Shown here: positions 1 through 64,000 of the stretch, piece by piece | How positions within the stretch are numbered: the stretch's first letter is position 1 | Layout: every line of letters begins with the position of its first letter | DNA from: Deltaproteobacteria bacterium | GTDB lineage: Bacteria; Desulfobacterota; Dissulfuribacteria; Dissulfuribacterales; DYLC01 | Direction of reading: 5' to 3' | NCBI GenBank assembly: GCA_028695735.1 | Contig: JAQVIJ010000001.1 | Location: forward strand, 237,081 to 301,080 | Length of the DNA: 64,000 nt | Program-made: the position numbers and the translations under genes | The notes under the pieces: model-generated | What the model was told of the DNA's origin: nothing | What the model saw: the letters and a program-made list of their open reading frames with translations, nothing else | Database searches by the model: none

Positions 1-788
1 ATGACATCCGGCAGATAGACCTGTTTTATAAACCCGCTTACCTCCTCCACCAGCTGTTTTACCCAATAGAGCCGCTCCATATTTAGAGTCGCCTCGTTGG
101 CTGGATTGATGGCGGCGGTCACTCCACCCACGGAGAGATTTTGTATGTGCGGGTTCTTGCCGGAAAGGATGGCCAGGGCCTGAGTGGCCTTGCGCTGATA
201 ATCCAATGCCTCCAGATAGTGGGAAACCGCCATGAGATTGGCCTCAGGCGGAAGGTGCATGGCAGCATGTCCCCAATAGGCATTGGCAAAAGGGCCTAAT
301 TGACCGCTGTCCACCAGGGCCTTGACCTTGGCCTGAACCGCCTTGAAGCGCTCAGGGCTGTTGTTGGGCCACTCCGACAGGGTGGAGGCCAACCCCGCGG
401 TCTTTTTGGAATCTGCCTGTAATGCCGAAACCACATCCACCCAGTCCAGGGCGGAAAGCACATAGAAATGGACTATGTGATCATGGAGGGCATGTAGGGA
501 GACAATGAGATTACGGATATACTGGGCGTTTAGAGGTATCTCCATGCCCAGGGCGTTTTCCACGCAACGCACGGACGCCAGGGCATGCACCGTGGTGCAG
601 ACACCGCAGATGCGCTGTGTAAAGAGCCAGGCATCCCTGGGATCCCTGCCCTGCAATATGTTTTCTATGCCGCGCCACATCTGACCGGATGACCAGGCGT
701 TCTTTATCTGGCCGTCAGAAACCTCTGCATCTATGCGCAGGTGCCCTTCTATGCGAGTGATTGGATCAACAGTGATCTTGGTACCCAT
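1..788 (-). CDS. [NiFe] hydrogenase large subunit, N-terminal part (truncated by window edge)
   Basis: Catalytic subunit of a periplasmic uptake hydrogenase; it carries the Ni-Fe centre that splits H2 and passes electrons to the small subunit. The ORF track misses it because the frame runs off the window. Translating the minus strand from the ATG at 788 gives MGTKITVDPITRIEGHLRID, containing the RIEGH motif, followed by the L1 motif RICGVCTTVHALASVR with the first two Ni-ligand cysteines. An AGGAGG ribosome site sits 6 nt upstream and overlaps the stop codon of the small subunit gene. About 262 codons are visible. The C-terminal DPCxxC motif would lie beyond position 1. The family assignment is firm; the exact subgroup (1b/1c type) is inferred from the partner subunit. 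Confidence 0.95.
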   Translation of the reverse strand, partial: MGTKITVDPITRIEGHLRIDAEVSDGQIKNAWSSGQMWRGIENILQGRDPRDAWLFTQRICGVCTTVHALASVRCVENALGMEIPLNAQYIRNLIVSLHALHDHIVHFYVLSALDWVDVVSALQADSKKTAGLASTLSEWPNNSPERFKAVQAKVKALVDSGQLGPFANAYWGHAAMHLPPEANLMAVSHYLEALDYQRKATQALAILSGKNPHIQNLSVGGVTAAINPANEATLNMERLYWVKQLVEEVSGFIKQVYLPDV

Positions 789-799
789 ATCTTACCTCC

Positions 800-1930
800 T
801 CATTCCTTGCTCTTGTCATCAGAAGCCTGAGTGGAAGCAGCAGGCTTGGCGCAACAGGATGACCCCTTGCCCAGCCGCCTTCCGATACCCACTGCAGCAT
901 GCACGCCTATGGCAGCGGCAGCCACTCCCAAAATGGTCTTGCCAGCGGACTCTGCGCTGGAAACAACGCCTCTATCCCCTGGAATGGCCACACTGGGAAG
1001 CCTCTCATAAAACGGGGTCATGGTATCCCAGAAATTGGGCTCCGTGCAGCCGACACAGCCATGCCCCACACTTACAGGCCATACGCCCACATCGTTAAAG
1101 CGCACTGCCGGGCAATTGGCATAGGTTTCAGGGCCTTTACAGCCCACTTTATAGAGGCAATAGCCCTTTTTATGGCCTTCGTCCCCGAACTTCTCCACAA
1201 ATCTGCCTTCATCGAAGTGGGCGCGGCGCTCGCAGTGGTCATGTATCTTGCGGCCATAGGCAAAAAGCGGCCTGCCCAAAGAATCGGTTTCAGGAAGGCG
1301 TTTGAAGGTGAGGAAGTGCAGGACCGTGCCCAGGAAATTTATGGGGTTCGGCGGGCATCCGGAGATGTTTACAATGGGTTTGTCGTGAATGATGCTGTTT
1401 ACACCCACAGCGCCTGTGGGATTGGGGGCTGCGGCCTGAATGCCGCCGTATGTGGCGCAGGTACCTATGGCAATGATGGCAGCTGCCTTGGGCGCCACCT
1501 CTTTGAGGATGGAAAGCGCTGTGCGGCCTCCGATCTTGCAATAGATGCCGCCGTCCTTGGTGGGAATGGCGCCTTCCACCACACATACAAACTTGCCGTC
1601 GTACTTGGTGATGGTGTCGTGCAGGCAGGTCTCGGCCTGACGGCCCGCGGCAGCCATTACCGTCTCATGGTAATCCAGTGAGATGATGTCCAGAATCAGA
1701 CGGCCAATGTCAGGATGAGAGGCGCGCAACAATGCCTCGGTGCAGCCGGTACATTCCTGAAAATGAAGCCAGACCACCGGCGGCCTTTGGGGGGATGCAG
1801 CCGCTTCGACGATTTGAGGGACCATCTCTGAGGAAAGACCCAACGCAGCGGCGGCCATGGTACAGGCCTTGAGAAAGCTGCGTCTGTCCAGAGTGGGATT
1901 CAGGTCAGAGAGATGAAGATTGCGGGACAT
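800..1930 (-). CDS. [NiFe] hydrogenase small subunit, Tat-exported, membrane-anchored
   Basis: Iron-sulfur electron-transfer subunit of the periplasmic hydrogenase. The N-terminus has a twin-arginine signal (DRRSFLKA followed by an Ala/Leu-rich stretch). The mature protein starts near PPVVWLHFQECTGCTEALLR, whose CxxC binds the proximal cluster. Further ligands are visible at GTCATYGG and SGCPPNP, in the HCERR segment and in the C-terminal Cys series ending GHGCVGCTEPNFWD. After that comes a hydrophobic helix (about residues 328-345) and a basic tail, which suggests membrane anchoring. GGAGG lies 5 nt before the ATG. It is co-transcribed with the large subunit 11 bp downstream. No cytochrome b subunit is visible here; the NrfD protein at 17433-18623 is a remote candidate for the quinone link, by inference only. 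Confidence 0.96.
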   Translation of the reverse strand: MSRNLHLSDLNPTLDRRSFLKACTMAAAALGLSSEMVPQIVEAAASPQRPPVVWLHFQECTGCTEALLRASHPDIGRLILDIISLDYHETVMAAAGRQAETCLHDTITKYDGKFVCVVEGAIPTKDGGIYCKIGGRTALSILKEVAPKAAAIIAIGTCATYGGIQAAAPNPTGAVGVNSIIHDKPIVNISGCPPNPINFLGTVLHFLTFKRLPETDSLGRPLFAYGRKIHDHCERRAHFDEGRFVEKFGDEGHKKGYCLYKVGCKGPETYANCPAVRFNDVGVWPVSVGHGCVGCTEPNFWDTMTPFYERLPSVAIPGDRGVVSSAESAGKTILGVAAAAIGVHAAVGIGRRLGKGSSCCAKPAASTQASDDKSKE

Positions 1931-2006
1931 GATGCCTCCTTTCCGTCTCTTTACGAGACCAAGCGAAATAAGTTACAGACATGCCAACCTAAAAACTCTT
2001 AAATAG

Positions 2007-2035
2007 AAAATAGCACTCGTTGACAGCCATGTCAA
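2007..2035 (-). promoter_or_regulatory. Predicted sigma70-like promoter of the hydrogenase operon with overlapping dyad
   Basis: On the minus strand a perfect TTGACA (2035-2030) is followed by a 17-nt spacer and TATTTT (2012-2007), about 75 nt before the hydrogenase start codon. The -35 box is one arm of the dyad TTGACATGGCTGTCAA (2020-2035). A TTGAC-N6-GTCAA shape is what a CRP/FNR-type regulator could bind, so redox control is plausible but inferred. Confidence 0.55.
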
Positions 2036-2143
2036 TTATTTACCCAAATTCCGTGACCGTAATTAGAATAAAAAGCGATAACCCCTTGCCTGGCCATTCT
2101 TTTTGAATAAGCGATTCATCTATTGGGAAATGCAAAAAGCGCA

Positions 2144-2193
2144 ATACCCTCACCAACCCCTTCTCTTTCGAGAAAAGGGGTTGGTGAGGGTAT
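2144..2193. repeat. Long inverted repeat (hairpin), possible terminator of the large minus-strand cluster
   Basis: ATACCCTCACCAACCCCTT is followed after a 12-nt loop by its exact complement AAGGGGTTGGTGAGGGTAT, giving a 19-bp perfect stem. It lies just beyond the last gene of the 2249-15644 cluster. In the minus direction the stem is followed by TGCGCTTTTTGC, only weakly T-rich, so it may be a terminator or a mobile palindromic repeat. Confidence 0.55.
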
Positions 2194-2248
2194 GCGTGAA
2201 AATCGGGATTTAGCAGAGAGAACACTCAAAAACAGAATTTTTTATGCA

Positions 2249-2635
2249 CTATCTATCTACAAACTCCACGAGAATATTATCAGGCCGCTGACTCAGGTTG
2301 GTAAGATTGACGGATGTCTCGAAATAGCCCTTTGTGCCATGGGCAAACGGTGCGCCGTTGTTCACAGAGGTCTCCACTGCCAAAACCACATCCCCACCCT
2401 TTTTGAGATAGATGATCACATACCCCTTGGCCAGGCTCTGGCTCTGGTTTTCCACATTACCGCTTACGGTCAAAATGGTCTTTTCCGAATGGGAGTATGC
2501 TGTGAGGTCCACTATGGCAAAACGAGGGGAGGCAAAGGTCATGGGTTGTTCCTGAACACCGGCTTCGCCCTGCAGAAAGACAAAAGGCACCACCACACAT
2601 ATAATACCAAGCAATAACAACACAATTTTACGCAT
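2249..2635 (-). CDS. Secreted or membrane-anchored small beta-domain protein (FxLYD/DUF3426-like)
   Basis: 128 residues. The N-terminal hydrophobic stretch (about residues 3-21) is a signal peptide or membrane anchor. The rest reads like one beta-sandwich, with the pattern ILTVSGNVENQSQ, a YVIIYLKKG strand and a closing ILVEFVDR, as in FxLYD/DUF3426-like domains that often follow an anchor in envelope proteins. GGGAGA lies 6 nt before the ATG, and the gene starts 2 bp after the preceding FlgT-like gene, so it is translated from the same message as the last gene of the CsgG-like cluster. The function is not known; a periplasmic accessory role is inferred from context. Confidence 0.7.
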   Translation of the reverse strand: MRKIVLLLLGIICVVVPFVFLQGEAGVQEQPMTFASPRFAIVDLTAYSHSEKTILTVSGNVENQSQSLAKGYVIIYLKKGGDVVLAVETSVNNGAPFAHGTKGYFETSVNLTNLSQRPDNILVEFVDR

Positions 2636-2637
2636 AG

Positions 2638-3834
2638 TTATCTCCCCTTTCTGCCGGCCTTAAAAGCTGTACCATAGCTTGCCCTGATGGTATTGCCGTG
2701 GACCTCCTGAATTTTCAGACCTGGTATGGAGGTAAGCATTTCAGCAAGCCTTTGAGTGTTGCAATCCCGCCAGCCCACAAGCAACTCTGCCCTGTTTTGC
2801 AAAAAGCCCTTCTTGTTGACACGAAGGACTCCCCTGATCCCCGATATACTCGTTTGAAGGGCGCTAATTTCCTCAAAAGAGAGGCCATCCACCACCAAGG
2901 CCACCTCATGTTCATTATAACAGGCGTCCAACCAGACCTTGACCACCTTGGATGACAGGTCGTTGGCTATCTTTTTGGCCGCCTCTTGGGATGCCTTTAG
3001 TGCACCTTGCGCAAAACTGATATTGGGGACATTGGCGTCTGCAGAGGCAGTGGCCAGCATGCGGCCTGAGCCAGTCTCATAGAGCTTGGCAGTGAGGAAG
3101 GCGCCATAGGAATGGATACGAGGGTTATAGGGGGCAGGGCCGTTGTCCTGCATCACCAACTGACATGCCACCATGAGCTGCGCCAGATGGGATGCTGCCT
3201 CTACGGCCTGAGTCAGGGCGCTCGCACCCGATTGGGCGGCCAGGGCCACCTGACGCAGCCTCTCTGCCTCCAATGCAGATGGTTCTGCTATGCGAAAGCC
3301 CTTTTCACTTAGAATCTGAACTATGGTCTGCTCTGCTGCGCCCACATCCAGCTGTACACCGCCCATCTCGCTGGTCATGGCCTTTTGCGTCACTGTGACC
3401 ACCAGGGTGGGATAATTCATCCGGGGCAATACATGGGCCAAAGCAGTTATATCGTCCGCCAAGGCCGCCTCCTCCACCTCTGCCTGAATCACCACCTCGT
3501 AGTCTGTACCGGTTCGTCCCTCGGACAATATCTTGTAATTCTTCACATAACCTTGAACCTTGGTGAGTATCTTGTCCTGAATGACCACATAATTCTCCAC
3601 CAATGTCTCACTGGTGAGCATGGCGCCTATGGCCTGTTCCACGGCCTTTCGCATGGCATCGTTTAGGGCTGTGGTGCGGGCATCCGCCTCGCTTACGCCC
3701 TGAAGGCTGGCCATGCCTTTGGCCTGTACAGCGGCCCATGCCCCCCCTGAAAAGCAGAACAGCATTCCAAAGGCCAGAAGGGCCAAACATAACCTCATAG
3801 GATTAAAGGCAAACAGGGCTGTGCGGTTCATCAT
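2638..3834 (-). CDS. Secreted FlgT/LPP20-like protein
   Basis: Exported protein with a signal peptide ending near SGGAWAA. The N-terminal half carries the pattern of the FlgT N-terminal domain: an Ala-rich helix in which residues of a secreted pre-domain precede SETLVENYVVIQDKILTKVQ, then alternating strands. This block also occurs in the neighbours at 6305 and 11681, so the cluster holds three paralogues. In Vibrio, FlgT belongs to a periplasmic flagellar ring that works beside the outer-membrane lipoprotein FlgP. Here no flagellar genes are near, so an analogous role next to CsgG-like proteins is inferred. The ORF track starts at 3849, but GAGGTGA lies just upstream of the tandem ATGATG, which favours 3834. 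It follows the upstream gene without a gap. Confidence 0.75.
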   Translation of the reverse strand: MMNRTALFAFNPMRLCLALLAFGMLFCFSGGAWAAVQAKGMASLQGVSEADARTTALNDAMRKAVEQAIGAMLTSETLVENYVVIQDKILTKVQGYVKNYKILSEGRTGTDYEVVIQAEVEEAALADDITALAHVLPRMNYPTLVVTVTQKAMTSEMGGVQLDVGAAEQTIVQILSEKGFRIAEPSALEAERLRQVALAAQSGASALTQAVEAASHLAQLMVACQLVMQDNGPAPYNPRIHSYGAFLTAKLYETGSGRMLATASADANVPNISFAQGALKASQEAAKKIANDLSSKVVKVWLDACYNEHEVALVVDGLSFEEISALQTSISGIRGVLRVNKKGFLQNRAELLVGWRDCNTQRLAEMLTSIPGLKIQEVHGNTIRASYGTAFKAGRKGR

Positions 3835-3845
3835 GTCTTCACCTC

Positions 3846-4484
3846 TCATTTCAGTCTGCGCAGCAACACCGCAACAGCGCTTCTAATGGCCCTGTTGGCG
3901 GCATCGCTCACATCTGCTCCAAATTCCACTGCGCTTCCAGGCACATACTCCAGGGTCTCCACATCCACACAACGCACCTGCACCCCCATGCGCACATGGG
4001 AGCTTCTTTGGGCGCTGAGGCCTGCCACTCGCTCTCCTCCCTCTGCATAGTCATAGACCTCGCCGTAAATCACCTTTTTCGCCCCTAACATGCGCCCCAT
4101 GGAGACGGCTGTAGCCTGGTCCACCATGCCTGCTGAACTCATCCACTGCCGGTCCATTATATCCTTGATGATCTCGGGCTTTTCCTCCACAAAGGTAAAA
4201 CGATTGCTGTCATACAGGGATTCCACCACCATGTTGTGAATACCCATACCCACGGACTTGTCCAGGAGGTGCGGGTAACGCTTGGCTGCCTGTTCAGAAA
4301 GGCCTAATGGAAGGACTGCCACAACTGTTTTGGGCCCGGTGTAGGTGGGCATGGGTGTGGCCTGAGTCAGGGGCTGCGTCTTGGAGGTGGAATCATCCTG
4401 TACATATGTGCCTGCGCAGCCGAAAAAAAGCCAGAGGCACATCATCATCGTTCCCAGTTCCAGTACTTTTTTTATGCCTTTCAT
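3846..4484 (-). CDS. CsgG-family lipoprotein
   Basis: Predicted outer-membrane or periplasmic lipoprotein: a hydrophobic signal leads to the lipobox-like LFFGCAG. The mature part has a CsgG-like core, with strand VVAVLPLG, a helix reaching VVESLYDSNRFTFVEEKPEI, and LGAKKVIYGEVYDYAEGG. CsgG forms the curli export pore. At about 210 residues this protein is shorter than CsgG (277), so it may be a related periplasmic ring or adaptor protein rather than the pore itself. The track begins at 4505; GGGAGGAAGGG upstream of ATGAAAGGC points to 4484, which makes an ATGA overlap with the preceding gene and implies translational coupling. Confidence 0.75.
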   Translation of the reverse strand: MKGIKKVLELGTMMMCLWLFFGCAGTYVQDDSTSKTQPLTQATPMPTYTGPKTVVAVLPLGLSEQAAKRYPHLLDKSVGMGIHNMVVESLYDSNRFTFVEEKPEIIKDIMDRQWMSSAGMVDQATAVSMGRMLGAKKVIYGEVYDYAEGGERVAGLSAQRSSHVRMGVQVRCVDVETLEYVPGSAVEFGADVSDAANRAIRSAVAVLLRRLK

Positions 4485-5380
4485 TCCCTTCCTCCCACTT
4501 TGCACAGGTTGGCCACCGCCTGTTTTACGGCCTTTTGAGTGGCCTGTCCCACTGTAGTCTCGTCAAAACAGATGCGATTGTCTCGAATCTGAAATAGGGC
4601 AGCAAGGGAGGTGGTAGTGGCCTCGCCCTTGGCCACGCCCCGATAGCATGCCCCATCCTTCTCTTCCACCAATACCTCTACCTCCAGCTCTATGGTGGTA
4701 GAGCCGCCGGATATGAAACCAATGGTGCGCACCCGCCGTGTCTTGAAGCCCCTTACAACTACCTTGGCCACGGCATCGCAACCAAAGCGTTCAAACACGG
4801 ACACAGGCTTGGCCTCAGGCACACCTGCCGCCTGTCCGGTATTTTCAGTATTTGATGTCTCTTCCTGCGGTTCCTTTTGGCCATCCTGCATCTTTTCCCC
4901 TTGAGAAGATTCATCTTGAGGCTTAACATCAGGGGATTTAGCGGCTTCGTCAGAAGACACCTGTGGTGAATTACCTTCCTGCACCTTGGCAACATCATTA
5001 GATGGCTGTGGCTTATTTTCAGGCACTTGAGCGACCCCAGCAGAAGCAGACCTCCCCGAAGTCCCTGCGTCAAATCCCTTGCCAAGCCAGCTCAAGGCCT
5101 GAAGCTCGTTTAATTCCTGAAGGACCTCAGGTTTTTCTTCAATGGGTGCGTAGTGTCCGGTATTATAGAGTTCAGTGGCCACCAGATTTGCAATGCCCAG
5201 GGCAATCAACTGATTGCGCCATTCAGGGCTTCCGGTCTCGTCGCGCACATCCACCACCACCAGGCGTTTTAAGCCAGGGGCAGTGTTTGATTCAGCATCT
5301 GCTGCCCATAGATATGGTGCAATCAGGCTGCTAAGACAACAGAAGAGGGTAACCCAAACCCAAAGACATATTCCCTTCAC
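4481..5380 (-). CDS. Secreted CsgG-like protein with a long disordered insert
   Basis: 299 residues with a signal peptide (cleavage near LWAADA). The N-terminal part reads as a CsgG-like half (KRLVVVDVRDETG, then LGIANLVATELYNTGHYAPI and EEKPEVLQEL). A low-complexity, charged and Gln/Ser-rich stretch of about 80 residues follows, and a second folded part starts at FERFGCDAVAKVVVRGF. The insert splits what is normally one domain. The EEKPE motif is shared with the gene downstream, so the two are probable paralogues. Start is GTG with GAGGCAGG upstream. It overlaps the next gene by ATGA. Role inferred: partner of the CsgG-like lipoproteins in the envelope. Confidence 0.68.
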   Translation of the reverse strand: MKGICLWVWVTLFCCLSSLIAPYLWAADAESNTAPGLKRLVVVDVRDETGSPEWRNQLIALGIANLVATELYNTGHYAPIEEKPEVLQELNELQALSWLGKGFDAGTSGRSASAGVAQVPENKPQPSNDVAKVQEGNSPQVSSDEAAKSPDVKPQDESSQGEKMQDGQKEPQEETSNTENTGQAAGVPEAKPVSVFERFGCDAVAKVVVRGFKTRRVRTIGFISGGSTTIELEVEVLVEEKDGACYRGVAKGEATTTSLAALFQIRDNRICFDETTVGQATQKAVKQAVANLCKVGGRE

Positions 5381-5410
5381 AACGACCTGCCTCTCAAATG
5401 GTATATCAGG

Positions 5411-5441
5411 GGGGAGACCCTGGTTTATACTCGGTCTCCCC
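5411..5441. promoter_or_regulatory. Intercistronic hairpin inside the CsgG-like cluster
   Basis: GGGGAGACC and GGTCTCCCC form a perfect 9-bp stem with a 13-nt loop in the 99-bp gap between two CsgG-like genes. There is no T-run after it on the minus strand, so it may be an RNA-processing or stability element that adjusts the relative amounts of the flanking gene products. This is inference. Confidence 0.45.
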
Positions 5442-5479
5442 GGTCATTTGACACATCAACATTCCCTCTAACATCACGG

Positions 5480-6241
5480 TTATTTGTGTCTAGCATCTAT
5501 CTCAGCCACGCACTTCTGCACCAGTCTTTGCACCATGGTGTCCAGCGTCACGGTCTTCTGCTGGGATTGAGAGATGCCGAGCACACTGGTGGAGCCGGCA
5601 TTCAACTCCATCTTGTCCTCGAAGTAACCGGTGGCCACCTGTTCACTGGTATTGGCATTCAATATCTTGTAGCGCATGCCGATGATCCACACGCCGGCGG
5701 CATCTTCAGTCCGTACAGAGGAGACGGCTGTGTCTGTAACAGCACCACCACGGCCACCCATCAGGGTCCCTGCAATGGAACCCAATGCAGCGCCATTAAA
5801 GCCCTTTGTGGCCTGAGCCACAGGCTCGGCCTTCAGGATGTCAAATTTCACGAACCACTGAGTGGACTGGAACTTACCCTTTTTGAACTTCTTAAGGGCA
5901 TTGGGGTCTCCCATGTTAACAGCCAGTTTGATCTCGTCCAGCATGGGCCCCAGGTCAGACCTTTCCAATATCTTGAAATTGGCCTTGCTCAATTCCAGCT
6001 CAGCATAATCAGCCACATTGTTGCTGCTCACCTTCTGCGTAAAGGTGGCGTTGTTACTCTTGATCTCACCGGGTATGACCACCAATTGCGGGCCAGGTTT
6101 TGAGGCATTGACATAAGAAATCGGTTGATACATCATCTGGTCGGCCTGCTGGTTGGCCGTCTCAGAGGCCGATTGCTGCGGTGGCACACAGCCTGACAAT
6201 AACAGCGCAAGACAAATCCCCAAAAAACCCATTCGTTTCAT
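5480..6241 (-). CDS. CsgG/HfaB-like lipoprotein
   Basis: 253 residues. The start MKRMGFLGICLALLLSGCVPP is a textbook lipoprotein signal with lipobox LSGC. The mature protein contains a CsgG-type core: GPQLVVIPGEI, a helix with VADYAELELSKANFKILERSD, a Gly-rich stretch (SIAGTLMGGRGGA) and a long hairpin with VWIIGMRYKILNANTSEQVATGYFEDKM (quoted in pieces). The Gly/Ala-rich hairpin region is where CsgG carries its transmembrane strands, so this is the best pore candidate of the set. The AAGGAGAAAGG ribosome site fits the ATG at 6241. It is followed after 99 bp by further CsgG-like genes. Confidence 0.8.
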   Translation of the reverse strand: MKRMGFLGICLALLLSGCVPPQQSASETANQQADQMMYQPISYVNASKPGPQLVVIPGEIKSNNATFTQKVSSNNVADYAELELSKANFKILERSDLGPMLDEIKLAVNMGDPNALKKFKKGKFQSTQWFVKFDILKAEPVAQATKGFNGAALGSIAGTLMGGRGGAVTDTAVSSVRTEDAAGVWIIGMRYKILNANTSEQVATGYFEDKMELNAGSTSVLGISQSQQKTVTLDTMVQRLVQKCVAEIDARHK

Positions 6242-6304
6242 AACCTTTCTCCTTATTATTAGAATCTTGAGCCCATGAGGCCCAATTTAATACCTGAGGA
6301 TATA

Positions 6305-7672
6305 TCAAAAATTCTTTACAGCCTCTCTTCCTGCACTCGACACGGCTGGAGTGGTGGTGGACAACTGGGCTGTCATGGCCTCCACCTTCTTTTTGGTCTC
6401 CGGGCTCTTTGCCACCTCCTTCAGACGCTCCGGGCTGGCCTGCACAAGGGAGGCGGGAGGCATCTCCTCCATGGCCTTCAGAAGCTCCTGCTTGCCCTTG
6501 CCTGCGTAGGCTATCTCTATCACATCTCCATGGGATGCCGTGAGCCGAAAGGCATTGGCGCCCACCTTGGCATTGAGTGGCTTGAGAATGCCTTCATTTA
6601 CCACTGTGTTAAAATTGCCGCGCAGTCCAGCAAACTCAATCTCGAAAAGAGAGGGGCCGTTGGCCTGAAAATTCCTGAAATCAACATTTAATATGTTCCG
6701 AAGCCCAATAAACTCCTTTTTGAACAGCTCCGCTGTGTCATAGTCAGGCAGCCCTGTGAGTTTGAGCTGATATATGCGGCTTGGCTGCTGAAGATGGTCT
6801 GCAAAGAAGTCCCTGGAGAACTCAGAGCCTATCATTTTGCCGATCTCCTCAACGGCTGCGTCCTCGGAATTCCAGCTCTTTTTCTGTGGGACCTTGTTGT
6901 TGAAGTATATCTCCTCTCCTGTATGTGTATTCACACACTTGACGCTCCAGGAGGTCAGGACAAACTTTTCGATGCGCACACCTGATGCAGGGAGCACATG
7001 ACTCAATCGCTGAAACTTTGCCTCTCCCTCGATGAGAAAATCAGACTGTTTGTCTTTGGAGTTGGTATCATCAGACCAGACCGTATAGCCAAAACCCTTT
7101 ATGTGTTCCTTCAGGACATTCTCTGCAACGCTTGAGCGTTCCTTGATATTGTCTGAACTCCTCTCAGCATCCTTCACAAATATCCGTACAGCAATCTTTG
7201 GATTGCCCTGCTCCTTGATTATGGATATACGCCGTTCTTTGGACAGATCCTGAATTGCGCTTTTGACATCACCTATATACACCTCAGCCTTCATCAGAAT
7301 GTGCATGAATCCGTCTTTACCTAACCAAGGCTCGCTTTCCTTTATGATTTCCTTGATCAGGCCCTGACTTTTTGACAACACCCTGTCATTAATGACTGTG
7401 TAATTCTCAACGAGCGTAGAACTATCCACATATACACCAACCGCCTTTTCTATAATCTGACGCCTTGCATCCTTTCTGAGATCGTCTATCATCAATCCTT
7501 TATCTTTTTTGTAAATCTCTGCGTTTGCATCCACCAAACCCTCAGCTGACACTATAATGGTTTTAGCAGATTCCTTTTCCTTTTGCTTCTGATTGTTTCC
7601 AGTTGCCGCAAGACTGGAACATGCTATCAAACACATAATGAGCAATAAAATTGATTGAATGCGTATTCTCAT
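6305..7672 (-). CDS. Secreted FlgT-like protein, large paralogue
   Basis: About 455 residues from the ATG at 7672, which follows GAGGAAATGAT and lies 1 bp after the stop of the upstream gene; the longer listed start at 7765 would overlap that gene deeply. The signal sequence ends in LIACSSLAA, so either signal peptidase I or lipoprotein processing at the Cys is possible. The FlgT-type block is clear: ARRQIIEKAVGVYVDSSTLV, then ENYTVINDRVLSKSQG, followed by strands such as GFMHILMKAEVYIG. A middle domain and a C-terminal domain follow, which resembles the three-domain plan of FlgT. Function in this cluster is inferred to be structural, in the periplasm. Confidence 0.72.
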   Translation of the reverse strand: MRIRIQSILLLIMCLIACSSLAATGNNQKQKEKESAKTIIVSAEGLVDANAEIYKKDKGLMIDDLRKDARRQIIEKAVGVYVDSSTLVENYTVINDRVLSKSQGLIKEIIKESEPWLGKDGFMHILMKAEVYIGDVKSAIQDLSKERRISIIKEQGNPKIAVRIFVKDAERSSDNIKERSSVAENVLKEHIKGFGYTVWSDDTNSKDKQSDFLIEGEAKFQRLSHVLPASGVRIEKFVLTSWSVKCVNTHTGEEIYFNNKVPQKKSWNSEDAAVEEIGKMIGSEFSRDFFADHLQQPSRIYQLKLTGLPDYDTAELFKKEFIGLRNILNVDFRNFQANGPSLFEIEFAGLRGNFNTVVNEGILKPLNAKVGANAFRLTASHGDVIEIAYAGKGKQELLKAMEEMPPASLVQASPERLKEVAKSPETKKKVEAMTAQLSTTTPAVSSAGREAVKNF

Positions 7673-7673
7673 A

Positions 7674-8363
7674 TCATTTCCTCTTTTTAGGGCTGGCCCT
7701 CGTGGGCTCGGGCTGACGGCAGTAGTCATGATATAATTTGGCCACGACCTCATCGGCCTTTTCATTGACGAGTTTCAGGGCGGTACCCACCACATCGCTT
7801 CCTGAATAGGATTCAGATGAGGTGGTGACGGTAGAGAGAATGCGTCCGGAGGCATCCGACAGGGTAAAGGTCATGGTGACCGCCACCTCCTTGACACCGA
7901 TGACAGGATTGACGCCCGTGTGGGCCACAATAACGCCCTTCAGAAGGAAGTTGGCGGCAAGCCTGCGCGCCGCTGTGATGGCGGCATCGGGATCTCCGCC
8001 AAGATAGGCCTCTATCTCGGCCTGGGCTATCTGTTTTTTGATCTGTTCTGGAGTATAGGTCTTGAGCCCAAGGGCACGGAGACGATTGTTGATGGCATCG
8101 AAAAACAGGCCGTAGTTGGACTGATCAGCGCGCATACGGCCACTGGCCTGTTCACCTATCATGATGCCGATCTTTTGATCCTTTAATTTAGACCGGCATG
8201 GTACACTGGTCAGCCATTGAATATGTGCAGCCCGCGCCTCCTCCTGCCCGCGTTCACTATCCTCGGCCTCAGAAAAGGAAAAGGCGTAAGCGGCCACAGG
8301 CAGGAACAGCGCACAAAAAACGATCCATCCAATCCATTTTTGGCTCAATGCACAACCCCCCAC
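7674..8363 (-). CDS. Secreted protein of unknown function, CsgG-cluster component
   Basis: 229 residues with a signal peptide (cleavage near AAYAFS). The body has a short strand KIGIMIGEQ, helices, and Ala-rich AARRLAANFLLKGVIVAHTG followed by strands VKEVAVTMTFTLSDASGRILST. That alternation is reminiscent of the TolB-N/CsgG-like fold, but I see no diagnostic motif. The listed start is a GTG with AAGAGAG upstream; a TTG five codons later with GGGGG upstream is an alternative. It ends 1 bp before the large FlgT-like gene, so the two are probably co-translated. I do not recognise a named family. Confidence 0.65.
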   Translation of the reverse strand: MGGCALSQKWIGWIVFCALFLPVAAYAFSFSEAEDSERGQEEARAAHIQWLTSVPCRSKLKDQKIGIMIGEQASGRMRADQSNYGLFFDAINNRLRALGLKTYTPEQIKKQIAQAEIEAYLGGDPDAAITAARRLAANFLLKGVIVAHTGVNPVIGVKEVAVTMTFTLSDASGRILSTVTTSSESYSGSDVVGTALKLVNEKADEVVAKLYHDYCRQPEPTRASPKKRK

Positions 8364-8466
8364 TCTCTTAAAAATCTCTTAAAAAATAGAATCAGACTTA
8401 CAGCAGACCCTGGCAATCTCCCTTGGAAAGCTTCCCTCTTGTTGCCCGATGCACAAGAAATCGTCC

Positions 8467-9393
8467 CTATTTCATCATCACAACCGAATTGACATTTGAA
8501 GTCTTTTTGCCTGCCGCTACGTTGGTTATATCCTCCGAACTGGAGACATTCGTAACCGATCTGACCTGTACATTCTCCAGGTCAACACTCCCCACATTGG
8601 CGTTTCCACCAGCAGCCGCCACGTTGACGACGTTTTTTACATCTGCCACATTGGTTACTGAACCCACCGCTGCATTCTTGAGGTTTACACTGCCCAAATT
8701 AGCTGTGGAATCGGCACCAATGGCCACGTTCGTACTGCGCTGCACATTGGCCACATTGGTGACCGAGCCGCTTACAGAAGACCCTTGAATATTGGTGGAG
8801 CCCACATTGGCTACCGCCCTGCTGCCTGCCGCTATGTTGGTTACCCCCTGTATGTTGGCCCTGTTGGTTACACTGCCTCCCACAGAGGAGTTTTGTATGT
8901 TGGTGGAGCCCATATTGGCCACAGCCCCCTGGCCCATGACAATGTTCTGAGAATTCCTCACATCGGCTATATTGGTAACACTACCTTTAACGGAAGAGCC
9001 CTCTATATTGGTGGAGGCCACGTTGGCGGTACTGCCTGCACCAGCGGCTATATTGGTAACACCGCGCACATTGGCCTTATTGGTGACCTTGCCCTTGACC
9101 TGAGAGGAACCTATGTTGATGGAACCGAGATTGGCCTTGGTCCCCTGGCCCATGGCAATGTTCTGGGCATTTTTAAGGTCCGCAATGTTGGTCACATCAC
9201 CCTTTACAGAAGAAGCCGCAATGCCTACGGAGGCAGCCTTGGCCACATTACCGGCGCCGCCTGCCGCTGCATTGGTAACATCCGCCACAACCGCCTGATT
9301 GGTTATATCGCCTGAACCGGTCTCTGCAGCGAATGCAGCAATACTCACACTCAAAGACACAATGCCAATCAGAATCAAGACATTAAACTTCAT
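8467..9393 (-). CDS. Secreted 36-residue-repeat protein (candidate fibre subunit B)
   Basis: 308 residues. After a signal peptide ending SIAAFAA the whole chain is built of about eight repeats of 34-36 residues with the pattern SVxGxVTNxAxVxxxTN, then xAxGxxAxANxGSxNI. The repeats are rich in Asn, Val, Gly, Ser and Ala, with no Cys and almost no aromatics, which is typical of a stacked beta-solenoid or amyloid-like fibre. The same repeat builds the protein at 14817, but here the copies have diverged. GGAGGTG sits 7 nt before the ATG at 9393, so I prefer this to the track start at 9429. It lies among CsgG-like genes, which suggests it is an export substrate. Novel family to me. Confidence 0.85.
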   Translation of the reverse strand: MKFNVLILIGIVSLSVSIAAFAAETGSGDITNQAVVADVTNAAAGGAGNVAKAASVGIAASSVKGDVTNIADLKNAQNIAMGQGTKANLGSINIGSSQVKGKVTNKANVRGVTNIAAGAGSTANVASTNIEGSSVKGSVTNIADVRNSQNIVMGQGAVANMGSTNIQNSSVGGSVTNRANIQGVTNIAAGSRAVANVGSTNIQGSSVSGSVTNVANVQRSTNVAIGADSTANLGSVNLKNAAVGSVTNVADVKNVVNVAAAGGNANVGSVDLENVQVRSVTNVSSSEDITNVAAGKKTSNVNSVVMMK

Positions 9394-9440
9394 ATATAAC
9401 ACCTCCGCACACAGTCCCTGCGACACCAAGAATCATTGCA

Positions 9441-10985
9441 TTATTTATCCGATAGATCCGACGACCTATCGGAAAGTATCTTGTAACGCCGCAGGATATC
9501 AGGCCCTCTTCTGGATGCCTGCTCCCTATCAAGAATCAATCTATGCCCCTTACTGTCTTCGAACACATGAAATGCGCCCTTGTTGTTTTCTATCGCAGCT
9601 ATTACATCATTCAAATTACCTACATTGACTCCATTTACTGAGACAATAACTCCATCTAAGTATGTATGGTAACCTATATTGACATCATCAGCCAAAACTT
9701 TAGCCAGAATCACCACCTGCTTAAGCTTTTCAGATGGTTCACCATTTTCATAATAATTCAATAATTCAACCGGTGAATTTATGCGCCAATTGTCTTCATC
9801 TCCATATTCCTTCAGATAATTCAGAACAAGTGGAGTAAACACCAAACCTCCATATATATAATAAGTCGGCATATGGTCATACTGCATATTCGGCACGAGC
9901 CTTTCCATGCCTATGGCCTTGGTAAGAAGAATCGTAAAATGCTTCCTCTCACCATTGCGAACTATATCCACATTTACAGTATCCCCGATATGCTTCTGTT
10001 GCCAGATATATCCCAAAAAGGTCCTTTCGCCACGCCGGAACTCCACTGTGCCGTCCTCTTCAACAGCATATCCATCCAGCGCCACCACCACATCATCCTG
10101 AAAAATCAAACCCTCGGCAGGTGAATCAGGGAAAACCTTATTGACCAATGCGCCTGTTTCGCCAGGTTTCAGCCCAAAACGCTGTAAAAGGGCGGGATTT
10201 TCCATTTTTTGCATCTTGAGACCCAGCTCAGGGGTGCCGTGAAAGACCCCGTCCTTTTCAATATCTTGTAAAAAATGCTTAACGATGGAAGCCGGTATGA
10301 TGTATCCCACATTTTCAAATCCACGCTTCAGCATACCCTGGAATGCGACACCCACTACCTCATCACCCTTCAAAACAGGCCCGCCGCTGTTTCCGATATT
10401 GATAGAGGCATCGATCTGGCAGGCCAGCAGATATGCGCCGCTATGATTATAAACGATATGCTCTATGCGCGAGACCACTCCTTGAGTGATTCCCAAGCGG
10501 TCACCTCCCGCAGGGAAACCATACACCCCCACCTCATCACGAATTTCAGGCAGACTGCCTATGCGCAGCGGCACAATACCCTTAAAAAAATCTTCATCCT
10601 CAACCCTGAGCAATGCGAGGTCGGTTTCATGGGCTACATGTTCCACTCTGGCGGTATATTTGCGGGCCTGACCTGATTTTCGCACCTGCACAAAGGTCTG
10701 CCATGCAACTACATGGGCATTGGTCAGAATACGGTTGCCCTCTATAATGAAACCAGAGCCCTGCATGGATTGTTGCCCCTGCATCTGCCATGGTTCATGA
10801 AAATTTGCAGGGTTATAGGTGGAATAGACCTTTACGACGGCATCTTTTATGCTTTGAGCCTTGTCAAGGCTCAGACCTGTGGCCGCACAGGCATTTCCTG
10901 ACAGGCAGGCCGAAACCGGCAACAGCAATAGGACAATGGTGACGGCCGCAACGGCCCGAAGCATGCCCATACAGGCCACCGGCAT
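9441..10985 (-). CDS. Envelope HtrA/Deg-like serine protease with PDZ domain
   Basis: Trypsin-fold protease with an intact triad: His in ILTNAHVV, Asp in HETDLALLRV, Ser in INIGNSGGPVL. A PDZ domain follows (GALVNKVFPDSPAEGLIFQD, DDVVVALDG) and the C-terminal 150 residues hold a second PDZ-like segment (GVIVSVNGVNVGNLNDVIAA). That layout resembles the Deg9/DegP-like group. The signal contains VSAC, a possible lipobox, so it may be a lipoprotein. The listed GTG at 11021 overlaps the upstream gene; AGGGTGG before the ATG at 10985 makes that a better start, with moderate certainty. In the cluster it may process or quality-control exported repeat proteins (inference). Confidence 0.85.
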   Translation of the reverse strand: MPVACMGMLRAVAAVTIVLLLLPVSACLSGNACAATGLSLDKAQSIKDAVVKVYSTYNPANFHEPWQMQGQQSMQGSGFIIEGNRILTNAHVVAWQTFVQVRKSGQARKYTARVEHVAHETDLALLRVEDEDFFKGIVPLRIGSLPEIRDEVGVYGFPAGGDRLGITQGVVSRIEHIVYNHSGAYLLACQIDASINIGNSGGPVLKGDEVVGVAFQGMLKRGFENVGYIIPASIVKHFLQDIEKDGVFHGTPELGLKMQKMENPALLQRFGLKPGETGALVNKVFPDSPAEGLIFQDDVVVALDGYAVEEDGTVEFRRGERTFLGYIWQQKHIGDTVNVDIVRNGERKHFTILLTKAIGMERLVPNMQYDHMPTYYIYGGLVFTPLVLNYLKEYGDEDNWRINSPVELLNYYENGEPSEKLKQVVILAKVLADDVNIGYHTYLDGVIVSVNGVNVGNLNDVIAAIENNKGAFHVFEDSKGHRLILDREQASRRGPDILRRYKILSDRSSDLSDK

Positions 10986-10998
10986 ACAGACAACCACC

Positions 10999-11715
10999 CT
11001 AAGAAAGAGGCTCGATATCACCGACGCCGGAAATCTTCTTTATTATCTTGGGGTTACCCCTGTATTGCACGGTCCCAGCCCCATCTACGGTGACATCCAG
11101 AAGTTTCACGGCGTGCACCACCGCCTCTCCAGCGCCGGTCATTTTAATGAATACATCATCAGCCCTAAGCCCCTCAGCCTTCACATCACCCGCACCCTTC
11201 ATATCTATCTGCAACCTTTGAACCCCACCTGAGAGGAAAACCGTACTGCTTCCGTCCATATCAAGGGTCAGATTATCCTTCAGGCCCTTCACATCAATAT
11301 CATTTGAACCATCCACCCTCAGCCTGTCCAGATGGACCATGGAAACCTTTACGGTCATGGGCGCACTTGTGCAGACTGAACGCCTTGTTCGAATGTAAAG
11401 GGTATCACCATCCACCTTGGTCTGAATATGAGGCACAATGTTCTCATCTGCTTCGATGGTAAGAGAAGGGGCGGACCCCGCCAGGATCTTTATATCGAAG
11501 GCCCCATCCGCCTGAATTTTAGAGACCGTTGAAGACATATCCCTTTTCTCTACCCTGGATACACCATTTCCCTCCACACAATTATTGCCTTGAATCACCA
11601 CAGCCATTCCATGAAATGGGAAAATCAAAAAACAAAGCAGGCAAAACGCGGTACAAAATACCCGTACCCCGTAATTCCCTTTATTTCTTCTGTTTGGATT
11701 TGCCGAAGTCATCAT
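10999..11715 (-). CDS. Secreted DUF2807 (head-GIN, auto-transporter-adhesin-like) protein
   Basis: About 238 residues with a signal peptide. The mature part is a run of short beta strands typical of DUF2807: FDIKILAGSAPSLTIEADEN, then VDGDTLYIRTRR, LRVDGSNDIDVKGL, and repeated Gly-Ala-Gly turns (KGAGDVKAEGL, TGAGEAVVHAV, DGAGTVQYRGNP, SGVGDIEPL). The family forms right-handed beta-helix-like surface or periplasmic proteins of unclear function. The listed start at 11736 is TTG; the tandem ATGATG at 11715/11712 is more likely. It overlaps the end of the preceding LPP20-like gene by about 35 bp. Role in the putative fibre system is inferred from position. Confidence 0.82.
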   Translation of the reverse strand: MMTSANPNRRNKGNYGVRVFCTAFCLLCFLIFPFHGMAVVIQGNNCVEGNGVSRVEKRDMSSTVSKIQADGAFDIKILAGSAPSLTIEADENIVPHIQTKVDGDTLYIRTRRSVCTSAPMTVKVSMVHLDRLRVDGSNDIDVKGLKDNLTLDMDGSSTVFLSGGVQRLQIDMKGAGDVKAEGLRADDVFIKMTGAGEAVVHAVKLLDVTVDGAGTVQYRGNPKIIKKISGVGDIEPLS

Positions 11716-12427
11716 CCTGGGCCCCCAAACCTTCAACTTCTATCATATCAGTATCCGACACGATCTTCTGACCCAACATATCCGACACATCACGCACATT
11801 CAAAACCATCTTGATGTAGGCATCGCCATTGGACTCCCATCCGAATTCTGTAATTTCAGCCAGAAAGAGTGTGGCCATAACCTTGGTGCGCACCACATCG
11901 GACTTTAACATATAATTTTCCACAGATGTCTCGCTCTCCAACTGGAACCCCACCAGCTGCTTCATAAGCTGCTTGTAGGCATCGATCTCAGCTGCACGCA
12001 ATGCCTTGAGAGGGCCTGCCTTTGATGGCGTGGATGTGCCGAAACCAACTCGTCTGAAGACCTTGTTGTTCAAGGGAATGACATCACCATTGACATTGGT
12101 TATCTGATCCAATGAAACACTGGCAACCGCCTTGGCGATATCCTGCTTGGGATCGTATGTAATCTCTTCGAATTTCACCCCTTTGAGCATGGCAGCGGTC
12201 TTGGACTCGGTCTTGCCCTCAAAATTTGCAGCCACCAGGTCCCTTACCTCTTCGGTAGCCCGCAATTTCAAACCATAGACGGTTTCCACCAGGGCACGTT
12301 CAGCGGTGACGCGAGCGGCATTGATGCTCATGATGCGGTTATTGCCGGCAACAGCCAGATTGGATACACATAACGCTGCTAACACCATCGCAATACTTAA
12401 GATCTTATGGGGAAATGATTGGCGCAT
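11681..12427 (-). CDS. Secreted LPP20/FlgT-like protein
   Basis: 248 residues with a clear signal peptide (SNLAVAGNN). The N-terminal part has the LPP20 pattern (SINAARVTAERALVETVYGL, RATEEVRDLVAANFEG). The second part has an FlgT-type block, ESETSVENYMLKSDVVRTKV, shared with the proteins at 2638 and 6305. LPP20/FlgP lipoproteins form outer-membrane rings in flagellated bacteria; this copy uses an ordinary signal peptide rather than a lipobox. GAGGAGGAACTCC precedes the ATG. The start overlaps the preceding gene by 23 bp and the end overlaps the following DUF2807 gene, so the three are tightly coupled. Confidence 0.75.
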   Translation of the reverse strand: MRQSFPHKILSIAMVLAALCVSNLAVAGNNRIMSINAARVTAERALVETVYGLKLRATEEVRDLVAANFEGKTESKTAAMLKGVKFEEITYDPKQDIAKAVASVSLDQITNVNGDVIPLNNKVFRRVGFGTSTPSKAGPLKALRAAEIDAYKQLMKQLVGFQLESETSVENYMLKSDVVRTKVMATLFLAEITEFGWESNGDAYIKMVLNVRDVSDMLGQKIVSDTDMIEVEGLGAQDDDFGKSKQKK

Positions 12428-12950
12428 GGAGTTCCTCCTCTCTTATTGGAGTGGCAATCTGCCACCTGGATTTGTCATGATTAGTTAAAACGTAACGGCT
12501 TCCCAACCCGATGGACTCGTTTTTTACTTCTATCAAGCCTTGGGCCTGTATGTGAAATACGGGCCCAATGTCTTGCAGTTCTTCCCTTTTTTTTTCATAT
12601 CTTGTGGCCGTCTTTTTCTTTTGTGTGCCTGCTATATGGGCAGTTTTTCCCTTTATAGCAGGCTGTGATTGTGATATGTGGGGCAAGCGGATTGCTCCGC
12701 TGCCCTGCCTGACCTCCTGTTCAGTCACTCGAACCTCCGCCACTCCGTTTACATATCGCACATCTCCTTTGACGGAGATATGCCCGTCTTTGGGAACGGC
12801 TACCTGCGACAACGCCTTTGCGTTCAAGTCATTTAATTCCTTCACGGAATTATCGACCATAACCCTGTTCCCTGCATAAGCGGCCACAGACACAGAAAGG
12901 AACATGGCTGAGACCAAGAGTTGCACCGAATGTCTTTGAAAGATTTTCAT
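12405..12950 (-). CDS. Secreted protein of unknown function
   Basis: 181 residues. The signal peptide (SVSVAAYAGNR) is clear. A short segment GHISVKGDVRYVNGVAEVRV resembles the strands of the repeat proteins in the same cluster (SVKGxVxxVxxV), which may be chance. The middle is basic and rich in Lys/Thr (KKKTATRYEKKREE). The C-terminus has VFHIQAQGLIEVKNESIGLG. It lies 6 bp after the HfaB-like gene and overlaps the LPP20-like gene. I do not recognise a family; an accessory or minor surface component is a guess from context. Confidence 0.62.
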   Translation of the reverse strand: MKIFQRHSVQLLVSAMFLSVSVAAYAGNRVMVDNSVKELNDLNAKALSQVAVPKDGHISVKGDVRYVNGVAEVRVTEQEVRQGSGAIRLPHISQSQPAIKGKTAHIAGTQKKKTATRYEKKREELQDIGPVFHIQAQGLIEVKNESIGLGSRYVLTNHDKSRWQIATPIREEELHAPIISP

Positions 12951-12956
12951 GTCAGT

Positions 12957-14360
12957 TTACCAATCTGAATCACTCAGTATTCGGCCAATGGCCCTTGTAC
13001 TCTGAGTAGTAGGCCTTGCAGAGGCCGGCTGGGGCGCTGGAGCTGCCGCAACCGAAGCCTGGCGAGGCGCAGGCTGAGAAGCCGCCTTTGGAGCCGCTTG
13101 CATAGTGGTTTTGGGAGCAGATGCCTGTGGAGCTGGCGCTGCCTGAGGGGCAACTGCTACAGGTTGCTGTTGCGGAGCTGGCGCTGCAGGGGCAGGCTGA
13201 GGGGCTGCCTGTGCCTGTGGCACCACATCAGGCATCACCGCAGGACCACCCGCAGGTGCCTGACCGCCCGCAAGCATCAGTCTTCTTGCATAGGCGTTAT
13301 TGTCTATGGGAATAGTCATGTAGATCTTTGTCGCTGTCTCAACATCTATGGAGGGCCCGGCATTGGGGTTGAAGGTCCGCAGGGCATTCAATGTCCTTTG
13401 GTCCATAACGCCGTTCACTGGGACATCGTGACCATGCAGGAACAGCCATTCCTGCACCGCAGCTATGCGGTCCGGTTCAGACATCCTATAAAAACTCTTG
13501 GCGAATGCGGTCATAACCACATCATCCGGTAAGGCGTCATCGCCGAGCAGCCTCCAGTAAGGCAGCACCAAATGCTTGCCCACAATCTGTATCATACTGG
13601 CCTCCACCAGCAGACGGACGGCTGCATGGCGCCCCTGCACCTTTTTGATTGAACCCTTTCTGCCGAAGGATGCCCCGAAAAGTGTAATACCCAACTCCTT
13701 CTCCGCCATGGCCTTGTGTACCTCAATGCTGTTGGTGGTGTTCATTCGAGGGATACCTGCCATTGTTTTGAAATTAACAAGATTGAAATCCAACGTGATG
13801 CGTGAAAGCCCTGTTTTGTCCTCGTCTCTGTAATCAAATCCAACCTTGCTGGAAAGGTGCTTGGACACGTTAAAATCCGCCTCCATGCTGGCGTCATTGC
13901 CCTTACCCCTTGTTTCAAGCCCCCTGTCAAATTCAGTGATGCCACCAGTTACCACCACATCAGGAATCATCTTTGCATCAAAACTGGAGTATCCTGTCAC
14001 CATATTATTTTGTATAAAGGCAGGGTCATAGGGGATGTATATGACGTTTCCTCCAATGGCATTGAGGGAACTCTTGATCATCTCCGTGATATCACGGGGG
14101 ATCTCTCCACCAGTAGAACCAGAAGTGCCGGTATTGTCGCCGATGGGGTTGGCTTGTATCTTGAGCGCTCCGGTCCCGTATATCTCGGACATCAATCCCA
14201 GGTCCGAGAGGGCCTTGGTATAGGAAGTAACCTTTACCTGCGGCCCTGTCTCAGGCAGCTGGACATCCACCTTGGCAGGGTCTTCACATGACGCCAATAA
14301 AAAAAATGCGGCCAACACCAGCAATGGCCAACCTTTTCTCCCCTTGTTGGAATATATCAT
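12957..14360 (-). CDS. HfaB/CsgG-like lipoprotein with a peptidoglycan-binding-like domain
   Basis: 467 residues. The signal ends in LLASCEDP, a strong lipobox. The CsgG/HfaB-like part runs to about residue 280: SLNAIGGNVIYIPYDPAF, then IPDVVVTGGITEFDRGLE and VSKHLSSKVGFDYRDED, LSRITLDFNLVNFKTM. HfaB is the CsgG-like holdfast anchor protein of Caulobacter. A segment like a peptidoglycan-binding domain follows (AVQEWLFLHGHDVPVNGVMD, RTLNALRTF). The last 100 residues are a Pro/Ala/Gln-rich tail ending in GRILSDSDW. A lipid anchor plus cell-wall-binding domain would tie an export pore to the wall. GAGAGGGACG precedes the ATG. It is the first CsgG-like gene after the repeat protein. Confidence 0.78.
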   Translation of the reverse strand: MIYSNKGRKGWPLLVLAAFFLLASCEDPAKVDVQLPETGPQVKVTSYTKALSDLGLMSEIYGTGALKIQANPIGDNTGTSGSTGGEIPRDITEMIKSSLNAIGGNVIYIPYDPAFIQNNMVTGYSSFDAKMIPDVVVTGGITEFDRGLETRGKGNDASMEADFNVSKHLSSKVGFDYRDEDKTGLSRITLDFNLVNFKTMAGIPRMNTTNSIEVHKAMAEKELGITLFGASFGRKGSIKKVQGRHAAVRLLVEASMIQIVGKHLVLPYWRLLGDDALPDDVVMTAFAKSFYRMSEPDRIAAVQEWLFLHGHDVPVNGVMDQRTLNALRTFNPNAGPSIDVETATKIYMTIPIDNNAYARRLMLAGGQAPAGGPAVMPDVVPQAQAAPQPAPAAPAPQQQPVAVAPQAAPAPQASAPKTTMQAAPKAASQPAPRQASVAAAPAPQPASARPTTQSTRAIGRILSDSDW

Positions 14361-14391
14361 AACGTCCCTCTCATTTTTTTGAGTCTTATAT

Positions 14392-14730
14392 TTATCTGTC
14401 TGTTACTACAGTTTTTTTGCCATGTCCTTCATCTATGATGTAGATATCTCTAATTTTTGAGCCAGCACCCACCAGGACGCTGTTTATATTGCCGCCCGTA
14501 GCTGCTGTTGCTGTATCTGTAGCGCTGGCCTTGCTGCCCCCACCTCCACTGGCAGCCGCCTTTGCCTTCATCTTTATGAAACTGATATTCTTTTCACTTT
14601 GGAATACCTGATCGCTTTTACTGATGGAGTCATCTGTATATTTGGAGATACCATCATCCATGTCATCCGCCATAGCAATGGATGCCCCAGCCAGAAAACA
14701 TAACCCTATTACTAACCAAAATACCTTCAT
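14392..14730 (-). CDS. Small secreted Ala/Gly/Ser-rich protein (possible minor fibre component)
   Basis: 112 residues from the ATG at 14730, chosen because CAGGAG lies just upstream and the sequence then opens with a signal peptide (CFLAGASIAMADD). The mature part has a charged N-terminus with repeated Asp/Ser/Lys, then KAAASGGGGSKASATDTATA and TGGNINSVLVGAGSKIRDIYI. The TGGNINSVLVGAGSKI stretch loosely echoes the TNVAMGxxNxANxGSVxI repeat of the protein encoded 86 bp upstream, so it could be a nucleator or cap. This is inference. No known family. Confidence 0.62.
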   Translation of the reverse strand: MKVFWLVIGLCFLAGASIAMADDMDDGISKYTDDSISKSDQVFQSEKNISFIKMKAKAAASGGGGSKASATDTATAATGGNINSVLVGAGSKIRDIYIIDEGHGKKTVVTDR

Positions 14731-14816
14731 GTCAGGCTCCTGAAAGATATATATTAGGTAAGGGACAATATGCCCCTTACCTAATTCCATTACTGAAGCT
14801 TAATTCTCACACAAGC

Positions 14817-15644
14817 CTACTTTATGTCAACAGAGGCCATATCCGCTGTATTGCCAATACCCATAGCGACATTGGTTGCACCCTTGACATTGGCTTGATT
14901 GGTCACAGTGCCTTTTACATTGGAATTCTCGATATCCACCGAGCCCATGTTGGCCTTGTTGGCAATACCCATGGCAACATTGGTCGAACCCTTGATATCA
15001 GCCTTGTTGCTCACTGTGCCCTTAACATTGGATTTCTCGATGTCCACCGAGCCCATGTTGGCCTTGTTGGCAATACCCATGGCAACGTTGGTCGAACCCT
15101 TGATATCAGCCTTGTTGCTCACTGTGCCCTTGACATTGGATTCCTCTATGTTAACCGAGCCCATGTTGGCCTTGTTGGCAATGCCCATGGCAACGTTGGT
15201 CGAACCCTTGATGTTGGCCTGATTGCTCACTGTACCCTTGACATTGGATTTCTCGATATCTACCGAGCCCATGTTGGCCTTGTTGGCGATACCCATGGCG
15301 ACATTGGTCGAACCCTTGATATCAGCCTTGTTGCTAACTGTGCCTTTTACATTGGACTTCGCGATATCTACCGAGCCCATGTTGGCCTTGTTGGCAATAC
15401 CCATGGCAACGTTGGTCGAACCCTTGATGTTGGCCTGATTGCTCACCGTGCCCTTGACCTTAGAATCCTCAATGCCTACAGAGCCAACCCTCGCTTCATT
15501 GGCGATGCCCATGGCGACGTTGGTTGTGCCCGCCACATCCGCCTTGTTGCTCACCGTACCCTTCACATCAGATGCTGCAAAGGCCATGGAGGAACTTACC
15601 AAAAGAGCTGCCAAAACAAGAATCATTTTACCTTTCATTTTCAT
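14817..15644 (-). CDS. Secreted protein made of seven near-identical 36-residue repeats (candidate major fibre subunit A)
   Basis: 275 residues: a signal peptide (SSSMAFA), two residues, then seven repeats of exactly 36 residues (last one 34). The consensus, in two pieces, is NVKGTVSNKADIKGSTNVAM then GIANKANMGSVDIEKS. In the DNA this is a 108-bp tandem repeat; the central copies are almost identical, so the array looks recently expanded. No Cys, no aromatics and a strict Gly/Asn/Val/Ser periodicity suggest a beta-solenoid or amyloid-like polymer. AGGAGT precedes the ATG. It is the first gene of the 2249-15644 cluster, directly downstream of the region with the 17-bp inverted repeat. Not a family I recognise; curlin repeats are shorter (about 22-23 residues). 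Confidence 0.9.
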   Translation of the reverse strand: MKMKGKMILVLAALLVSSSMAFAASDVKGTVSNKADVAGTTNVAMGIANEARVGSVGIEDSKVKGTVSNQANIKGSTNVAMGIANKANMGSVDIAKSNVKGTVSNKADIKGSTNVAMGIANKANMGSVDIEKSNVKGTVSNQANIKGSTNVAMGIANKANMGSVNIEESNVKGTVSNKADIKGSTNVAMGIANKANMGSVDIEKSNVKGTVSNKADIKGSTNVAMGIANKANMGSVDIENSNVKGTVTNQANVKGATNVAMGIGNTADMASVDIK

Positions 15645-16061
15645 GTTACTCCTTTTTAGTTTTTTGTTTTTTTATATTAAAAACAACTACTGCCGCCTCT
15701 CCATCCCATCCATACATTTGCTGGACCGAAAACAAATGCCAAGGACAACCAGGAGAGAATATCTTCAAAATTGATTCAGCTAAAAACAAACCCAAGCCTC
15801 AAAAAAAGAACATCTTGCCTCTGTACCCTCTTACCCCCTTTCCGGTCCCGTATTATAGTTAAACAAAATTCAAAAAGCATTCTTTAATTTTGTTTAACTA
15901 TAAAATAACAACACAAAAAAAATTGTCAAGAGATATTTACAACCCTGATAAAAAATAATTTATTTTTATTTACAGAATAGCAGTCCAGTGCAAAAAAATC
16001 TTCAAAATTAGTTTGACAGCATCCTAAGCTTATGTCAAGAAAAAAATGAAAGCGGAGCATT
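15645..16061. promoter_or_regulatory. AT-rich divergent promoter region with perfect 17-bp inverted repeat
   Basis: 417 bases between the divergent repeat-protein gene and the unknown plus-strand gene. It is strongly AT-rich, with no convincing ORF. At 15854-15870 TATAGTTAAACAAAATT is repeated exactly inverted at 15886-15902 (AATTTTGTTTAACTATA) across a 15-nt spacer. Each arm contains GTTAAAC/GTTTAAC. It looks like an operator for a dimeric or tetrameric regulator controlling the fibre cluster, though a hairpin role cannot be excluded. Confidence 0.55.
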
Positions 16062-16859
16062 ATGAACATGCTGACCATCCTCAAAAGAAAAAGTGAAGCC
16101 CTTCAGCTGGCCAACACCCCGTTTCTTCATCTGCTACAGGAATTGATGGTAACAGGGCGACACCCTGCCATATGGCAACAGACAGCACGTGACCTGCTTT
16201 ACAAAATCATCGGCCACATAGCCATCGAAGAAGGCATGAAGGCCTTCAGCTCACGGGAAGACGAAGAAAAACTCAAAGAACATCTGCCCTATGCCATCTC
16301 AAACGCCCTGGACGAACTATCCCACAAGACACTCGGGCTCGCCAACACCAGAATGGATCCCGCTACGCAAACGACCGTCCTGTTTCTGTTCTTCAAGATT
16401 GTCGAATGGTTTGGGCAGAACTACAACAACCTATGTATTTACGGAGAAAAACCGGATGATGAGGGGTACAGGATGTATCAGACATGCAGAAACAAGGTGG
16501 ATATCGTAGCCGAAAAGGATGAAGTATGGCTTGAAATGGACGCCATTTGTAGAGAATGCGGCTACCCAGGACTTCTGGAAAACTCGATTTACGGCTGCAA
16601 GACATACTCGGCACAGGCGCTGTTGAGTATTCCATACAATCTCTTTTTTGAAAAAACAGTCCTCCAACCTGCGCCGGGAACAAGACAAGATCTGAAAACT
16701 AACCTCCTGGTCACCGCGTTCACCAAAACAGCGGACATCACATCAGTAGGAATTCGCTGCGACCAGCCGGAAAAGGATACACTCAACCATAACATCTATT
16801 CCACATTAGAGAAAAACATCCTGCGCTTTCTGAGAAAAAAACTCGAGGGTGCGGCCTAA
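16062..16859 (+). CDS. Protein of unknown function, cytosolic, divergent to fibre cluster
   Basis: 265 residues with no signal peptide or membrane segment. The N-terminus is helical (LQLANTPFLHLLQELMVTG). The centre has a Cys-containing stretch (ICRECGYPGLLENSIYGCKT) that might bind a metal. The C-terminus is basic and helical (NILRFLRKKLEGAA). AGCGGAGC lies just before the ATG. It is transcribed divergently from the fibre cluster and shares the 417-bp promoter region, so it could be a regulator, but I see no HTH motif. It ends at a bidirectional terminator shared with the MerR gene. Unrecognised family. Confidence 0.65.
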   Translation: MNMLTILKRKSEALQLANTPFLHLLQELMVTGRHPAIWQQTARDLLYKIIGHIAIEEGMKAFSSREDEEKLKEHLPYAISNALDELSHKTLGLANTRMDPATQTTVLFLFFKIVEWFGQNYNNLCIYGEKPDDEGYRMYQTCRNKVDIVAEKDEVWLEMDAICRECGYPGLLENSIYGCKTYSAQALLSIPYNLFFEKTVLQPAPGTRQDLKTNLLVTAFTKTADITSVGIRCDQPEKDTLNHNIYSTLEKNILRFLRKKLEGAA

Positions 16860-16861
16860 AA

Positions 16862-16899
16862 AAAACGGGTTGTGCGCCAAAATCCGCACAACCCGTTTT
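16862..16899. terminator. Bidirectional rho-independent terminator
   Basis: AAAACGGGTTGTGCG and CGCACAACCCGTTTT form a perfect 15-bp stem with an 8-nt loop, sitting 2 bp after the plus-strand gene and 30 bp after the end of the convergent MerR gene. A-tracts and T-tracts on the two sides fit termination in both directions. Confidence 0.85.
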
Positions 16900-16928
16900 G
16901 CACAATCTCACATCGAACAGATCAAGAG

Positions 16929-17345
16929 TCAGACACAGCCCTCACAAGAAACCTTGCAAGGGGTATCTGTGTCCTGCAAAGAGGACATCTTCTCGAACTT
17001 GGCCTTGCAATTCTGACGCACCTCACAAGGACAATTGGCGATTTCCCAGCATGGCACCAGACATAAAAGGCGTTTCAAACCCGGCATACTTATGCCCTCA
17101 TCATGTATCATGGAGCGCAGACAGGCGATCCAATCCATATCATTTTGTGAAAACAACCTTCTTGGCCCCACATACGAAGGCTTTATGAACCCCTCGGCCT
17201 CGTACAGCCGAAGGGTTCGAGGGTGTACATTCAGTATTCGGGCAGCCACTCCAATTGGATATATGGGCGTAGATGGGTCAGGAGTCGAGCCGCGGACTCG
17301 ACTGGCTGTATCGGATTTAGATATGTCTCGTTCTCGTGGCTTCAT
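16929..17345 (-). CDS. MerR-family regulator with C-terminal cysteine cluster
   Basis: 138 residues. The N-terminal winged helix is typical of MerR/HspR proteins: PIGVAARILNVHPRTLRLYE, AEGFIKPSYVGPRRLFSQND. The C-terminus holds eight cysteines in about 45 residues (CLVPCWEIANCPCEVRQNC and PCKVSCEGC), resembling the two-CW type Cys-Trp pattern found in desulfobacterial regulators and sensors. A metal or iron-sulfur site with redox sensing is plausible. It lies 87 bp downstream of the nrfD-type gene on the same strand, so it may regulate that unit or be co-transcribed with it. Confidence 0.85.
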   Translation of the reverse strand: MKPRERDISKSDTASRVRGSTPDPSTPIYPIGVAARILNVHPRTLRLYEAEGFIKPSYVGPRRLFSQNDMDWIACLRSMIHDEGISMPGLKRLLCLVPCWEIANCPCEVRQNCKAKFEKMSSLQDTDTPCKVSCEGCV

Positions 17346-17432
17346 TCTCAGTTCACTCCTTTGTTGCCTGATCTTATTCCATCAGCCGCATGACAACTGA
17401 CACACAGAGCCATAACCAGATTCAGTGTGGTG

Positions 17433-18623
17433 TTAATGGGACTCGGACACATGGCCTCTGAAGAACTTTTCTCCAATCAAGAAGGCCATTGCGCATAAGC
17501 TAAGACCACTCAATGTAACCATGACCTCATGCAGAGAAGGAGAGTATGAGAAATAATGAGGAATACCAACCAGATCCCCTAACTCATGGAAGTGAGGGAC
17601 TATCTGGCCTACGACTACTAAGTCGTAGCGCATTACAAAGATACCGGTCATGCAAAGGGCGCCGGCTATAAACATGGCCTTCATATCCTTGGCCTTTACC
17701 AGAGAGATGATGGCAAACGGCAGGAGCATGCCCAGCAGGACCTCGCCACCCCAGAAATTCAGGGCGTAGTCGCCGGTCAAAATCGCCTTCATCGCCTCGA
17801 ACTTTCCTGGAGGTTCCCCAGCCACGCCCGAAAGCACCTTCCATGTGGTAAAGAACATTATGATGACCATCAACAGTGCGCCGAGCTTGCCAGTGGCGGA
17901 CAGGGCATTCTTCATGGAATCACTCATCTGCCAGCCGTTGGCCTTATAGGCAAGCCATGTAAAGAACAAAATGGCAGCACAACCGGACATCATGGCGGAG
18001 GTTATGAAATAAATGGGCATATATGGGCCGTGCCAGAATTCCCTTGCACCGAGAAGGCCAAAAACCGCACCGAGATTGCTGTGCGCCGCCACACCGGCTA
18101 CAACCCCCATCAGACCAAACATGGCAGCCTGTTTGTGCCTGCCGACCTGCAACAAGGCGAACTCAATGAGCATGAAGAAGAGATATGCGCCGTACAGGGT
18201 GCCCATCCACCAGATATTAGATGTGAGATTCGGGGTCAGCACATTGTAGATAGCCATACGCCAAGGGCTTTCGATCTCAAAGGCTATCACCATAAAACCG
18301 CTTATAATGGTAGCGATGGCCAGGAAGACAGAGCGTTTTGCGATGGGCATGAAGGTTTCATTGCCAAAGACGTGACCTATAGATGAAACAAGACACAAAC
18401 CGGTGGACGTAACGACGAAGAAGACATAAGTAGAGATAAGAAGGCCCCACGGCACTTCACGAGTAACTCCGTAGGTCTGTTCATGACCTGCGAAAAAGGC
18501 ATGAATACCAAAGGCCACCCCGACCGCAGTCAAAAAACCAAAAAATGCAATGGCTGCGTTGTAAGACTTGGACGCTGTGGAAACCAAACCACCTTCTAAT
18601 ACCCCTGTTTTTACCTCGGACAT
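17433..18623 (-). CDS. NrfD/PsrC-family quinone-interacting membrane protein
   Basis: About 396 residues with roughly ten hydrophobic segments and the NrfD-type features FFVVTSTGLCLVSSIGHVFG, FEIESPWRMAIYNVLTPNLT and SNIWWMGTLYGAYL. Such proteins (PsrC, QrcD, ArrC, HmeC) exchange electrons and protons with menaquinone and normally partner an FeS protein. No FeS or catalytic subunit is adjacent; only a 39-residue membrane protein precedes it and a MerR gene follows. The track start at 18632 puts the ATG directly after AAAGGAGG. The second ATG at 18623, 9 nt after GGAGG, is better placed. It could serve as the quinone module of the hydrogenase or of a sulfur reductase, unresolved. Confidence 0.9.
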   Translation of the reverse strand: MSEVKTGVLEGGLVSTASKSYNAAIAFFGFLTAVGVAFGIHAFFAGHEQTYGVTREVPWGLLISTYVFFVVTSTGLCLVSSIGHVFGNETFMPIAKRSVFLAIATIISGFMVIAFEIESPWRMAIYNVLTPNLTSNIWWMGTLYGAYLFFMLIEFALLQVGRHKQAAMFGLMGVVAGVAAHSNLGAVFGLLGAREFWHGPYMPIYFITSAMMSGCAAILFFTWLAYKANGWQMSDSMKNALSATGKLGALLMVIIMFFTTWKVLSGVAGEPPGKFEAMKAILTGDYALNFWGGEVLLGMLLPFAIISLVKAKDMKAMFIAGALCMTGIFVMRYDLVVVGQIVPHFHELGDLVGIPHYFSYSPSLHEVMVTLSGLSLCAMAFLIGEKFFRGHVSESH

Positions 18624-18682
18624 AACAAACATCCTCCTTTAATAAATAGATAGAATAGACTTTAGACGGAAAAACGAACTAC

Positions 18683-18802
18683 TTAAATGTACTCACCCCA
18701 TTCCTTGGCTTTCTCCTTGAGAACGGGCTTGATCTTCAGGTCATAAAACGTATGAAGAGCAGTACAACTAATCCACAGGACGAAAAAGATTATACCTTTC
18801 AT
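18683..18802 (-). CDS. 39-residue single-span membrane protein upstream of nrfD-type gene (not in ORF track)
   Basis: Reading the minus strand from the ATG at 18802 gives MKGIIFFVLWISCTALHTFY followed by DLKIKPVLKEKAKEWGEYI and a stop. AAAGGAGT lies 6 nt before the ATG, a strong ribosome site. One hydrophobic helix at the N-terminus and an amphipathic charged tail make it look like a small subunit of a membrane complex. It ends 59 bp before the NrfD-type gene on the same strand, so it is probably part of the same operon and complex. Too short for family assignment. Confidence 0.7.
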   Translation of the reverse strand: MKGIIFFVLWISCTALHTFYDLKIKPVLKEKAKEWGEYI

Positions 18803-19430
18803 TTTTAACTCCTTTGATCACCAGTAGCGGCTGGTTCGAAGGTACACAACAAACAACATGTCATTTTTTATGGCCGGCAAGAAACTTTATGAATCCATTG
18901 GAAGTCCCTCCCTTATATGACGAGATATTTTTCATGATTTTGAAAATAAATATGGAAATTGAAATTGTCAAGAAAAAAATAACATCCATACTCTCCAAAA
19001 GATACATTTTTAGATTTTACACAGAAGCAGCTACTAAAATGGCGCAAAATATGCCTAATAATAATGCCTGTTATCAGGACAACTGGGGCCCGTATTAGAC
19101 AAAACATACAAACGGGAAGTAGGCTCATCTAATGACATTTTTGAACAAAAAATTAAAAGATAAGGCTAACTTATTGTAATTAAAGCAAATAATTACAAAA
19201 TGGCCGCACATTGTTACAATTTGAAACTCATTAAAACGAGAACAAAACCATAAATCATAACGCAACACGTTTTACGCCATGCTCATCACACAGATGGGCT
19301 AATTTTAAGCCCATGTCTTTTTATATTGTCTGTCTTATTTTATTGAGAAGATAGGACATTACGGCGTAGGCAAAATACAACTATCAGGTTTAATTGACAT
19401 AATTAAAATAAACCGACTAAAATTGCAAAA
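18803..19430. other. AT-rich intergenic region upstream of the nrfD unit, with a dyad
   Basis: About 630 bases without a credible gene; the 94-aa plus and 71-aa minus ORFs are low-complexity readings of AT-rich DNA without ribosome sites. It should contain the promoter of the nrfD unit. A dyad TTGTAATTA-N7-TAATTACAA lies at 19174-19198, and an imperfect palindrome around 19326-19362 (GTCTTATTTTATTGAGAAGA region). Either could be an operator. Confidence 0.45.
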
Positions 19431-19446
19431 TTGGCACGTTGCTTGC
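19431..19446 (+). promoter_or_regulatory. rpoN site: Sigma54 (RpoN) promoter
   Basis: TTGGCACGTTGCTTGC matches the RpoN consensus TGGCACG-N4-TTGC exactly, with GG and GC 12 nt apart. Transcription would start near 19458 on the plus strand. No protein-coding gene lies downstream on that strand; instead a hairpin with a T-rich tail follows within about 100 nt. Confidence 0.75.
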
Positions 19447-19457
19447 TTTGAGTAAAT

Positions 19458-19563
19458 GCGTATAAACGGAAATATTGCCTCGGACAGCAACATCCGTTTC
19501 AATACAGGACGAAAACATATGAGGACAGGTGGCGGCCTGTCCTCACCTTCTTCTTCAGTTTTT
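19458..19563 (+). ncRNA. Candidate sigma54-dependent small RNA of about 105 nt
   Basis: Bounded by the sigma54 promoter and by a terminator. The predicted RNA folds into a first stem (AAACGGA at 19464-19470 with TCCGTTT at 19493-19499, and TTGC/GCAA inside), a single-stranded A-rich linker (CAATACAGGACGAAAACATA) and the terminator stem. The listed 109-aa ORF here overlaps tatC antisense and has no ribosome site. It ends about 37 bp before the convergent tatC stop. No known RNA family recognised. Confidence 0.55.
19520..19563 (+). terminator. Rho-independent terminator (small RNA; possibly also tatC on the other strand)
   Basis: TGAGGACAGG and CCTGTCCTCA form a perfect 10-bp stem with a 6-nt loop. 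On the plus strand it is followed by CCTTCTTCTTCAGTTTTTTC. On the minus strand the tail is only weakly T-rich (TATGTTTTCG), so the main direction appears to be plus. Confidence 0.7.
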
Positions 19564-19599
19564 TCAAAGACATCTCGAAGTCAGGCTGTATTCCACAGG

Positions 19600-20433
19600 C
19601 TATACAATTGGTGTGGCATTTTGCGTGTCGTTATTCGGCTTCTTCAGGCGCGGCATAAAGGTATCGGCCATCCAGACCAGCAATATCCCCAGTTCATAAA
19701 GCAGGATGAGTGGCACTGCCATCAATATCTGGTTCACCACGTCAGGCGTAGGCGTCAGAATTGCAGCCACTATAAAGGCTATTAGGATTGCATAGCGCCG
19801 CCATTTTCTCAGCCATTCAGCCCGAACAATACCCATCATCCCCAAAAACAGCATGAAAACAGGCAATTCAAAGGCCAGGCCAAATGCCAGGAGCAGGTGT
19901 ATGGCAAATGACAGGTATTCCGTGATGTTTGGCATGAGCCTCAGGCCTGCACCACTGTAGCCGGCAAAAAATCCAAAGGCCGCCGGAAACACCACAAAAT
20001 ACCCGAACACTCCGCCCCCGATGAAACACAGGCTGGAAATAAATGCCAGCGGAAGGACGATACGTTTTTCGTGGCTGTAAAGGCCGGGGGCTATAAACGC
20101 CCATATTTCGTAAAGGATTACCGGAGAGGACAGAAATATGCCGCATACGAAGGCAAGTTTCAGGTATGCAAAAAAACCTTCTGAATATGCCACGAAGATA
20201 ATGTCCGAACCCGTTGGCAGGACCTGTTTCAAAGGCCTTGCAACCGCATCGAATATGGGGTCGATGAAATAATAGGCCACTCCGAATCCCACAGCCAGTG
20301 CAAGAATGGAGTGTATGAGCCTTCGCCGTAATTCTACAAGATGTTCGTTTAGGGGCAAACCCTGCCCTTCTTCGTTTGAATCCAAAGGCCCTTCACTGTT
20401 AGACTCACTGGGCGACGGCTGTTCAAAAGTCAT
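19600..20433 (-). CDS. tatC: Sec-independent (Tat) protein translocase subunit TatC
   Basis: 277 residues. Core subunit of the Tat system that reads twin-arginine signals and exports folded proteins, such as the hydrogenase at the start of this window. The family signatures are plain: LNEHLVELRRRLIHSILALA, FVAYSEGFFAYLKLAF, SSPVILYEIWAFIAPGLYSH, EKR, and FAFGLAFELPVF-like LLAFGLAFELPVFMLFLG. Six hydrophobic segments are visible. The N-terminus carries an extra acidic, Ser/Glu-rich stretch of about 25 residues. The ATG overlaps the end of the upstream peptidase gene by 11 bp. No tatA or tatB is adjacent. Confidence 0.97.
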   Translation of the reverse strand: MTFEQPSPSESNSEGPLDSNEEGQGLPLNEHLVELRRRLIHSILALAVGFGVAYYFIDPIFDAVARPLKQVLPTGSDIIFVAYSEGFFAYLKLAFVCGIFLSSPVILYEIWAFIAPGLYSHEKRIVLPLAFISSLCFIGGGVFGYFVVFPAAFGFFAGYSGAGLRLMPNITEYLSFAIHLLLAFGLAFELPVFMLFLGMMGIVRAEWLRKWRRYAILIAFIVAAILTPTPDVVNQILMAVPLILLYELGILLVWMADTFMPRLKKPNNDTQNATPIV

Positions 20434-21541
20434 AAAGCCACTGTTCCCTGCTCAGAATACGAGCCCCGACCTCCTGCACCACGGCCATATTCTCCAGGCG
20501 GACCCCCCCCTCTTCCGGAAGATAGATACCGGGCTCCACGGTCACCACCATGCCAGCTCGCAGGTGTTTCAAATTCCTTGGAGAAAGCGAGGGCCGCTCA
20601 TGCACGGCCAGACCCACGCCATGGCCAAGGGAATGGACAAAATATCTGCCGTAACCTGCCTTTTCTATCACTTGTCTTGCCATCCCGTCGGCCTTTTTGG
20701 CCGTAATGCCTGAAGTTATGCCGGCCTGGGCAGCTATCTGCGCCTGCCGCGTAACCCTGTATATCTCACGCAACAGGGGCTTGGGTTCCCCCAGGAAAAT
20801 GGTTCGCGTCATATCGGAACAATAACCGTTCACCTTGGCGCCCATATCCACTATGACAGCATCGCCTTCCATCAACACCCTTTCCGTGGGCTGTGCATGA
20901 GGCAGGGCTGCATTGGGCCCGGAGGCCACTATGGGATTGAATGAAGGACCGTCACCATATCTCCAGAGACCGGCGATGATCCTGGCAGCTATCTCTTTTT
21001 CGGTCACGCCGGGCCGCACAACTGCATGAATCTCTTCAAAAACACGCTCCATGACGCGCACAGACCGCTCAATGGCGCATATCTCTTCCTCAGACTTGAT
21101 GCTGCGCATGGCCTCGACACGGCCACCAAATTCCACAAAAGATATTCCGGGCAATGCCTTACGCATGGCATTCATGCGTTCACAGGTAGTGTATTCAGGC
21201 TCATAGGCAATGCCTTTGACGCCGTTTGTGGCCACGAGTTCAGGCAGAATCTGCATCAGGCCCTTTTTATATACAATCACCTCGAAGTCCCTGGCCTGTT
21301 CTCTGGCCTGCGTCTCATAGCGGCCATCGGTCAACAAGAACAATCTATTCCCCAATATAAACAACGCCCCGGAAGATTCGGTAAGGTCAGGGTCTTCTGC
21401 AGTAAACCCGCTGAGATATCTGCGATTTTCCGGAGAAAACACCAGAAAACCGGCCTTGCCCAATGCGCGAAGCTGCAATCGTATGCGTGTCAGACGATGT
21501 AAAAACGGACCTTTGTTTTCAGCACGCTCCGCATTACTCAT
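20423..21541 (-). CDS. Xaa-Pro aminopeptidase / M24 family metallopeptidase
   Basis: 372 residues from the ATG at 21541, which follows AAGGAGATATATT; the track start at 21649 would read through a palindromic repeat. An N-terminal creatinase-like domain (GFLVFSPENRRYLSGFTAED) precedes a pita-bread metallopeptidase domain. The five expected metal ligands are visible: the two Asp in VDMGAKVNGYCSDMTR, His in VHSLGHGVGLAVHE, Glu in VTVEPGIYLPEEGG and Glu in GVRLENMAVV. It removes N-terminal residues preceding proline in the cytosol. The gene overlaps tatC by 11 bp and lies downstream of the Lon-like gene. Confidence 0.94.
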   Translation of the reverse strand: MSNAERAENKGPFLHRLTRIRLQLRALGKAGFLVFSPENRRYLSGFTAEDPDLTESSGALFILGNRLFLLTDGRYETQAREQARDFEVIVYKKGLMQILPELVATNGVKGIAYEPEYTTCERMNAMRKALPGISFVEFGGRVEAMRSIKSEEEICAIERSVRVMERVFEEIHAVVRPGVTEKEIAARIIAGLWRYGDGPSFNPIVASGPNAALPHAQPTERVLMEGDAVIVDMGAKVNGYCSDMTRTIFLGEPKPLLREIYRVTRQAQIAAQAGITSGITAKKADGMARQVIEKAGYGRYFVHSLGHGVGLAVHERPSLSPRNLKHLRAGMVVTVEPGIYLPEEGGVRLENMAVVQEVGARILSREQWLYDF

Positions 21542-21569
21542 AATATATCTCCTTGCACAGATTTCTTGC

Positions 21570-21596
21570 CCTGTCTGCGTGCAACGCACAGGCAGG
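21570..21596. repeat. Dispersed palindromic repeat, core copy 1
   Basis: CCTGTCTGCGTG and CGCACAGGCAGG around CAA form a hairpin core seen also at 24200, 43260 and 48550. Here the core stands alone between the Lon-like gene and the M24 peptidase gene, just upstream of the latter's ribosome site. Confidence 0.8.
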
Positions 21597-21661
21597 CCGG
21601 CTCGGGCGAAAGATGCCTCACAGGAGGAGAATTTCGTTTGTGCAGACACAAGGGCCTGCCC

Positions 21662-24106
21662 CTACTGCCCCGTCTGACCGTTCTCAGGCTGTTTCTCACC
21701 TTTTTCACTCCCGAATGCCTTGGCCGCCTGGGCCAGTTCCTCCAATCGGGCATCTACTCGAGCAAACACAGACCCCTCTGTCCAGCGGCCATCCTCCTCC
21801 AATCTGCCTGCCGGCAGACCGGTCAGCAGCAGCAACCCCTCTTCCACGGTGGAAATAGGCCAGATATAAAACTTTCCGTCCCTGACAGCATTTACCACGC
21901 GCTGCTTCAGCATCAGGTCCTTTACATTCGCCTCAGGTATCAACACCCCCTGTGTTCCGGTCAAACCACGCTGATTGCACAGGTCGAAGAAGCCCTCTAT
22001 CTTCTGGTTTACTCCGCCGATGGGCAACATCTCGCCCTTCTGGCTCACCGCTCCGGTCACGGCCTTCCCCTGATCCACAGGCGCATCGGCCAGGGCGGAC
22101 AACAATGCAAAAAGCTCCGCTCCTGATGCCGAATCGCCGTCCACCATGCCATAGTTCTGCTCGAAACAGAGGGTGGCCGAAAGTGTAAGCGGTCTTTTAC
22201 GTGCAAATCGGGAACGCAGATACCCCGCCAGGATTATGACCCCCTTGGTGTGTATATTCCCGCTCAGGGATGCCTCCCGTTCGATATTCACCACTCCGTC
22301 CTTGCCGAGGGCGATATTGGCCGTAATGCGGGACGGCTTGCCGAATGTGTAATCACCAAGGTCATAGACCGCCAGGCCGTTCACCTGACCGGTCACGCTG
22401 CCGGTAGTCTGCACCTTCAAGACATCTTTTATCAGCAACTCCTGAATGCGGTCCTCCACCAGACAGGACCTGCGAATCTTTTCATCTATGGCCTGCTGGA
22501 CATGAATATCCGATACCTGGGCGGCATCGGCCTGTCGCGCCCAGAAATCCGCCTCTCGCAGGAGATCCGCCAACTCCAGTGTCTTTAGGGTCAGCTTTTC
22601 CTGGGAGCCGGCCAGTTCCAGCCCATACTCTATCAGACGGGCGACGGCCGTGTTGTGAAGCGGCAAAAAAACATCTCCCCCGGCTATGCCGCACAGGACC
22701 CCGAGAAAATCTTCCAGATTCTCTGTTGTCAGCGGCATATCCGTTTCCATATGCGCCTTCACCTTGAAAAGACTACGGAAATCCTCATCGTAGTTATACA
22801 GAAGCTGATAGAGATACGGATCTCCAACGAGTACTATCTTTACCTTCAGGGGAATGGAGCCCGGCTTGAGCGTCTTGGTGGTAAACAGACCATACTGCTC
22901 TCCTGGGTCTTCAATCTCCAGTTTTTTGTCACGCAAGGCCCTTTTCAGCGCCTCATAGGAAAAGGGCCACTTGAGCAGGTCTATGGCCTTGAGGATAAGG
23001 AATCCACCGTTTGCCCTGTGCAAGGCGCCCGCCTTGATCATGGTGAAATCCGTAAAAAGGGCACCCATCTGCGCCCGTTTTTCCGCGGCTCCAAACAGAT
23101 TTGGATAACTCGGGTTGCTCTCTATGATCACCGGCGCACCACGAGTGGCCTCATTATCCACTATGACATTGACCTCATACTGCATGAAGGACGGCGCCAT
23201 ACCGGGAAACGGGAACGGCGTATGCACCGCCGCCTTCGGCCTGAAATCATCCATGTTCTTGATTACGTCCTCCCTGCAATCCGCCAAATAACCCGCAAGC
23301 ACCTCATGCTCGCCATATTTCTTCACCAAATCGGCCATCACCCCGTCACAGGTCTGCCCCACCAGCTCCCTATCCAGGTCCCTGAGTCTCTCACTGACAC
23401 CCTGCTCCAGTTGGTGAACCTTGCGCATGGCCGCACCCATCTCCTTATGCAATTCCTGCGAGATGTCCTTGAGTCTTTTCTGTTCCTCCTCCGAGAGCTT
23501 GGCGATATCCTCAGGGGTCATAAAACTGCCGTCAGGGTTGTTGGGAATAACCATCATGCCAGACTGATCGGCCTGAAGGCTGAAGCCTTTTTCAGCGACC
23601 TTTTGCTCCAATTCCTCGAATATCCGGTTCCTGTCCTGATTGAAACCGCGTATGACATCTTCTTTTCTCGTGAGATAGGTCTCGCCCTCGAACACCTTTG
23701 GTATGTGCAACCGCAGATTTTCAAGGAAATCGGCCATTTCTTTTTTGAAAACCCTTCCCATACCCTTGGGCAAACGCACTGCAAGAGGGGCGTCCGGATC
23801 CTTGAAATTATAGACATAACACCAGTCATACTGCTTCTGGCCGTTGCCTTTGGCCACATTCTCCACATATTTTATGGCCATATCCAGCAGCCCTGTCTCC
23901 TTCGGCCCGGCTATGTAGATATTAAAATCAGAGTGATTCACGCCCAGGCCGAACTGCAATGCACGGCCAGCCCGTTTCTGCGGCAAGACAGGCATGTCCT
24001 TGCGCGGCCACTCCTGAAGGATTTCAAAGCCCAGTGTGCCGGGATCGATCCTCCGACACAATTCTTCGGGCGACAATGCCCTTGGTATATCCTGTTGTGA
24101 TGACAT
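21662..24106 (-). CDS. Lon-like ATP-dependent protease (LonB/LonC-type, AAA_32 family)
   Basis: 814 residues. The C-terminal domain is a Lon serine protease with Ser in MVDGDSASGAELFALLSALA and Lys in IGGVNQKIEGFFD. The N-terminal two thirds form the unusual AAA domain of this group, with a modified P-loop region (FNIYIAGPKETGLLDMAIKY), a long coiled-coil insert (about residues 180-260, EEEQKRLKDISQELHKEM) and HRANGGFLILKAIDLLKWPF. Such proteins are common in Desulfobacterota and distinct from classical Lon; substrates are unknown. The ATG at 24106 is preceded by AAAGGAGT. It is separated from ruvB upstream by a 164-bp repeat element. Confidence 0.92.
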   Translation of the reverse strand: MSSQQDIPRALSPEELCRRIDPGTLGFEILQEWPRKDMPVLPQKRAGRALQFGLGVNHSDFNIYIAGPKETGLLDMAIKYVENVAKGNGQKQYDWCYVYNFKDPDAPLAVRLPKGMGRVFKKEMADFLENLRLHIPKVFEGETYLTRKEDVIRGFNQDRNRIFEELEQKVAEKGFSLQADQSGMMVIPNNPDGSFMTPEDIAKLSEEEQKRLKDISQELHKEMGAAMRKVHQLEQGVSERLRDLDRELVGQTCDGVMADLVKKYGEHEVLAGYLADCREDVIKNMDDFRPKAAVHTPFPFPGMAPSFMQYEVNVIVDNEATRGAPVIIESNPSYPNLFGAAEKRAQMGALFTDFTMIKAGALHRANGGFLILKAIDLLKWPFSYEALKRALRDKKLEIEDPGEQYGLFTTKTLKPGSIPLKVKIVLVGDPYLYQLLYNYDEDFRSLFKVKAHMETDMPLTTENLEDFLGVLCGIAGGDVFLPLHNTAVARLIEYGLELAGSQEKLTLKTLELADLLREADFWARQADAAQVSDIHVQQAIDEKIRRSCLVEDRIQELLIKDVLKVQTTGSVTGQVNGLAVYDLGDYTFGKPSRITANIALGKDGVVNIEREASLSGNIHTKGVIILAGYLRSRFARKRPLTLSATLCFEQNYGMVDGDSASGAELFALLSALADAPVDQGKAVTGAVSQKGEMLPIGGVNQKIEGFFDLCNQRGLTGTQGVLIPEANVKDLMLKQRVVNAVRDGKFYIWPISTVEEGLLLLTGLPAGRLEEDGRWTEGSVFARVDARLEELAQAAKAFGSEKGEKQPENGQTGQ

Positions 24107-24130
24107 TTCGTTACTCCTTTAGAAAGCATT

Positions 24131-24294
24131 GAAAAATTGCCCTTTCGCTCACAACTGCGTTGCTCGTCGGCGAAAAATGCTCACATACCTGTCTGCGTGC
24201 CTGTCTGCGTGCAACGCACAGGCAGGCAGGGGGTATGCTCCGCTTTTTCGCCTTTCATCGCGCCTTGTTCTCGAACGAAAATTCTAATTTTTCA
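24131..24294. repeat. Long imperfect-palindrome element, copy 1
   Basis: About 164 bp filling the gap between ruvB and the Lon-like gene. The outer ends are GAAAAATT and AATTTTTC. Inside them GGCGAAAAATGCTC pairs with the CGCTTTTTCGCC side, and the centre holds the CCTGTCTGCGTG/CGCACAGGCAGG hairpin with its left arm duplicated. A second copy, clearly homologous over its whole length, lies at 48491-48636. It could be a MITE or a structured RNA element. Confidence 0.8.
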
Positions 24295-25299
24295 TCATTC
24301 CTTTAGTTTTCCAAGATGACGATACGCCTGCTCGGTCGCCATTCTACCCCTTGGCGTGCGATGCAGATAACCTCTCAGAATCAAAAAAGGCTCATGGACC
24401 TCCTCGATGGAACCCTTTTCCTCTCCAACCGCGGTGGCTATGGTTTCCAGCCCCACAGGGCCGCCGCCGAAACGATCTATAATAACCTCCAGAATCAGAC
24501 GATCCATGCGGTTCAGCCCCTCCTTGTCAACATCAAGAATAGTCAAGGTGGTTTCGGCGACATTTCGAGTGATGACGCCGTTTCCTCGTATCTGAGCGAA
24601 ATCACGCACCCGGCGCAGCAGGCGGTTGGCTATGCGTGGAGTGCCGCGAGAACGCCGGGCTATCTCCATAGCCCCGTCAGACTCGATCTGAATGCGGGAA
24701 ATGGCTGCGGAACGCATGATGATCTCACATAGCTCCTCGTCAGAGTAGAACTCCACACGCATGGAAACCCCGAAACGGTCCCGCAGGGGAGGGGTCAGCA
24801 AACCGGCCCTGGTGGTCGCTCCCACCAGCGTGAATCGAGGCAGGTCTATCTTGATGGTCCGGGCGCTCGGACCCTGACCTATGACCAGATCCAGCTGAAA
24901 ATCCTCCATGGCCGGATACAGTATCTCCTCAACCGTTGGAGACAGCCTGTGTATCTCATCTATAAAAAGCACCTCGCCTGGGCCAAGATTGGTCAAAATA
25001 GCGGCCAGATCCCCTGCCTTCTCGATAACAGGACCGGAGGTGGAACGAAAACCCACTCCCATCTCCTGCGCTATGATGTTTGCCAGGGTGGTCTTCCCAA
25101 GGCCGGGATGGCCATGCAGCAGGACATGGTCGAGGCTTTCCCCTCGCGCCTTCGCTGCCTGAATAAAAATGGCGAGATTGTCTTTGAGCGGCTTCTGCCC
25201 CACATATTCGGACAGCCTTCGCGGACGCAGCCCGGGCTCTGCCACCCGGTCATCGTCCAACAGACGGGCATCAAGTGAGGATGGTGTGCATTCTTCCAT
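24295..25299 (-). CDS. ruvB: Holliday junction branch migration ATPase RuvB
   Basis: 334 residues, standard length. The hexameric motor drives branch migration with RuvA and presents junctions to RuvC. Walker A is [20 protein letters not shown], Walker [11 protein letters not shown], sensor 1 [19 protein letters not shown], followed by the winged-helix end QRTPRG-like [18 protein letters not shown]. It starts 4 bp after the ruvA stop, in the order yebC-ruvC-ruvA-ruvB. It ends right at the edge of the repeat element. A confident assignment. Confidence 0.98.
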
Positions 25300-25303
25300 G
25301 GCG

Positions 25304-25912
25304 TTATGACTTGTTCAGCGGAGACAGCAGGTTGAGCGCCTGTTTCAAAATCCCCTGAATATCCGCTGCTGCATTCAGGGACACCGCCTCCATGACAGCC
25401 CTCTCGGCGTCCACCTCGCGATAGCCCAAATTGACCAAAGCGGAAACCGCATCCCTGGCCGCAGCGCCGGTTGTCTGCGCCACAGGCATGACATGAACGG
25501 CATCGAGAAACCGCTTGATCTTGTCCCTGAGATCCAGGCAGATACGTGCGGCGGTCTTTTTCCCTATGCCATGAATGGACTGAAGGCGCTGGGTTTCATT
25601 GTTCGCTATATGCAAAAAGAGTTCACGGGGCGGCAGTATGGACAGGATGCTCAAGGCCATTTTGGGGCCGACACCGGAGACGGAGATGAGCATTCGAAAG
25701 GCGTCCCTCGCCTCTATCGTATCGAAACCATAAAGGGATATGCCGTCTTCTTTCCATGAAAGGTGTGTGAATATCACGGCTTCCTCGCCCATGGCCGGTA
25801 GTCTGGACAGACTGGAGACAGGCATCTGAAGCTCGTAGCCCACACCGTTCACATCCAGGGTCAAGCCCTGCTCCCAATATCTGTGCACCCGGCCCCTTAT
25901 GAAATCGAACAC
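25304..25912 (-). CDS. ruvA: Holliday junction DNA-binding protein RuvA
   Basis: 202 residues, standard length. It binds four-way junctions as a tetramer and recruits RuvB. The N-terminal OB fold opens [20 protein letters not shown], the tandem HhH region contains [16 protein letters not shown] and [20 protein letters not shown], and the C-terminal RuvB-contact domain has [16 protein letters not shown]. The start overlaps the end of ruvC by 16 bp, so translation is probably coupled. Confidence 0.98.
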
Positions 25913-26421
25913 TCACACACCCCCGCGACATTTTCACATGCATTCAGCGGCCTGGAATTGGCATGACAGATGGCGACTGCCAGGGCGTCGGAGGCGTCCT
26001 GGGCCATAGGCTGCTGAGTACCCAGAATCAGCCTTACCATTTGCCTTACCTGCTGTTTTTCCGCCCTGCCATAACCCACCACGGCCTTCTTTACGGCAAT
26101 GGGCGTATATTCATAGACCTGCATGGCTCCGTGTACGGCGGCCAGCAGGGCGACCCCTCTTACATGGCTCAACACCAGGGCGGAACGCACATTCACGGAC
26201 TGGAACACGGTCTCCACCGCCGCATCCGTGGGATGCAGTCTCTGAATGATCTCCTGCAATGCCCCATAAAGCCGCTCCAGTCTTGCTGCGAGCGCTGCAT
26301 TCGAGGCAAGACGTATCACTCCAGTCTCCACACAGGACAGCCTGTTGCCCAGTACCCGCACCACTCCATATCCGGTGGCAAGGCTTCCGGGGTCTATGCC
26401 AAGAATGAGCCCGTTCTTCAA
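25897..26421 (-). CDS. ruvC: Crossover junction endodeoxyribonuclease RuvC
   Basis: 174 residues. Resolves Holliday junctions as a dimer. The acidic active-site positions are visible: Asp in LGIDPGSLATGYGVV, Glu in AAVETVFQSVNVRSAL, and the Asp pair in QDASDALAVAICH. The gene starts directly at the end of yebC with no gap, and overlaps ruvA by 16 bp. The C-terminal 15 residues beyond the last helix are Cys/Ser-rich and unremarkable. Confidence 0.98.
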   Translation of the reverse strand: MKNGLILGIDPGSLATGYGVVRVLGNRLSCVETGVIRLASNAALAARLERLYGALQEIIQRLHPTDAAVETVFQSVNVRSALVLSHVRGVALLAAVHGAMQVYEYTPIAVKKAVVGYGRAEKQQVRQMVRLILGTQQPMAQDASDALAVAICHANSRPLNACENVAGVCECSIS

Positions 26422-27174
26422 TCAGCCGCCCACCTTTTCCATGATAGCGTCAGGGATATCGAAATTGGCATAGACATTCTGAACATCGTCATTGTCCTCC
26501 AGGGCATCCATGAGCTTTACGATCTGTGCGGCAACATCTTCATCTTCAATTGTAACGGTTGTGGACGGCACCATGGTGACCTGAGCGGAAAGCATGGGAA
26601 TACCCTGTTTTTCAATGGCCTCCCGTACGGCCTCAAATGCCTCCACGGATGTATGCACCTCCCATTCTGTATCCGCATCCTGCATGTCGTCGGCTCCGGC
26701 GTTCAGTACCAATTCCATGAGGGTATCCTCGTCCACCCTGGATTTTTCAATGGTGATCAGCCCTTTCTTGGAAAACATCCATGCCACACTGTTGGGTTCA
26801 CCCAGGCTCCCCCCCCGTTTGGAAAAGATATGCCTTACATCGGCTACAGTCCTCTGACGATTATCGGTCATGGATTCCACCAGCACGGCTATGCCGCCAG
26901 GGCCGTAACCTTCATAGGTGATCTCTTCATAATTTGAGCCCTCCAGACCGCCTGAACCCTTTTTGATAGCCCTTTCGATGTTATCCTTCGGCATGTTCTC
27001 GGCCCTGGCCGCAGCCACTGCCGAACGCAATCGGGGATTGGCTGCCGGATCCCCTCCACCGAGCCGGGCCGCAACAATGATCTCCTTGATCAGCTTGGTG
27101 AATATCTTGCCACGCCTTGCGTCCTGCGCGCCCTTCTTGTGCTTGATAGTACTCCATTTTGAATGTCCTGACAT
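26422..27174 (-). CDS. yebC: YebC/PmpR-family protein
   Basis: 250 residues from [19 protein letters not shown], the invariant N-terminus of the family; GGAGG lies before this ATG at 27174, so the longer track start is rejected. The family binds DNA and ribosomes, and members act as transcription regulators or help translate polyproline stretches. The motif [19 protein letters not shown] is conserved. The gene heads the yebC-ruvCAB order, the standard arrangement in proteobacteria. Confidence 0.97.
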
Positions 27175-27295
27175 GAAACAACCTCCATTTAAATAATATC
27201 TACGGGAAACCTTGAACAAACCCGACCCGTTTACATACTGAAAAAATCCGTTTCAACCGGAAATGGCTTATTGGGAAACCCAAGGTTCCCTACGG

Positions 27296-28252
27296 CTACT
27301 GCGAAAAAATATCGTACTTCTCCACCAATTTCACAGGATGATAGGATAATTTGGCCTGTCGCAGGCCGTCAACCCCCAAATCCTGCTCCCGATTGACATA
27401 TCTGTACCCAACCCCATCCCGGCGCAAAAACTCCCAATTTATGGCCTGATACAGCCCAGGCACACCGGCCACGGCCTTTTCCACATGAATGACCAGCGTA
27501 TCCGGATTCAGCGCCTCCGCCAGCGTCAGGGCGACAATCTCTCCATTCATGCGAATAACACCGCCTTTCAGGCCAAGAACATGAAAAAAGGCCAACATGC
27601 GGGAGACAGCGCATTCTTCACTGGAAAGGCTTAAGTCCTTTTCACATTCCTTTTCATTGCACCATCTGTCTGCAAATACCTGGCACTCTTGAATGAGTTC
27701 GTTACGGGTATGACTTCCAAGGGAGATATATTCATATTCATAGGTCTTGATAAAGGCATTGAGATGGTGTTTTTTCTTATGGTAGCGCCTGCCGCTCAAT
27801 GCAATCAAGTCCTGAATCTCGTATAAATAATCGAAATCATCCCGATCAGGCCGGACAGCCAATCCAAATGCGTCCGCCTCTTGTTGAATCGTTTCAGCCA
27901 GGTCTTTGCAGCACCTCTCAATCACCAGAAAAGGCTGCGACACCTCCGTTGAATCCCTCAGAAAATCCCTACAGCCCAGCACGGCGGCCAAGGGGTCCCC
28001 TGTCCACAGCGGTTGCAAAAAACTAATGGCATTTCCCCTCCCCTTGCGGATTATCAATGCATCGTTCAGACGCGACAGCCTGTAATCATAGGTTTTTGTC
28101 CATGCAAAGAGGTTGGTGAAGGTATATTCGGAACAGACAGGCGGAAATACGACGGCTCGAGAAGCAAACATCACTCGATGCCTCAGGCCGATGGGCTCGA
28201 AATCCGGAAATGCCGGCACAGCATCGAAAGATACCGGCGTATCGTCATTCAT
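27296..28252 (-). CDS. DUF2156 family protein (GNAT-fold, LPG-synthase C-terminal-like)
   Basis: 318 residues. Two GNAT-like lobes are expected for this family: the first with FPPVCSEYTFTNLFAWTKTY and ALIIRKGRGN, the second with GRRYHKKKHHLNAFIKTYEY, GGVIRMNGEIVALTLAEALN and a final YRYVNREQDLGVDGLRQAKL, the characteristic closing motif. Members are related to the catalytic domain of phosphatidylglycerol lysyltransferase (MprF), but single-domain forms have no established substrate. It sits between topA and yebC with 91 bp and 121 bp gaps, so it may be transcribed alone. Confidence 0.9.
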   Translation of the reverse strand: MNDDTPVSFDAVPAFPDFEPIGLRHRVMFASRAVVFPPVCSEYTFTNLFAWTKTYDYRLSRLNDALIIRKGRGNAISFLQPLWTGDPLAAVLGCRDFLRDSTEVSQPFLVIERCCKDLAETIQQEADAFGLAVRPDRDDFDYLYEIQDLIALSGRRYHKKKHHLNAFIKTYEYEYISLGSHTRNELIQECQVFADRWCNEKECEKDLSLSSEECAVSRMLAFFHVLGLKGGVIRMNGEIVALTLAEALNPDTLVIHVEKAVAGVPGLYQAINWEFLRRDGVGYRYVNREQDLGVDGLRQAKLSYHPVKLVEKYDIFSQ

Positions 28253-28343
28253 TCGGCCACCCTCGTGATTCTTGCCGTAACAGGACGAACAACCAGGTTC
28301 GCCACTACTGGAGTAACGTCACATATTCGCCTGTCCCAGTTAT

Positions 28344-30650
28344 TCATTCCTGTTCCTCCTGTTTGTACTTACAACCCTTTGCAGGGCATTTCAGGTATTT
28401 TCTGCCGTCTTTCGTATATTTGACCACCAGAAGAGGGTTGTTGCAGATGGGACACGGCCCCTGAACAGGCTCGTCCCAGAGGGCGAAATCACATTCAGGA
28501 TACCGGTTACATCCATAGAAAAACTTGCCCATGCGGGACCGTTTTTTGACCAGCATGCCACCGCAATCCGGCTTCGGGCATGGAATGCCAAGGGATATGG
28601 GCCGTGTATTTTTGCAGGCCGGATAGTTGGAACAGGCCAGAAACTCGCCGAAACGCCCCTTTTTGATGACCATAGGGCTTCCGCATTTGTCGCAGACCTC
28701 GGAAGAAGGCCTGTCCTCCGCCGGCGCATCCTTGACCATCACAATTTCACCCTGTTCATTTCGCGTGAAGTTACTGGTATTCCTGCACTCCGGATAGTTG
28801 GAACAGGCCAGAAACTCGCCGTTTTTGCCGTATTTTATCACCATCTCGCCGCCGCATTTCTCACATACGATGCCGGTCTTGATGCCATCACGCTTCAAGG
28901 AGACCATCTGCTCGCGCGCATTTTCCAGGGTATCCTGAAAACTGCCATAGAATCCCTTCAAGGTTTCAAGCCAGGAAACGGTCCCCTCTTCCACTGCATC
29001 CAGCCGCCTTTCCATGTCTGCGGTAAAACCCACATCCATTATCTGGGAAAAATGCCTGACCAGCAGATCCACCACCAGCATGCCAAGTTCCGTGGGATGG
29101 AACTGGCGCTCCCGCATCTCCACATAGTCCTTGTTCTGAATATTGGAGAGAATAGCAGCATATGTACTGGGCCTGCCGATTCCGTTTTCCTCCAATGCCT
29201 TTATGAGACTGGCCTCGGTGTAACGGGGCGGCGGCTGAGTGAAATGCTGCCTTGAAATCAACTCCTTCAGGGTCAGGACATCCCCTTCTTTCAGCGGAGG
29301 AAGCACCACCTTGCCTGCATCGTCCAGGTCCACTTCGGCTGCCGGGGCGTTTTCCTGCCTTTCCGCAGTCTCATCCTTCTTTTCGGTGTAAATAGAGGTA
29401 AATCCAGGAAAACGCATGACAGTGCCCGTTGCACGCAAGCCGTAATCCCCGGCGGTTATATCGATCTGGGTCTGGTCCAAAACAGCCGGCGACATCTGGG
29501 AGGCCACAAAACGCTTCCAGATGAGTTCATACAAGGCCATTGCATCCCTGTCTAAAAGCCCCTTGAGGGCCTCCGGATGACGCCACACAGAGGTGGGACG
29601 AATGGCCTCGTGGGCATCCTGGGCGTGTGCGATCTTTTTATGGTGCACAAGATTGGTCTCGGCATACTCCTTGCCGAATTCCTTCAGAATCCACTCCCGG
29701 GCCTCGGTGGCCGCTTCCTGACTGATGCGGGTGGAATCCGTTCTCATATAGGTGATGAGCCCCACAGGACCCTCAGCGCCCAATTCCACGCCTTCATAAA
29801 GCCCCTGTGCCACAGCCATGGTCTTTTTGGCACTGAAACGCAGCCGCCTGGCCGCCTCCTGTTGCAGAGTGCTGGTGATGAAAGGAGGAGGCGGGTTCTT
29901 TTTGCGCTCCTTTTTCTGCACTCTGACCACCTGAAACACCGCCTGCTTCAAGGCGGCCTCGACTCTACGTGCGTTCTCTTCCTTATTCAAGGTAAGCTTT
30001 TTGGCCTTGTGAGAGATCACACGGGCGGAAAAGTCAGGCGGCAAGGCCGCTTTCAACAGGGCATCCAGCGTCCAGTATTCCTGGGGCGTAAAGGCCTTTA
30101 TCTCCTTCTCCCTGTCACAGATAAGCCGAAGGGCCACGGACTGCACCCGGCCTGCAGAAAGCCCTCTTTTGACCTTGTCCCACAATATAGGCGAGATCTG
30201 ATACCCCACAAGCCTGTCCAGAATGCGCCTGGCCTGCTGGGATTCAAACCTGTTTTGGCTCAATTCGCCGGGAGAGGCCATGGCTTCCCGAATGGCCCGC
30301 TCGGTGAGTTCATGAAAGAGCACGCGATGAAACTGCTGTTTCTTCTTTCTGTCCCTGAGTTCGTTGGCCAGATGCCATGCAATGGCCTCGCCCTCACGGT
30401 CAGGGTCAGGCGCCAGATAGATGTGTTCCACTTGCGCAGCCTGTTGTTTGAGCTCCTTTATAACCTTGGCCTTGCCGCGAATCACCTCATATTCAGGCTC
30501 AAAGTCCTTGTCTATCTCCACGCCCAGCCGATTTTTAGGCAGGTCTTTGATATGCCCCACAGATGCGGCTACATTGAAATCCTTACCCAGATATTTCTTG
30601 AGGGTGCGCACCTTGGTGGGCGACTCCACTATCACCAGTCCTTTTGCCAT
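28344..30650 (-). CDS. topA: DNA topoisomerase I
   Basis: 768 residues. Relaxes negative supercoils via a covalent tyrosine intermediate. The Toprim domain begins MAKGLVIVESPTKVRTLKKY and contains YLAPDPDREGEAIAWHL; the active-site Tyr is in GLITYMRTDSTRIS. Four C-terminal zinc-ribbon-type repeats follow (CEKCGGEMVIK, CDKCGSPMVIK, CPKPDCGGMLV, CPICNNPLLV). The start at 30650 fits the conserved N-terminus and a GAGG 9 nt before it; the track start adds seven residues. It lies 70 bp downstream of dprA. Confidence 0.97.
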   Translation of the reverse strand: MAKGLVIVESPTKVRTLKKYLGKDFNVAASVGHIKDLPKNRLGVEIDKDFEPEYEVIRGKAKVIKELKQQAAQVEHIYLAPDPDREGEAIAWHLANELRDRKKKQQFHRVLFHELTERAIREAMASPGELSQNRFESQQARRILDRLVGYQISPILWDKVKRGLSAGRVQSVALRLICDREKEIKAFTPQEYWTLDALLKAALPPDFSARVISHKAKKLTLNKEENARRVEAALKQAVFQVVRVQKKERKKNPPPPFITSTLQQEAARRLRFSAKKTMAVAQGLYEGVELGAEGPVGLITYMRTDSTRISQEAATEAREWILKEFGKEYAETNLVHHKKIAHAQDAHEAIRPTSVWRHPEALKGLLDRDAMALYELIWKRFVASQMSPAVLDQTQIDITAGDYGLRATGTVMRFPGFTSIYTEKKDETAERQENAPAAEVDLDDAGKVVLPPLKEGDVLTLKELISRQHFTQPPPRYTEASLIKALEENGIGRPSTYAAILSNIQNKDYVEMRERQFHPTELGMLVVDLLVRHFSQIMDVGFTADMERRLDAVEEGTVSWLETLKGFYGSFQDTLENAREQMVSLKRDGIKTGIVCEKCGGEMVIKYGKNGEFLACSNYPECRNTSNFTRNEQGEIVMVKDAPAEDRPSSEVCDKCGSPMVIKKGRFGEFLACSNYPACKNTRPISLGIPCPKPDCGGMLVKKRSRMGKFFYGCNRYPECDFALWDEPVQGPCPICNNPLLVVKYTKDGRKYLKCPAKGCKYKQEEQE

Positions 30651-30720
30651 ATTGTATGCCTCATTATTCAAAAAATCTCTTCAGGAACCCTCGTTCCCAC
30701 CTGCATTCCATAATTTGATA

Positions 30721-31863
30721 TCACAAACAGCATCTGTACATCTGGCCCGGCATGGCCTCCACCAGGTCCTTGAGCTCCAACTGCAACAATATGACACTCA
30801 AATCCGAGATCTGAAGGCTGCATAGTTCCGCCAGTTCGTCTATGTGTACGGGTTGCGATGAAAGTCTATCCCATACCAGCTTTTCCTCCGGAGTCAAGCC
30901 GTCTATTGCTATTCTATGCAAAGAAAACGCCTCATTCAGCACAGCCTGCCTGCCCACGGCCGCATGCCCGTCCTCACGGCCCCTGCAAGCAAGCCCCACC
31001 TGAAAAAGTATCTCTTCAACATTCTCCACCAGGACCGCGCCCTGCCGGATGAGCCAGTGCACACCGGCGCTGCTTGGGGTATGGACGCTGCCTGGCACAG
31101 CCATCACCTCCCTACCCTGTTCCATGGCATACGAAGCGGTTATGATGGTACCGCTTTTTCTGCCTGCCTCCACCACGACCACGCCCAGAGAAAGCCCGCT
31201 CACCACGCGATTGCGGATGGGAAAATTTCGGGCCTCAGGCGGTGTTCCTGGTGGAAATTCACTCAAGATCAGGCCGTTTGTCTGCATCTTTTGCAAAAAC
31301 TCCCTGGAATGCCTGGGATACCACACGTCCAGACCGCAGCCCTTGACCGCTGTGGAGACCCCTCCCGCCCTCAACGCCGCCTCATGTGCGGCAGCATCTA
31401 TGCCCACGGCAAGCCCTGAGACCACATTTACACCGTTTCGGGCAAGGTCAGCGGCAAACTCATGAGCCACCCTCTGGCCATAGACGCTGCATTTTCGGGC
31501 CCCGATGACCGCTACGGCAGGCCTTTTAAGTATGGAGATTGCCCCGCTGCCATAGAGGATCACCGGAGGATTGGCGATTCCCCTGAGACATTCGGGATAC
31601 TCCTCGTCCCAGTAGGAAATCGCCCATGTCCCCGTCCTTTCAAAAATACGCCAGGACGCCTCCGCCTCACGCCAATCCGGACCTGCGGATAGCAGGGAAA
31701 CCGGACGTGCGGGCAGCCAATCTGCGTGCTCATGCCAGTTTTTGACCTCCAGAACCGCCTCCGGTGAACCCAACCGCTCCACCAGACGGCGCAGGGTAAG
31801 GTTTCCGACTCCACGAATATGCTGAAGGGCTATCCAGGCCTTGATAGAGGATTCCGTCAACAT
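30721..31863 (-). CDS. dprA: DNA-processing protein DprA (Smf)
   Basis: 380 residues. Binds incoming single-stranded DNA and loads RecA during natural transformation. The order is an N-terminal helix-hairpin-helix region (LQHIRGVGNLTLRRLVERLG), the Rossmann-like domain (AVAVIGARKCSVYGQRVAHE, VVSGLAVGIDAAAHEAAL, NFPIRNRVVSGLS, GTIITASYAMEQGREVMAVP) and a C-terminal winged helix (ELAELCSLQISDLSVILLQL). All the usual motifs are present. It follows a small membrane protein gene by 3 bp and precedes topA, a common dprA-topA arrangement. Confidence 0.96.
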   Translation of the reverse strand: MLTESSIKAWIALQHIRGVGNLTLRRLVERLGSPEAVLEVKNWHEHADWLPARPVSLLSAGPDWREAEASWRIFERTGTWAISYWDEEYPECLRGIANPPVILYGSGAISILKRPAVAVIGARKCSVYGQRVAHEFAADLARNGVNVVSGLAVGIDAAAHEAALRAGGVSTAVKGCGLDVWYPRHSREFLQKMQTNGLILSEFPPGTPPEARNFPIRNRVVSGLSLGVVVVEAGRKSGTIITASYAMEQGREVMAVPGSVHTPSSAGVHWLIRQGAVLVENVEEILFQVGLACRGREDGHAAVGRQAVLNEAFSLHRIAIDGLTPEEKLVWDRLSSQPVHIDELAELCSLQISDLSVILLQLELKDLVEAMPGQMYRCCL

Positions 31864-31866
31864 TCT

Positions 31867-32175
31867 CTACTTGCCGGCCTGCACAAACGCCTGAAAGGCC
31901 TCATGGAAAAACTGCGTGACAGCACAGAAGGCCGCAAAATAAGCGGCCCAGCGTACCATCTGTGGAAAACTGGCCTCGTATTTGAACACCTTTTTTGTAA
32001 GACCTACGATGATGAGCACCGTAGCTATGCTGTATATGCTGTATGCCCAGAGGTGTTTGGCCATTACGATGATGACCTCGTTTACCGGGCCTTTGCGCAC
32101 GGTAAAAAACAGGGTAATAAAAACAGCCAGGAGGATGTGCTGAATATCCTGTCTTGTCCACTTATTTTGAGACAT
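31867..32175 (-). CDS. Small integral membrane protein of unknown function
   Basis: 102 residues with two or three hydrophobic segments (DIQHILLAVFITLFFTV, WAYSIYSIATVLIIVGLT, WAAYFAAFCAVTQFFHEAF). No recognisable motif. It lies 3 bp upstream of dprA, so the two are probably co-transcribed. It is divergent from the radical SAM gene with a 55-bp gap that must hold both promoters. I do not recognise a family. Confidence 0.65.
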   Translation of the reverse strand: MSQNKWTRQDIQHILLAVFITLFFTVRKGPVNEVIIVMAKHLWAYSIYSIATVLIIVGLTKKVFKYEASFPQMVRWAAYFAAFCAVTQFFHEAFQAFVQAGK

Positions 32176-32230
32176 ATGGCTATATTTGCACCTTTCTTTT
32201 TGTTAAACTATACACTAAAATCAATCTAAA

Positions 32231-33220
32231 ATGGATTCCTCAAAAAATAAACCGTTAACATACTGCTTCGGCCCCGTGCCGTCCAGAAGACTCGGCCTGT
32301 CCCTTGGAGTGGACATACTGCCCCACAAGGTCTGCAATCTGGACTGCATCTACTGCGAATTAGGCCCGACCCTGCAAAAAACCTGCAAAAAAGACCGCTA
32401 CAGGCCCATAGAGCCCATTCAGGAAGAGCTGGAGGGACTGCTGAAAAGGGGGATTCACTTCGACACACTCACCATCACCGCATCCGGCGAACCCACCCTG
32501 CATGAAGACCTCGGCCGATTGGTCTCCTTTGCAAAGGATGTGCTGAAAATAGGCCGGCTGGCCCTGCTGACCAACGCCACCCTTCTGAGCGACCCTGATG
32601 TGCGAAATGCTGTGGCGCAAACGGACATTCTGCTCCCATCCCTCGATGCAGCCAGAGAGACCTCCTTTCGCAGGGTCAACAGGCCGTGTCAGGAACTCTC
32701 GATTCAGCGCATCATTCAGGGCCTGCACGACCTGCAACTCGAATACAAGGGCAGTATGTGGCTGGAGGTGCTGCTGGTCAAGGGCATAAACGATGCACCA
32801 GAAGACATAGACGCCCTCAAACAGGCCGTCAACTTCATTCAGCCTGCGAAGGTGCAGCTCAACACAGTGAACCGTCCTCCCGCTGTGGAATGGGCCAAGC
32901 CCCTTTTCCTGCAGGAACTCCAGGCGATTCAAGGGGCATTGGGCGGCAACACCGAGATCATCGCTGACTTCCGCATCAAGGAACGGGGGCCTGCCGTGTG
33001 GACCGCAGGCGACATCTCAGCCATGCTGACCAGAAGGCCCATGGATATTCATGCGCTTATGTCGGTCACGCAACTGGATTCAAAGACACTGAAAGACATG
33101 CTGCAAGACATGGAAGACACGGGCATGCTTCAGCGTCGCATACTGGAAGGGAAGACCTTTTATTTCATTTCAAACTCGGCGGAATTGCCACGGCGTCCTG
33201 TGGATGCCTCACAACAATAA
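32231..33220 (+). CDS. Radical SAM protein with C-terminal helix-turn-helix-like domain
   Basis: 329 residues. The CxxxCxxC motif of radical SAM enzymes is in HKVCNLDCIYCELGPT, and ITASGEPTLHEDL is a typical GEPT-like segment. The N-terminal FGPVPSRRLGLSLGVDILP is the signature of a small uncharacterised radical SAM group found mainly in anaerobes. The last 70 residues (MSVTQLDSKTLKDMLQDMED, TGMLQRR) read like a winged helix. The reaction is unknown. It is followed after 27 bp by rng in the same direction. Confidence 0.9.
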   Translation: MDSSKNKPLTYCFGPVPSRRLGLSLGVDILPHKVCNLDCIYCELGPTLQKTCKKDRYRPIEPIQEELEGLLKRGIHFDTLTITASGEPTLHEDLGRLVSFAKDVLKIGRLALLTNATLLSDPDVRNAVAQTDILLPSLDAARETSFRRVNRPCQELSIQRIIQGLHDLQLEYKGSMWLEVLLVKGINDAPEDIDALKQAVNFIQPAKVQLNTVNRPPAVEWAKPLFLQELQAIQGALGGNTEIIADFRIKERGPAVWTAGDISAMLTRRPMDIHALMSVTQLDSKTLKDMLQDMEDTGMLQRRILEGKTFYFISNSAELPRRPVDASQQ

Positions 33221-33247
33221 CTGCTGAAGATTACAATATCAAAACTT

Positions 33248-34783
33248 ATGACAAAGAAAACCCATTCAAAAAACTCACAGATCATCATAAACGTGGACAG
33301 CAGGGAGGAGATAAGGGCCGCCCTTCTGGAAAACGGCAGGCTGGAGGCCTTTCAGATGGAGACCACCGGCGCCTCCCAGACCCGGGGTAACATCTACAAG
33401 GGCCGCATCACCAACATAGAGCCGTCCCTTCAGGCCGCCTTCGTGGACATCGGGCTCAATCGAAACGCATATCTGCCTTTGGATGAGATACATCCCGACT
33501 ATTACGGCTATGAAAAGGATTCATCCAAGGTCATCTCCCTGATCCCCAAGGGGACCGAGGTGCTGGTGCAGATCGCCAAGGAGGAGACTCCGCTCAAAGG
33601 CCCCTCCGTCACCACATATCTGAGCATACCGGGGAGATACCTGGTCCTGATGCCGGGTTCGGATCAGTTAGGGGTGTCCCGCAAGGTGGAGGATGAAGAG
33701 GAGCGCAAAAGGCTCAAGGACATCCTGTCAGAGGCCAAAAGGCCGGAGGGCGTTGGCCTCATAGCCCGAACAGCCGGAGTGGGCATCGCAAAAGCGGAGA
33801 TCAAAAAAGACCTCTCATATCTCATCCGCTTCTGGAATATCCTCAAGAAAAAGGCCCAATCCGCCCCGACCCCATCGCTCATCTATCACGACAGGGAACT
33901 CATCACCCGTTTTCTGCGCGACCACCTGAATACCGATGTAACCGAGATACTGGTGGACGACCAGACAGCCTTTGCAGCCATCAAGAACTTCCTGCACATC
34001 ATCTCTCCCAAACAGGTCTCCTGCCTCACGCTCTATAAGGGCGAACTGCCCATATTCTCCCATTACGGCATAGAGGCCCAGCTGGAGAGCATATTCCACA
34101 AAAAGGTGGAGCTGCCGGCAGGCGGCTATATCTTCATAGAACCCACCGAGGCCCTGGTCTCCATAGATGTCAACTCCGGCAGAAATATTCGCGAAAAGGA
34201 CATCGAAGACACCGCCCTGAAGACCAATCTGGAGGCAGCGGAAGAGATCGCCAGGCATCTCAGGTTTAGGGACCTGGGCGGCATAATCGTAGTGGACTTC
34301 ATAGACATGCGCTCCAATTCCTACAGGCAGCGCGTAGAAAAACACATGAAGGAATGCCTGAAGCGGGATAAGGCCAGGTCAGAGACCTCCCGCATCTCCA
34401 AATTCGGACTCATGGAGATAGTCAGACAGAAGATCGGCTCTCCCTTACAGGTCACCAGCTTCATGACCTGCCCCTGCTGTAACGGCCGAGGCATTTTACG
34501 CTCCACAGAGTCCCTGGCGCCCGCCTGTATCCGGCGCATTCGCGAGGTGCTTTCCAGTGCAAAAAAGCATGGTAGTAAGACCATCACGACCCTTACCATA
34601 GATGCTCATCCTCATCTGGCCCTCTATCTGCTCAACAACAAGCGCACGGAACTCTGCTCCATAGAGACGGAATACCAGGTGCGCATCGTGGTAAACGGTG
34701 ATTCATCCGTGGAGGTGGATGGCTTTCAAATCTCCACCACATATGAAGAACCCCAGCAAGAAGGCAAAAATGTAAAACGGTAA
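33248..34783 (+). CDS. rng: Ribonuclease G/E family endoribonuclease
   Basis: 511 residues, the size of RNase G rather than RNase E. The S1 domain with RGNIYKGRITNIEPSLQAAF and VDIGLNRNAYLPLDEI is followed by the catalytic core with VSIDVNSGRNIREKDIEDTA and LRFRDLGGIIVVDFIDM, where the Asp residues bind Mg. The Zn-link cysteines are in CPCCNGRGI. It processes 16S rRNA 5' ends and mRNA. The residues from 450 on, AHPHLALYLLNNKRTEL, are normal for the family. Good assignment, G versus E decided by length only. Confidence 0.95.
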   Translation: MTKKTHSKNSQIIINVDSREEIRAALLENGRLEAFQMETTGASQTRGNIYKGRITNIEPSLQAAFVDIGLNRNAYLPLDEIHPDYYGYEKDSSKVISLIPKGTEVLVQIAKEETPLKGPSVTTYLSIPGRYLVLMPGSDQLGVSRKVEDEEERKRLKDILSEAKRPEGVGLIARTAGVGIAKAEIKKDLSYLIRFWNILKKKAQSAPTPSLIYHDRELITRFLRDHLNTDVTEILVDDQTAFAAIKNFLHIISPKQVSCLTLYKGELPIFSHYGIEAQLESIFHKKVELPAGGYIFIEPTEALVSIDVNSGRNIREKDIEDTALKTNLEAAEEIARHLRFRDLGGIIVVDFIDMRSNSYRQRVEKHMKECLKRDKARSETSRISKFGLMEIVRQKIGSPLQVTSFMTCPCCNGRGILRSTESLAPACIRRIREVLSSAKKHGSKTITTLTIDAHPHLALYLLNNKRTELCSIETEYQVRIVVNGDSSVEVDGFQISTTYEEPQQEGKNVKR

Positions 34784-34805
34784 TGGTTTATTTTTCGAGG
34801 CAGCC

Positions 34806-35900
34806 ATGAAACTCCAATTAGACATACCCGAATTTCTGGAAACACTGGTGCCATATCCCCCTGGCAAGCCCTTGGATGAGCTTCAGCGGGAATATGGCGT
34901 GACCAATGCCATCAAACTGGCCTCCAATGAAAATCCCATCGGTCCATCGCCCAAGGCGATTCAGGCCATTCAAGCCCATCTTTTAAGCCTGCATCGCTAT
35001 CCCGATGGAAGCGCCTACTACCTCAAAAAAAGACTGGCCGAACTACATGGGATTTCCCAAGAAAACCTGGTGATAGGAAACGGTTCCAACGAGATCATCG
35101 AGCTCTTGACTCGTGTGTTCATTCGGCCTGGCCTGGAGGTCGTCAGCAGTGAGCCCAGTTTTCTGGTGTATAAAAAGGTCACACAGGCCGCAGGCGGCGT
35201 AAACCGCATCGTTCCCCTTAAAAATAACCGCCACGACCTAAAGGCCATAGCCCAGGCCGTCTCCAACAGCACGCGCCTCATCTTTCTGGACAACCCCAAC
35301 AATCCCATGGGCACAGTCATAGATTGCAAGGGGTTTGAGGCCTTTCTTGCAGACCTGCCTGCCCATGTAGTGGTGGTGCTGGATGAGGCATACACCGAAT
35401 TCGTCAGGGAAGAGACTCCATCCGGCCTGAATTACATGAAAAAAGACGAACGGGTGGTGGTGATGCGCACATTTTCCAAGGCATACGGTCTGGCAGGCCT
35501 GCGAGTGGGTTATGGAGTCATGCACCCAGTGCTGGCCTCTTTACTCGACCGGGTCAGACAGCCATTCAATGTAAATGCCGCTGCCCAGGCCGCTGCCCAG
35601 GCCGCACTTGATGATGCAGAACACCTGAAAAAAACCCTTGAAATAACCTGGTCAGGCATGGCATATCTAACAGACGAACTGACACAGATGGGGCTTAGTG
35701 TGTTGCCGAGTCAGACCAATTTCTTGATGGTGGATATGGCAATGGACGCTAAAATGGTTTATGAAAGGCTGCTGCGGCTTGGGGTCATAGTCAGGGCCAT
35801 GTCCGCCTACGGGTTCCCAACATATATCCGCATAACCGCTGGCAGGCCTGAGGAAAATGAACGGTGTATAAAGGCTGTTAAAACCATTCTCAAGGGATAA
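34806..35900 (+). CDS. hisC: Histidinol-phosphate aminotransferase
   Basis: 364 residues. PLP enzyme of histidine synthesis converting imidazole acetol phosphate to histidinol phosphate. Class I/II aminotransferase features: IKLASNENPIGPSPKAIQAI, FLDNPNNPMG, VVLDEAYTEF and the PLP lysine in MRTFSKAYGLAGLRVGYG. The N-terminus VPYPPGKPLDELQREYG is typical of HisC. A GAGGCAGCC site precedes the ATG. Other his genes are not adjacent; it stands between rng and the DUF134 gene, 3 bp ahead of the latter. Confidence 0.93.
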   Translation: MKLQLDIPEFLETLVPYPPGKPLDELQREYGVTNAIKLASNENPIGPSPKAIQAIQAHLLSLHRYPDGSAYYLKKRLAELHGISQENLVIGNGSNEIIELLTRVFIRPGLEVVSSEPSFLVYKKVTQAAGGVNRIVPLKNNRHDLKAIAQAVSNSTRLIFLDNPNNPMGTVIDCKGFEAFLADLPAHVVVVLDEAYTEFVREETPSGLNYMKKDERVVVMRTFSKAYGLAGLRVGYGVMHPVLASLLDRVRQPFNVNAAAQAAAQAALDDAEHLKKTLEITWSGMAYLTDELTQMGLSVLPSQTNFLMVDMAMDAKMVYERLLRLGVIVRAMSAYGFPTYIRITAGRPEENERCIKAVKTILKG

Positions 35901-35903
35901 CAT

Positions 35904-36269
35904 ATGTCAAGACCTCCAAAATGCCGTATTGTGGAACAGGCGCCGGTGGCCACCTACTTCAAGCCGCGTGGCATCCCCATGAAAAACCTGGAGGAGAAGA
36001 TCCTCACAGTGGAACAATTGGAAGCCGTACGGTTATGCGATCTGGAAGGCATGGGGCAGGAAGACGCCTCCCTGAAAATGGGCGTCTCACGCCAGACCTT
36101 CGGCCGCATTCTGACGGAGGCCAGAAAACACATAGCCGAGGCCATAGTTACGGGCAAATGCCTGCGCATCGAAGGTGGTCATTACCAGTTCGCGGAGACG
36201 GCTGGTACAGGGCAGAACGCCCCCTGCTGTTGCAACAGGAGACAGAATAAAGACATCAATGACACATGA
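35904..36269 (+). CDS. DUF134 family DNA-binding-like protein
   Basis: 121 residues. MSRPPKCRIVEQAPVATYFK and PRGIPMKNLEEKILTVEQLE are the family's start, and GMGQEDASLKMGVSRQTFGR is a sigma-70-region-4-like helix-turn-helix. The C-terminus has a run of three cysteines (CCCNRR). DUF134 proteins are common in anaerobic bacteria and archaea, often near nitrogenase-cofactor-like or redox genes; their targets are unknown. It overlaps the start of lolD by 11 bp. Confidence 0.92.
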   Translation: MSRPPKCRIVEQAPVATYFKPRGIPMKNLEEKILTVEQLEAVRLCDLEGMGQEDASLKMGVSRQTFGRILTEARKHIAEAIVTGKCLRIEGGHYQFAETAGTGQNAPCCCNRRQNKDINDT

Positions 36270-37005
36270 CACCACACCCCCTGCCGCCATTGAGCTGCAA
36301 GGTATCTCCAAGACATATATCCGCAACAGTGTCAGGGTGGAAACACTGACCAACATCGACTGCGCCATCGAAAAAGGGGAGCTGGTGGCCGTTGTCGGCG
36401 CATCCGGAGTTGGCAAAACCACCCTTTTGCACCTGATGGGGGCATTGGATCGGCCCACAACAGGCGCTGTCTTGCATTTCGGGCAGGATATTTCAGCATT
36501 GTCCGATGAAGAACTGTCCAGATTCCGCAATAAAACCCTGGGATTCGTATTTCAGTTTCATCACCTGCTGCCCGAGTTTACCGCCCTCGAAAACGTCATC
36601 ATGCCATGTCTGATAGCGGCTATGGACAAGACAGAGGCCGTGAATATGGCAAATGAAATCCTCTCGGAGATGGGGCTCGCCAGCCGCAGGGACCATCGCA
36701 TAGAGGAATTGTCAGGAGGCGAGCAGCAGCGTGTGGCCTTGGCGCGGGCCATGGTCAAGCAGCCGGCCATTCTGTTGGCTGATGAGCCCACAGGAAATCT
36801 GGATGAACACACAGGTGAACGGGTGGCAGAACTCATCTTTGAAATGAACAGACGGCATGGCACCACCACTGTGATCGTGACGCACAACCTGGCCTTGGCC
36901 GCCCGCATGGACCGCATCATAGGTCTGGTAGAAGGCAAGGCCATGGAGCTTTCGCATGAAGAATTGAAGTCCTGGGCGGTGGACAGACAAATGACCGCAC
37001 ATTGA
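36259..37005 (+). CDS. lolD: Lipoprotein-releasing system ATP-binding protein LolD
   Basis: 248 residues from the ATG at 36259, which gives a normal N-terminus; the longer track start reads into the DUF134 gene. ATPase of the LolCDE exporter that extracts lipoproteins from the inner membrane, needed here for the many lipoproteins of the fibre cluster. Walker A is VVGASGVGKTTLLHLMGALD, the signature is ELSGGEQQRVALARAM and Walker B ILLADEPTGNLDE. LolC/LolE permease genes are not in view, so the alternative MacB/FtsE-like role cannot be fully excluded, but position directly before bamA supports LolD. Confidence 0.9.
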   Translation: MTHDTTPPAAIELQGISKTYIRNSVRVETLTNIDCAIEKGELVAVVGASGVGKTTLLHLMGALDRPTTGAVLHFGQDISALSDEELSRFRNKTLGFVFQFHHLLPEFTALENVIMPCLIAAMDKTEAVNMANEILSEMGLASRRDHRIEELSGGEQQRVALARAMVKQPAILLADEPTGNLDEHTGERVAELIFEMNRRHGTTTVIVTHNLALAARMDRIIGLVEGKAMELSHEELKSWAVDRQMTAH

Positions 37006-37031
37006 ACTCACAAGAAACATAAAGGACTAAC

Positions 37032-39785
37032 ATGAAAACGTTTTCGATGAAATCCGGCGCAAAAAACCTGTTGACAGGCCTGATTATCTGCCTGACAGCG
37101 ATTTTGTCCATTGTCCAGCCGTTACATGCAGCGGCTGCGGATACCGAACCGAAGGCCGCTGAATCCTCAAAGGATACCGGCCAAAAAAAGGCACAGGCTA
37201 TCGCCCTTGCAATGGCTCCGCTGATATACATGGGACCGGTGGAGGGTGCCCGCATTCAAAACGACCTCATGGACGGTCTGGGCAGACGCCTCAAGACAGC
37301 AGGCCTGAATATCACCATCCTGTCAGCTGAAGAAAGCGGCGGCACAACCGGAGACCCTACCGAAACCGCCTTTCAGGCAGCGCGGAAAAAGAGAATCAAC
37401 TATCTGATATACGGAAGCATCAGCAAACTGGGCAATGCCTTGAGTGTGGACCTGCGCATGGCCAATGTAACCGCCCGCACAGAGACAGCCACCCTCTATG
37501 CCCAGGGTCAGACATCCGACCTGACACCCCTTCTAAATGAACTGGAACAACAGATCAGGGATTCGCTCAAATCCCTGGACCTGGTGGCAGATGTGGTGGT
37601 GCAGGGCAATCACCGAGTGGACGCCGATGCCATCCGCCAGGCCATCTCCCTGCAGAATCAACAGCCCTTCGATTCCAAAAAGGTCTCGGAGGACATCAAG
37701 GCCATCTACAAACTGGGCTTCTTCGAGGATGTGAGAGTAGATATTCAGGATGGCCCAAATGGTAAGGTGATCACATATCTGGTCAGGGAAAAGCCTGCCG
37801 TGAGAGAGATCAAGATCACGGGAAACAAGATTCTCAAGGAAGACAAGATTCGGGATGCCATAGACATAAAACCATTTACCGTTATTCGGGACAAACTGCT
37901 GCAGGACAACATCAAGAAGATTCAGGCCCTGTATGAGGAAAAAGGCTATGCAGACACCATCATAATACCCATTGTAACCCCGGCAGCCAAGGATACCGCT
38001 GATATCACATTCGACATCAAAGAAGGCGAGAAGGTCACCATCAAATCCATCGAGTTTCAGGGCAACAAGGCCTTCTCCAGCAAGGAACTGAGGGACCTCA
38101 TGGAGACCGGAGAAGAAAAGCCCTTCTGGTATCCTTCCCTCAAGAACATCATGGCCATGATAAAGGGTGATGCCGGCGCCATGAAGTCGGATATGCTGGA
38201 AAGGGATACCGGCCGCATAGCGGCTTATTATCACAACAAAGGCTATGTGGACGCCACAGTGGGTCAGCCCATCGTAAAAAGGGAAGGCAGCAGCATCTAT
38301 ATCACTATTCCTGTGGAAGAAGGAGAGCGCTACGGCGTGGGGACCATCACCTTCAAGGAGGACTATTTCCATGACGATGCAAAGCTTCTGGCCGCCATGC
38401 AACTCAAGGACGAAAAGATCTTCAGCCAGGAGATACTGCGCAAGGACATCCTCAAACTCACAGACATGTATGCGGATGAAGGCTTTGCATATGCAGACAT
38501 AGACCCGAAGATTCGCAAGGACACCGAACGCAAGGTGGTGGACATCCTTATCGAGGTCAAGACAGGCGTAAAGGTCAAGTTTGAACGCATAGAGATCACA
38601 GGTAACACCCGCACCATCGACAAGGTCATTCGTCGCGAACTGCGTGTCAATGAAGACGAACCGTTCAGTGCCACAAACCTCAAGAAGAGCAAGGACCGTC
38701 TGGGACGTCTCGGCTATTTTGAGGACATCAACCTGAATCCCACCAAGGGTTCTCAGGAAGATACCATGAAGCTGGATGTGCAGGTAAAGGAGCGGCCGAC
38801 TGGCACCTTTAGCATAGGCGCAGGTTACAGCTCCGTGGACAAGCTCATGTTTATGGGCGAGATCAGTCAGAGAAACTTTTTGGGCCAGGGCCAAATGCTC
38901 TCGTTTAAGGGGATCCTCGGCGCTGTAACCAACAGGTTCTCTTTGAACTTTGCGGAGCCATACCTCTTTGACACCCAGTGGTATTTCGGGTCAAGTCTCT
39001 ATAACTGGCGGGTGTCATACGACGATTACACCAAGGACAGCACCGGTGCGGAACTGACCTTCGGCTATCCGTTGACCGATGACCTCAAGTTCTTTGTATC
39101 GCCCAGAATGGATTATACCAAGCTCTCTGATGTGAGCGAGAATGCCTCCATCTTCATTCGGGACTCTCTTAATATCCACACCACCCATTCCCTAAGCTTC
39201 AAACTGGCCTATGACACCAGAAATGACTTCTATCTGCCCTCTAAAGGCTGGTACAACACCGTGGCATTTGAATATGCAGGCGGCATGTTGGGTGGCGATG
39301 CAGCCTTCTATAAATGGACAGGGACCTTGAGTTACTATCACCCCATCTGGAAGAGCCTGGTGGGACATGCAAGGGGCGGCATAGGCTATGTGACAGAGGG
39401 TAGCGGCGGCAGGCTGCCCATCTATGAAAAGTTCTTCCTGGGCGGCATCGATTCCATTCGAGGTTTCAAATCCGGTCGTGTGAGCCCCATCGATCCCGCA
39501 ACAGGCGAACGTATCGGCGGTGAGGATATGGCCTTTGTGCAGCTGGAAACCATCTTCCCGCTGATCAAGGACATGGGTTTGAACGGCGTCACATTCCTGG
39601 ATATGGGCAATGTGTGGGGAACAGACCAGGGCTATACCCTGTCAGACATGCGGAAATCCGTGGGTCTGGGCATTCGCTGGCTCTCTCCCATGGGCCCGTT
39701 GAGAGTGGAATGGGGTTATAACCTGGACAACAAGCCCGGCGAGGATAAGAGCAACTGGGAGTTTAGAATGGGAGGCACCTTCTAA
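37032..39785 (+). CDS. bamA: Outer-membrane protein assembly factor BamA with N-terminal extra domain
   Basis: 917 residues, about 100 longer than E. coli BamA. After a signal peptide (HAAAADTEP) comes an extra domain (about residues 57-180) with QNDLMDGLGRRLKTAGLNIT and KKRINYLIYGSISKLGNALS, which looks like a TolB-N/CsgG-like alpha/beta domain. Five POTRA domains follow (for example VVQGNHRVDADAIRQAISLQ, EIKITGNKILKEDKIRDAI, ERIEITGNTRTIDKVIRREL), then the barrel with IDSIRGFKSGRVSPID (the VRGF/IRGF motif) and C-terminal FRMGGTF ending in Phe. Inserts and folds beta-barrel proteins. AAGGACTAAC precedes the ATG; lolD is upstream, lpxD downstream. Confidence 0.96.
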   Translation: MKTFSMKSGAKNLLTGLIICLTAILSIVQPLHAAAADTEPKAAESSKDTGQKKAQAIALAMAPLIYMGPVEGARIQNDLMDGLGRRLKTAGLNITILSAEESGGTTGDPTETAFQAARKKRINYLIYGSISKLGNALSVDLRMANVTARTETATLYAQGQTSDLTPLLNELEQQIRDSLKSLDLVADVVVQGNHRVDADAIRQAISLQNQQPFDSKKVSEDIKAIYKLGFFEDVRVDIQDGPNGKVITYLVREKPAVREIKITGNKILKEDKIRDAIDIKPFTVIRDKLLQDNIKKIQALYEEKGYADTIIIPIVTPAAKDTADITFDIKEGEKVTIKSIEFQGNKAFSSKELRDLMETGEEKPFWYPSLKNIMAMIKGDAGAMKSDMLERDTGRIAAYYHNKGYVDATVGQPIVKREGSSIYITIPVEEGERYGVGTITFKEDYFHDDAKLLAAMQLKDEKIFSQEILRKDILKLTDMYADEGFAYADIDPKIRKDTERKVVDILIEVKTGVKVKFERIEITGNTRTIDKVIRRELRVNEDEPFSATNLKKSKDRLGRLGYFEDINLNPTKGSQEDTMKLDVQVKERPTGTFSIGAGYSSVDKLMFMGEISQRNFLGQGQMLSFKGILGAVTNRFSLNFAEPYLFDTQWYFGSSLYNWRVSYDDYTKDSTGAELTFGYPLTDDLKFFVSPRMDYTKLSDVSENASIFIRDSLNIHTTHSLSFKLAYDTRNDFYLPSKGWYNTVAFEYAGGMLGGDAAFYKWTGTLSYYHPIWKSLVGHARGGIGYVTEGSGGRLPIYEKFFLGGIDSIRGFKSGRVSPIDPATGERIGGEDMAFVQLETIFPLIKDMGLNGVTFLDMGNVWGTDQGYTLSDMRKSVGLGIRWLSPMGPLRVEWGYNLDNKPGEDKSNWEFRMGGTF

Positions 39786-39791
39786 CGGTCT

Positions 39792-40820
39792 ATGGCTACG
39801 GAGCACACACTCAACACATTGGGCAAAATCGCCTCCTTTTTGCAAGGGGAGCTCAAAGGGCCTGAAGACCTCTCCATCACCGGCATTCAGGCATTAAATC
39901 GGGCTGGCCCTCAGGAGATCAGCTTTGCTGTAAATCCCTCATACAAAGAGGCGGTGGAGGCATCGCAAGCAGGCGCCGTGATTCTGCCGCAGACCTGGCC
40001 ATACCCCATCTCCAGACCTGCCATCTTGGTAAAGGATGTCTATCTGGCCTATGCCATGCTGGCAGCCGCGCTGAATGCAAGGGAATTTTGTGCTCAGGGC
40101 ATTGCCGAGCAGGTCACTGTCGGCCATAACTGCCACATCTCACCAGAGGTCACCATTCTACCCCATGTGTACATCGGAAATGATGTAACCATCGGAAATC
40201 GAGTCACCATCCATTCCTTTACTTATATCGGGGATGGTGTAACCATCGAAGACGGGGTTACCATTCATGCCAATGTCACTCTCTATGCAGGCACGCACAT
40301 CGGACAGAATGTCATCATTCATGCCGGTGCTGTCATAGGGAGTGACGGCTTCGGCTATGCCCAAGGGCCTTCAGGCCATGTGAAGATTCCCCAAACAGGC
40401 AGGGTGGTCATAGAGGATGATGTGGAGATAGGCGCCAATACCACCATAGACCGGGCCACCTTTGGCGAAACCCGCATAGGTCACGGCACCAAGATCGACA
40501 ACTTGGTGCAGATCGGCCACAATGTTCAAATAGGGCCGCACTGTATCCTCGTAGCCCAGGTGGGCATCGCAGGCAGCGCCCGAATCGGGGCAGGCGTGAT
40601 GATAGGCGGACAGGCGGGGATTGCAGGCCATATTGAATTGGGGGATGGCGTTAAAGTGGCCGCCCAGTCAGGCGTGGCCAAGGATGTCCCTGCAAAAGAG
40701 ACGGTCTCAGGTTCGCCGGCCATGCCCCATCGGCTGTGGCTGCGCGTAGCAAGTCTTCTGAAAAAACTGCCTGAGATGGAGGCAGGCCTGCGCAGGTTGC
40801 AAGAGAAATGGAAGGAATAA
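39792..40820 (+). CDS. lpxD: UDP-3-O-acylglucosamine N-acyltransferase LpxD
   Basis: 342 residues. Adds the second acyl chain in lipid A synthesis. The N-terminal uridine-binding domain ([20 protein letters not shown]) is followed by a long left-handed beta-helix of hexapeptide repeats ([39 protein letters not shown]) containing the catalytic His region ([14 protein letters not shown]) and a C-terminal helix. It starts 6 bp after bamA. The usual neighbours ompH and lpxA are absent here; fabZ follows. Confidence 0.97.
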
Positions 40821-40858
40821 GTAATTAAACGGAGACTGCTGATAACGGAGTAATCACT

Positions 40859-41299
40859 ATGTCATTCATCACTTTTAAGGATATACAGGCCATATTGAAT
40901 CTGCTTCCTCACAGATACCCGTTTTTGCTGGTGGATCGCATTCTGGCCTTTGAGCCCGATGTCAGCATCACGGGACTTAAGAATGTGACCTTCAACGAGC
41001 CCTTTTTCCAGGGCCATTTTCCTCAACAGCCCATTATGCCTGGGGTCTTGATTCTAGAGGCCATGGCCCAGGTGGGCATCCTCTTTGCCAAACTGACGGA
41101 TGAAGGCCTGAAGGACAGACTGATGGTCTTTGCAGGAATGGATGAGGTCAGGTTTCGCAGGCCTGTGGTGCCTGGAGACCAGCTTCTCATGGAGCTCACC
41201 CTCATCAAGCGAAAGAGCACCCTCTGGAAGATGGCTGCCAAGGCCACTGTGGACGAACAATTGGCGGCAGAGGCGGTGCTCATGGCAGGCATCAAGTAG
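40859..41299 (+). CDS. fabZ: (3R)-hydroxyacyl-ACP dehydratase FabZ
   Basis: 146 residues. Dehydrates beta-hydroxyacyl-ACP in fatty-acid elongation. The catalytic His is in [20 protein letters not shown] and the Glu in [13 protein letters not shown]; the N-terminus [20 protein letters not shown] is typical. GGAG lies 10 nt before the ATG. The lpxD-fabZ order is standard, but instead of lpxA the next gene, starting at the very next base, is cbiL. Confidence 0.97.
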
Positions 41300-42052
41300 A
41301 TGGGCCTGCCTGTCCACACCCTCTATGGCATCGGAGTGGGGCCTGGAGACCCCGAACTCCTCACTCTCAAGGCAGCCCGCATTCTAAAAGAGGTGGGTGT
41401 AATCTATGCGGCATCCTCCTCGGACAATGACTACAGCATCGCATACGAAATCATTCGGCCCCATATTCAAGAAAAGACAGACTTCCCCCCTGATAAGGGG
41501 GGATTGAGGGGGGTTGAGGTCTGCCGACTCTCCTTTCCCATGACTCGGGACAAGGCGGCCCTTGAGCAGGCCTGGACCGCCAATGCCTCTGAGGTGCTTA
41601 CGGCACTTAAGACCATGAACGCCGCCTTTGTAACCCTGGGGGATCCCCTCACCTATTCCACATTCAGCTATCTCCTGAACACCATGAATGCCCTGGAAAC
41701 AGATGTCTCATTTCGTGTGGAGATCATTCCAGGGGTCACATCCTACAATGCGGCTGCCTGTCGCTCCATGATACCATTGGTCTCAGGCGAGGAATGCCTG
41801 TTTGTAACCTCAGGGGCCCTGGGTGGCGCCAAGCTGCAGGAGATCGCCCATGTGGCGGATACCATCGTGATGCTGAAGGCATATCGTTATTTCAATCACA
41901 TCTATGACACCCTGGAGGCACTGAATCTCTTGGACCATGCCGTCTTGATCAGCCGCTGCGGCATGGAGGGGGAACAGGTGGTGACTAATCTGCGTCAGTT
42001 AAAGGGCCAAAAACTGCCATATCTCTCCCTCTTACTCATAAAAAGGCCCTGA
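41300..42052 (+). CDS. cbiL: Cobalt-factor II / precorrin-2 C20-methyltransferase CbiL
   Basis: 250 residues. Methylates C20 in anaerobic or aerobic corrin-ring synthesis. The SAM-binding motifs are YGIGVGPGDPELLTLKAARI, VTLGDPLTYSTFSYLL, VEIIPGVTSYNAAACRS and ALNLLDHAVLISRCGMEGEQ. Residues 60-72 (TDFPPDKGGLRGV) are encoded by a copy of the dispersed CCCCCTGATAAGGGGG repeat and are not part of the family; they fall in the variable loop before EVCRLSFPMTRDK. The rest is intact, so the enzyme is probably functional. The gene abuts fabZ. Confidence 0.93.
   Translation: MGLPVHTLYGIGVGPGDPELLTLKAARILKEVGVIYAASSSDNDYSIAYEIIRPHIQEKTDFPPDKGGLRGVEVCRLSFPMTRDKAALEQAWTANASEVLTALKTMNAAFVTLGDPLTYSTFSYLLNTMNALETDVSFRVEIIPGVTSYNAAACRSMIPLVSGEECLFVTSGALGGAKLQEIAHVADTIVMLKAYRYFNHIYDTLEALNLLDHAVLISRCGMEGEQVVTNLRQLKGQKLPYLSLLLIKRP
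41477..41515 (+). repeat. Dispersed repeat copy embedded in frame inside cbiL
   Basis: ACTTCCCCCCTGATAAGGGG with its flank GGATTGAGGGGGGTT matches the two intergenic copies at 42077-42275 almost base for base. It adds 13 codons without shifting the frame. Confidence 0.85.
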
Positions 42053-42076
42053 TTTTTACAATGATGGTTCGTTACA

Positions 42077-42275
42077 GGGTGATAAGCCCCCTTTTCCGTT
42101 ACATTCATCACTTGACAGACTTCCCCCCTGATAAGGGGGGATTGAGGGGGGTTTTGATTCTGATAACCCCACCCCGGCCCTCCCCTTGTCAGGGGAGGGT
42201 GATAGACCCCCTTTTTCTGTTATATTTATCACTTGACAGACTTCCCCCCCTGATAAGGGGGGATTAAGGGGGGTT
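42077..42275 (+). repeat. Tandem pair of dispersed repeats between cbiL and cbiD
   Basis: Two direct copies 120 bp apart (42077-42155 and 42197-42275), each running GGGTGATA, then CCCCCTTTT, ATCACTTGACAGACTTCCCC, and CTGATAAGGGGGGATT followed by AGGGGGGTT. The core CCCCCCTGATAAGGGGGG forms a hairpin. They fill most of the 250-bp gap and leave cbiD with no clear ribosome site. The short ORFs listed here on both strands are readings of the repeat. Confidence 0.85.
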
Positions 42276-42302
42276 GGGGAGGGGCATTCCCTCTTTCTTC
42301 TT

Positions 42303-43490
42303 ATGACCACCGACAAGGCTCACACAGGATTGCGCAAGGGTTTTTCCACGGGCGCCAGTGCCGCCATCGCGGCCAAGGGGGCTGTCATGCAGCTTTTGGG
42401 GCTTGAATGCAGGCCTCCCATCACCATCAGGTTGCCCGTCGGAAGATTTCTTTCGGTCAGCCCCATTCGCTGGACCAAAGAAGACGAAAGAGGGGTCTGC
42501 GTGGTGATAAAAGACGGCGGGGATGACCCGGATGTCACACACCTGGCCGAGATAGGCGCATCGGCCTGGTGGGAACCGCTTCAGGCCATAAAGGGCGAGG
42601 GATTTTATGAGGAACTGGGACAAGGGCTGCTCATGAACCTGCGGGGTGGCATGGGTGTGGGCACAGTGACTAAGCCCGGGCTTCCTGTGGCCATTGGTCT
42701 TCCTGCCATAAATCCTGTGCCCAGGCGCATGATCTGCGAGGCGGTCTCCTCTGTGCTCACGGCTCTTCAATCAAAAACGGCCGTTTATTCTGAGGCTGCT
42801 CAGCTGGTAGTGGAGATCTTCGTGCCCAAGGGTGCAGAGTTGGCCAAAGAGACCCTAAACCCGAGGCTCGGCATTCTGGGCGGCATCTCCATTCTTGGCA
42901 CCACAGGCATCGTCAAACCCTTTTCACACGGTGCCTACAGGGCTACCATCGCATCCGCCTTAAAGGTTGCCAAGGCCTGTGGCGTGAGACATGTGGTGCT
43001 CTGCACAGGCACCACCAGCGAGACATTTGCACAAAAACACTATGACCTACCGGAAGAGGCCTTTGTCCAGATGGCGGATTATGTGAAATTCAGCCTGGAA
43101 TTCGCCGCTCATTTGGGCTTTGAGCGCATCAGCACCGTGTGCTTCATAGGCAAGGCGCTGAAGATGGCCCAAGGCATGGGCCAGACACACGCATCCCAGG
43201 GTGCTGTGGACATGGAGTTTCTGGCAAAATTGGCCCATGAAATCACAGGAAATGGCTCACCTGTCTGCGTGCCCCGCACAGGCAGCTTGGCGAAGGAACT
43301 CCGACATGCCAACACTGCAAGACATGCCCTGGAGATCCTCAGACGTTCTACCTCATGCAGCGATGTAATAAATGAAATCGGACGACGCATGACAGCGTCG
43401 CTGAAGGCATGGCTGCCTTCTGATATTAAAGTTGTTTTAGAGACCTTGATTTTGGATTTCGATGGCCAAATACTCTTTCAAGGGCTGTAA
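42303..43490 (+). CDS. cbiD: Cobalt-precorrin-5B C1-methyltransferase CbiD
   Basis: 395 residues, slightly longer than usual (about 360-380). Methylates C1 in the anaerobic cobalamin pathway. The N-terminus TGLRKGFSTGASAAIAAKGA is the CbiD signature; later GGMGVGTVTKPGLPVAIGLP, NPRLGILGGISILGTTGIV and the terminal ANTARHALEIL are diagnostic. Around residues 320-328 the sequence SPVCVPRTGS is encoded by a copy of the other dispersed repeat (43260-43285) and appears to be a foreign insert in a variable loop. The start lacks an obvious Shine-Dalgarno sequence. Convergent with holA. Confidence 0.94.
   Translation: MTTDKAHTGLRKGFSTGASAAIAAKGAVMQLLGLECRPPITIRLPVGRFLSVSPIRWTKEDERGVCVVIKDGGDDPDVTHLAEIGASAWWEPLQAIKGEGFYEELGQGLLMNLRGGMGVGTVTKPGLPVAIGLPAINPVPRRMICEAVSSVLTALQSKTAVYSEAAQLVVEIFVPKGAELAKETLNPRLGILGGISILGTTGIVKPFSHGAYRATIASALKVAKACGVRHVVLCTGTTSETFAQKHYDLPEEAFVQMADYVKFSLEFAAHLGFERISTVCFIGKALKMAQGMGQTHASQGAVDMEFLAKLAHEITGNGSPVCVPRTGSLAKELRHANTARHALEILRRSTSCSDVINEIGRRMTASLKAWLPSDIKVVLETLILDFDGQILFQGL
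43260..43285 (+). repeat. Dispersed palindromic repeat core embedded in frame inside cbiD
   Basis: CCTGTCTGCGTG, CCC and CGCACAGGCAG match the repeat core at 21570, 24200 and 48550 with AAC replaced by CCC in the loop. It encodes PVCVPRTG without breaking the frame. Confidence 0.8.
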
Positions 43491-43496
43491 CTTCTT

Positions 43497-44651
43497 TCAA
43501 TGCCCCTTCCCCATGCCCAGCAACACCAGTCGTTCCAGGGGGATTTCAGGTTTTGTGCTCCATTCACCCTTGATGGCCAGATCCGCCTCTAAAAGTTCCG
43601 GTAGAATGGAGAGCAATCTATTGCGGTCGTAGCGAAAGGCATGGAGGTATGCCTTATAAAGCCCGTAGGGAGGGACCTTTTGAAGAAATTCCAGTGGGTT
43701 GTCCTGAAAAAAGGCCTTGAACCCGGGCAAGACCTGTCTTTCAAAGGCATCGAATCGCAGGTTGCCGGAGGCGGTACCATGCGGAAGGCTCGCAATGAAT
43801 TCACTCATCACCAGCATCTGATTAAAGAAATTGACAAGGCCGTGCAGCAGGAGAATGGCGGATTGCCCCTGTTCCAGCAGGGCGTGAAGGCTCTTAAGCG
43901 CAGTTCCTGCATCGCCCATGGCCATGGCCTCGGTGAGCTGATAGACCTGCTCCATTCTGTGCCTGACCACCACATTTTCAACATCATTCGCGGTGATGAG
44001 CTCCCTTTGGTTCGCCGTTGAGATGAGTTTGTCCAATTCCTTGGTGGCTGCAATGAGGTCTTCCGTGCCAATCGCCTCCAAAAGGGACTGCATGGCCTGT
44101 TTGTCCATACGTTTGCCATGTCCTGCCAGGTAGCTGGAGATAAAATCCTGCATACCTTGCAGCCCCTTTTCCACCGTACCCAAGAATAGAACAGGGCCTA
44201 ACCCACTGAATCCTTTGTAAAACTTAGACCTGCGGTCTAATTCAGTGGTCTCGATTAAAAGCACCATGGATGCTGAATTTAGCCGTTTTATGACGGAAAG
44301 AAGCCCTTCCTGCAGGTTTTTTTCATCGCTTTTTGGAGTGTTATGGAATGCCTGCCTCCTGGTGCTCAAAAAAGGCGGGTCTTTCAGGTGCACGACCTTT
44401 CTGCCGCCGAAGAGGGGCATGGTTTGGAGCAATTCCAAAAGAAGGGCCTGCGAATAGTGTTCAGAATCCAGGACCTCCAAGTTGGTATGCATCTCCTCCT
44501 CTGTGAGCAGGTGTTGCAGGAGTGTCTGCACCACTGGGGCTGTGAATGTCCTTTCACCCGCCAGCACATAGAGGCTGTAAAACCTGCCCTGTTGAAGGGA
44601 TGCCACAAGTGACTGTTGGGTTGAGGGTATGGCTGTGTGAGTATCAGGCAT
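43497..44651 (-). CDS. holA: DNA polymerase III subunit delta
   Basis: 384 residues, somewhat longer than the usual 340. Opens the beta clamp within the clamp loader. Recognisable features are the N-terminal FYSLYVLAGERTFTAPVVQT, the segment LLLELLQTMPLFGGRKVVHL, domain II with GKRMDKQAMQSLLEAIGTED, and VYQLTEAMAMGDAGTALKSL followed by LLEQGQSAILLLHGLVNFFN. The AAA fold lacks a functional P-loop, as expected. It is convergent with cbiD (6-bp gap) and divergent from recA. Confidence 0.92.
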   Translation of the reverse strand: MPDTHTAIPSTQQSLVASLQQGRFYSLYVLAGERTFTAPVVQTLLQHLLTEEEMHTNLEVLDSEHYSQALLLELLQTMPLFGGRKVVHLKDPPFLSTRRQAFHNTPKSDEKNLQEGLLSVIKRLNSASMVLLIETTELDRRSKFYKGFSGLGPVLFLGTVEKGLQGMQDFISSYLAGHGKRMDKQAMQSLLEAIGTEDLIAATKELDKLISTANQRELITANDVENVVVRHRMEQVYQLTEAMAMGDAGTALKSLHALLEQGQSAILLLHGLVNFFNQMLVMSEFIASLPHGTASGNLRFDAFERQVLPGFKAFFQDNPLEFLQKVPPYGLYKAYLHAFRYDRNRLLSILPELLEADLAIKGEWSTKPEIPLERLVLLGMGKGH

Positions 44652-44674
44652 AGTAAATCATCTCAAGAATGTAT

Positions 44675-44703
44675 TTGACGGAATAGGGCTTGAACATTAT
44701 GAT
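44675..44703 (+). promoter_or_regulatory. Sigma70 promoter of recA
   Basis: TTGACG, a 17-nt spacer and TATGAT, placed so that transcription starts near 44710, between the -10 box and the recA ATG at 44744. This rules out the longer track start at 44690. I see no clear LexA box in the region. Confidence 0.7.
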
Positions 44704-44743
44704 TAGCCTATTTATTTCAAAAAGACAATTCAAGGAGTTGAAT

Positions 44744-45790
44744 ATGCCTGAACCAATAGTGAAGGACAAAAAAAAGGCCGTTGAAATAGCCATGGCACAG
44801 ATACAGAAGCAGTTTGGCCAGGGCGCCATCATGAAGCTGGGAGACAAGAGCGGCGTGGAGGATATAGCCGTCATCCCCACCGGCTGCATGGCCATTGATC
44901 TGGCCACCGGCGTTGGGGGGATTCCAAGAGGCCGCATCACAGAGATATACGGACCTGAATCCTCCGGCAAAACCACCCTAGCCCTACATATAATAGCAGA
45001 GGCCCAAAAATTAGGCGGCATAGCCGCATTTGTGGATGCAGAGCACGCCCTGGATGCCATCTATGCCAGAAAATTGGGGGTCAACATAGATGAATTGCTG
45101 GTGTCCCAGCCCGATTACGGGGAACAGGCACTGGAAATTGTGGACTCATTGGTCAGAAGTGGGGCAGTGGATGTCATTGTGCTGGACTCTGTGGCTGCCT
45201 TGGTGCCAAAGGTGGAGATCGAAGGCGATATGGAGGAACAGCAGGTGGGCCTGCAGGCCCGGCTCATGTCCAAGGCATTGAGAAAACTGGCAGGAAATCT
45301 CAATCGCACCAAGACCGCCCTCATCTTTATCAATCAGGTGCGTGTCAAGATCGGGGCCTACGGGCCCAATCCTGAGACCACCACAGGTGGTGTATCCCTG
45401 AAATTCTATGCCACCATGCGCATGGACATTCGGCGCTCCACTCCTCTGAAAGAAGGAATGGATACCATAGGTAACCGCACCAAGGTCAAGATCGTCAAGA
45501 ACAAGATCGCACCGCCTTTCAGGGAGGCTGCCTTCGATATCTACTATGGCGAGGGCATCTCTCGCGAGACATCCACTCTGGACCTGGCCACTGAGCTGAA
45601 TATCATTGACAAAAGCGGGGCCTGGTACTCCTATCAGGGAGAACGGTTAGGCCAGGGCAGGGAAAATGTACGGCAGTACTTCAAGGCCCATCCGGATATC
45701 CTGGCCAAGATAGAACAGCAGATACGGGAGACCTGCAGCACCAAACCAGTAGCCTTTTCCATAGCAGAAAATCTGCCTGAAGAGGAATAA
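44744..45790 (+). CDS. recA: Recombinase RecA
   Basis: 348 residues from the ATG at 44744 (AAGGAG 6 nt upstream). Strand exchange protein and SOS coprotease. Walker A is [20 protein letters not shown], followed by [40 protein letters not shown], and the L2 region [20 protein letters not shown]. Length and sequence are standard. The C-terminus is acidic (LPEEE). It is followed 52 bp later by alaS; in many bacteria recX stands between them, and here it is absent. Confidence 0.99.
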
Positions 45791-45842
45791 CAAACCAAAG
45801 CGAATAGACATTTGCGTTACAGGAAAGGAAAAAATTGACAGT

Positions 45843-48482
45843 ATGCACTATCTTGCCGGCGCTGAGATAAGAAGGCTCTTTCTCGAATATTTTGCATCCA
45901 AAGGCCATGAGATCGTACCGAGCTCTGCACTTACGCCCATCGACGACCCAACCCTGCTCTTTACCAATGCAGGCATGGTGCAGTTTAAGCGGGTGTTCCA
46001 GGGAGAGGAAAAACGCCCCTATTCCAGGGCCACCTCCTGCCAGAAGTGTGTAAGGGCAGGTGGTAAGCACAATGACCTGGAAAATGTGGGTTATACAGCC
46101 AGGCATCATACCTTTTTTGAGATGCTCGGGAACTTTTCCTTTGGGGACTACTTCAAGAAAGAGGCCATCGCCTTTGCATGGGAGTTCCTCACAGGGGTCA
46201 TAGGCCTGCCCAAAGAAAGGCTCTGGGTGACCGTGTTTAAGGATGATGACGAGGCGGCCAGGCTCTGGCCTGCCATCACCGGCATTTCAGCGGAACGGGT
46301 GGTGCGGCTGGGCGAAAAGGACAACTTCTGGGCCATGGGGGATACGGGTCCCTGCGGTCCGTGCTCCGAGATACTCATAGACCAGGGCGAGGATGTGGGC
46401 TGTAAAAGGCCTGATTGCCGTGTGGGATGCGATTGCGACCGCTTTTTGGAGCTCTGGAACCTGGTCTTTATGCAGTTTTATCGCTCCAAAGAGGGATTTT
46501 TGACCCTTTTACCCAAACAATCCATTGATACGGGCATGGGCCTGGAACGCATTACAGCAGTGGTGCAGGGCAAGCACAGTAATTTCGATACCGACCTGTT
46601 TGCAGCCCCCATTCGAGCCGTTTCTCAGCTGTGCGGCAAGGAATACGGCAAGGACTCCAGGGTGGATGTGGCCATGCGGGTCATAGCCGATCACGCCAGG
46701 ACCACAGCATTTCTGGGCATAGAAGGCATAGTCCCTTCCAATGAAGGCAGAGGCTATGTCCTGCGCCGCATTCTGCGCAGGGCCATTCGTTACGGCAGGG
46801 CGCTGGAATTACAGCAGCCCTTTATGGCCCGAGTGATTCAGGCGGTTATCGAGGACATGGGGCAGGTATATCCTGAACTCGTGCAGGAAAGCGCTGGATT
46901 GGACCAGGTTGTCACCAGAGAAGAGCTCAGGTTCGGGGAAACCCTGGATTTCGGGCTCAATCTGCTTCAGGACCGCCTGGAGGACTTCAGAAAACATGGC
47001 ATCATTCCTGGAGAATTTGCCTTTAAACTCTATGACACCTACGGTTTCCCCATAGATATACTGCAGGATGTGGCCAAGGAAGAGGGCCTGGCCCTGGATT
47101 CAACCGGGTTTGAAAAGGCCATGCAGGAACAGAGGGAGCGTTCCAAAAAGGAACAAAAATTCACAGCCGTGACGGGCCAAACCCCTTCCATGCAGTTCCT
47201 GAAGGATATGCCGGCCACGGTCTTTCTGGGCTATGACTATCTGAACATCGAATCCCAGATCATAGCCATGATGGATCAGAATGGACAACGCATCGACAGG
47301 CTGAATGCAGGCGATAAGGGTATTATTGTCACGGTCGCAACACCGTTTTATGCGGAATCAGGCGGCCAGCAAGGCGACACAGGCATTATCTCCCACAGGA
47401 ACGACAAGGCATCCGTAACCGATACCACTCGCATATACAACCACACCCTGCACCATGTACTGGTTATCGAAGGAAGCCTGCACTTGAACGAGATGGTCTG
47501 GCTCATTGTAAATGAATCGGAACGCCAGGACACAGCGCGAAACCACACATCCACGCATCTGTTGCATGAGGCGCTTCGGAATATATTGGGTCCCCATGTG
47601 AAACAGGCCGGCTCTCTGGTATCACCTGCAAGACTGCGCTTTGATTTCAATCACTTTTCCCAGCTCTCAGCAAAAGAACTACGCGGAATCGAAGAAAGGG
47701 TCAATGCCTCGATTCGAAGGAATCTGGATGTGCAAACAAGCATCGTCCCCTACAAGGATGCCATACAACAGGGTGCAACCGCCCTTTTCGGTGAAAAATA
47801 TGGGGAAATGGTACGGATAGTCCAGGCAGGCGATATCAGCAAGGAGCTCTGCGGCGGCACCCATGTGAAACGTACCGGAGACATTGGTCTCTTCAAGATC
47901 ACGGCGGAATCCAGTGTGGCATCCGGTGTCAGACGCATAGAGGCCGTCACAGGCAGTCATGCCCTGGAGTGGTTACACTCCCTGGAGGATGTCCTGCACA
48001 AGGCCGCTGCCGCTCTCAAGGCGCCTGTCGCTGAGGTGCCTGACCGCATCGAAAGGCTGAAGGATCGCATGCGGGAATTGGAAAAGAGGCAGGCTGCATC
48101 TGCCGGCAAGGAAGTCGGGCATGAGATTGAAAACGCCCTTCAGAATATGCCCAGAATCAACGGAATAAACCTGCTGGCAGTGGAGGTGCAGGGAGCAGAT
48201 CCCAAACTGCTGCGCGAGTTAGTGGACAGATACAGGGAAAGAATCGGAACAGGCGTGGCTGTGCTGGGGGCCAGGGCCGAAGACAAGGCCTTTTTGACCG
48301 TCTTTGTGAGCAAGGACCTGGTGAATCGCCTGAAGGCCGGCGACATCATTCGTGACCTGGCTGCGGTGATCGGCGGCAAAGGTGGAGGCAGGCCTGATAT
48401 GGCCCAGGCCGGAGGGCCGCTCAAAGACAAGTTGCCGGAGGCATTGGACAAGCTGGAAGCTATTTTGAGAGAATTGATATAG
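45843..48482 (+). CDS. alaS: Alanyl-tRNA synthetase
   Basis: 879 residues, standard length. Charges tRNA-Ala and edits mischarged Ser/Gly. Motif 1 region IRRLFLEYFASKGHEIVPSS, then PTLLFTNAGMVQFKRVFQGE and GYTARHHTFFEMLGNFSFGD are typical. The editing domain has the HTSTHLLHEAL Zn motif and the CGGTHVKRTGDIGLFKI motif. The C-terminal domain ends with GGKGGGRPDMAQAGG. AGGAAAGGA lies about 14 nt before the ATG. A repeat element starts 9 bp after the stop. Confidence 0.99.
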   Translation: MHYLAGAEIRRLFLEYFASKGHEIVPSSALTPIDDPTLLFTNAGMVQFKRVFQGEEKRPYSRATSCQKCVRAGGKHNDLENVGYTARHHTFFEMLGNFSFGDYFKKEAIAFAWEFLTGVIGLPKERLWVTVFKDDDEAARLWPAITGISAERVVRLGEKDNFWAMGDTGPCGPCSEILIDQGEDVGCKRPDCRVGCDCDRFLELWNLVFMQFYRSKEGFLTLLPKQSIDTGMGLERITAVVQGKHSNFDTDLFAAPIRAVSQLCGKEYGKDSRVDVAMRVIADHARTTAFLGIEGIVPSNEGRGYVLRRILRRAIRYGRALELQQPFMARVIQAVIEDMGQVYPELVQESAGLDQVVTREELRFGETLDFGLNLLQDRLEDFRKHGIIPGEFAFKLYDTYGFPIDILQDVAKEEGLALDSTGFEKAMQEQRERSKKEQKFTAVTGQTPSMQFLKDMPATVFLGYDYLNIESQIIAMMDQNGQRIDRLNAGDKGIIVTVATPFYAESGGQQGDTGIISHRNDKASVTDTTRIYNHTLHHVLVIEGSLHLNEMVWLIVNESERQDTARNHTSTHLLHEALRNILGPHVKQAGSLVSPARLRFDFNHFSQLSAKELRGIEERVNASIRRNLDVQTSIVPYKDAIQQGATALFGEKYGEMVRIVQAGDISKELCGGTHVKRTGDIGLFKITAESSVASGVRRIEAVTGSHALEWLHSLEDVLHKAAAALKAPVAEVPDRIERLKDRMRELEKRQAASAGKEVGHEIENALQNMPRINGINLLAVEVQGADPKLLRELVDRYRERIGTGVAVLGARAEDKAFLTVFVSKDLVNRLKAGDIIRDLAAVIGGKGGGRPDMAQAGGPLKDKLPEALDKLEAILRELI

Positions 48483-48490
48483 GGGAACCT

Positions 48491-48636
48491 TAAAAAATTG
48501 CCCTTTCACCCGATAACCGCGTTGCTCGTCGGCGAAAAATGCTCACATACCTGTCTGCGTGCAACGCACAGGCAGGCAGCTCCGCTTTTTCGCCTTTCAG
48601 CGCGCCTTGTTCTCGAACGAAAATTCTAATTTTTCA
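48491..48636. repeat. Long imperfect-palindrome element, copy 2
   Basis: About 146 bp homologous to 24131-24294: AAAAATTGCCCTTTC, TTGCTCGTCGGCGAAAAATG, the CCTGTCTGCGTG/CGCACAGGCAGG core (48550-48576), CTCCGCTTTTTCGCCTTTCA, and GAACGAAAATTCTAATTTTTC. The core is not duplicated here, and the GGGGTATG part is missing. It lies between the convergent alaS and TetR genes, and may help terminate both. The remaining 150 bases up to the TetR stop hold no convincing gene. Confidence 0.8.
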
Positions 48637-48788
48637 AGGCTCCCGCAGGAAAGCCGGCGCACGGCATTCAGGCTGAAACAGACCAGCGCCCCGATATCCC
48701 GAATATCATAATGGCCAAAAATAATGGTTGTAGCACAAACCAGGCCCGTTCCGGCCCACCCCAGAGGGGCACTCACCATGTGCCTGAT

Positions 48789-49448
48789 TCATACTGTGAC
48801 TACATCGGAAAAGAGTTTGGGAGAGACACTGGAATCATCATTCAGGGCAGATGTCCGGCCGGGCACCTGTCTGGCAATGCCCTGTAAAAAAAAATCGCTG
48901 ATCTGTCTCGCAGCGAGATTCACCGTATATTTCTTTTTACTGGACAACAGCCAGAAACGTGACATTTCATCCAATGCCCCGAAAAAGGCACGCTTGAAGA
49001 TGCCTGGCATCACATCCTGGCGAAAGACCCCGGCAGCCTGCCCCTGTCTCACTATTTGAGATATGATATTTAGATATTCAGCAAATTTCTTGTTTCGATA
49101 CTCCTTGATAAATTTACTGCTCTGGCGCAGCTCCACCTGAATGATCTCCGCCAGGTCCTGATTCTCTTCAACAATGTTCAGATGTATCAAGGCAAATTTA
49201 TACAGTTTTTCGGCAGGATCCTCCACATTGGCCAGTTCCTGCTTGACCTTTGCTATGATCTTTCCTATCTCTTCCTCAAAAATTGTTATCAATATGTCGT
49301 ATTTATTGTTGAAATAGAGATAAATGGTGCCGTCCGCCACATTCGCTTCCTGAGCGATCTCGGAAATGCGCGCGTTATAAAAACCTTTTTGGGCGAACAC
49401 CTTTATTGATGCCTGCAGTATTTTTGAATGTTTATCGGCTATTTTCAT
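48789..49448 (-). CDS. TetR/AcrR-family transcriptional regulator (FadR/YsiA-like)
   Basis: 219 residues. The N-terminal HTH is standard for TetR (KILQASIKVFAQKGFYNARI, SEIAQEANVADGTIYLYFNN, KYDIL). The C-terminal ligand domain resembles the fatty-acyl-CoA-responsive FadR/YsiA group (EENQDLAEIIQVELRQSSKF). A near-perfect 24-bp palindrome with TGAAT/ATTCA half-sites, the type bound by that group, lies 29 bp upstream, so autoregulation is likely. No fatty-acid genes are adjacent; targets elsewhere are inferred. Confidence 0.92.
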   Translation of the reverse strand: MKIADKHSKILQASIKVFAQKGFYNARISEIAQEANVADGTIYLYFNNKYDILITIFEEEIGKIIAKVKQELANVEDPAEKLYKFALIHLNIVEENQDLAEIIQVELRQSSKFIKEYRNKKFAEYLNIISQIVRQGQAAGVFRQDVMPGIFKRAFFGALDEMSRFWLLSSKKKYTVNLAARQISDFFLQGIARQVPGRTSALNDDSSVSPKLFSDVVTV

Positions 49449-49476
49449 AAGCTAACTCATCACGTACCAAAACGAA

Positions 49477-49500
49477 ATTACTGAATATGCATTCAGTAAT
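49477..49500. promoter_or_regulatory. Palindromic operator upstream of the TetR gene
   Basis: ATTACTGAAT-ATGC-ATTCAGTAAT: two perfect 10-bp arms around 4 nt. The inner TGAAT-N4-ATTCA matches the shape of FadR/PsrA-type operators. It lies just upstream of the TetR gene start. Confidence 0.75.
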
Positions 49501-49633
49501 TGCAAGGATAGCGTCATTTGGCAGGACATGCAAGTGGAAAAACGCACAAAAACTTGAGAATAAAAAACTATTGAGAACTTACATCCCGCGAAAAGGAGAC
49601 GTTCCGGTGACGAGGGCTGTTTCGGGCACTCAC

Positions 49634-51142
49634 TCAAGGGGCTTCCGCTAAATGGAAACCTCTGCCGTACAGCACCCGATAACGCCTTGTCTGTTGTCCC
49701 AAAGATATCTCTATATCAGGCAATTCCAAAATCTCATCAAAGGATTGCGCCATGCCCGAAGGGACAGGGTCCTTGCGCTCAAGGACGATGAGGGCGCTAT
49801 GGCCTTTTTTGTCTGCAAATTGAGGCCAGAGGTCGTACTGATTTCTGATTCTGCCGGGTTCTGGCCAGCAGAGCACCTGAGGCTGGCCAGGCAGATAGAA
49901 GGCAAGGACGCTGACGACCTGCCTTCTGTTCGACAGCAGGAAAGGAGGCTCTCCCTGTATTGAAGTCAATCTTGCATGCACCTCCATAGCCAGGTCTTCC
50001 CAGCCCTTGAGACGGGCCGTCATATCCCATTTGCCGCCTGAATATGCACTGGCTGATAACAAAAAAGGCACTGCATGTATAATTACGGCAAGCACAAGCC
50101 CAACGGCCACAGACGGTCTGAACCATGAGATGAGACGGTCTGAGACTCCGGCACTCACCCTATCCCACTCACCTGCGAGCAACAGAAAAAAGGTCAAGCA
50201 AAACGGGGCAGGCCAATTGGCGTTTACATCCTGCCGCAATGCAAGCAGCATGGTCAAAAAAAACGGAAGCGGGCCAAAGAAAAAAAGATAGTGCTCCTCT
50301 ACCCGCAGCCTGTTCCATGCCACGGCCATTCTGCCTGCGGTGAAAATGGCCAAAATCCCTGTAGCCGGCGACATGATGACTATTTGTGTCCCAAGCAGGC
50401 CAAGCAGACCCAAAATGTCGAACACACGGGGTTGCTTCAGGCCTTCAAAATGATGCGCCGTGTGCTGAAAGGTAATCCATTCATGATGGTAATTCCACCA
50501 CAATGTGGGCAGAATCATCACAAAGGCGATTCCGGCTGCCAGATACGGCATGGGCGTCAGAAGAAGCCGTCGATACCGGCTGAACACCATAAAAAGAAAG
50601 GCGCACACACCAAAGGCCACCATGGTCTGCTTGCTGAGCAGACCAAGCCCCACTACAACGCCTGTCAAAAGCCACCAGGCACAACCAGATGATTGTAATG
50701 CCCTCCAGAATACATAAAGACCTATACTCCAGAAGCAGATGAGGGGCGCATCTATGGTCATGATAAATGACATGGCCACCGCACCCGGAGCGAGAGTGGC
50801 AGACAGCAGCGCCCACCTGGCCGCGCGTTCGGAATAAAATTCCCTTGCCAGTTTATAGACAAACCAAAGACCTGTGACACTCAAGAGGGCGGCAGGCAAT
50901 CTCACGCCTGTTTCATTATTCCCGAACAACTTCGTGAAAAGCGCCATGAGCCATGCCACCATGGGAGGCTTGCTGTAATAACCCCACGCCAGATGCCGGG
51001 ACCAATCCCAGTAATACGCCTCATCCGGCGACAACTCAAGGGCCGAAAACACAATAAAAAGGACTTTAAAGGCCAGCAGGCACAGCAAAAAAACCAATAC
51101 CGGCCATTGACGGCCCTGTTCAGACAGTATGTCATGGGTCAT
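49634..51142 (-). CDS. Glycosyltransferase family 39/83 (ArnT/PMT-like) membrane protein
   Basis: About 502 residues from the ATG at 51142 (GAGGAGAAAGAT before it). Around ten membrane segments. The first periplasmic loop has LSPDEAYYWDWSRHLAWGYY and SKPPMVAWLMALFTKLFGN, the acidic motif and pattern of PMT_2/ArnT-type enzymes, which transfer a sugar from a polyprenyl phosphate to lipid A or protein in the periplasm. With the GT2 and flippase-like genes upstream it forms a plausible three-step pathway: charge the lipid carrier, flip it, transfer the sugar. The acceptor is unknown. Confidence 0.88.
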   Translation of the reverse strand: MTHDILSEQGRQWPVLVFLLCLLAFKVLFIVFSALELSPDEAYYWDWSRHLAWGYYSKPPMVAWLMALFTKLFGNNETGVRLPAALLSVTGLWFVYKLAREFYSERAARWALLSATLAPGAVAMSFIMTIDAPLICFWSIGLYVFWRALQSSGCAWWLLTGVVVGLGLLSKQTMVAFGVCAFLFMVFSRYRRLLLTPMPYLAAGIAFVMILPTLWWNYHHEWITFQHTAHHFEGLKQPRVFDILGLLGLLGTQIVIMSPATGILAIFTAGRMAVAWNRLRVEEHYLFFFGPLPFFLTMLLALRQDVNANWPAPFCLTFFLLLAGEWDRVSAGVSDRLISWFRPSVAVGLVLAVIIHAVPFLLSASAYSGGKWDMTARLKGWEDLAMEVHARLTSIQGEPPFLLSNRRQVVSVLAFYLPGQPQVLCWPEPGRIRNQYDLWPQFADKKGHSALIVLERKDPVPSGMAQSFDEILELPDIEISLGQQTRRYRVLYGRGFHLAEAP

Positions 51143-51221
51143 ATCTTTCTCCTCGATCACACGGACTGAATGACACAATCCCGCTGCCGTTCTGCGAAAA
51201 AATCAGCCGGACGCACTGATC

Positions 51222-52151
51222 TCAATGGTCTTTCCATGCAACTACATAAAAAAAACCACCAAACAGGCTGCATACACACTGAACACCAAACAAAAACAAT
51301 CCAAGCGTCAAGGCCTGTTCCTGGGGGATACCCCACACAGCCAGGAGATATACCAGCCCCCCCTCCCTGAGTCCAAGACCGTTCAGACTTACAGGCAACA
51401 GGGACAACAGGGTCACCAGGCTGAGAGACACTGCAACCTGACTGAAGGTCAAGGGCATTTGTATGGCCGAAACGAATACAAAGCCTATCAGAAAGCCCAA
51501 CATCTGAATCAGCAATGAGATAAAAAGGCACCAAAACCAGGCTTGTCTGGATGTATAGAGCAACAAGAGCGGGGAAAAATATTCCGTAAGACCAGGCCAA
51601 CGTTTTGATAGGTGGCTGGACAACAACGGGAAACTCATCATCCCGAGCATCAGAAAACCCACGGAGGACCACAGAAAAAAACTCAACGGGACCGAAAGCC
51701 CCACAACAGGCATCAGGCTGAAAAAGGCGGCCAGCAGCAACATGGCAAACAGACCTATACCGCGATCCAGCAACACACTCAGAATGCCGCGCACATCCCT
51801 GAAACGCCTGGCCAGCATCAGGACACGCACGGCATCTCCGCCCACACTACTCGGCAAAAAAAGATTGGCAAACATGCCCGTAAAATACATGGTCAAGAAA
51901 TGTAAGAAGCCTCCGGAAAAGCCCATAACATGGGCCAGATAACGCCAGCGCTGGGTGCTCAATATCTGGGCCATAAGATACATGAAAATCCCTTCGAGCC
52001 AGACTGTCCAATGCACGCTGCTTAAGAGCTTTCTGATGGTGGAGATATCGGCGCGATACAAAAAAAACACCAGAATACAAAGACTTATACACGCCCTTAA
52101 AAGGAATTTTAAGGTCTTTGATGACCTTGCGGTCTGTTTTTCCAATGTCAT
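51222..52151 (-). CDS. UPF0104/LPG-synthase-TM family flippase-like protein
   Basis: 309 residues with about eight membrane segments. Family signatures are MAQILSTQRWRYLAHVMGFS, FTGMFANLFLPSSVGGDAVR and SLLPVSLNGLGLREGGLVYL. Relatives include AglD-like and MprF transmembrane domains, thought to move lipid-linked intermediates across the membrane. It lies between the GT2 gene (13 bp) and the GT39 gene (79 bp), so all three are probably one operon. Flipping of the glycosylated carrier is inferred. Confidence 0.88.
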   Translation of the reverse strand: MTLEKQTARSSKTLKFLLRACISLCILVFFLYRADISTIRKLLSSVHWTVWLEGIFMYLMAQILSTQRWRYLAHVMGFSGGFLHFLTMYFTGMFANLFLPSSVGGDAVRVLMLARRFRDVRGILSVLLDRGIGLFAMLLLAAFFSLMPVVGLSVPLSFFLWSSVGFLMLGMMSFPLLSSHLSKRWPGLTEYFSPLLLLYTSRQAWFWCLFISLLIQMLGFLIGFVFVSAIQMPLTFSQVAVSLSLVTLLSLLPVSLNGLGLREGGLVYLLAVWGIPQEQALTLGLFLFGVQCVCSLFGGFFYVVAWKDH

Positions 52152-52164
52152 TTAATGGATACAA

Positions 52165-53145
52165 TCAGGAGAGGGAAGACGGGGCGCCACCGCCCACCAC
52201 CTCACGGATGGAATAGATACGCCTGCCCGTTGACTCATAATATGTGCGGACCATGAGTTCCGCCAGAAGCCCGATGGAGATGAAGATCAAACCGGAGATG
52301 ATCAACACGGCAGAAAGCATCAGAAGCGGTCTGCCGCCTATGTCCTGATGATTGAACAGCTTCAGACAGGTGAGATAAAAACCGATGGCCACTCCGCCTG
52401 CAAACATGCCTCCCCCCCAACCCCCAAAGAATTGCAGCGGTCGAGTTGCAAAACGCTGAAAAAACAGCATGAGAAGCAGGTCAAGGATAACGCGATACGT
52501 GCGGCCTATGCCATATTTGCTCTTTCCATGAGTGCGAGGATGATGGTGCACCACCTCTTCCGCTATGCGCACACCGTAAAAATTCGCCAGCACAGGGATA
52601 AACCGGTGCAGTTCACCGTAGAGCAGGAGATTCTTGGCAACCTCGCTGCGATATGCCTTGAGAGAACAGCCATAGTCATGGAGTTTGACCCCTGTGGCCA
52701 TTCCGATTAGGTAATTGGCTATAATCGATGGAAAACGACGGGAGATAAAGGGGTCTTTCCTGTCTTTACGCCAACCGCTCACCAGATCATAACCTTCTTC
52801 AATGACTTCTACCAACCGGGCTATATCCTTCGGGTCGTTTTGTAGGTCGCCATCCATGGACACTACAATCTCACCCCTTGCATGTTCGAACCCGGCGGTC
52901 ATGGCCGCACTTTGCCCGAAATTTCTGCGCAGCATTATGGCGATGAGTTCCGGAATGGATTTGGTCATCTTGGTTAGCAAGACACGGGATTCATCCGTGC
53001 TGCCGTCATCCACTATGATGAGTTCGAATGGACGCCCCATAGGGCGCATGGCCGCCACAATGCGCGACACCAGGGCCTCCAGATTTGCGGCCTCGTTAAA
53101 CACAGGCACCACTATGGAAACATATATCTCCTTGCTACTATTCAA
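52165..53145 (-). CDS. GT2 family polyprenyl-phosphate glycosyltransferase (ArnC/GtrB-like)
   Basis: 326 residues. The cytosolic GT-A domain begins VSIVVPVFNEAANLEALVSR and has ELIIVDDGSTDESRVLLTKM, IMLRRNFGQSAAMTAGFEHA and the metal-binding MDGDLQNDPKDIARLVEVIE. Two C-terminal membrane spans (GGGMFAGGVAIGFYLTC, LLMLSAVLIISGLIFISIGL) match undecaprenyl-phosphate transferases. Start is TTG with GGAGGGATAG just before it. It supplies the lipid-linked sugar for the GT39 enzyme downstream (inferred from order). Confidence 0.93.
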   Translation of the reverse strand: MNSSKEIYVSIVVPVFNEAANLEALVSRIVAAMRPMGRPFELIIVDDGSTDESRVLLTKMTKSIPELIAIMLRRNFGQSAAMTAGFEHARGEIVVSMDGDLQNDPKDIARLVEVIEEGYDLVSGWRKDRKDPFISRRFPSIIANYLIGMATGVKLHDYGCSLKAYRSEVAKNLLLYGELHRFIPVLANFYGVRIAEEVVHHHPRTHGKSKYGIGRTYRVILDLLLMLFFQRFATRPLQFFGGWGGGMFAGGVAIGFYLTCLKLFNHQDIGGRPLLMLSAVLIISGLIFISIGLLAELMVRTYYESTGRRIYSIREVVGGGAPSSLS

Positions 53146-53171
53146 CTATCCCTCCGATTGATTCAGGCGAC

Positions 53172-53612
53172 TCAAGGATTCCCTGTCTTTTCCAGTCGAG
53201 CCCGCTCCACAACGGCTGTCACGCCGATCTGATTCAGTATATCCACCAGAGGGTCGTGTGCATCCAGACTGTCCCTGCTGGCCTTCAATCTGTCTGTAAA
53301 TCCGTTCAGTAAGGAACTGAAGGTTTCTTTGGCGGAGGTGGAAAAACCTGAGGAGGTTGTCAGTGTCCATTCCATGCGTTCCAGGACATCCAGGGTGTCA
53401 TAGGCATTCTGCATGGCATCGGACCGCGCCGCATCGGAAACAGGGGCAGCGGCGCCGACGGAAGACAAGGGAGCAGCATTCTGTACAGACGCAGGCCCTG
53501 CAATCGACAACTTGGTCAGCAAGTCATCGAAAGAGATACCGGAGGCATCTGAGCCATTGCCATGTCTGGAAGAAACAATGGGCGTATTGGACTGGTTAGG
53601 CAAAATTTTCAT
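53172..53612 (-). CDS. Small soluble protein of unknown function
   Basis: 146 residues, no signal peptide. The N-terminal half is low-complexity and rich in Ser/Ala (SSVGAAAPVSDAARSDAMQN). The C-terminal half is helical (AYDTLDVLERMEWTL, TFSSLLNGFTDRLKASRDSL). AAAGGAGAAAGAT gives a strong ribosome site. It lies 26 bp upstream of the GT2 gene and 111 bp downstream of mazG. The layout of a disordered start plus helical end recalls small flagellar or secretion regulators, but I do not recognise it. Confidence 0.7.
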   Translation of the reverse strand: MKILPNQSNTPIVSSRHGNGSDASGISFDDLLTKLSIAGPASVQNAAPLSSVGAAAPVSDAARSDAMQNAYDTLDVLERMEWTLTTSSGFSTSAKETFSSLLNGFTDRLKASRDSLDAHDPLVDILNQIGVTAVVERARLEKTGNP

Positions 53613-53723
53613 ATCTTTCTCCTTTAATCTTAAAGTCTGATAAAGTCAATTGACAATAGAACTGAAGAATCTGCCTGTGCAGGCGAATTATCCTGGCAAA
53701 TGCATATTATATGCCTGCATGAT

Positions 53724-54545
53724 TTATTTACTTGCTTTCCAGACCTCGTCCATCTCCTGAATGCCGACATCGGTCAATTTTCTTCCCTGATTTGCAAAAA
53801 ACGCCTCCATTGCCTGAAAACGCGACATGAATGAGCGCACGGCCTGTTTCAATGCCTCCTCGGGATTGATTGAAAGATGCCTGGCCATATTTGCCAGTGT
53901 GAATAACAGGTCCCCAAATTCCGCACGCACCGCAAGGGCATCCCCTTGCTCAACGGCCTGAAGCAATTCCTGCTCCTCCTCTCGCACCTTGTTCCAGACG
54001 CCCTGGACATCGGCCCAGTCAAAACCTGTGCGGGAGGCCCTTTCACCGGCTCGAAAGGCCAATTGCAGGGCAGGCAGGGTCTTGGGCAGGTTCCCCAGGG
54101 CGCTGTGAGTAACGCCCTTATCCTTCGACTCCTGTTCTTTTATGCGCTGCCAGTTGGCTATGACATCGGCTGTTCCGTTTATCTTTGTATCACCGAAGAT
54201 GTGGGGGTGCCTGCGCACCATCTTTCGGGCTGCAATGCCCAGGGCATCCTGCACACGAAAATGCCCCTGCTCCTCGTACATACGGGCCAGGAACAACAGC
54301 ATAAAGAGCAGGTCTCCCAGCTCTTCGGCAACCCCTTCCGGTTTCTCCTCCTCGATTGCATCCAGAAGTTCGTAGGTCTCTTCCAGCAGATATTTCATAA
54401 CAGACTGCGGGGTCTGTTCCCTGTCCCACGGGCAGCCATTCGGGGCCCTGAGCCTTGTAATAATCTCGAGAAGCCTGCAAAGGCCGTTCGCTGCATCCTG
54501 ACAGGCGTCCCGAGTGTCCTCCTCTGCTGTTTCGTACTGTGTCAT
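53724..54545 (-). CDS. mazG: Nucleoside triphosphate pyrophosphohydrolase MazG
   Basis: 273 residues. Hydrolyses NTPs to NMP and pyrophosphate, cleaning the nucleotide pool. Two all-alpha MazG domains are visible: the first with APNGCPWDREQTPQSVMKYL, LEETYELLDAIEEEKPEGVA and EELGDLLFMLLFLARMYEEQ, the second with WADVQGVWNKVREEEQELLQ and VRAEFGDLLFTLANMARHLS. The Glu/Asp residues of EExxE and ExxD that bind Mg are present. It follows the cheA gene on the same strand by 36 bp. Confidence 0.96.
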   Translation of the reverse strand: MTQYETAEEDTRDACQDAANGLCRLLEIITRLRAPNGCPWDREQTPQSVMKYLLEETYELLDAIEEEKPEGVAEELGDLLFMLLFLARMYEEQGHFRVQDALGIAARKMVRRHPHIFGDTKINGTADVIANWQRIKEQESKDKGVTHSALGNLPKTLPALQLAFRAGERASRTGFDWADVQGVWNKVREEEQELLQAVEQGDALAVRAEFGDLLFTLANMARHLSINPEEALKQAVRSFMSRFQAMEAFFANQGRKLTDVGIQEMDEVWKASK

Positions 54546-54581
54546 ATATATTGCCGGTTCCTTTTCTCGATGTCTTGCAGC

Positions 54582-57404
54582 CTATTGAATGAAGCCGCTG
54601 TATCCCTCATGCAGGCCGATGGCCTTTTTCTCCATGACCTGCTGCTTCAATTGCGTAAAGGCCCTGGCCCGCTGCATGACCGATGGGATATCCAGAATCA
54701 ATGCAATGGATCCATCACCAAGGATGGTGGCGCCGGCAAAACCAGGTTGATCCGTCAGATATTCAGCCAATGGTTTTATCACGATCTCCTGCTGGCCGAT
54801 AAGTGCATCCACGCCAAGCCCTGCAACAAATTCACCATGTTGCACCATAACCACGAAAAATTTTCCCTGTTCCTGCACGGCCCCTGTGCCCCTGTAAATG
54901 GAAGACAGGCGAATGAATGGCATCGTCTGCTGCCTGATGGAAAACATCTCCATGCCCTCTATGCTGCTGATCTCCTCGGCACGAATCCTGAGGGTCTCCT
55001 GTATGACAGAGAGCGGCACTGCAAAGGTCTGCTGCCCCACCCGGACCAGAAGCGCCTGAATAATGGCAAGTGTCAGTGGAATACGGATCACAAACCGGGT
55101 GCCCTTGCCGTGTGTCGAGGATATCTGTATCTGTCCTCCGATCTTTTCCACATTCCTTCTGACCACATCCATCCCCACACCCCTGCCGGAGGTATCTGAG
55201 ACCTGAATGGCAGTGGAGATGCCAGGCAGGAAGATAAGTTCCCAGACCCTTTCGTCCGGCAAGCCCCTGGCCTGTTCAGCGGACAGGATGCCCATTGACA
55301 CGGCCTTTTGAACAAGTGCATCCCGGTCCAGTCCCTTTCCGTCATCCATTATGGTGATGGTAACGAAGTTACCTTCCTGTGATGCCGACAGCATTATTGT
55401 GCCCACAGCAGGTTTACCCAGCTTTTCACGGACATCAGGGGCCTCTATGCCGTGATCCACACAATTCCTTATGAGGTGCAGCATGGGGTCCACCATCTGC
55501 TCGATTACACGTTTATCCAGGGTGGTATCCGTCCCGGAGATGTCCAATGCCACCTTTTTGCCGAGTTTCTGGCTCAAATCCCTCACCATACGCGGATATC
55601 TGTCGAACAGTTGACCGATGGGCAGCATGCGCATCTTCATAATGCCGTCCTGCAGGTGGTTCAGGATACGGCTCATTGTAGAGGTCTGTTCACCCATACG
55701 TATCATGACGTCCTTGAACGCCTTGAGATCCCTATTGAGCAATCCCTTGCCCAGGAGATAGCGGTGAATGTCCCTCATCTGATCCGACATCTGTTTCATG
55801 CCTGCCCTCAACACCACCAGCTCACCCACATCCCCCAAAAGCTGGTCCACACGGGCCAGATCGATTCTGACCGTCTGGGTTGCAGGTGCTGCGACCTCGG
55901 TCTGCTGCCTGATACCTGACGTCTCCGATGCCTTTACGGCTGACGGCCGTGATATGTCAGCTGATAAAGGCTGCGTTGTCTCCTGGCCAGCCGGCATAGA
56001 CGTCCGGGTGGATTCAGCAGACTGCGCTGCAAGCATATCGTTGAAGGCGTTGTCAAAGGTGCCATCCTCCATGTCACCGGTGGAGATATTGCCTGAGAAT
56101 GGCCCCTCTTCGTGCTCCTCTGCCTCCATAACCTCAGTTGAATCCGATGCAGCCTGTGAGACCTGCATTTCTTTAAGGCCTGTGTCCAGCAGATTGTCCT
56201 GAAACAATCCATCCAACACATCATCGAGCTCGGAAATGCTTCCTATGGATGCCTCTTGCTGCCCACCATGCATCGCCTCGAACTTCTCCATTAGACCCGG
56301 CAGCATCTGCTGCAATCTCTCCCATAGATTTTGAAGTGGACTTGTAACCAGACATGCACCGCTATGACAGGCCGTCAGGGCCTCGGTCAGTCTCTCCATC
56401 CACTCGTCCATGAGCGCCACCACGTCCATGTAATCCATGTAATGGGCTGAACTCCGTATGGCCTCTATGGATTCCTGGCACTCAGTTATCCATGACTCAT
56501 CAGCCACCTCCGGCATTCTGGCTAATGGCATGGATTTTTCTGCAACGAAATCTAAAAAGATGCCGTAGAGTTCCTGATCATCTTCTTCGAGAAAGGCTGG
56601 CAATGACTCAGGGGTTTGTATCAGGATGTCTTCCACCTCTCCGATCAATGGCCTGAACAGGTCCAGCAGGTCTTGATAGAGTTTTTCCAGGTCACTGCGC
56701 GAGATCTCCTCCCCCCATTCCGAGATGGTGCCGCTGTGTTTTTTCAGGGCCTCCAGCAGGTCTTCAATGCCTACATAGTTTGTCATTCGCTCTATGTCGG
56801 AGATGATTCGCATGACCTCTGTTTTAGGGGCAGGGTCGTTTTGCAACAGGGTGGAAAGCTGCCAAAGCATGCCCTTGAGTTCATCTTTATAAATGGACAA
56901 GAGTTCCTCGTCCTCATCGCTTTCACTCACCGCGTCGGAGGTCTGTTCCAGGACCTGCATTTTTTCAGAGTCCTCGACACCTGAAACAGATGAGGACGAC
57001 GCCTCTGTTGCCTTTTCCGCAGGTTGCCTGCCGAATTCTTCAAATCTCGCGTTCAGGCCTGAAAAATCCGTCACCTCCTCACCCTGCGCCTCCAACTCCT
57101 TCAAAAGGGTTTTCAGGGCATCAACCCCCTGAAATATAAGGGCCATGCCTGGTTCGGCGATAGCAGCCTCACCTCTCCTGACGCGATCGAACATGTCCTC
57201 CATGGCATGAGCCAGTTTGGCCATGGATGTGAAACCCATATAACCAGAGGAACCCTTTATTGTATGTGTGTTTCTGAAACAGGCATCCAGCAGGGAACGA
57301 TTGGCGGGATCATGTTCCAGCACCAGAAGATTGTTTTCCAATTCATGCAGATTATCCTCTACCTCGGCCACAAACTCCTTAAGCATCTCCTTGTCAACAG
57401 CCAT
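54582..57404 (-). CDS. cheA: Chemotaxis-type sensor histidine kinase CheA with expanded N-terminal half
   Basis: 940 residues from the ATG at 57404 (GAGGAGGAATC before it). The HPt domain with phospho-His 47 (FRNTHTIKGSSGYMGF) is followed by two segments that look like HPt folds without the His (VMRIISDIERMTNYVGIEDL and SIEAIRSSAHYMDYMDVVAL). After a low-complexity stretch come the dimerisation helices, the ATPase domain (N-box LIRNCVDHGIEAPD, G1 MDDGKGLDRDA, G2 DTSGRGVGMDVVRRNVEKIG) and a CheW-like end. E. coli CheA has 654 residues. It heads the mazG side of a run of cheY and CheB-like genes. Confidence 0.95.
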   Translation of the reverse strand: MAVDKEMLKEFVAEVEDNLHELENNLLVLEHDPANRSLLDACFRNTHTIKGSSGYMGFTSMAKLAHAMEDMFDRVRRGEAAIAEPGMALIFQGVDALKTLLKELEAQGEEVTDFSGLNARFEEFGRQPAEKATEASSSSVSGVEDSEKMQVLEQTSDAVSESDEDEELLSIYKDELKGMLWQLSTLLQNDPAPKTEVMRIISDIERMTNYVGIEDLLEALKKHSGTISEWGEEISRSDLEKLYQDLLDLFRPLIGEVEDILIQTPESLPAFLEEDDQELYGIFLDFVAEKSMPLARMPEVADESWITECQESIEAIRSSAHYMDYMDVVALMDEWMERLTEALTACHSGACLVTSPLQNLWERLQQMLPGLMEKFEAMHGGQQEASIGSISELDDVLDGLFQDNLLDTGLKEMQVSQAASDSTEVMEAEEHEEGPFSGNISTGDMEDGTFDNAFNDMLAAQSAESTRTSMPAGQETTQPLSADISRPSAVKASETSGIRQQTEVAAPATQTVRIDLARVDQLLGDVGELVVLRAGMKQMSDQMRDIHRYLLGKGLLNRDLKAFKDVMIRMGEQTSTMSRILNHLQDGIMKMRMLPIGQLFDRYPRMVRDLSQKLGKKVALDISGTDTTLDKRVIEQMVDPMLHLIRNCVDHGIEAPDVREKLGKPAVGTIMLSASQEGNFVTITIMDDGKGLDRDALVQKAVSMGILSAEQARGLPDERVWELIFLPGISTAIQVSDTSGRGVGMDVVRRNVEKIGGQIQISSTHGKGTRFVIRIPLTLAIIQALLVRVGQQTFAVPLSVIQETLRIRAEEISSIEGMEMFSIRQQTMPFIRLSSIYRGTGAVQEQGKFFVVMVQHGEFVAGLGVDALIGQQEIVIKPLAEYLTDQPGFAGATILGDGSIALILDIPSVMQRARAFTQLKQQVMEKKAIGLHEGYSGFIQ

Positions 57405-57463
57405 GATTCCTCCTCGATTCAGCAATGATGGATTTGACTCGCATCTCATTCACCTATAAAAAT

Positions 57464-57805
57464 CTATAGTAAGGACAACAAGCGGTCGTATTCGTCTTTT
57501 CTCAGAAACGCCACTGCGCCAAGGGCCCTTGCCTGTTCCACAATCTCTGCGTCGGAAACCAGGCTCATAAATATGATCTTTGCATCCTGCCGCTGTTTTT
57601 TTATGCGCCTTGCAGCCTCCACACCATCCAGACCCTTCATCGTAACATCCATGATCACAAAATCCGGCAGCAATTCCGCATAGAGCGCAATCGCCTGCTC
57701 TCCGTTTTCGGCCTGACCTATTACATCATGACCACCCTTCAGAAGGACCTCCACTATGCGTTTGCGCATGAAACTCGAGTCATCTACTACCAATATACGG
57801 GACAT
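57464..57805 (-). CDS. CheY-like single-domain response regulator
   Basis: 113 residues: one receiver domain. The acidic pair is in ILVVDDSSFMRKRIVEVLLK, the phospho-Asp in LPDFVIMDVTMKGLDGVEAA, the Thr/Ser position is in IIFMSLVSDAEIVEQARALG and the Lys in AVAFLRKDEYDRLL. Likely the output or a phosphate sink for the neighbouring CheA, 59 bp downstream. AGGAGGCTGA precedes the ATG. Confidence 0.94.
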   Translation of the reverse strand: MSRILVVDDSSFMRKRIVEVLLKGGHDVIGQAENGEQAIALYAELLPDFVIMDVTMKGLDGVEAARRIKKQRQDAKIIFMSLVSDAEIVEQARALGAVAFLRKDEYDRLLSLL

Positions 57806-57846
57806 TCAGCCTCCTATCTTTTTGAAACTACAACAGGCCACAGGGT

Positions 57847-59244
57847 TCACTGCCTTGTCATTAAAATTTCAGCTATCTTTGCAGGGTCGATACTGGCCTC
57901 TTCAAGCTCCAGGGCCGCTATCTGCAACAGGGGATCGGCAAAAATAGCCGAATCCGCATTCTGTAAAAAGATATGCCCTCCATGCGTAACCACCTCCTGC
58001 AACCCGGCCTCCACATCCAATCTGGCGCCGCTCAAAATAAGGACATACAGATTGACTCCATAATATTTCGCAGCATCATTCAGAAAGACATTGAAATCCA
58101 GGGGCGACTCCCTGGAAACAACGGATAAGGACACCGTGTCCTGACGCGCATCAAACCGCCATGTATGTCTCCATGATGCAATTTTACAGGCGTTGCCCTG
58201 AAGAATATCACCATTTTTCATGGCGGACAGATGAAAACAGAAAGATTTGGAGAGATAGTCTGCAAACGGCTGTAGAAACCCCTCAGCCATGTCCTGAAAA
58301 ATCACGACACCAATGCCCTCCAGACCACACAGGGCCGGCAGAAGTCTTTGAATCTCAAGTATTCCGCCCACACCCCCCAAGACCACGAGCAGCCTTTCCG
58401 CCCTTTCCAGGATGCCTCTTTTGTGCATGACCGGCATGCCCCCCTTGGCCCTGCTTATATGTCGTAGAGAGTAATGCCTGACGTCCTGCACATGCCTTTT
58501 AAGCCTTTCTAAACAATCTGCCCACTCTGGTTCGGAAGCGGGTTTGGGCAGATAATCCACTGCGCCAAGACGCAGAAATTCCATAATTTTAGGCAGGGTG
58601 CCTGAGCCCATGGAACTCATAAGCAAAACAGGTGCGGGCGAACGGATCATGATATTTTTCAGCAGCACATCCCCTGCCATAACGGGCATGGTGATATCTA
58701 TGGTCAAAAGGTCTGGCCTGATACCATTCAAAAGCCCAAGGGCTGTCTTGCCGTCAACAGCCTTGCCTACGACCCTTGCGTTACACTGCTCCGTCAAGGC
58801 CTTTTCCAGGACATTGACGAAGAGACGCGAATCATCCACGATCATGACATCCGTTGGCCTGGAATTGGATGATGCAGCCCTTTCATCTGTCCTGCGCATG
58901 GCCTCCATGAGAAGTGCATGCCATGGGGCCTGAATGGTTTTCAGCACATGGTTCGCATCTGTAACAATGAATCTGCCCTCCCTCCAGCAGAGCAGTTCAT
59001 AAAAGGCCTCTTCTCCGCTCTGGGGGTTGCAACCACTTGTTTCAGCATGGACGATCTCACCATCCGTGAAATAGATGGCGCCGTTACCCTTTTGGGACTG
59101 AAAGGATATCTTTTTGTTGCCGCAAGGCACCTGACATAACATCTGAACCAGATCAGGCAGCGATATTCCGGTTAAAATACCGCAAAACCCCTCTTGTTTT
59201 GTATGAATCTGTTCGAGAATCGAAAGCAGGTCCTGTTCAGACAT
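57847..59244 (-). CDS. DUF4388 + receiver + degenerate CheB-like protein
   Basis: 465 residues. Residues 1-115 resemble a DUF4388/PATAN domain (ILTGISLPDLVQMLCQVPCG, GAIYFTDGEIVHAETSG). A receiver follows with VMIVDDSRLFVNVLEKALTE and phospho-Asp in LLTIDITMPVMAGDVLLKN. The C-terminal 190 residues align by eye with the CheB methylesterase, but the catalytic Ser site GASTGG reads LGGVGGILEI and the His of QHMP reads QDMAEG. It therefore seems catalytically dead. First of three such proteins in a row; possibly a scaffold or phospho-relay component. Weak ribosome site. Confidence 0.85.
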   Translation of the reverse strand: MSEQDLLSILEQIHTKQEGFCGILTGISLPDLVQMLCQVPCGNKKISFQSQKGNGAIYFTDGEIVHAETSGCNPQSGEEAFYELLCWREGRFIVTDANHVLKTIQAPWHALLMEAMRRTDERAASSNSRPTDVMIVDDSRLFVNVLEKALTEQCNARVVGKAVDGKTALGLLNGIRPDLLTIDITMPVMAGDVLLKNIMIRSPAPVLLMSSMGSGTLPKIMEFLRLGAVDYLPKPASEPEWADCLERLKRHVQDVRHYSLRHISRAKGGMPVMHKRGILERAERLLVVLGGVGGILEIQRLLPALCGLEGIGVVIFQDMAEGFLQPFADYLSKSFCFHLSAMKNGDILQGNACKIASWRHTWRFDARQDTVSLSVVSRESPLDFNVFLNDAAKYYGVNLYVLILSGARLDVEAGLQEVVTHGGHIFLQNADSAIFADPLLQIAALELEEASIDPAKIAEILMTRQ

Positions 59245-59285
59245 ATACCGTGGTCACCTTCTGATGCCGCATGGGCAACCGCCCG

Positions 59286-60371
59286 TCAGGACGGCCACGA
59301 AACTATGGAAGACGATAGTTCGGCCAGTGAGCAGGTTTGGGCGTTTTCTATGCGGCCCGCAGCCTCAGCCAGCTCAGGCACAAGACAAGTCTCAGGCGTC
59401 TGCGCCAACACTATACCACCGCACCTGGCCAGTTCCCTGGCCCCCTCCAGCCCCTCGGTCCCATCTCCGGACAGGAATACAGCCAGACCCCTGGGACCGA
59501 AATGTTCGCTTACAGAGTAGAGCAGCAGGTCAAGGCCGCTTTCCATGCCCATAAGCCCGGAACGCTCGTTCAACAACAGGTAGGTGTCCTCGCCCCGATA
59601 TTCCAGGCTGGCCGACTCGGACATACTGACCAGATAGATGCTGCCGGCCTGAAGACGGCTGTCATTCGTCCCCCTCACCACAGGACACGGCAGATATGCC
59701 TTTAGATATTCGGCAAATGGACCGACATACTGGGATGCGACCCCGAGGAAGATCAGGACAGGCGTTGATGGAGGGGAACTCAGATTGGGCAGCAACGACA
59801 GAAGCGAGGCATACCCTCCTGTGGTTGCGCCTATGACCACTATGCCCTTTTCTGGCGCATGGGCTGCTGCAGCCAGGCCTCGAGGCCTTACCTTCAATCG
59901 CAGATAACGGGCTGCATCCAGTCTTACACGCGCCGCCCTCTTGAGTCTGGACTTCAGTATGTTGGCCTGTGCGAGAATGCTGTCGGCCTCGCCGGCATCC
60001 GACCTCGATGGCTTTTGAAAAAAATCCACCGCCCCATACCGAAGGGCCTCAAAGGTAATGCGTGAACCTTCAGCGGTAAAGGCGCTCAACATCAAAACCG
60101 GCACAGGGAATCGAATCATGATATGTTTGAGGGCGGTTATGCCGCTCATGCCGGGCATGTGCACGTCGAGTGTGCAGATATCACAATTGGCCTTGGGCAG
60201 CAGGTTCAACGCCTCCTGCCCGCTCATGGCATGACCGGCGATCTCTATCTCAGGGTCATCCTGAAGCATCTTTTCGATAGCCTTACAGAGCAGGGGTGAA
60301 TCGTCCACAATAAAAACCCGCACAGGCCGTGCGAGGTTGTTCCCAGAATTGATATCCGCATTGCTGCTCAT
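59286..60371 (-). CDS. CheB-like receiver protein with altered catalytic residues
   Basis: 361 residues. N-terminal receiver with VFIVDDSPLLCKAIEKMLQD and phospho-Asp in ICTLDVHMPGMSGITALKHI; the CheB-type linker ALRYGAVDFFQKPS follows. In the methylesterase domain the nucleophile motif is IGATTGGYASL (Ser replaced by Thr), the QHMP His motif reads LGVASQ, and the Asp loop is LSGDGTEGLEG. Classical methylesterase activity is unlikely. Its start overlaps the stop of the next gene upstream by ATGA, so the two are coupled. Role in a non-adaptation signalling pathway is inferred. Confidence 0.88.
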   Translation of the reverse strand: MSSNADINSGNNLARPVRVFIVDDSPLLCKAIEKMLQDDPEIEIAGHAMSGQEALNLLPKANCDICTLDVHMPGMSGITALKHIMIRFPVPVLMLSAFTAEGSRITFEALRYGAVDFFQKPSRSDAGEADSILAQANILKSRLKRAARVRLDAARYLRLKVRPRGLAAAAHAPEKGIVVIGATTGGYASLLSLLPNLSSPPSTPVLIFLGVASQYVGPFAEYLKAYLPCPVVRGTNDSRLQAGSIYLVSMSESASLEYRGEDTYLLLNERSGLMGMESGLDLLLYSVSEHFGPRGLAVFLSGDGTEGLEGARELARCGGIVLAQTPETCLVPELAEAAGRIENAQTCSLAELSSSIVSWPS

Positions 60372-61564
60372 AATGTCATCTCCAACGGTGCAGAGGTTTC
60401 ATCGGTACGTATCTCCAGACCCTCCTGTTCGGGCAGGGCCCCGGCATGGGAGGATTCCATGGCGGCGTCTGTCACTGTTAATGGCTGTTGCTGCACATCT
60501 TCATTCGCACCAACCGCAAACTTGAGACGGCTGCTGAAGATGTCCAGCCGATTCCAGAGGTCGTTTTCGGTCTGAACCTGAACGGCAGCCCCTGATTCAA
60601 TGGCATGTTTAGTTGCATGGGGGTAGATACAGATATCCGGCGACATGGCCAGACTGACACCACCGGCCTCTGCAACAGCAGCCATCCCCTCTATGCCTGC
60701 GTCTGACGGACCTCCAAAAAGCACCACCAGGGCCTTTTCCCTCAACTTTTCCGCCACAGCCAGCAAGAAGAGATCGAGGTCATCGTTTGGGGCAAGACGA
60801 TAAAAATGCGCCACACCCCGTTCAGAGCAGAATCTCTCCGCTATATCACAGGAAAGATCCTCGAAACCCTCTTCCTGTACGGGCGTCTGCAGCATCCCGC
60901 GTTCATCCACACGAATGCCCCAGGGCACGTGTCTGCTGAGTGCAGTGGCATAGGATTTGAGTACCTCAGGAGGCATGTCATGGATCACAAGAATGGAAAC
61001 CGGCAGAGAGGATTTCAGGTGCATGAGAGTCCGCATCACCTGACCGCAGGCGCCTTTCAATGCCAGAAATATCAACAGGCCGTTTGCACGCCCTGTAACA
61101 GGGACGGGCGATATTACAGGCATTCTCAGACGGGCGCGTTTTATATGCCTGGCATCCACAGTGACAGCCTGTTTCACTGCCATGCAAAGTTGTTCGGCCT
61201 GAGAGTGTATGTCCAGAGAGATGGTGCCCGACGGCTTTTGCAGAAAATCCACTGCCCCCAGCTTGAATGCCTCCAATGTGACTGGTCCATGGCCCCCCAT
61301 GCCGCTGATCATGATGATGGGCTTAGGGTTTTTTACCATGATATATTTGATGGCAGTGATACCGTCCATCACCGGCATATCCACATCCATTGTGATAACG
61401 TCCGGAGACAAGAGCTCAATAGCCTCAATGGCCTCCTGGCCATGGCTGGCCACTCCCACAACATTGATATCCGCATCCCTGGAAAAGATATCCACCAGCG
61501 CCCGCCTCATGAAAGCGGTATCGTCAACTATCAGCACTCTCACCGGATCTTTTGAATTTGCCAA
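60368..61564 (-). CDS. CheB-like receiver protein with degenerate methylesterase domain
   Basis: 398 residues. Strong receiver: VLIVDDTAFMRRALVDIFSR, phospho-Asp in VITMDVDMPVMDGITAIKYI, and GAVDFLQKPSGTISLDI. In the second domain the Ser motif is replaced (FLALKGACGQVM) and the His position reads IHDMPPEV; the Asp loop reads FGGPSDAGIEG. The C-terminal 70 residues are an extra, low-complexity tail. Start is TTG after AGGAGGTAACCC, an unambiguous ribosome site. It is the first of the three CheB-like genes in transcription order, 49 bp after the HDOD gene. Confidence 0.87.
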   Translation of the reverse strand: MANSKDPVRVLIVDDTAFMRRALVDIFSRDADINVVGVASHGQEAIEAIELLSPDVITMDVDMPVMDGITAIKYIMVKNPKPIIMISGMGGHGPVTLEAFKLGAVDFLQKPSGTISLDIHSQAEQLCMAVKQAVTVDARHIKRARLRMPVISPVPVTGRANGLLIFLALKGACGQVMRTLMHLKSSLPVSILVIHDMPPEVLKSYATALSRHVPWGIRVDERGMLQTPVQEEGFEDLSCDIAERFCSERGVAHFYRLAPNDDLDLFLLAVAEKLREKALVVLFGGPSDAGIEGMAAVAEAGGVSLAMSPDICIYPHATKHAIESGAAVQVQTENDLWNRLDIFSSRLKFAVGANEDVQQQPLTVTDAAMESSHAGALPEQEGLEIRTDETSAPLEMTL

Positions 61565-61613
61565 GGGTTACCTCCTGTTGCGTTCATAGTAGGGGCTGGG
61601 CCCCGCCATACTG

Positions 61614-62462
61614 CTACGTGGACAACACCTCGTCCCAAGCCCTTTCAATCTCATTCTTTTGTTCCTTCATGTAAATCGCTACCCCTTTTATGATGTCCTG
61701 TGACAATGACAATGTCTTGGGGATCAAAAGCCGATTGTCCACATCCTCTCCATGCCATCCGATCTGTAATTTTTTGCACAATTGATCCGCCAGAAACAAC
61801 ACAGATGCGTGGGCGGTGTACGGGCCGGCGCCCTGGGGTCTGTGATGATAGCGAATGGCCTCGACGAACAATTCGCTCAACTTCCACCGGTGGGCAAGAT
61901 ATGCCCCAATCTCTGTATGTGGAATTCCGGCCTTTTCTTCCGCTGGATAGAGGTTTTTGATGCCATTGTTCGCCTTCAGGAGCTCTCGCATCTCATTTGG
62001 GAAATAAAGACACTGCAAAAAACGGCCGATATCATGCATGATGCCCAGGGTAAATACCTCTTCGGGGTCCATTCCCGGAATATGCTGGGCCAGCTTGTTG
62101 GCAGCGGTAGCCACCGCGACAGAATGAAGCCACAGGTCTTTGGTCTTGAATTCCTCGAAGCCCAGATCACCCGTCACCATGGTTGTAAGGGAGACACCCA
62201 CCACCAGATTCCGCACCTCTGCAAACCCCATGATCACTATGGCCCTCGCTATACTGCTGATCTTCCCGGCCATTCCATAGTATGGGGAATTGGCCACCTG
62301 TAACAGCTTGGCCGTGAGCAAAGGGTCTTCCTTGATAATGGTCTCGATGGTATCCGGCGTCGAAGATTCCTTCGCCAATTCGCTCAATACCTTATTGAGT
62401 GTGTTGGGAATGGAAGGCAGGTCTTGAATGCCGTTTAACCGTTCAACCAAAGACACATACAT
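61614..62462 (-). CDS. HDOD domain signalling protein
   Basis: 282 residues. The HDOD motif is clear: PSIPNTLNKVLSELAKESST, LLTAKLLQVANSPYYGMAGK, AIVIMGFAEVRNLVVGVSL, and GIMHDIGRFLQCLYFPNEMR, with a later HHRPQGAG. HDOD proteins lack phosphodiesterase activity in general and act as signalling adaptors near chemotaxis, motility and two-component genes. It is the first gene of the minus-strand signalling operon. GGAGG lies 10 nt before the ATG. A 237-bp AT-rich divergent region separates it from the roadblock gene. Confidence 0.93.
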   Translation of the reverse strand: MYVSLVERLNGIQDLPSIPNTLNKVLSELAKESSTPDTIETIIKEDPLLTAKLLQVANSPYYGMAGKISSIARAIVIMGFAEVRNLVVGVSLTTMVTGDLGFEEFKTKDLWLHSVAVATAANKLAQHIPGMDPEEVFTLGIMHDIGRFLQCLYFPNEMRELLKANNGIKNLYPAEEKAGIPHTEIGAYLAHRWKLSELFVEAIRYHHRPQGAGPYTAHASVLFLADQLCKKLQIGWHGEDVDNRLLIPKTLSLSQDIIKGVAIYMKEQKNEIERAWDEVLST

Positions 62463-62699
62463 GTGGCGGGTGCCTCCTTCCCATAAAATCGTTATATAAC
62501 ATATTATTCAGAATTGTTATCAATTATTGCAGATATATTTTTCATTGTAAAACCTTTCGGCAAGAATTTCACTTGAAAAAAATCCAACTACATAATAAAA
62601 AATGAATTGGATTGTGGCAACCAAGTTTCTGAGTAAATTTATAATGTGGCAACCGGCGCATAACCGGTATCTTAAAGTATTTCTTCATGGAGTCTAAAG

Positions 62700-63092
62700 A
62701 TGGGAGACCTCGTTTTAACCACCGCAAAATTGGACGCTATTCGAGCACAGCTGGAGAACAATCTGATATCAGCAGGCATACACTCGGTTTTGATAGTGGA
62801 CAGCGCAGGAAACATAATCGCCAGTTGCGGCGAACACATGCAGGGCATCGACAGCATCTCCCTTGCAGCACTCACGGCAGCCAATTTTGCAGCAACCTCA
62901 CAGATCGCCCGCATCATAGGAGAAGAGGACTTCAGTCTCCTATTCCACAAGGGCAAAAAAGACAGCATCCATTTTGCCAAAATAGGCCAGGATTATATCC
63001 TGATTTCCATCTTCAACGACAATGTCTCATTGGGGGTGGTCCGGCTAAAAGTCACAGAAGTATCCCAGCATCTACACGAATTATTGAATTGA
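62700..63092 (+). CDS. Roadblock/LC7 (MglB-like) domain protein
   Basis: 130 residues, one roadblock domain: IHSVLIVDSAGNIIASCGEH, DSISLAALTAANFAATSQIA, FSLLFHKGKKDSIHFAKIGQ, YILISIFNDNVSLGVVRLKV. MglB-type roadblock proteins act as GTPase-activating partners of MglA. GGAG lies before the ATG. It is followed 50 bp later by an MglA-like GTPase, which strongly supports the pairing. Confidence 0.93.
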   Translation: MGDLVLTTAKLDAIRAQLENNLISAGIHSVLIVDSAGNIIASCGEHMQGIDSISLAALTAANFAATSQIARIIGEEDFSLLFHKGKKDSIHFAKIGQDYILISIFNDNVSLGVVRLKVTEVSQHLHELLN

Positions 63093-63142
63093 TGAGTCCA
63101 GACAACCACTAACGACACTCTAATATCTGACAGGATAAAAAA

Positions 63143-63757
63143 ATGGCTTTAATCGATCTCAGTAAAAAGGAAGTTCACTGTAAGGTGGTCTATTACGGTC
63201 CAGGCAGATGCGGTAAAACTACAAACCTCATCTATATCTACAATGCCATGAGTGATGCCGCCAAGGGCAAGATGCTGACCATCGAGACCAAAGGCGATCG
63301 CACCCTTTTTTTTGATCTTCTTCCCCTGAATCTGGGTAAAATAGGGGGATTTGACATTCGTATTCAGCTTTATACCGTGCCAGGACAGACTATTTATGCA
63401 TCTACACGTAAACTGGTTTTGAAAGGCGTGGACGGCGTGGTTTTCGTAGCGGACTCCCTGAAGGTCAGAAAGGCAAAAAACATCGAAAGCCTTCAGGACC
63501 TGGCCAATAATTTAAAAGAGCATGGCAAATCCATGGACGAAATCCCCATGGTGATACAATACAACAAACGGGACCTGGTATCCTCTCCCATACCCACCCT
63601 CTCCATTGAAGAAATGAAAAAGGATTTGAATCCTCAAAATAAATGGCCTGATTTCGAGGCATCGGCGGTAAAGGGGGCCGGGGTTTTTGAAACTTTGCGC
63701 GAAATCAGCAAGCTGACCGTTAAATATGTCGCAAAAAAGCATCTGCTGATCAAATGA
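63143..63757 (+). CDS. MglA-like small Ras-type GTPase
   Basis: 204 residues. P-loop GPGRCGKTTNL, switch region with TIETKGDRTLFFDLLPLNLG, the MglA-type TVPGQTIYASTRKLVLKGVD, VFVADS, and NKRDL for guanine recognition. MglA sets cell polarity and directs motility in Myxococcus; related proteins regulate polarity of pili and flagella in others. Placed next to the roadblock gene and a CheA/CheB-like cluster, a polarity or gliding/twitching role is inferred. Confidence 0.96.
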   Translation: MALIDLSKKEVHCKVVYYGPGRCGKTTNLIYIYNAMSDAAKGKMLTIETKGDRTLFFDLLPLNLGKIGGFDIRIQLYTVPGQTIYASTRKLVLKGVDGVVFVADSLKVRKAKNIESLQDLANNLKEHGKSMDEIPMVIQYNKRDLVSSPIPTLSIEEMKKDLNPQNKWPDFEASAVKGAGVFETLREISKLTVKYVAKKHLLIK

Positions 63758-63809
63758 CGAATACCATGTCCGCACAAAACCCCTCACAAATAAACCAGGA
63801 GGCATATGC

Positions 63810-64000
63810 ATGAACACTTCTGAGAATTCCATAGAACAACTCACGCAAGAGATGGAAAATGCCATCGATTCTCTTTTTACACCAACCAAAAAAATAGAGA
63901 TAGACCCTCTGACCAATGAAATCAAGGCCGAGAATAACACCCAGAGGACCGGGACCAGCCCCTCAGCCTCAGCAGCTCCGGAGATACATGACTCCATCCC
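63810..64000 (+). CDS. Start of an unknown ORF, truncated by window end
   Basis: After the stop of the GTPase gene, CCAGGAGGCATATGC leads to an ATG at 63810 whose frame stays open to the window end (63 full codons). It reads MNTSENSIEQLTQEMENAID, then SLFTPTKKIEIDP, a hydrophilic, Ser/Pro/Ala-rich and probably disordered start. Likely the next gene of the roadblock-mglA operon, function unknown. Confidence 0.7.
   Translation, partial: MNTSENSIEQLTQEMENAIDSLFTPTKKIEIDPLTNEIKAENNTQRTGTSPSASAAPEIHDSI

Follow-up and report, generated by a model that had tools for sequence, protein, structure and literature searches.

Which product, if any, is made from an exact sigma54 promoter that faces no protein gene? 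This question is raised by a 967-bp gap that carries such a promoter core and separates a gene for an nrfD-like membrane protein (17433-18632, minus strand; Pfam NrfD, 5.3e-28) from tatC (19600-20433, minus strand; Pfam TatC, 3.6e-76) in the 64,000-nucleotide stretch of DNA analysed here in its full length, to which we refer as the window. tatC is the final gene of a lon-like/pepP/tatC run on the minus strand and converges on both the promoter and the predicted RNA, in agreement with the initial annotation of this DNA, which had noted that the promoter faces no protein gene. Judged from sequence, a lineage-specific non-coding RNA of ~100 nt is probably made from this sigma54 promoter beside tatC.

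A probable sigma54 promoter in the nrfD-tatC gap

The promoter, TTGGCACGTTGCTTGCTTT, occupies positions 19431-19449 of the plus strand, is intergenic, and has its -24 GG at 19433-19434 and its -12 GC at 19445-19446. The exact RpoN match claimed for it earlier is confirmed, as TTGGCACGTTGCTTGC at 19431-19446 constitutes an exact sigma54 core, and this is the single exact match to TGGCAC-N5-TTGC in the whole window. When scored against the extended consensus TTGGCACGNNNNTTGCTTT with its 15 fixed positions, the site reaches 15/15 and is the sole one in the window with a score of at least 12; the reversed control of the window holds no site with at least 12/15. The organism's own 2.22-Mb genome contains 8 exact cores, whereas reversed controls gave 1 and 0. 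Three of these 8 cores are found within long reading frames, and the remaining five, including the 19431 site, lie outside long frames or just before a gene; with three exact cores in genes, well under 1 intergenic core is expected by chance. Two of the other exact cores stand before predicted small RNAs. The extended pattern TTGGCACN5TTGCTTT was counted in 60 related genomes, which contain 14 copies of it versus one in the control, with about 4 of the sites clearly inside long frames and about 10 intergenic.

These counts bear on a reading in which the sigma54 site is either a chance match or the decayed remnant of a promoter whose gene was lost, the downstream hairpin belongs to tatC, and no RNA is made. 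That chance matches exist is evident from the three exact cores inside genes, and the interval lacks conservation as well. However, all 15 extended positions match, and the probability of an intergenic chance match is estimated at about 5-10%. A chance match at 19431 is consequently unlikely, and we regard this reading in its entirety as quite improbable; the promoter is probably genuine.

The organism encodes rpoN, and its genome yields 22 matches to PF00158, the domain of sigma54 activators, about 19 of which are strong; no activator gene of this type (PF00158) is present within the window. Two inverted repeats upstream of the promoter are possible activator sites. The first is a perfect 7-bp repeat, ATGGGCT-N7-AGCCCAT, at 19294-19314, that is 144-164 bp before the predicted start, which might alternatively be a weak terminator on the plus strand; the second, at 19175-19197, is AT-rich and has the core GTAATTA-N7-TAATTAC. 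We found no upstream box common to the window site and the other sigma54 sites, and no copy of the 19294-19314 repeat at the latter. The segment 19281-19324 (plus strand) can form overlapping alternative hairpins, GCTCATC/GATGGGC versus ATGGGCT/AGCCCAT, followed by GTCTTTTTAT; it might be attenuator-like or represent the end of another short plus-strand transcript in the gap. A sigma70-like site absent from the initial annotation (TTGACA-N18-TAAAAT, 19394-19423, plus strand, 11/12) immediately precedes the sigma54 site and may provide a second, RpoN-independent start.

The hairpin next to tatC and the predicted RNA

According to the -12 rule, which sets +1 at 12 nt after the -12 C, transcription would begin at 19458. 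The stem that had been reported to begin 62 nt past the predicted start does so, at 19520, and its description as a perfect 10-bp stem also holds: an exact stem of 10-11 bp is present at 19520-19545. Of 100-nt stretches drawn at random from the window, about 0.25% contain an equally stable hairpin. The T-rich tail ascribed to the plus strand did not withstand inspection since this tail, CCTTCTTCTTCAG, is interrupted by C. We evaluated the 11-pair hairpin, which is terminator-like in either orientation, with the d'Aubenton-Carafa terminator score. On the plus strand the score is -1.1, below the threshold for an intrinsic terminator (tail CCTTCTTCTTCAGTT), whereas the three clear sigma54 RNAs of this genome reach +47, +61 and +29; on the minus strand, the tatC side, the hairpin scores +9.8, above the threshold (tail TATGTTTTCGTCCTG). 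As tatC is the last gene of its run, its stop codon is only 54 nt away, and the minus strand scores better, the hairpin is probably the terminator of the tatC operon, perhaps a bidirectional one. A terminator is needed there by the tatC operon, and the hairpin is therefore no independent evidence for a free-standing RNA. Hence, the free-standing sigma54 RNA put forward in the initial annotation keeps its promoter half, with the exact site, rpoN and the activators, and is weak in its terminator half, where the hairpin scores better for tatC on the minus strand.

The strand asymmetry of the hairpin suits a different proposal, according to which the promoter is real and yields no discrete RNA; polymerase would read through a hairpin that serves tatC only and would generate a longer antisense RNA into tatC and pepP that dampens the operon. 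Its passing as a terminator on the minus strand and failing on the plus strand, together with its location just past the stop of the gene that closes the operon, agrees with such an antisense transcript. Yet, an 11-pair GC-rich hairpin with a pyrimidine-rich stretch behind it usually stops some of the polymerase, and we consider the antisense transcript possible but unlikely. Conceivably, the sigma54 transcript could also serve as leader for a small protein, as there is an AGGA-N9-ATG arrangement with the ATG at 19519 and an open frame of 88 residues that runs to 19785, antisense into tatC. We rejected this as highly improbable because the start codon is situated at the base of the hairpin and because the frame, running mostly opposite conserved tatC codons, may be open fortuitously. 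A discrete RNA from 19458 is, in our assessment, somewhat likelier to exist than to be absent.

The predicted non-coding RNA would span about 90-105 nt (19458-19556, plus strand), its start being set by the -12 rule and its 3' end being an estimate. The second stem-loop noted earlier in the 5' part is predicted at 19460-19505 (z -2.4) and is moderately better than shuffled sequences, 6/200 of which were as good. Folding of 19458-19560 gave a minimum free energy of -33 kcal/mol and a z of -3.5 versus shuffles, mainly owing to the 19520-19545 hairpin. Rfam returned no match at the gathering threshold and nothing credible up to E 10. A target search against nine start regions in the window listed nrfD (p 0.01) and a repeat-protein gene (p 0.04), with p values that are uncorrected and leave out accessibility, and we claim no target. 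Nor does any observation made here connect the RNA with limitation of nitrogen or carbon. This repeat-protein gene (14817-15644, minus strand) codes for near-identical repeats (VKGTVSNKADIKGSTNVAMGIANKANMGSVDIE) without a convincing Pfam family and adjoins a gene for a lipoprotein-like protein of 467 aa. Elsewhere in the window, clustered G6/C6 hairpins (TCCCCCCTGATAAGGGGGGA and variants) make up a small repeat array at 41484-42293.

The idea that the promoter-RNA-terminator block recurs next to tatC in relatives was not substantiated: no shared block was found in about 30 relatives, none of which has an exact sigma54 site in the 1.4 kb on the 3' side of tatC, and DNA similarity searches against 60 relatives and phages returned short chance matches only. 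When 46 genomes of the order were searched with a covariance model of the predicted RNA (R1), which is insensitive as it was built on one sequence, the genome of origin alone gave a hit. Within the family there is a single further genome, from another genus (TatC identity 54%); with the nearest relative that distant, the absence of the block is weak evidence against the RNA.

Predicted sigma54-associated small RNAs in the genome and its order

The genome that harbors the window contains three paralogous RNAs that are predicted to be sigma54-driven, each with the motif CCCUCCUCUCC and a strong terminator. Two are arranged in tandem (G000:C2:451901-452004 and 452290-452400, corresponding to L072:7902-8005 and 8291-8401), and their promoters are the two other exact sigma54 sites mentioned above; the third copy is located at G000:C2:543175-543284 (L116). 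The motif CCCUCCUCUCC, an anti-Shine-Dalgarno core, is complementary to Shine-Dalgarno sequences. A covariance model (R2) detected members of this family in 41 of the order's 46 genomes with E below 1e-8 (relatives L105-L134 and L135-L141), several of which possess 2-3 tandem copies. Outside the order, 285 sampled genomes of the phylum yielded no member at E 1e-4, in a search with stricter filters that could miss distant members. Compensatory changes affect 7 of the 11 pairs of the R2 terminator stem, in an alignment that was fitted to the model and for a stem that is the terminator itself. The R2 copies tested against Rfam had no match.

As hallmarks of R2 membership we took the CCCUCCUC core plus a strong terminator, downstream of an NtrC-type regulator. 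At each of the 29 loci checked, the R2 promoter is located 2-188 bp (median 61) downstream of an NtrC-type response regulator on the same strand. These orphan regulators are 53-65% identical to that of our organism, in whose genome the R2 RNAs converge on the NtrC-type regulator instead. TGCAAA/TTTGCA boxes are repeated 100-170 bp upstream of R2 copies B and C (G000:C2:452118-452160, about 8119-8161 of L072, and upstream of G000:C2:543175); they might serve the adjacent regulator as activator sites, and they were not seen upstream of the R2 RNAs in most relatives of the order. Both this organism and its order appear to use sigma54 for free-standing small RNAs.

The window RNA and the R2 family share the genome and the type of promoter, TTGCTTT included, as well as a comparable stretch preceding the start. 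In contrast to the R2 RNAs, the window RNA has neither the CCUCC motif nor a strong U-tract terminator nor a neighbouring regulator. We rejected its membership in this family because the R2 model aligns to the promoter part only (E 0.057), CCCTCCTCTCC is absent from the window, and the window holds no activator gene. The R2 family is the stronger result of the two and deserves more attention than the window RNA.

Small RNAs under sigma54 control have been described in other bacteria. The sigma54 regulome of Desulfovibrio comprises 4 non-coding RNAs (PMC4641369), among D. vulgaris RNAs of this kind Dv_sRNA2 is encoded downstream of DVU0679 (PMC3333781), and the arrangement of the R2 family resembles this DVU0679/Dv_sRNA2 pair (PMC3333781, PMC4641369). 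Dv_sRNA2 and the other sigma54 ncRNAs of D. vulgaris, like our organism a sulfur-metabolising deltaproteobacterium, share with the window RNA a sigma54 promoter before a short intergenic non-coding RNA. There, the RNA adjoins its own response regulator and binding of the activator was measured (PMC3333781, PMC4641369), whereas the window RNA has no activator nearby and is predicted from sequence. The Qrr small RNAs of vibrios, controlled by LuxO and sigma54 (PMC10162802), are similar in their length of about 100 nt, their sigma54 promoter and their terminal hairpin; the window RNA differs from them in its weak terminator tail and lacks an Rfam match, a luxO neighbour and a family of copies. 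GlmY/GlmZ of enterobacteria (QseF/GlrR, sigma54; PMC7073468, PMC6075780) are likewise sigma54-controlled small RNAs, unlike which the window RNA has no sequence or structural Rfam match and no qseEGF neighbour. Identity with Qrr or GlmY/GlmZ was rejected, as the Rfam covariance models give no match. The window RNA is best read as a further case of the known class of sigma54-dependent small RNAs, and by analogy with this class, a base-pairing regulator is its likeliest role.

A proposed regulatory model for the predicted RNA beside tatC

The data lend themselves to a model that we slightly favor, in which an active sigma54 promoter makes a short untranslated RNA that acts in trans and is ended by a hairpin shared with tatC. 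An NtrC-type activator, bound 100-250 bp upstream, would upon being switched on cause the sigma54-RNA polymerase to fire at about 19458 on the plus strand. The 3' end of the resulting transcript would be set, at least partly, by the hairpin at 19520-19545, which would also end transcription of the convergent tatC operon. The RNA, laid out as a 5' stem-loop, an A-rich linker and a 3' hairpin, would most likely act by base pairing in trans, as other sigma54-driven small RNAs do. The three other sigma54 small RNAs of the genome suggest that the organism uses such an arrangement. The weak plus-strand terminator, the missing conservation in the 45 order relatives and the lack of an activator gene in the window and of an upstream box shared with the other sigma54 sites count against this model, as could the sigma70-like site if it were an active promoter. 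We also entertain a more specific, rather doubtful version, in which a lineage-specific, trans-acting sigma54 RNA arose recently behind the tatC terminator, shares its 3' hairpin with the tatC mRNA and thereby links the tatC operon with a signal of stress or nutrient status.

If transcribed, the RNA beside tatC would be the fourth sigma54-driven RNA in a genome of 2.2 Mb, and it would illustrate a way in which RNAs of this type emerge next to existing terminators. Through its link to an orphan response regulator, the R2 family makes control at the post-transcriptional level directly testable in this order.
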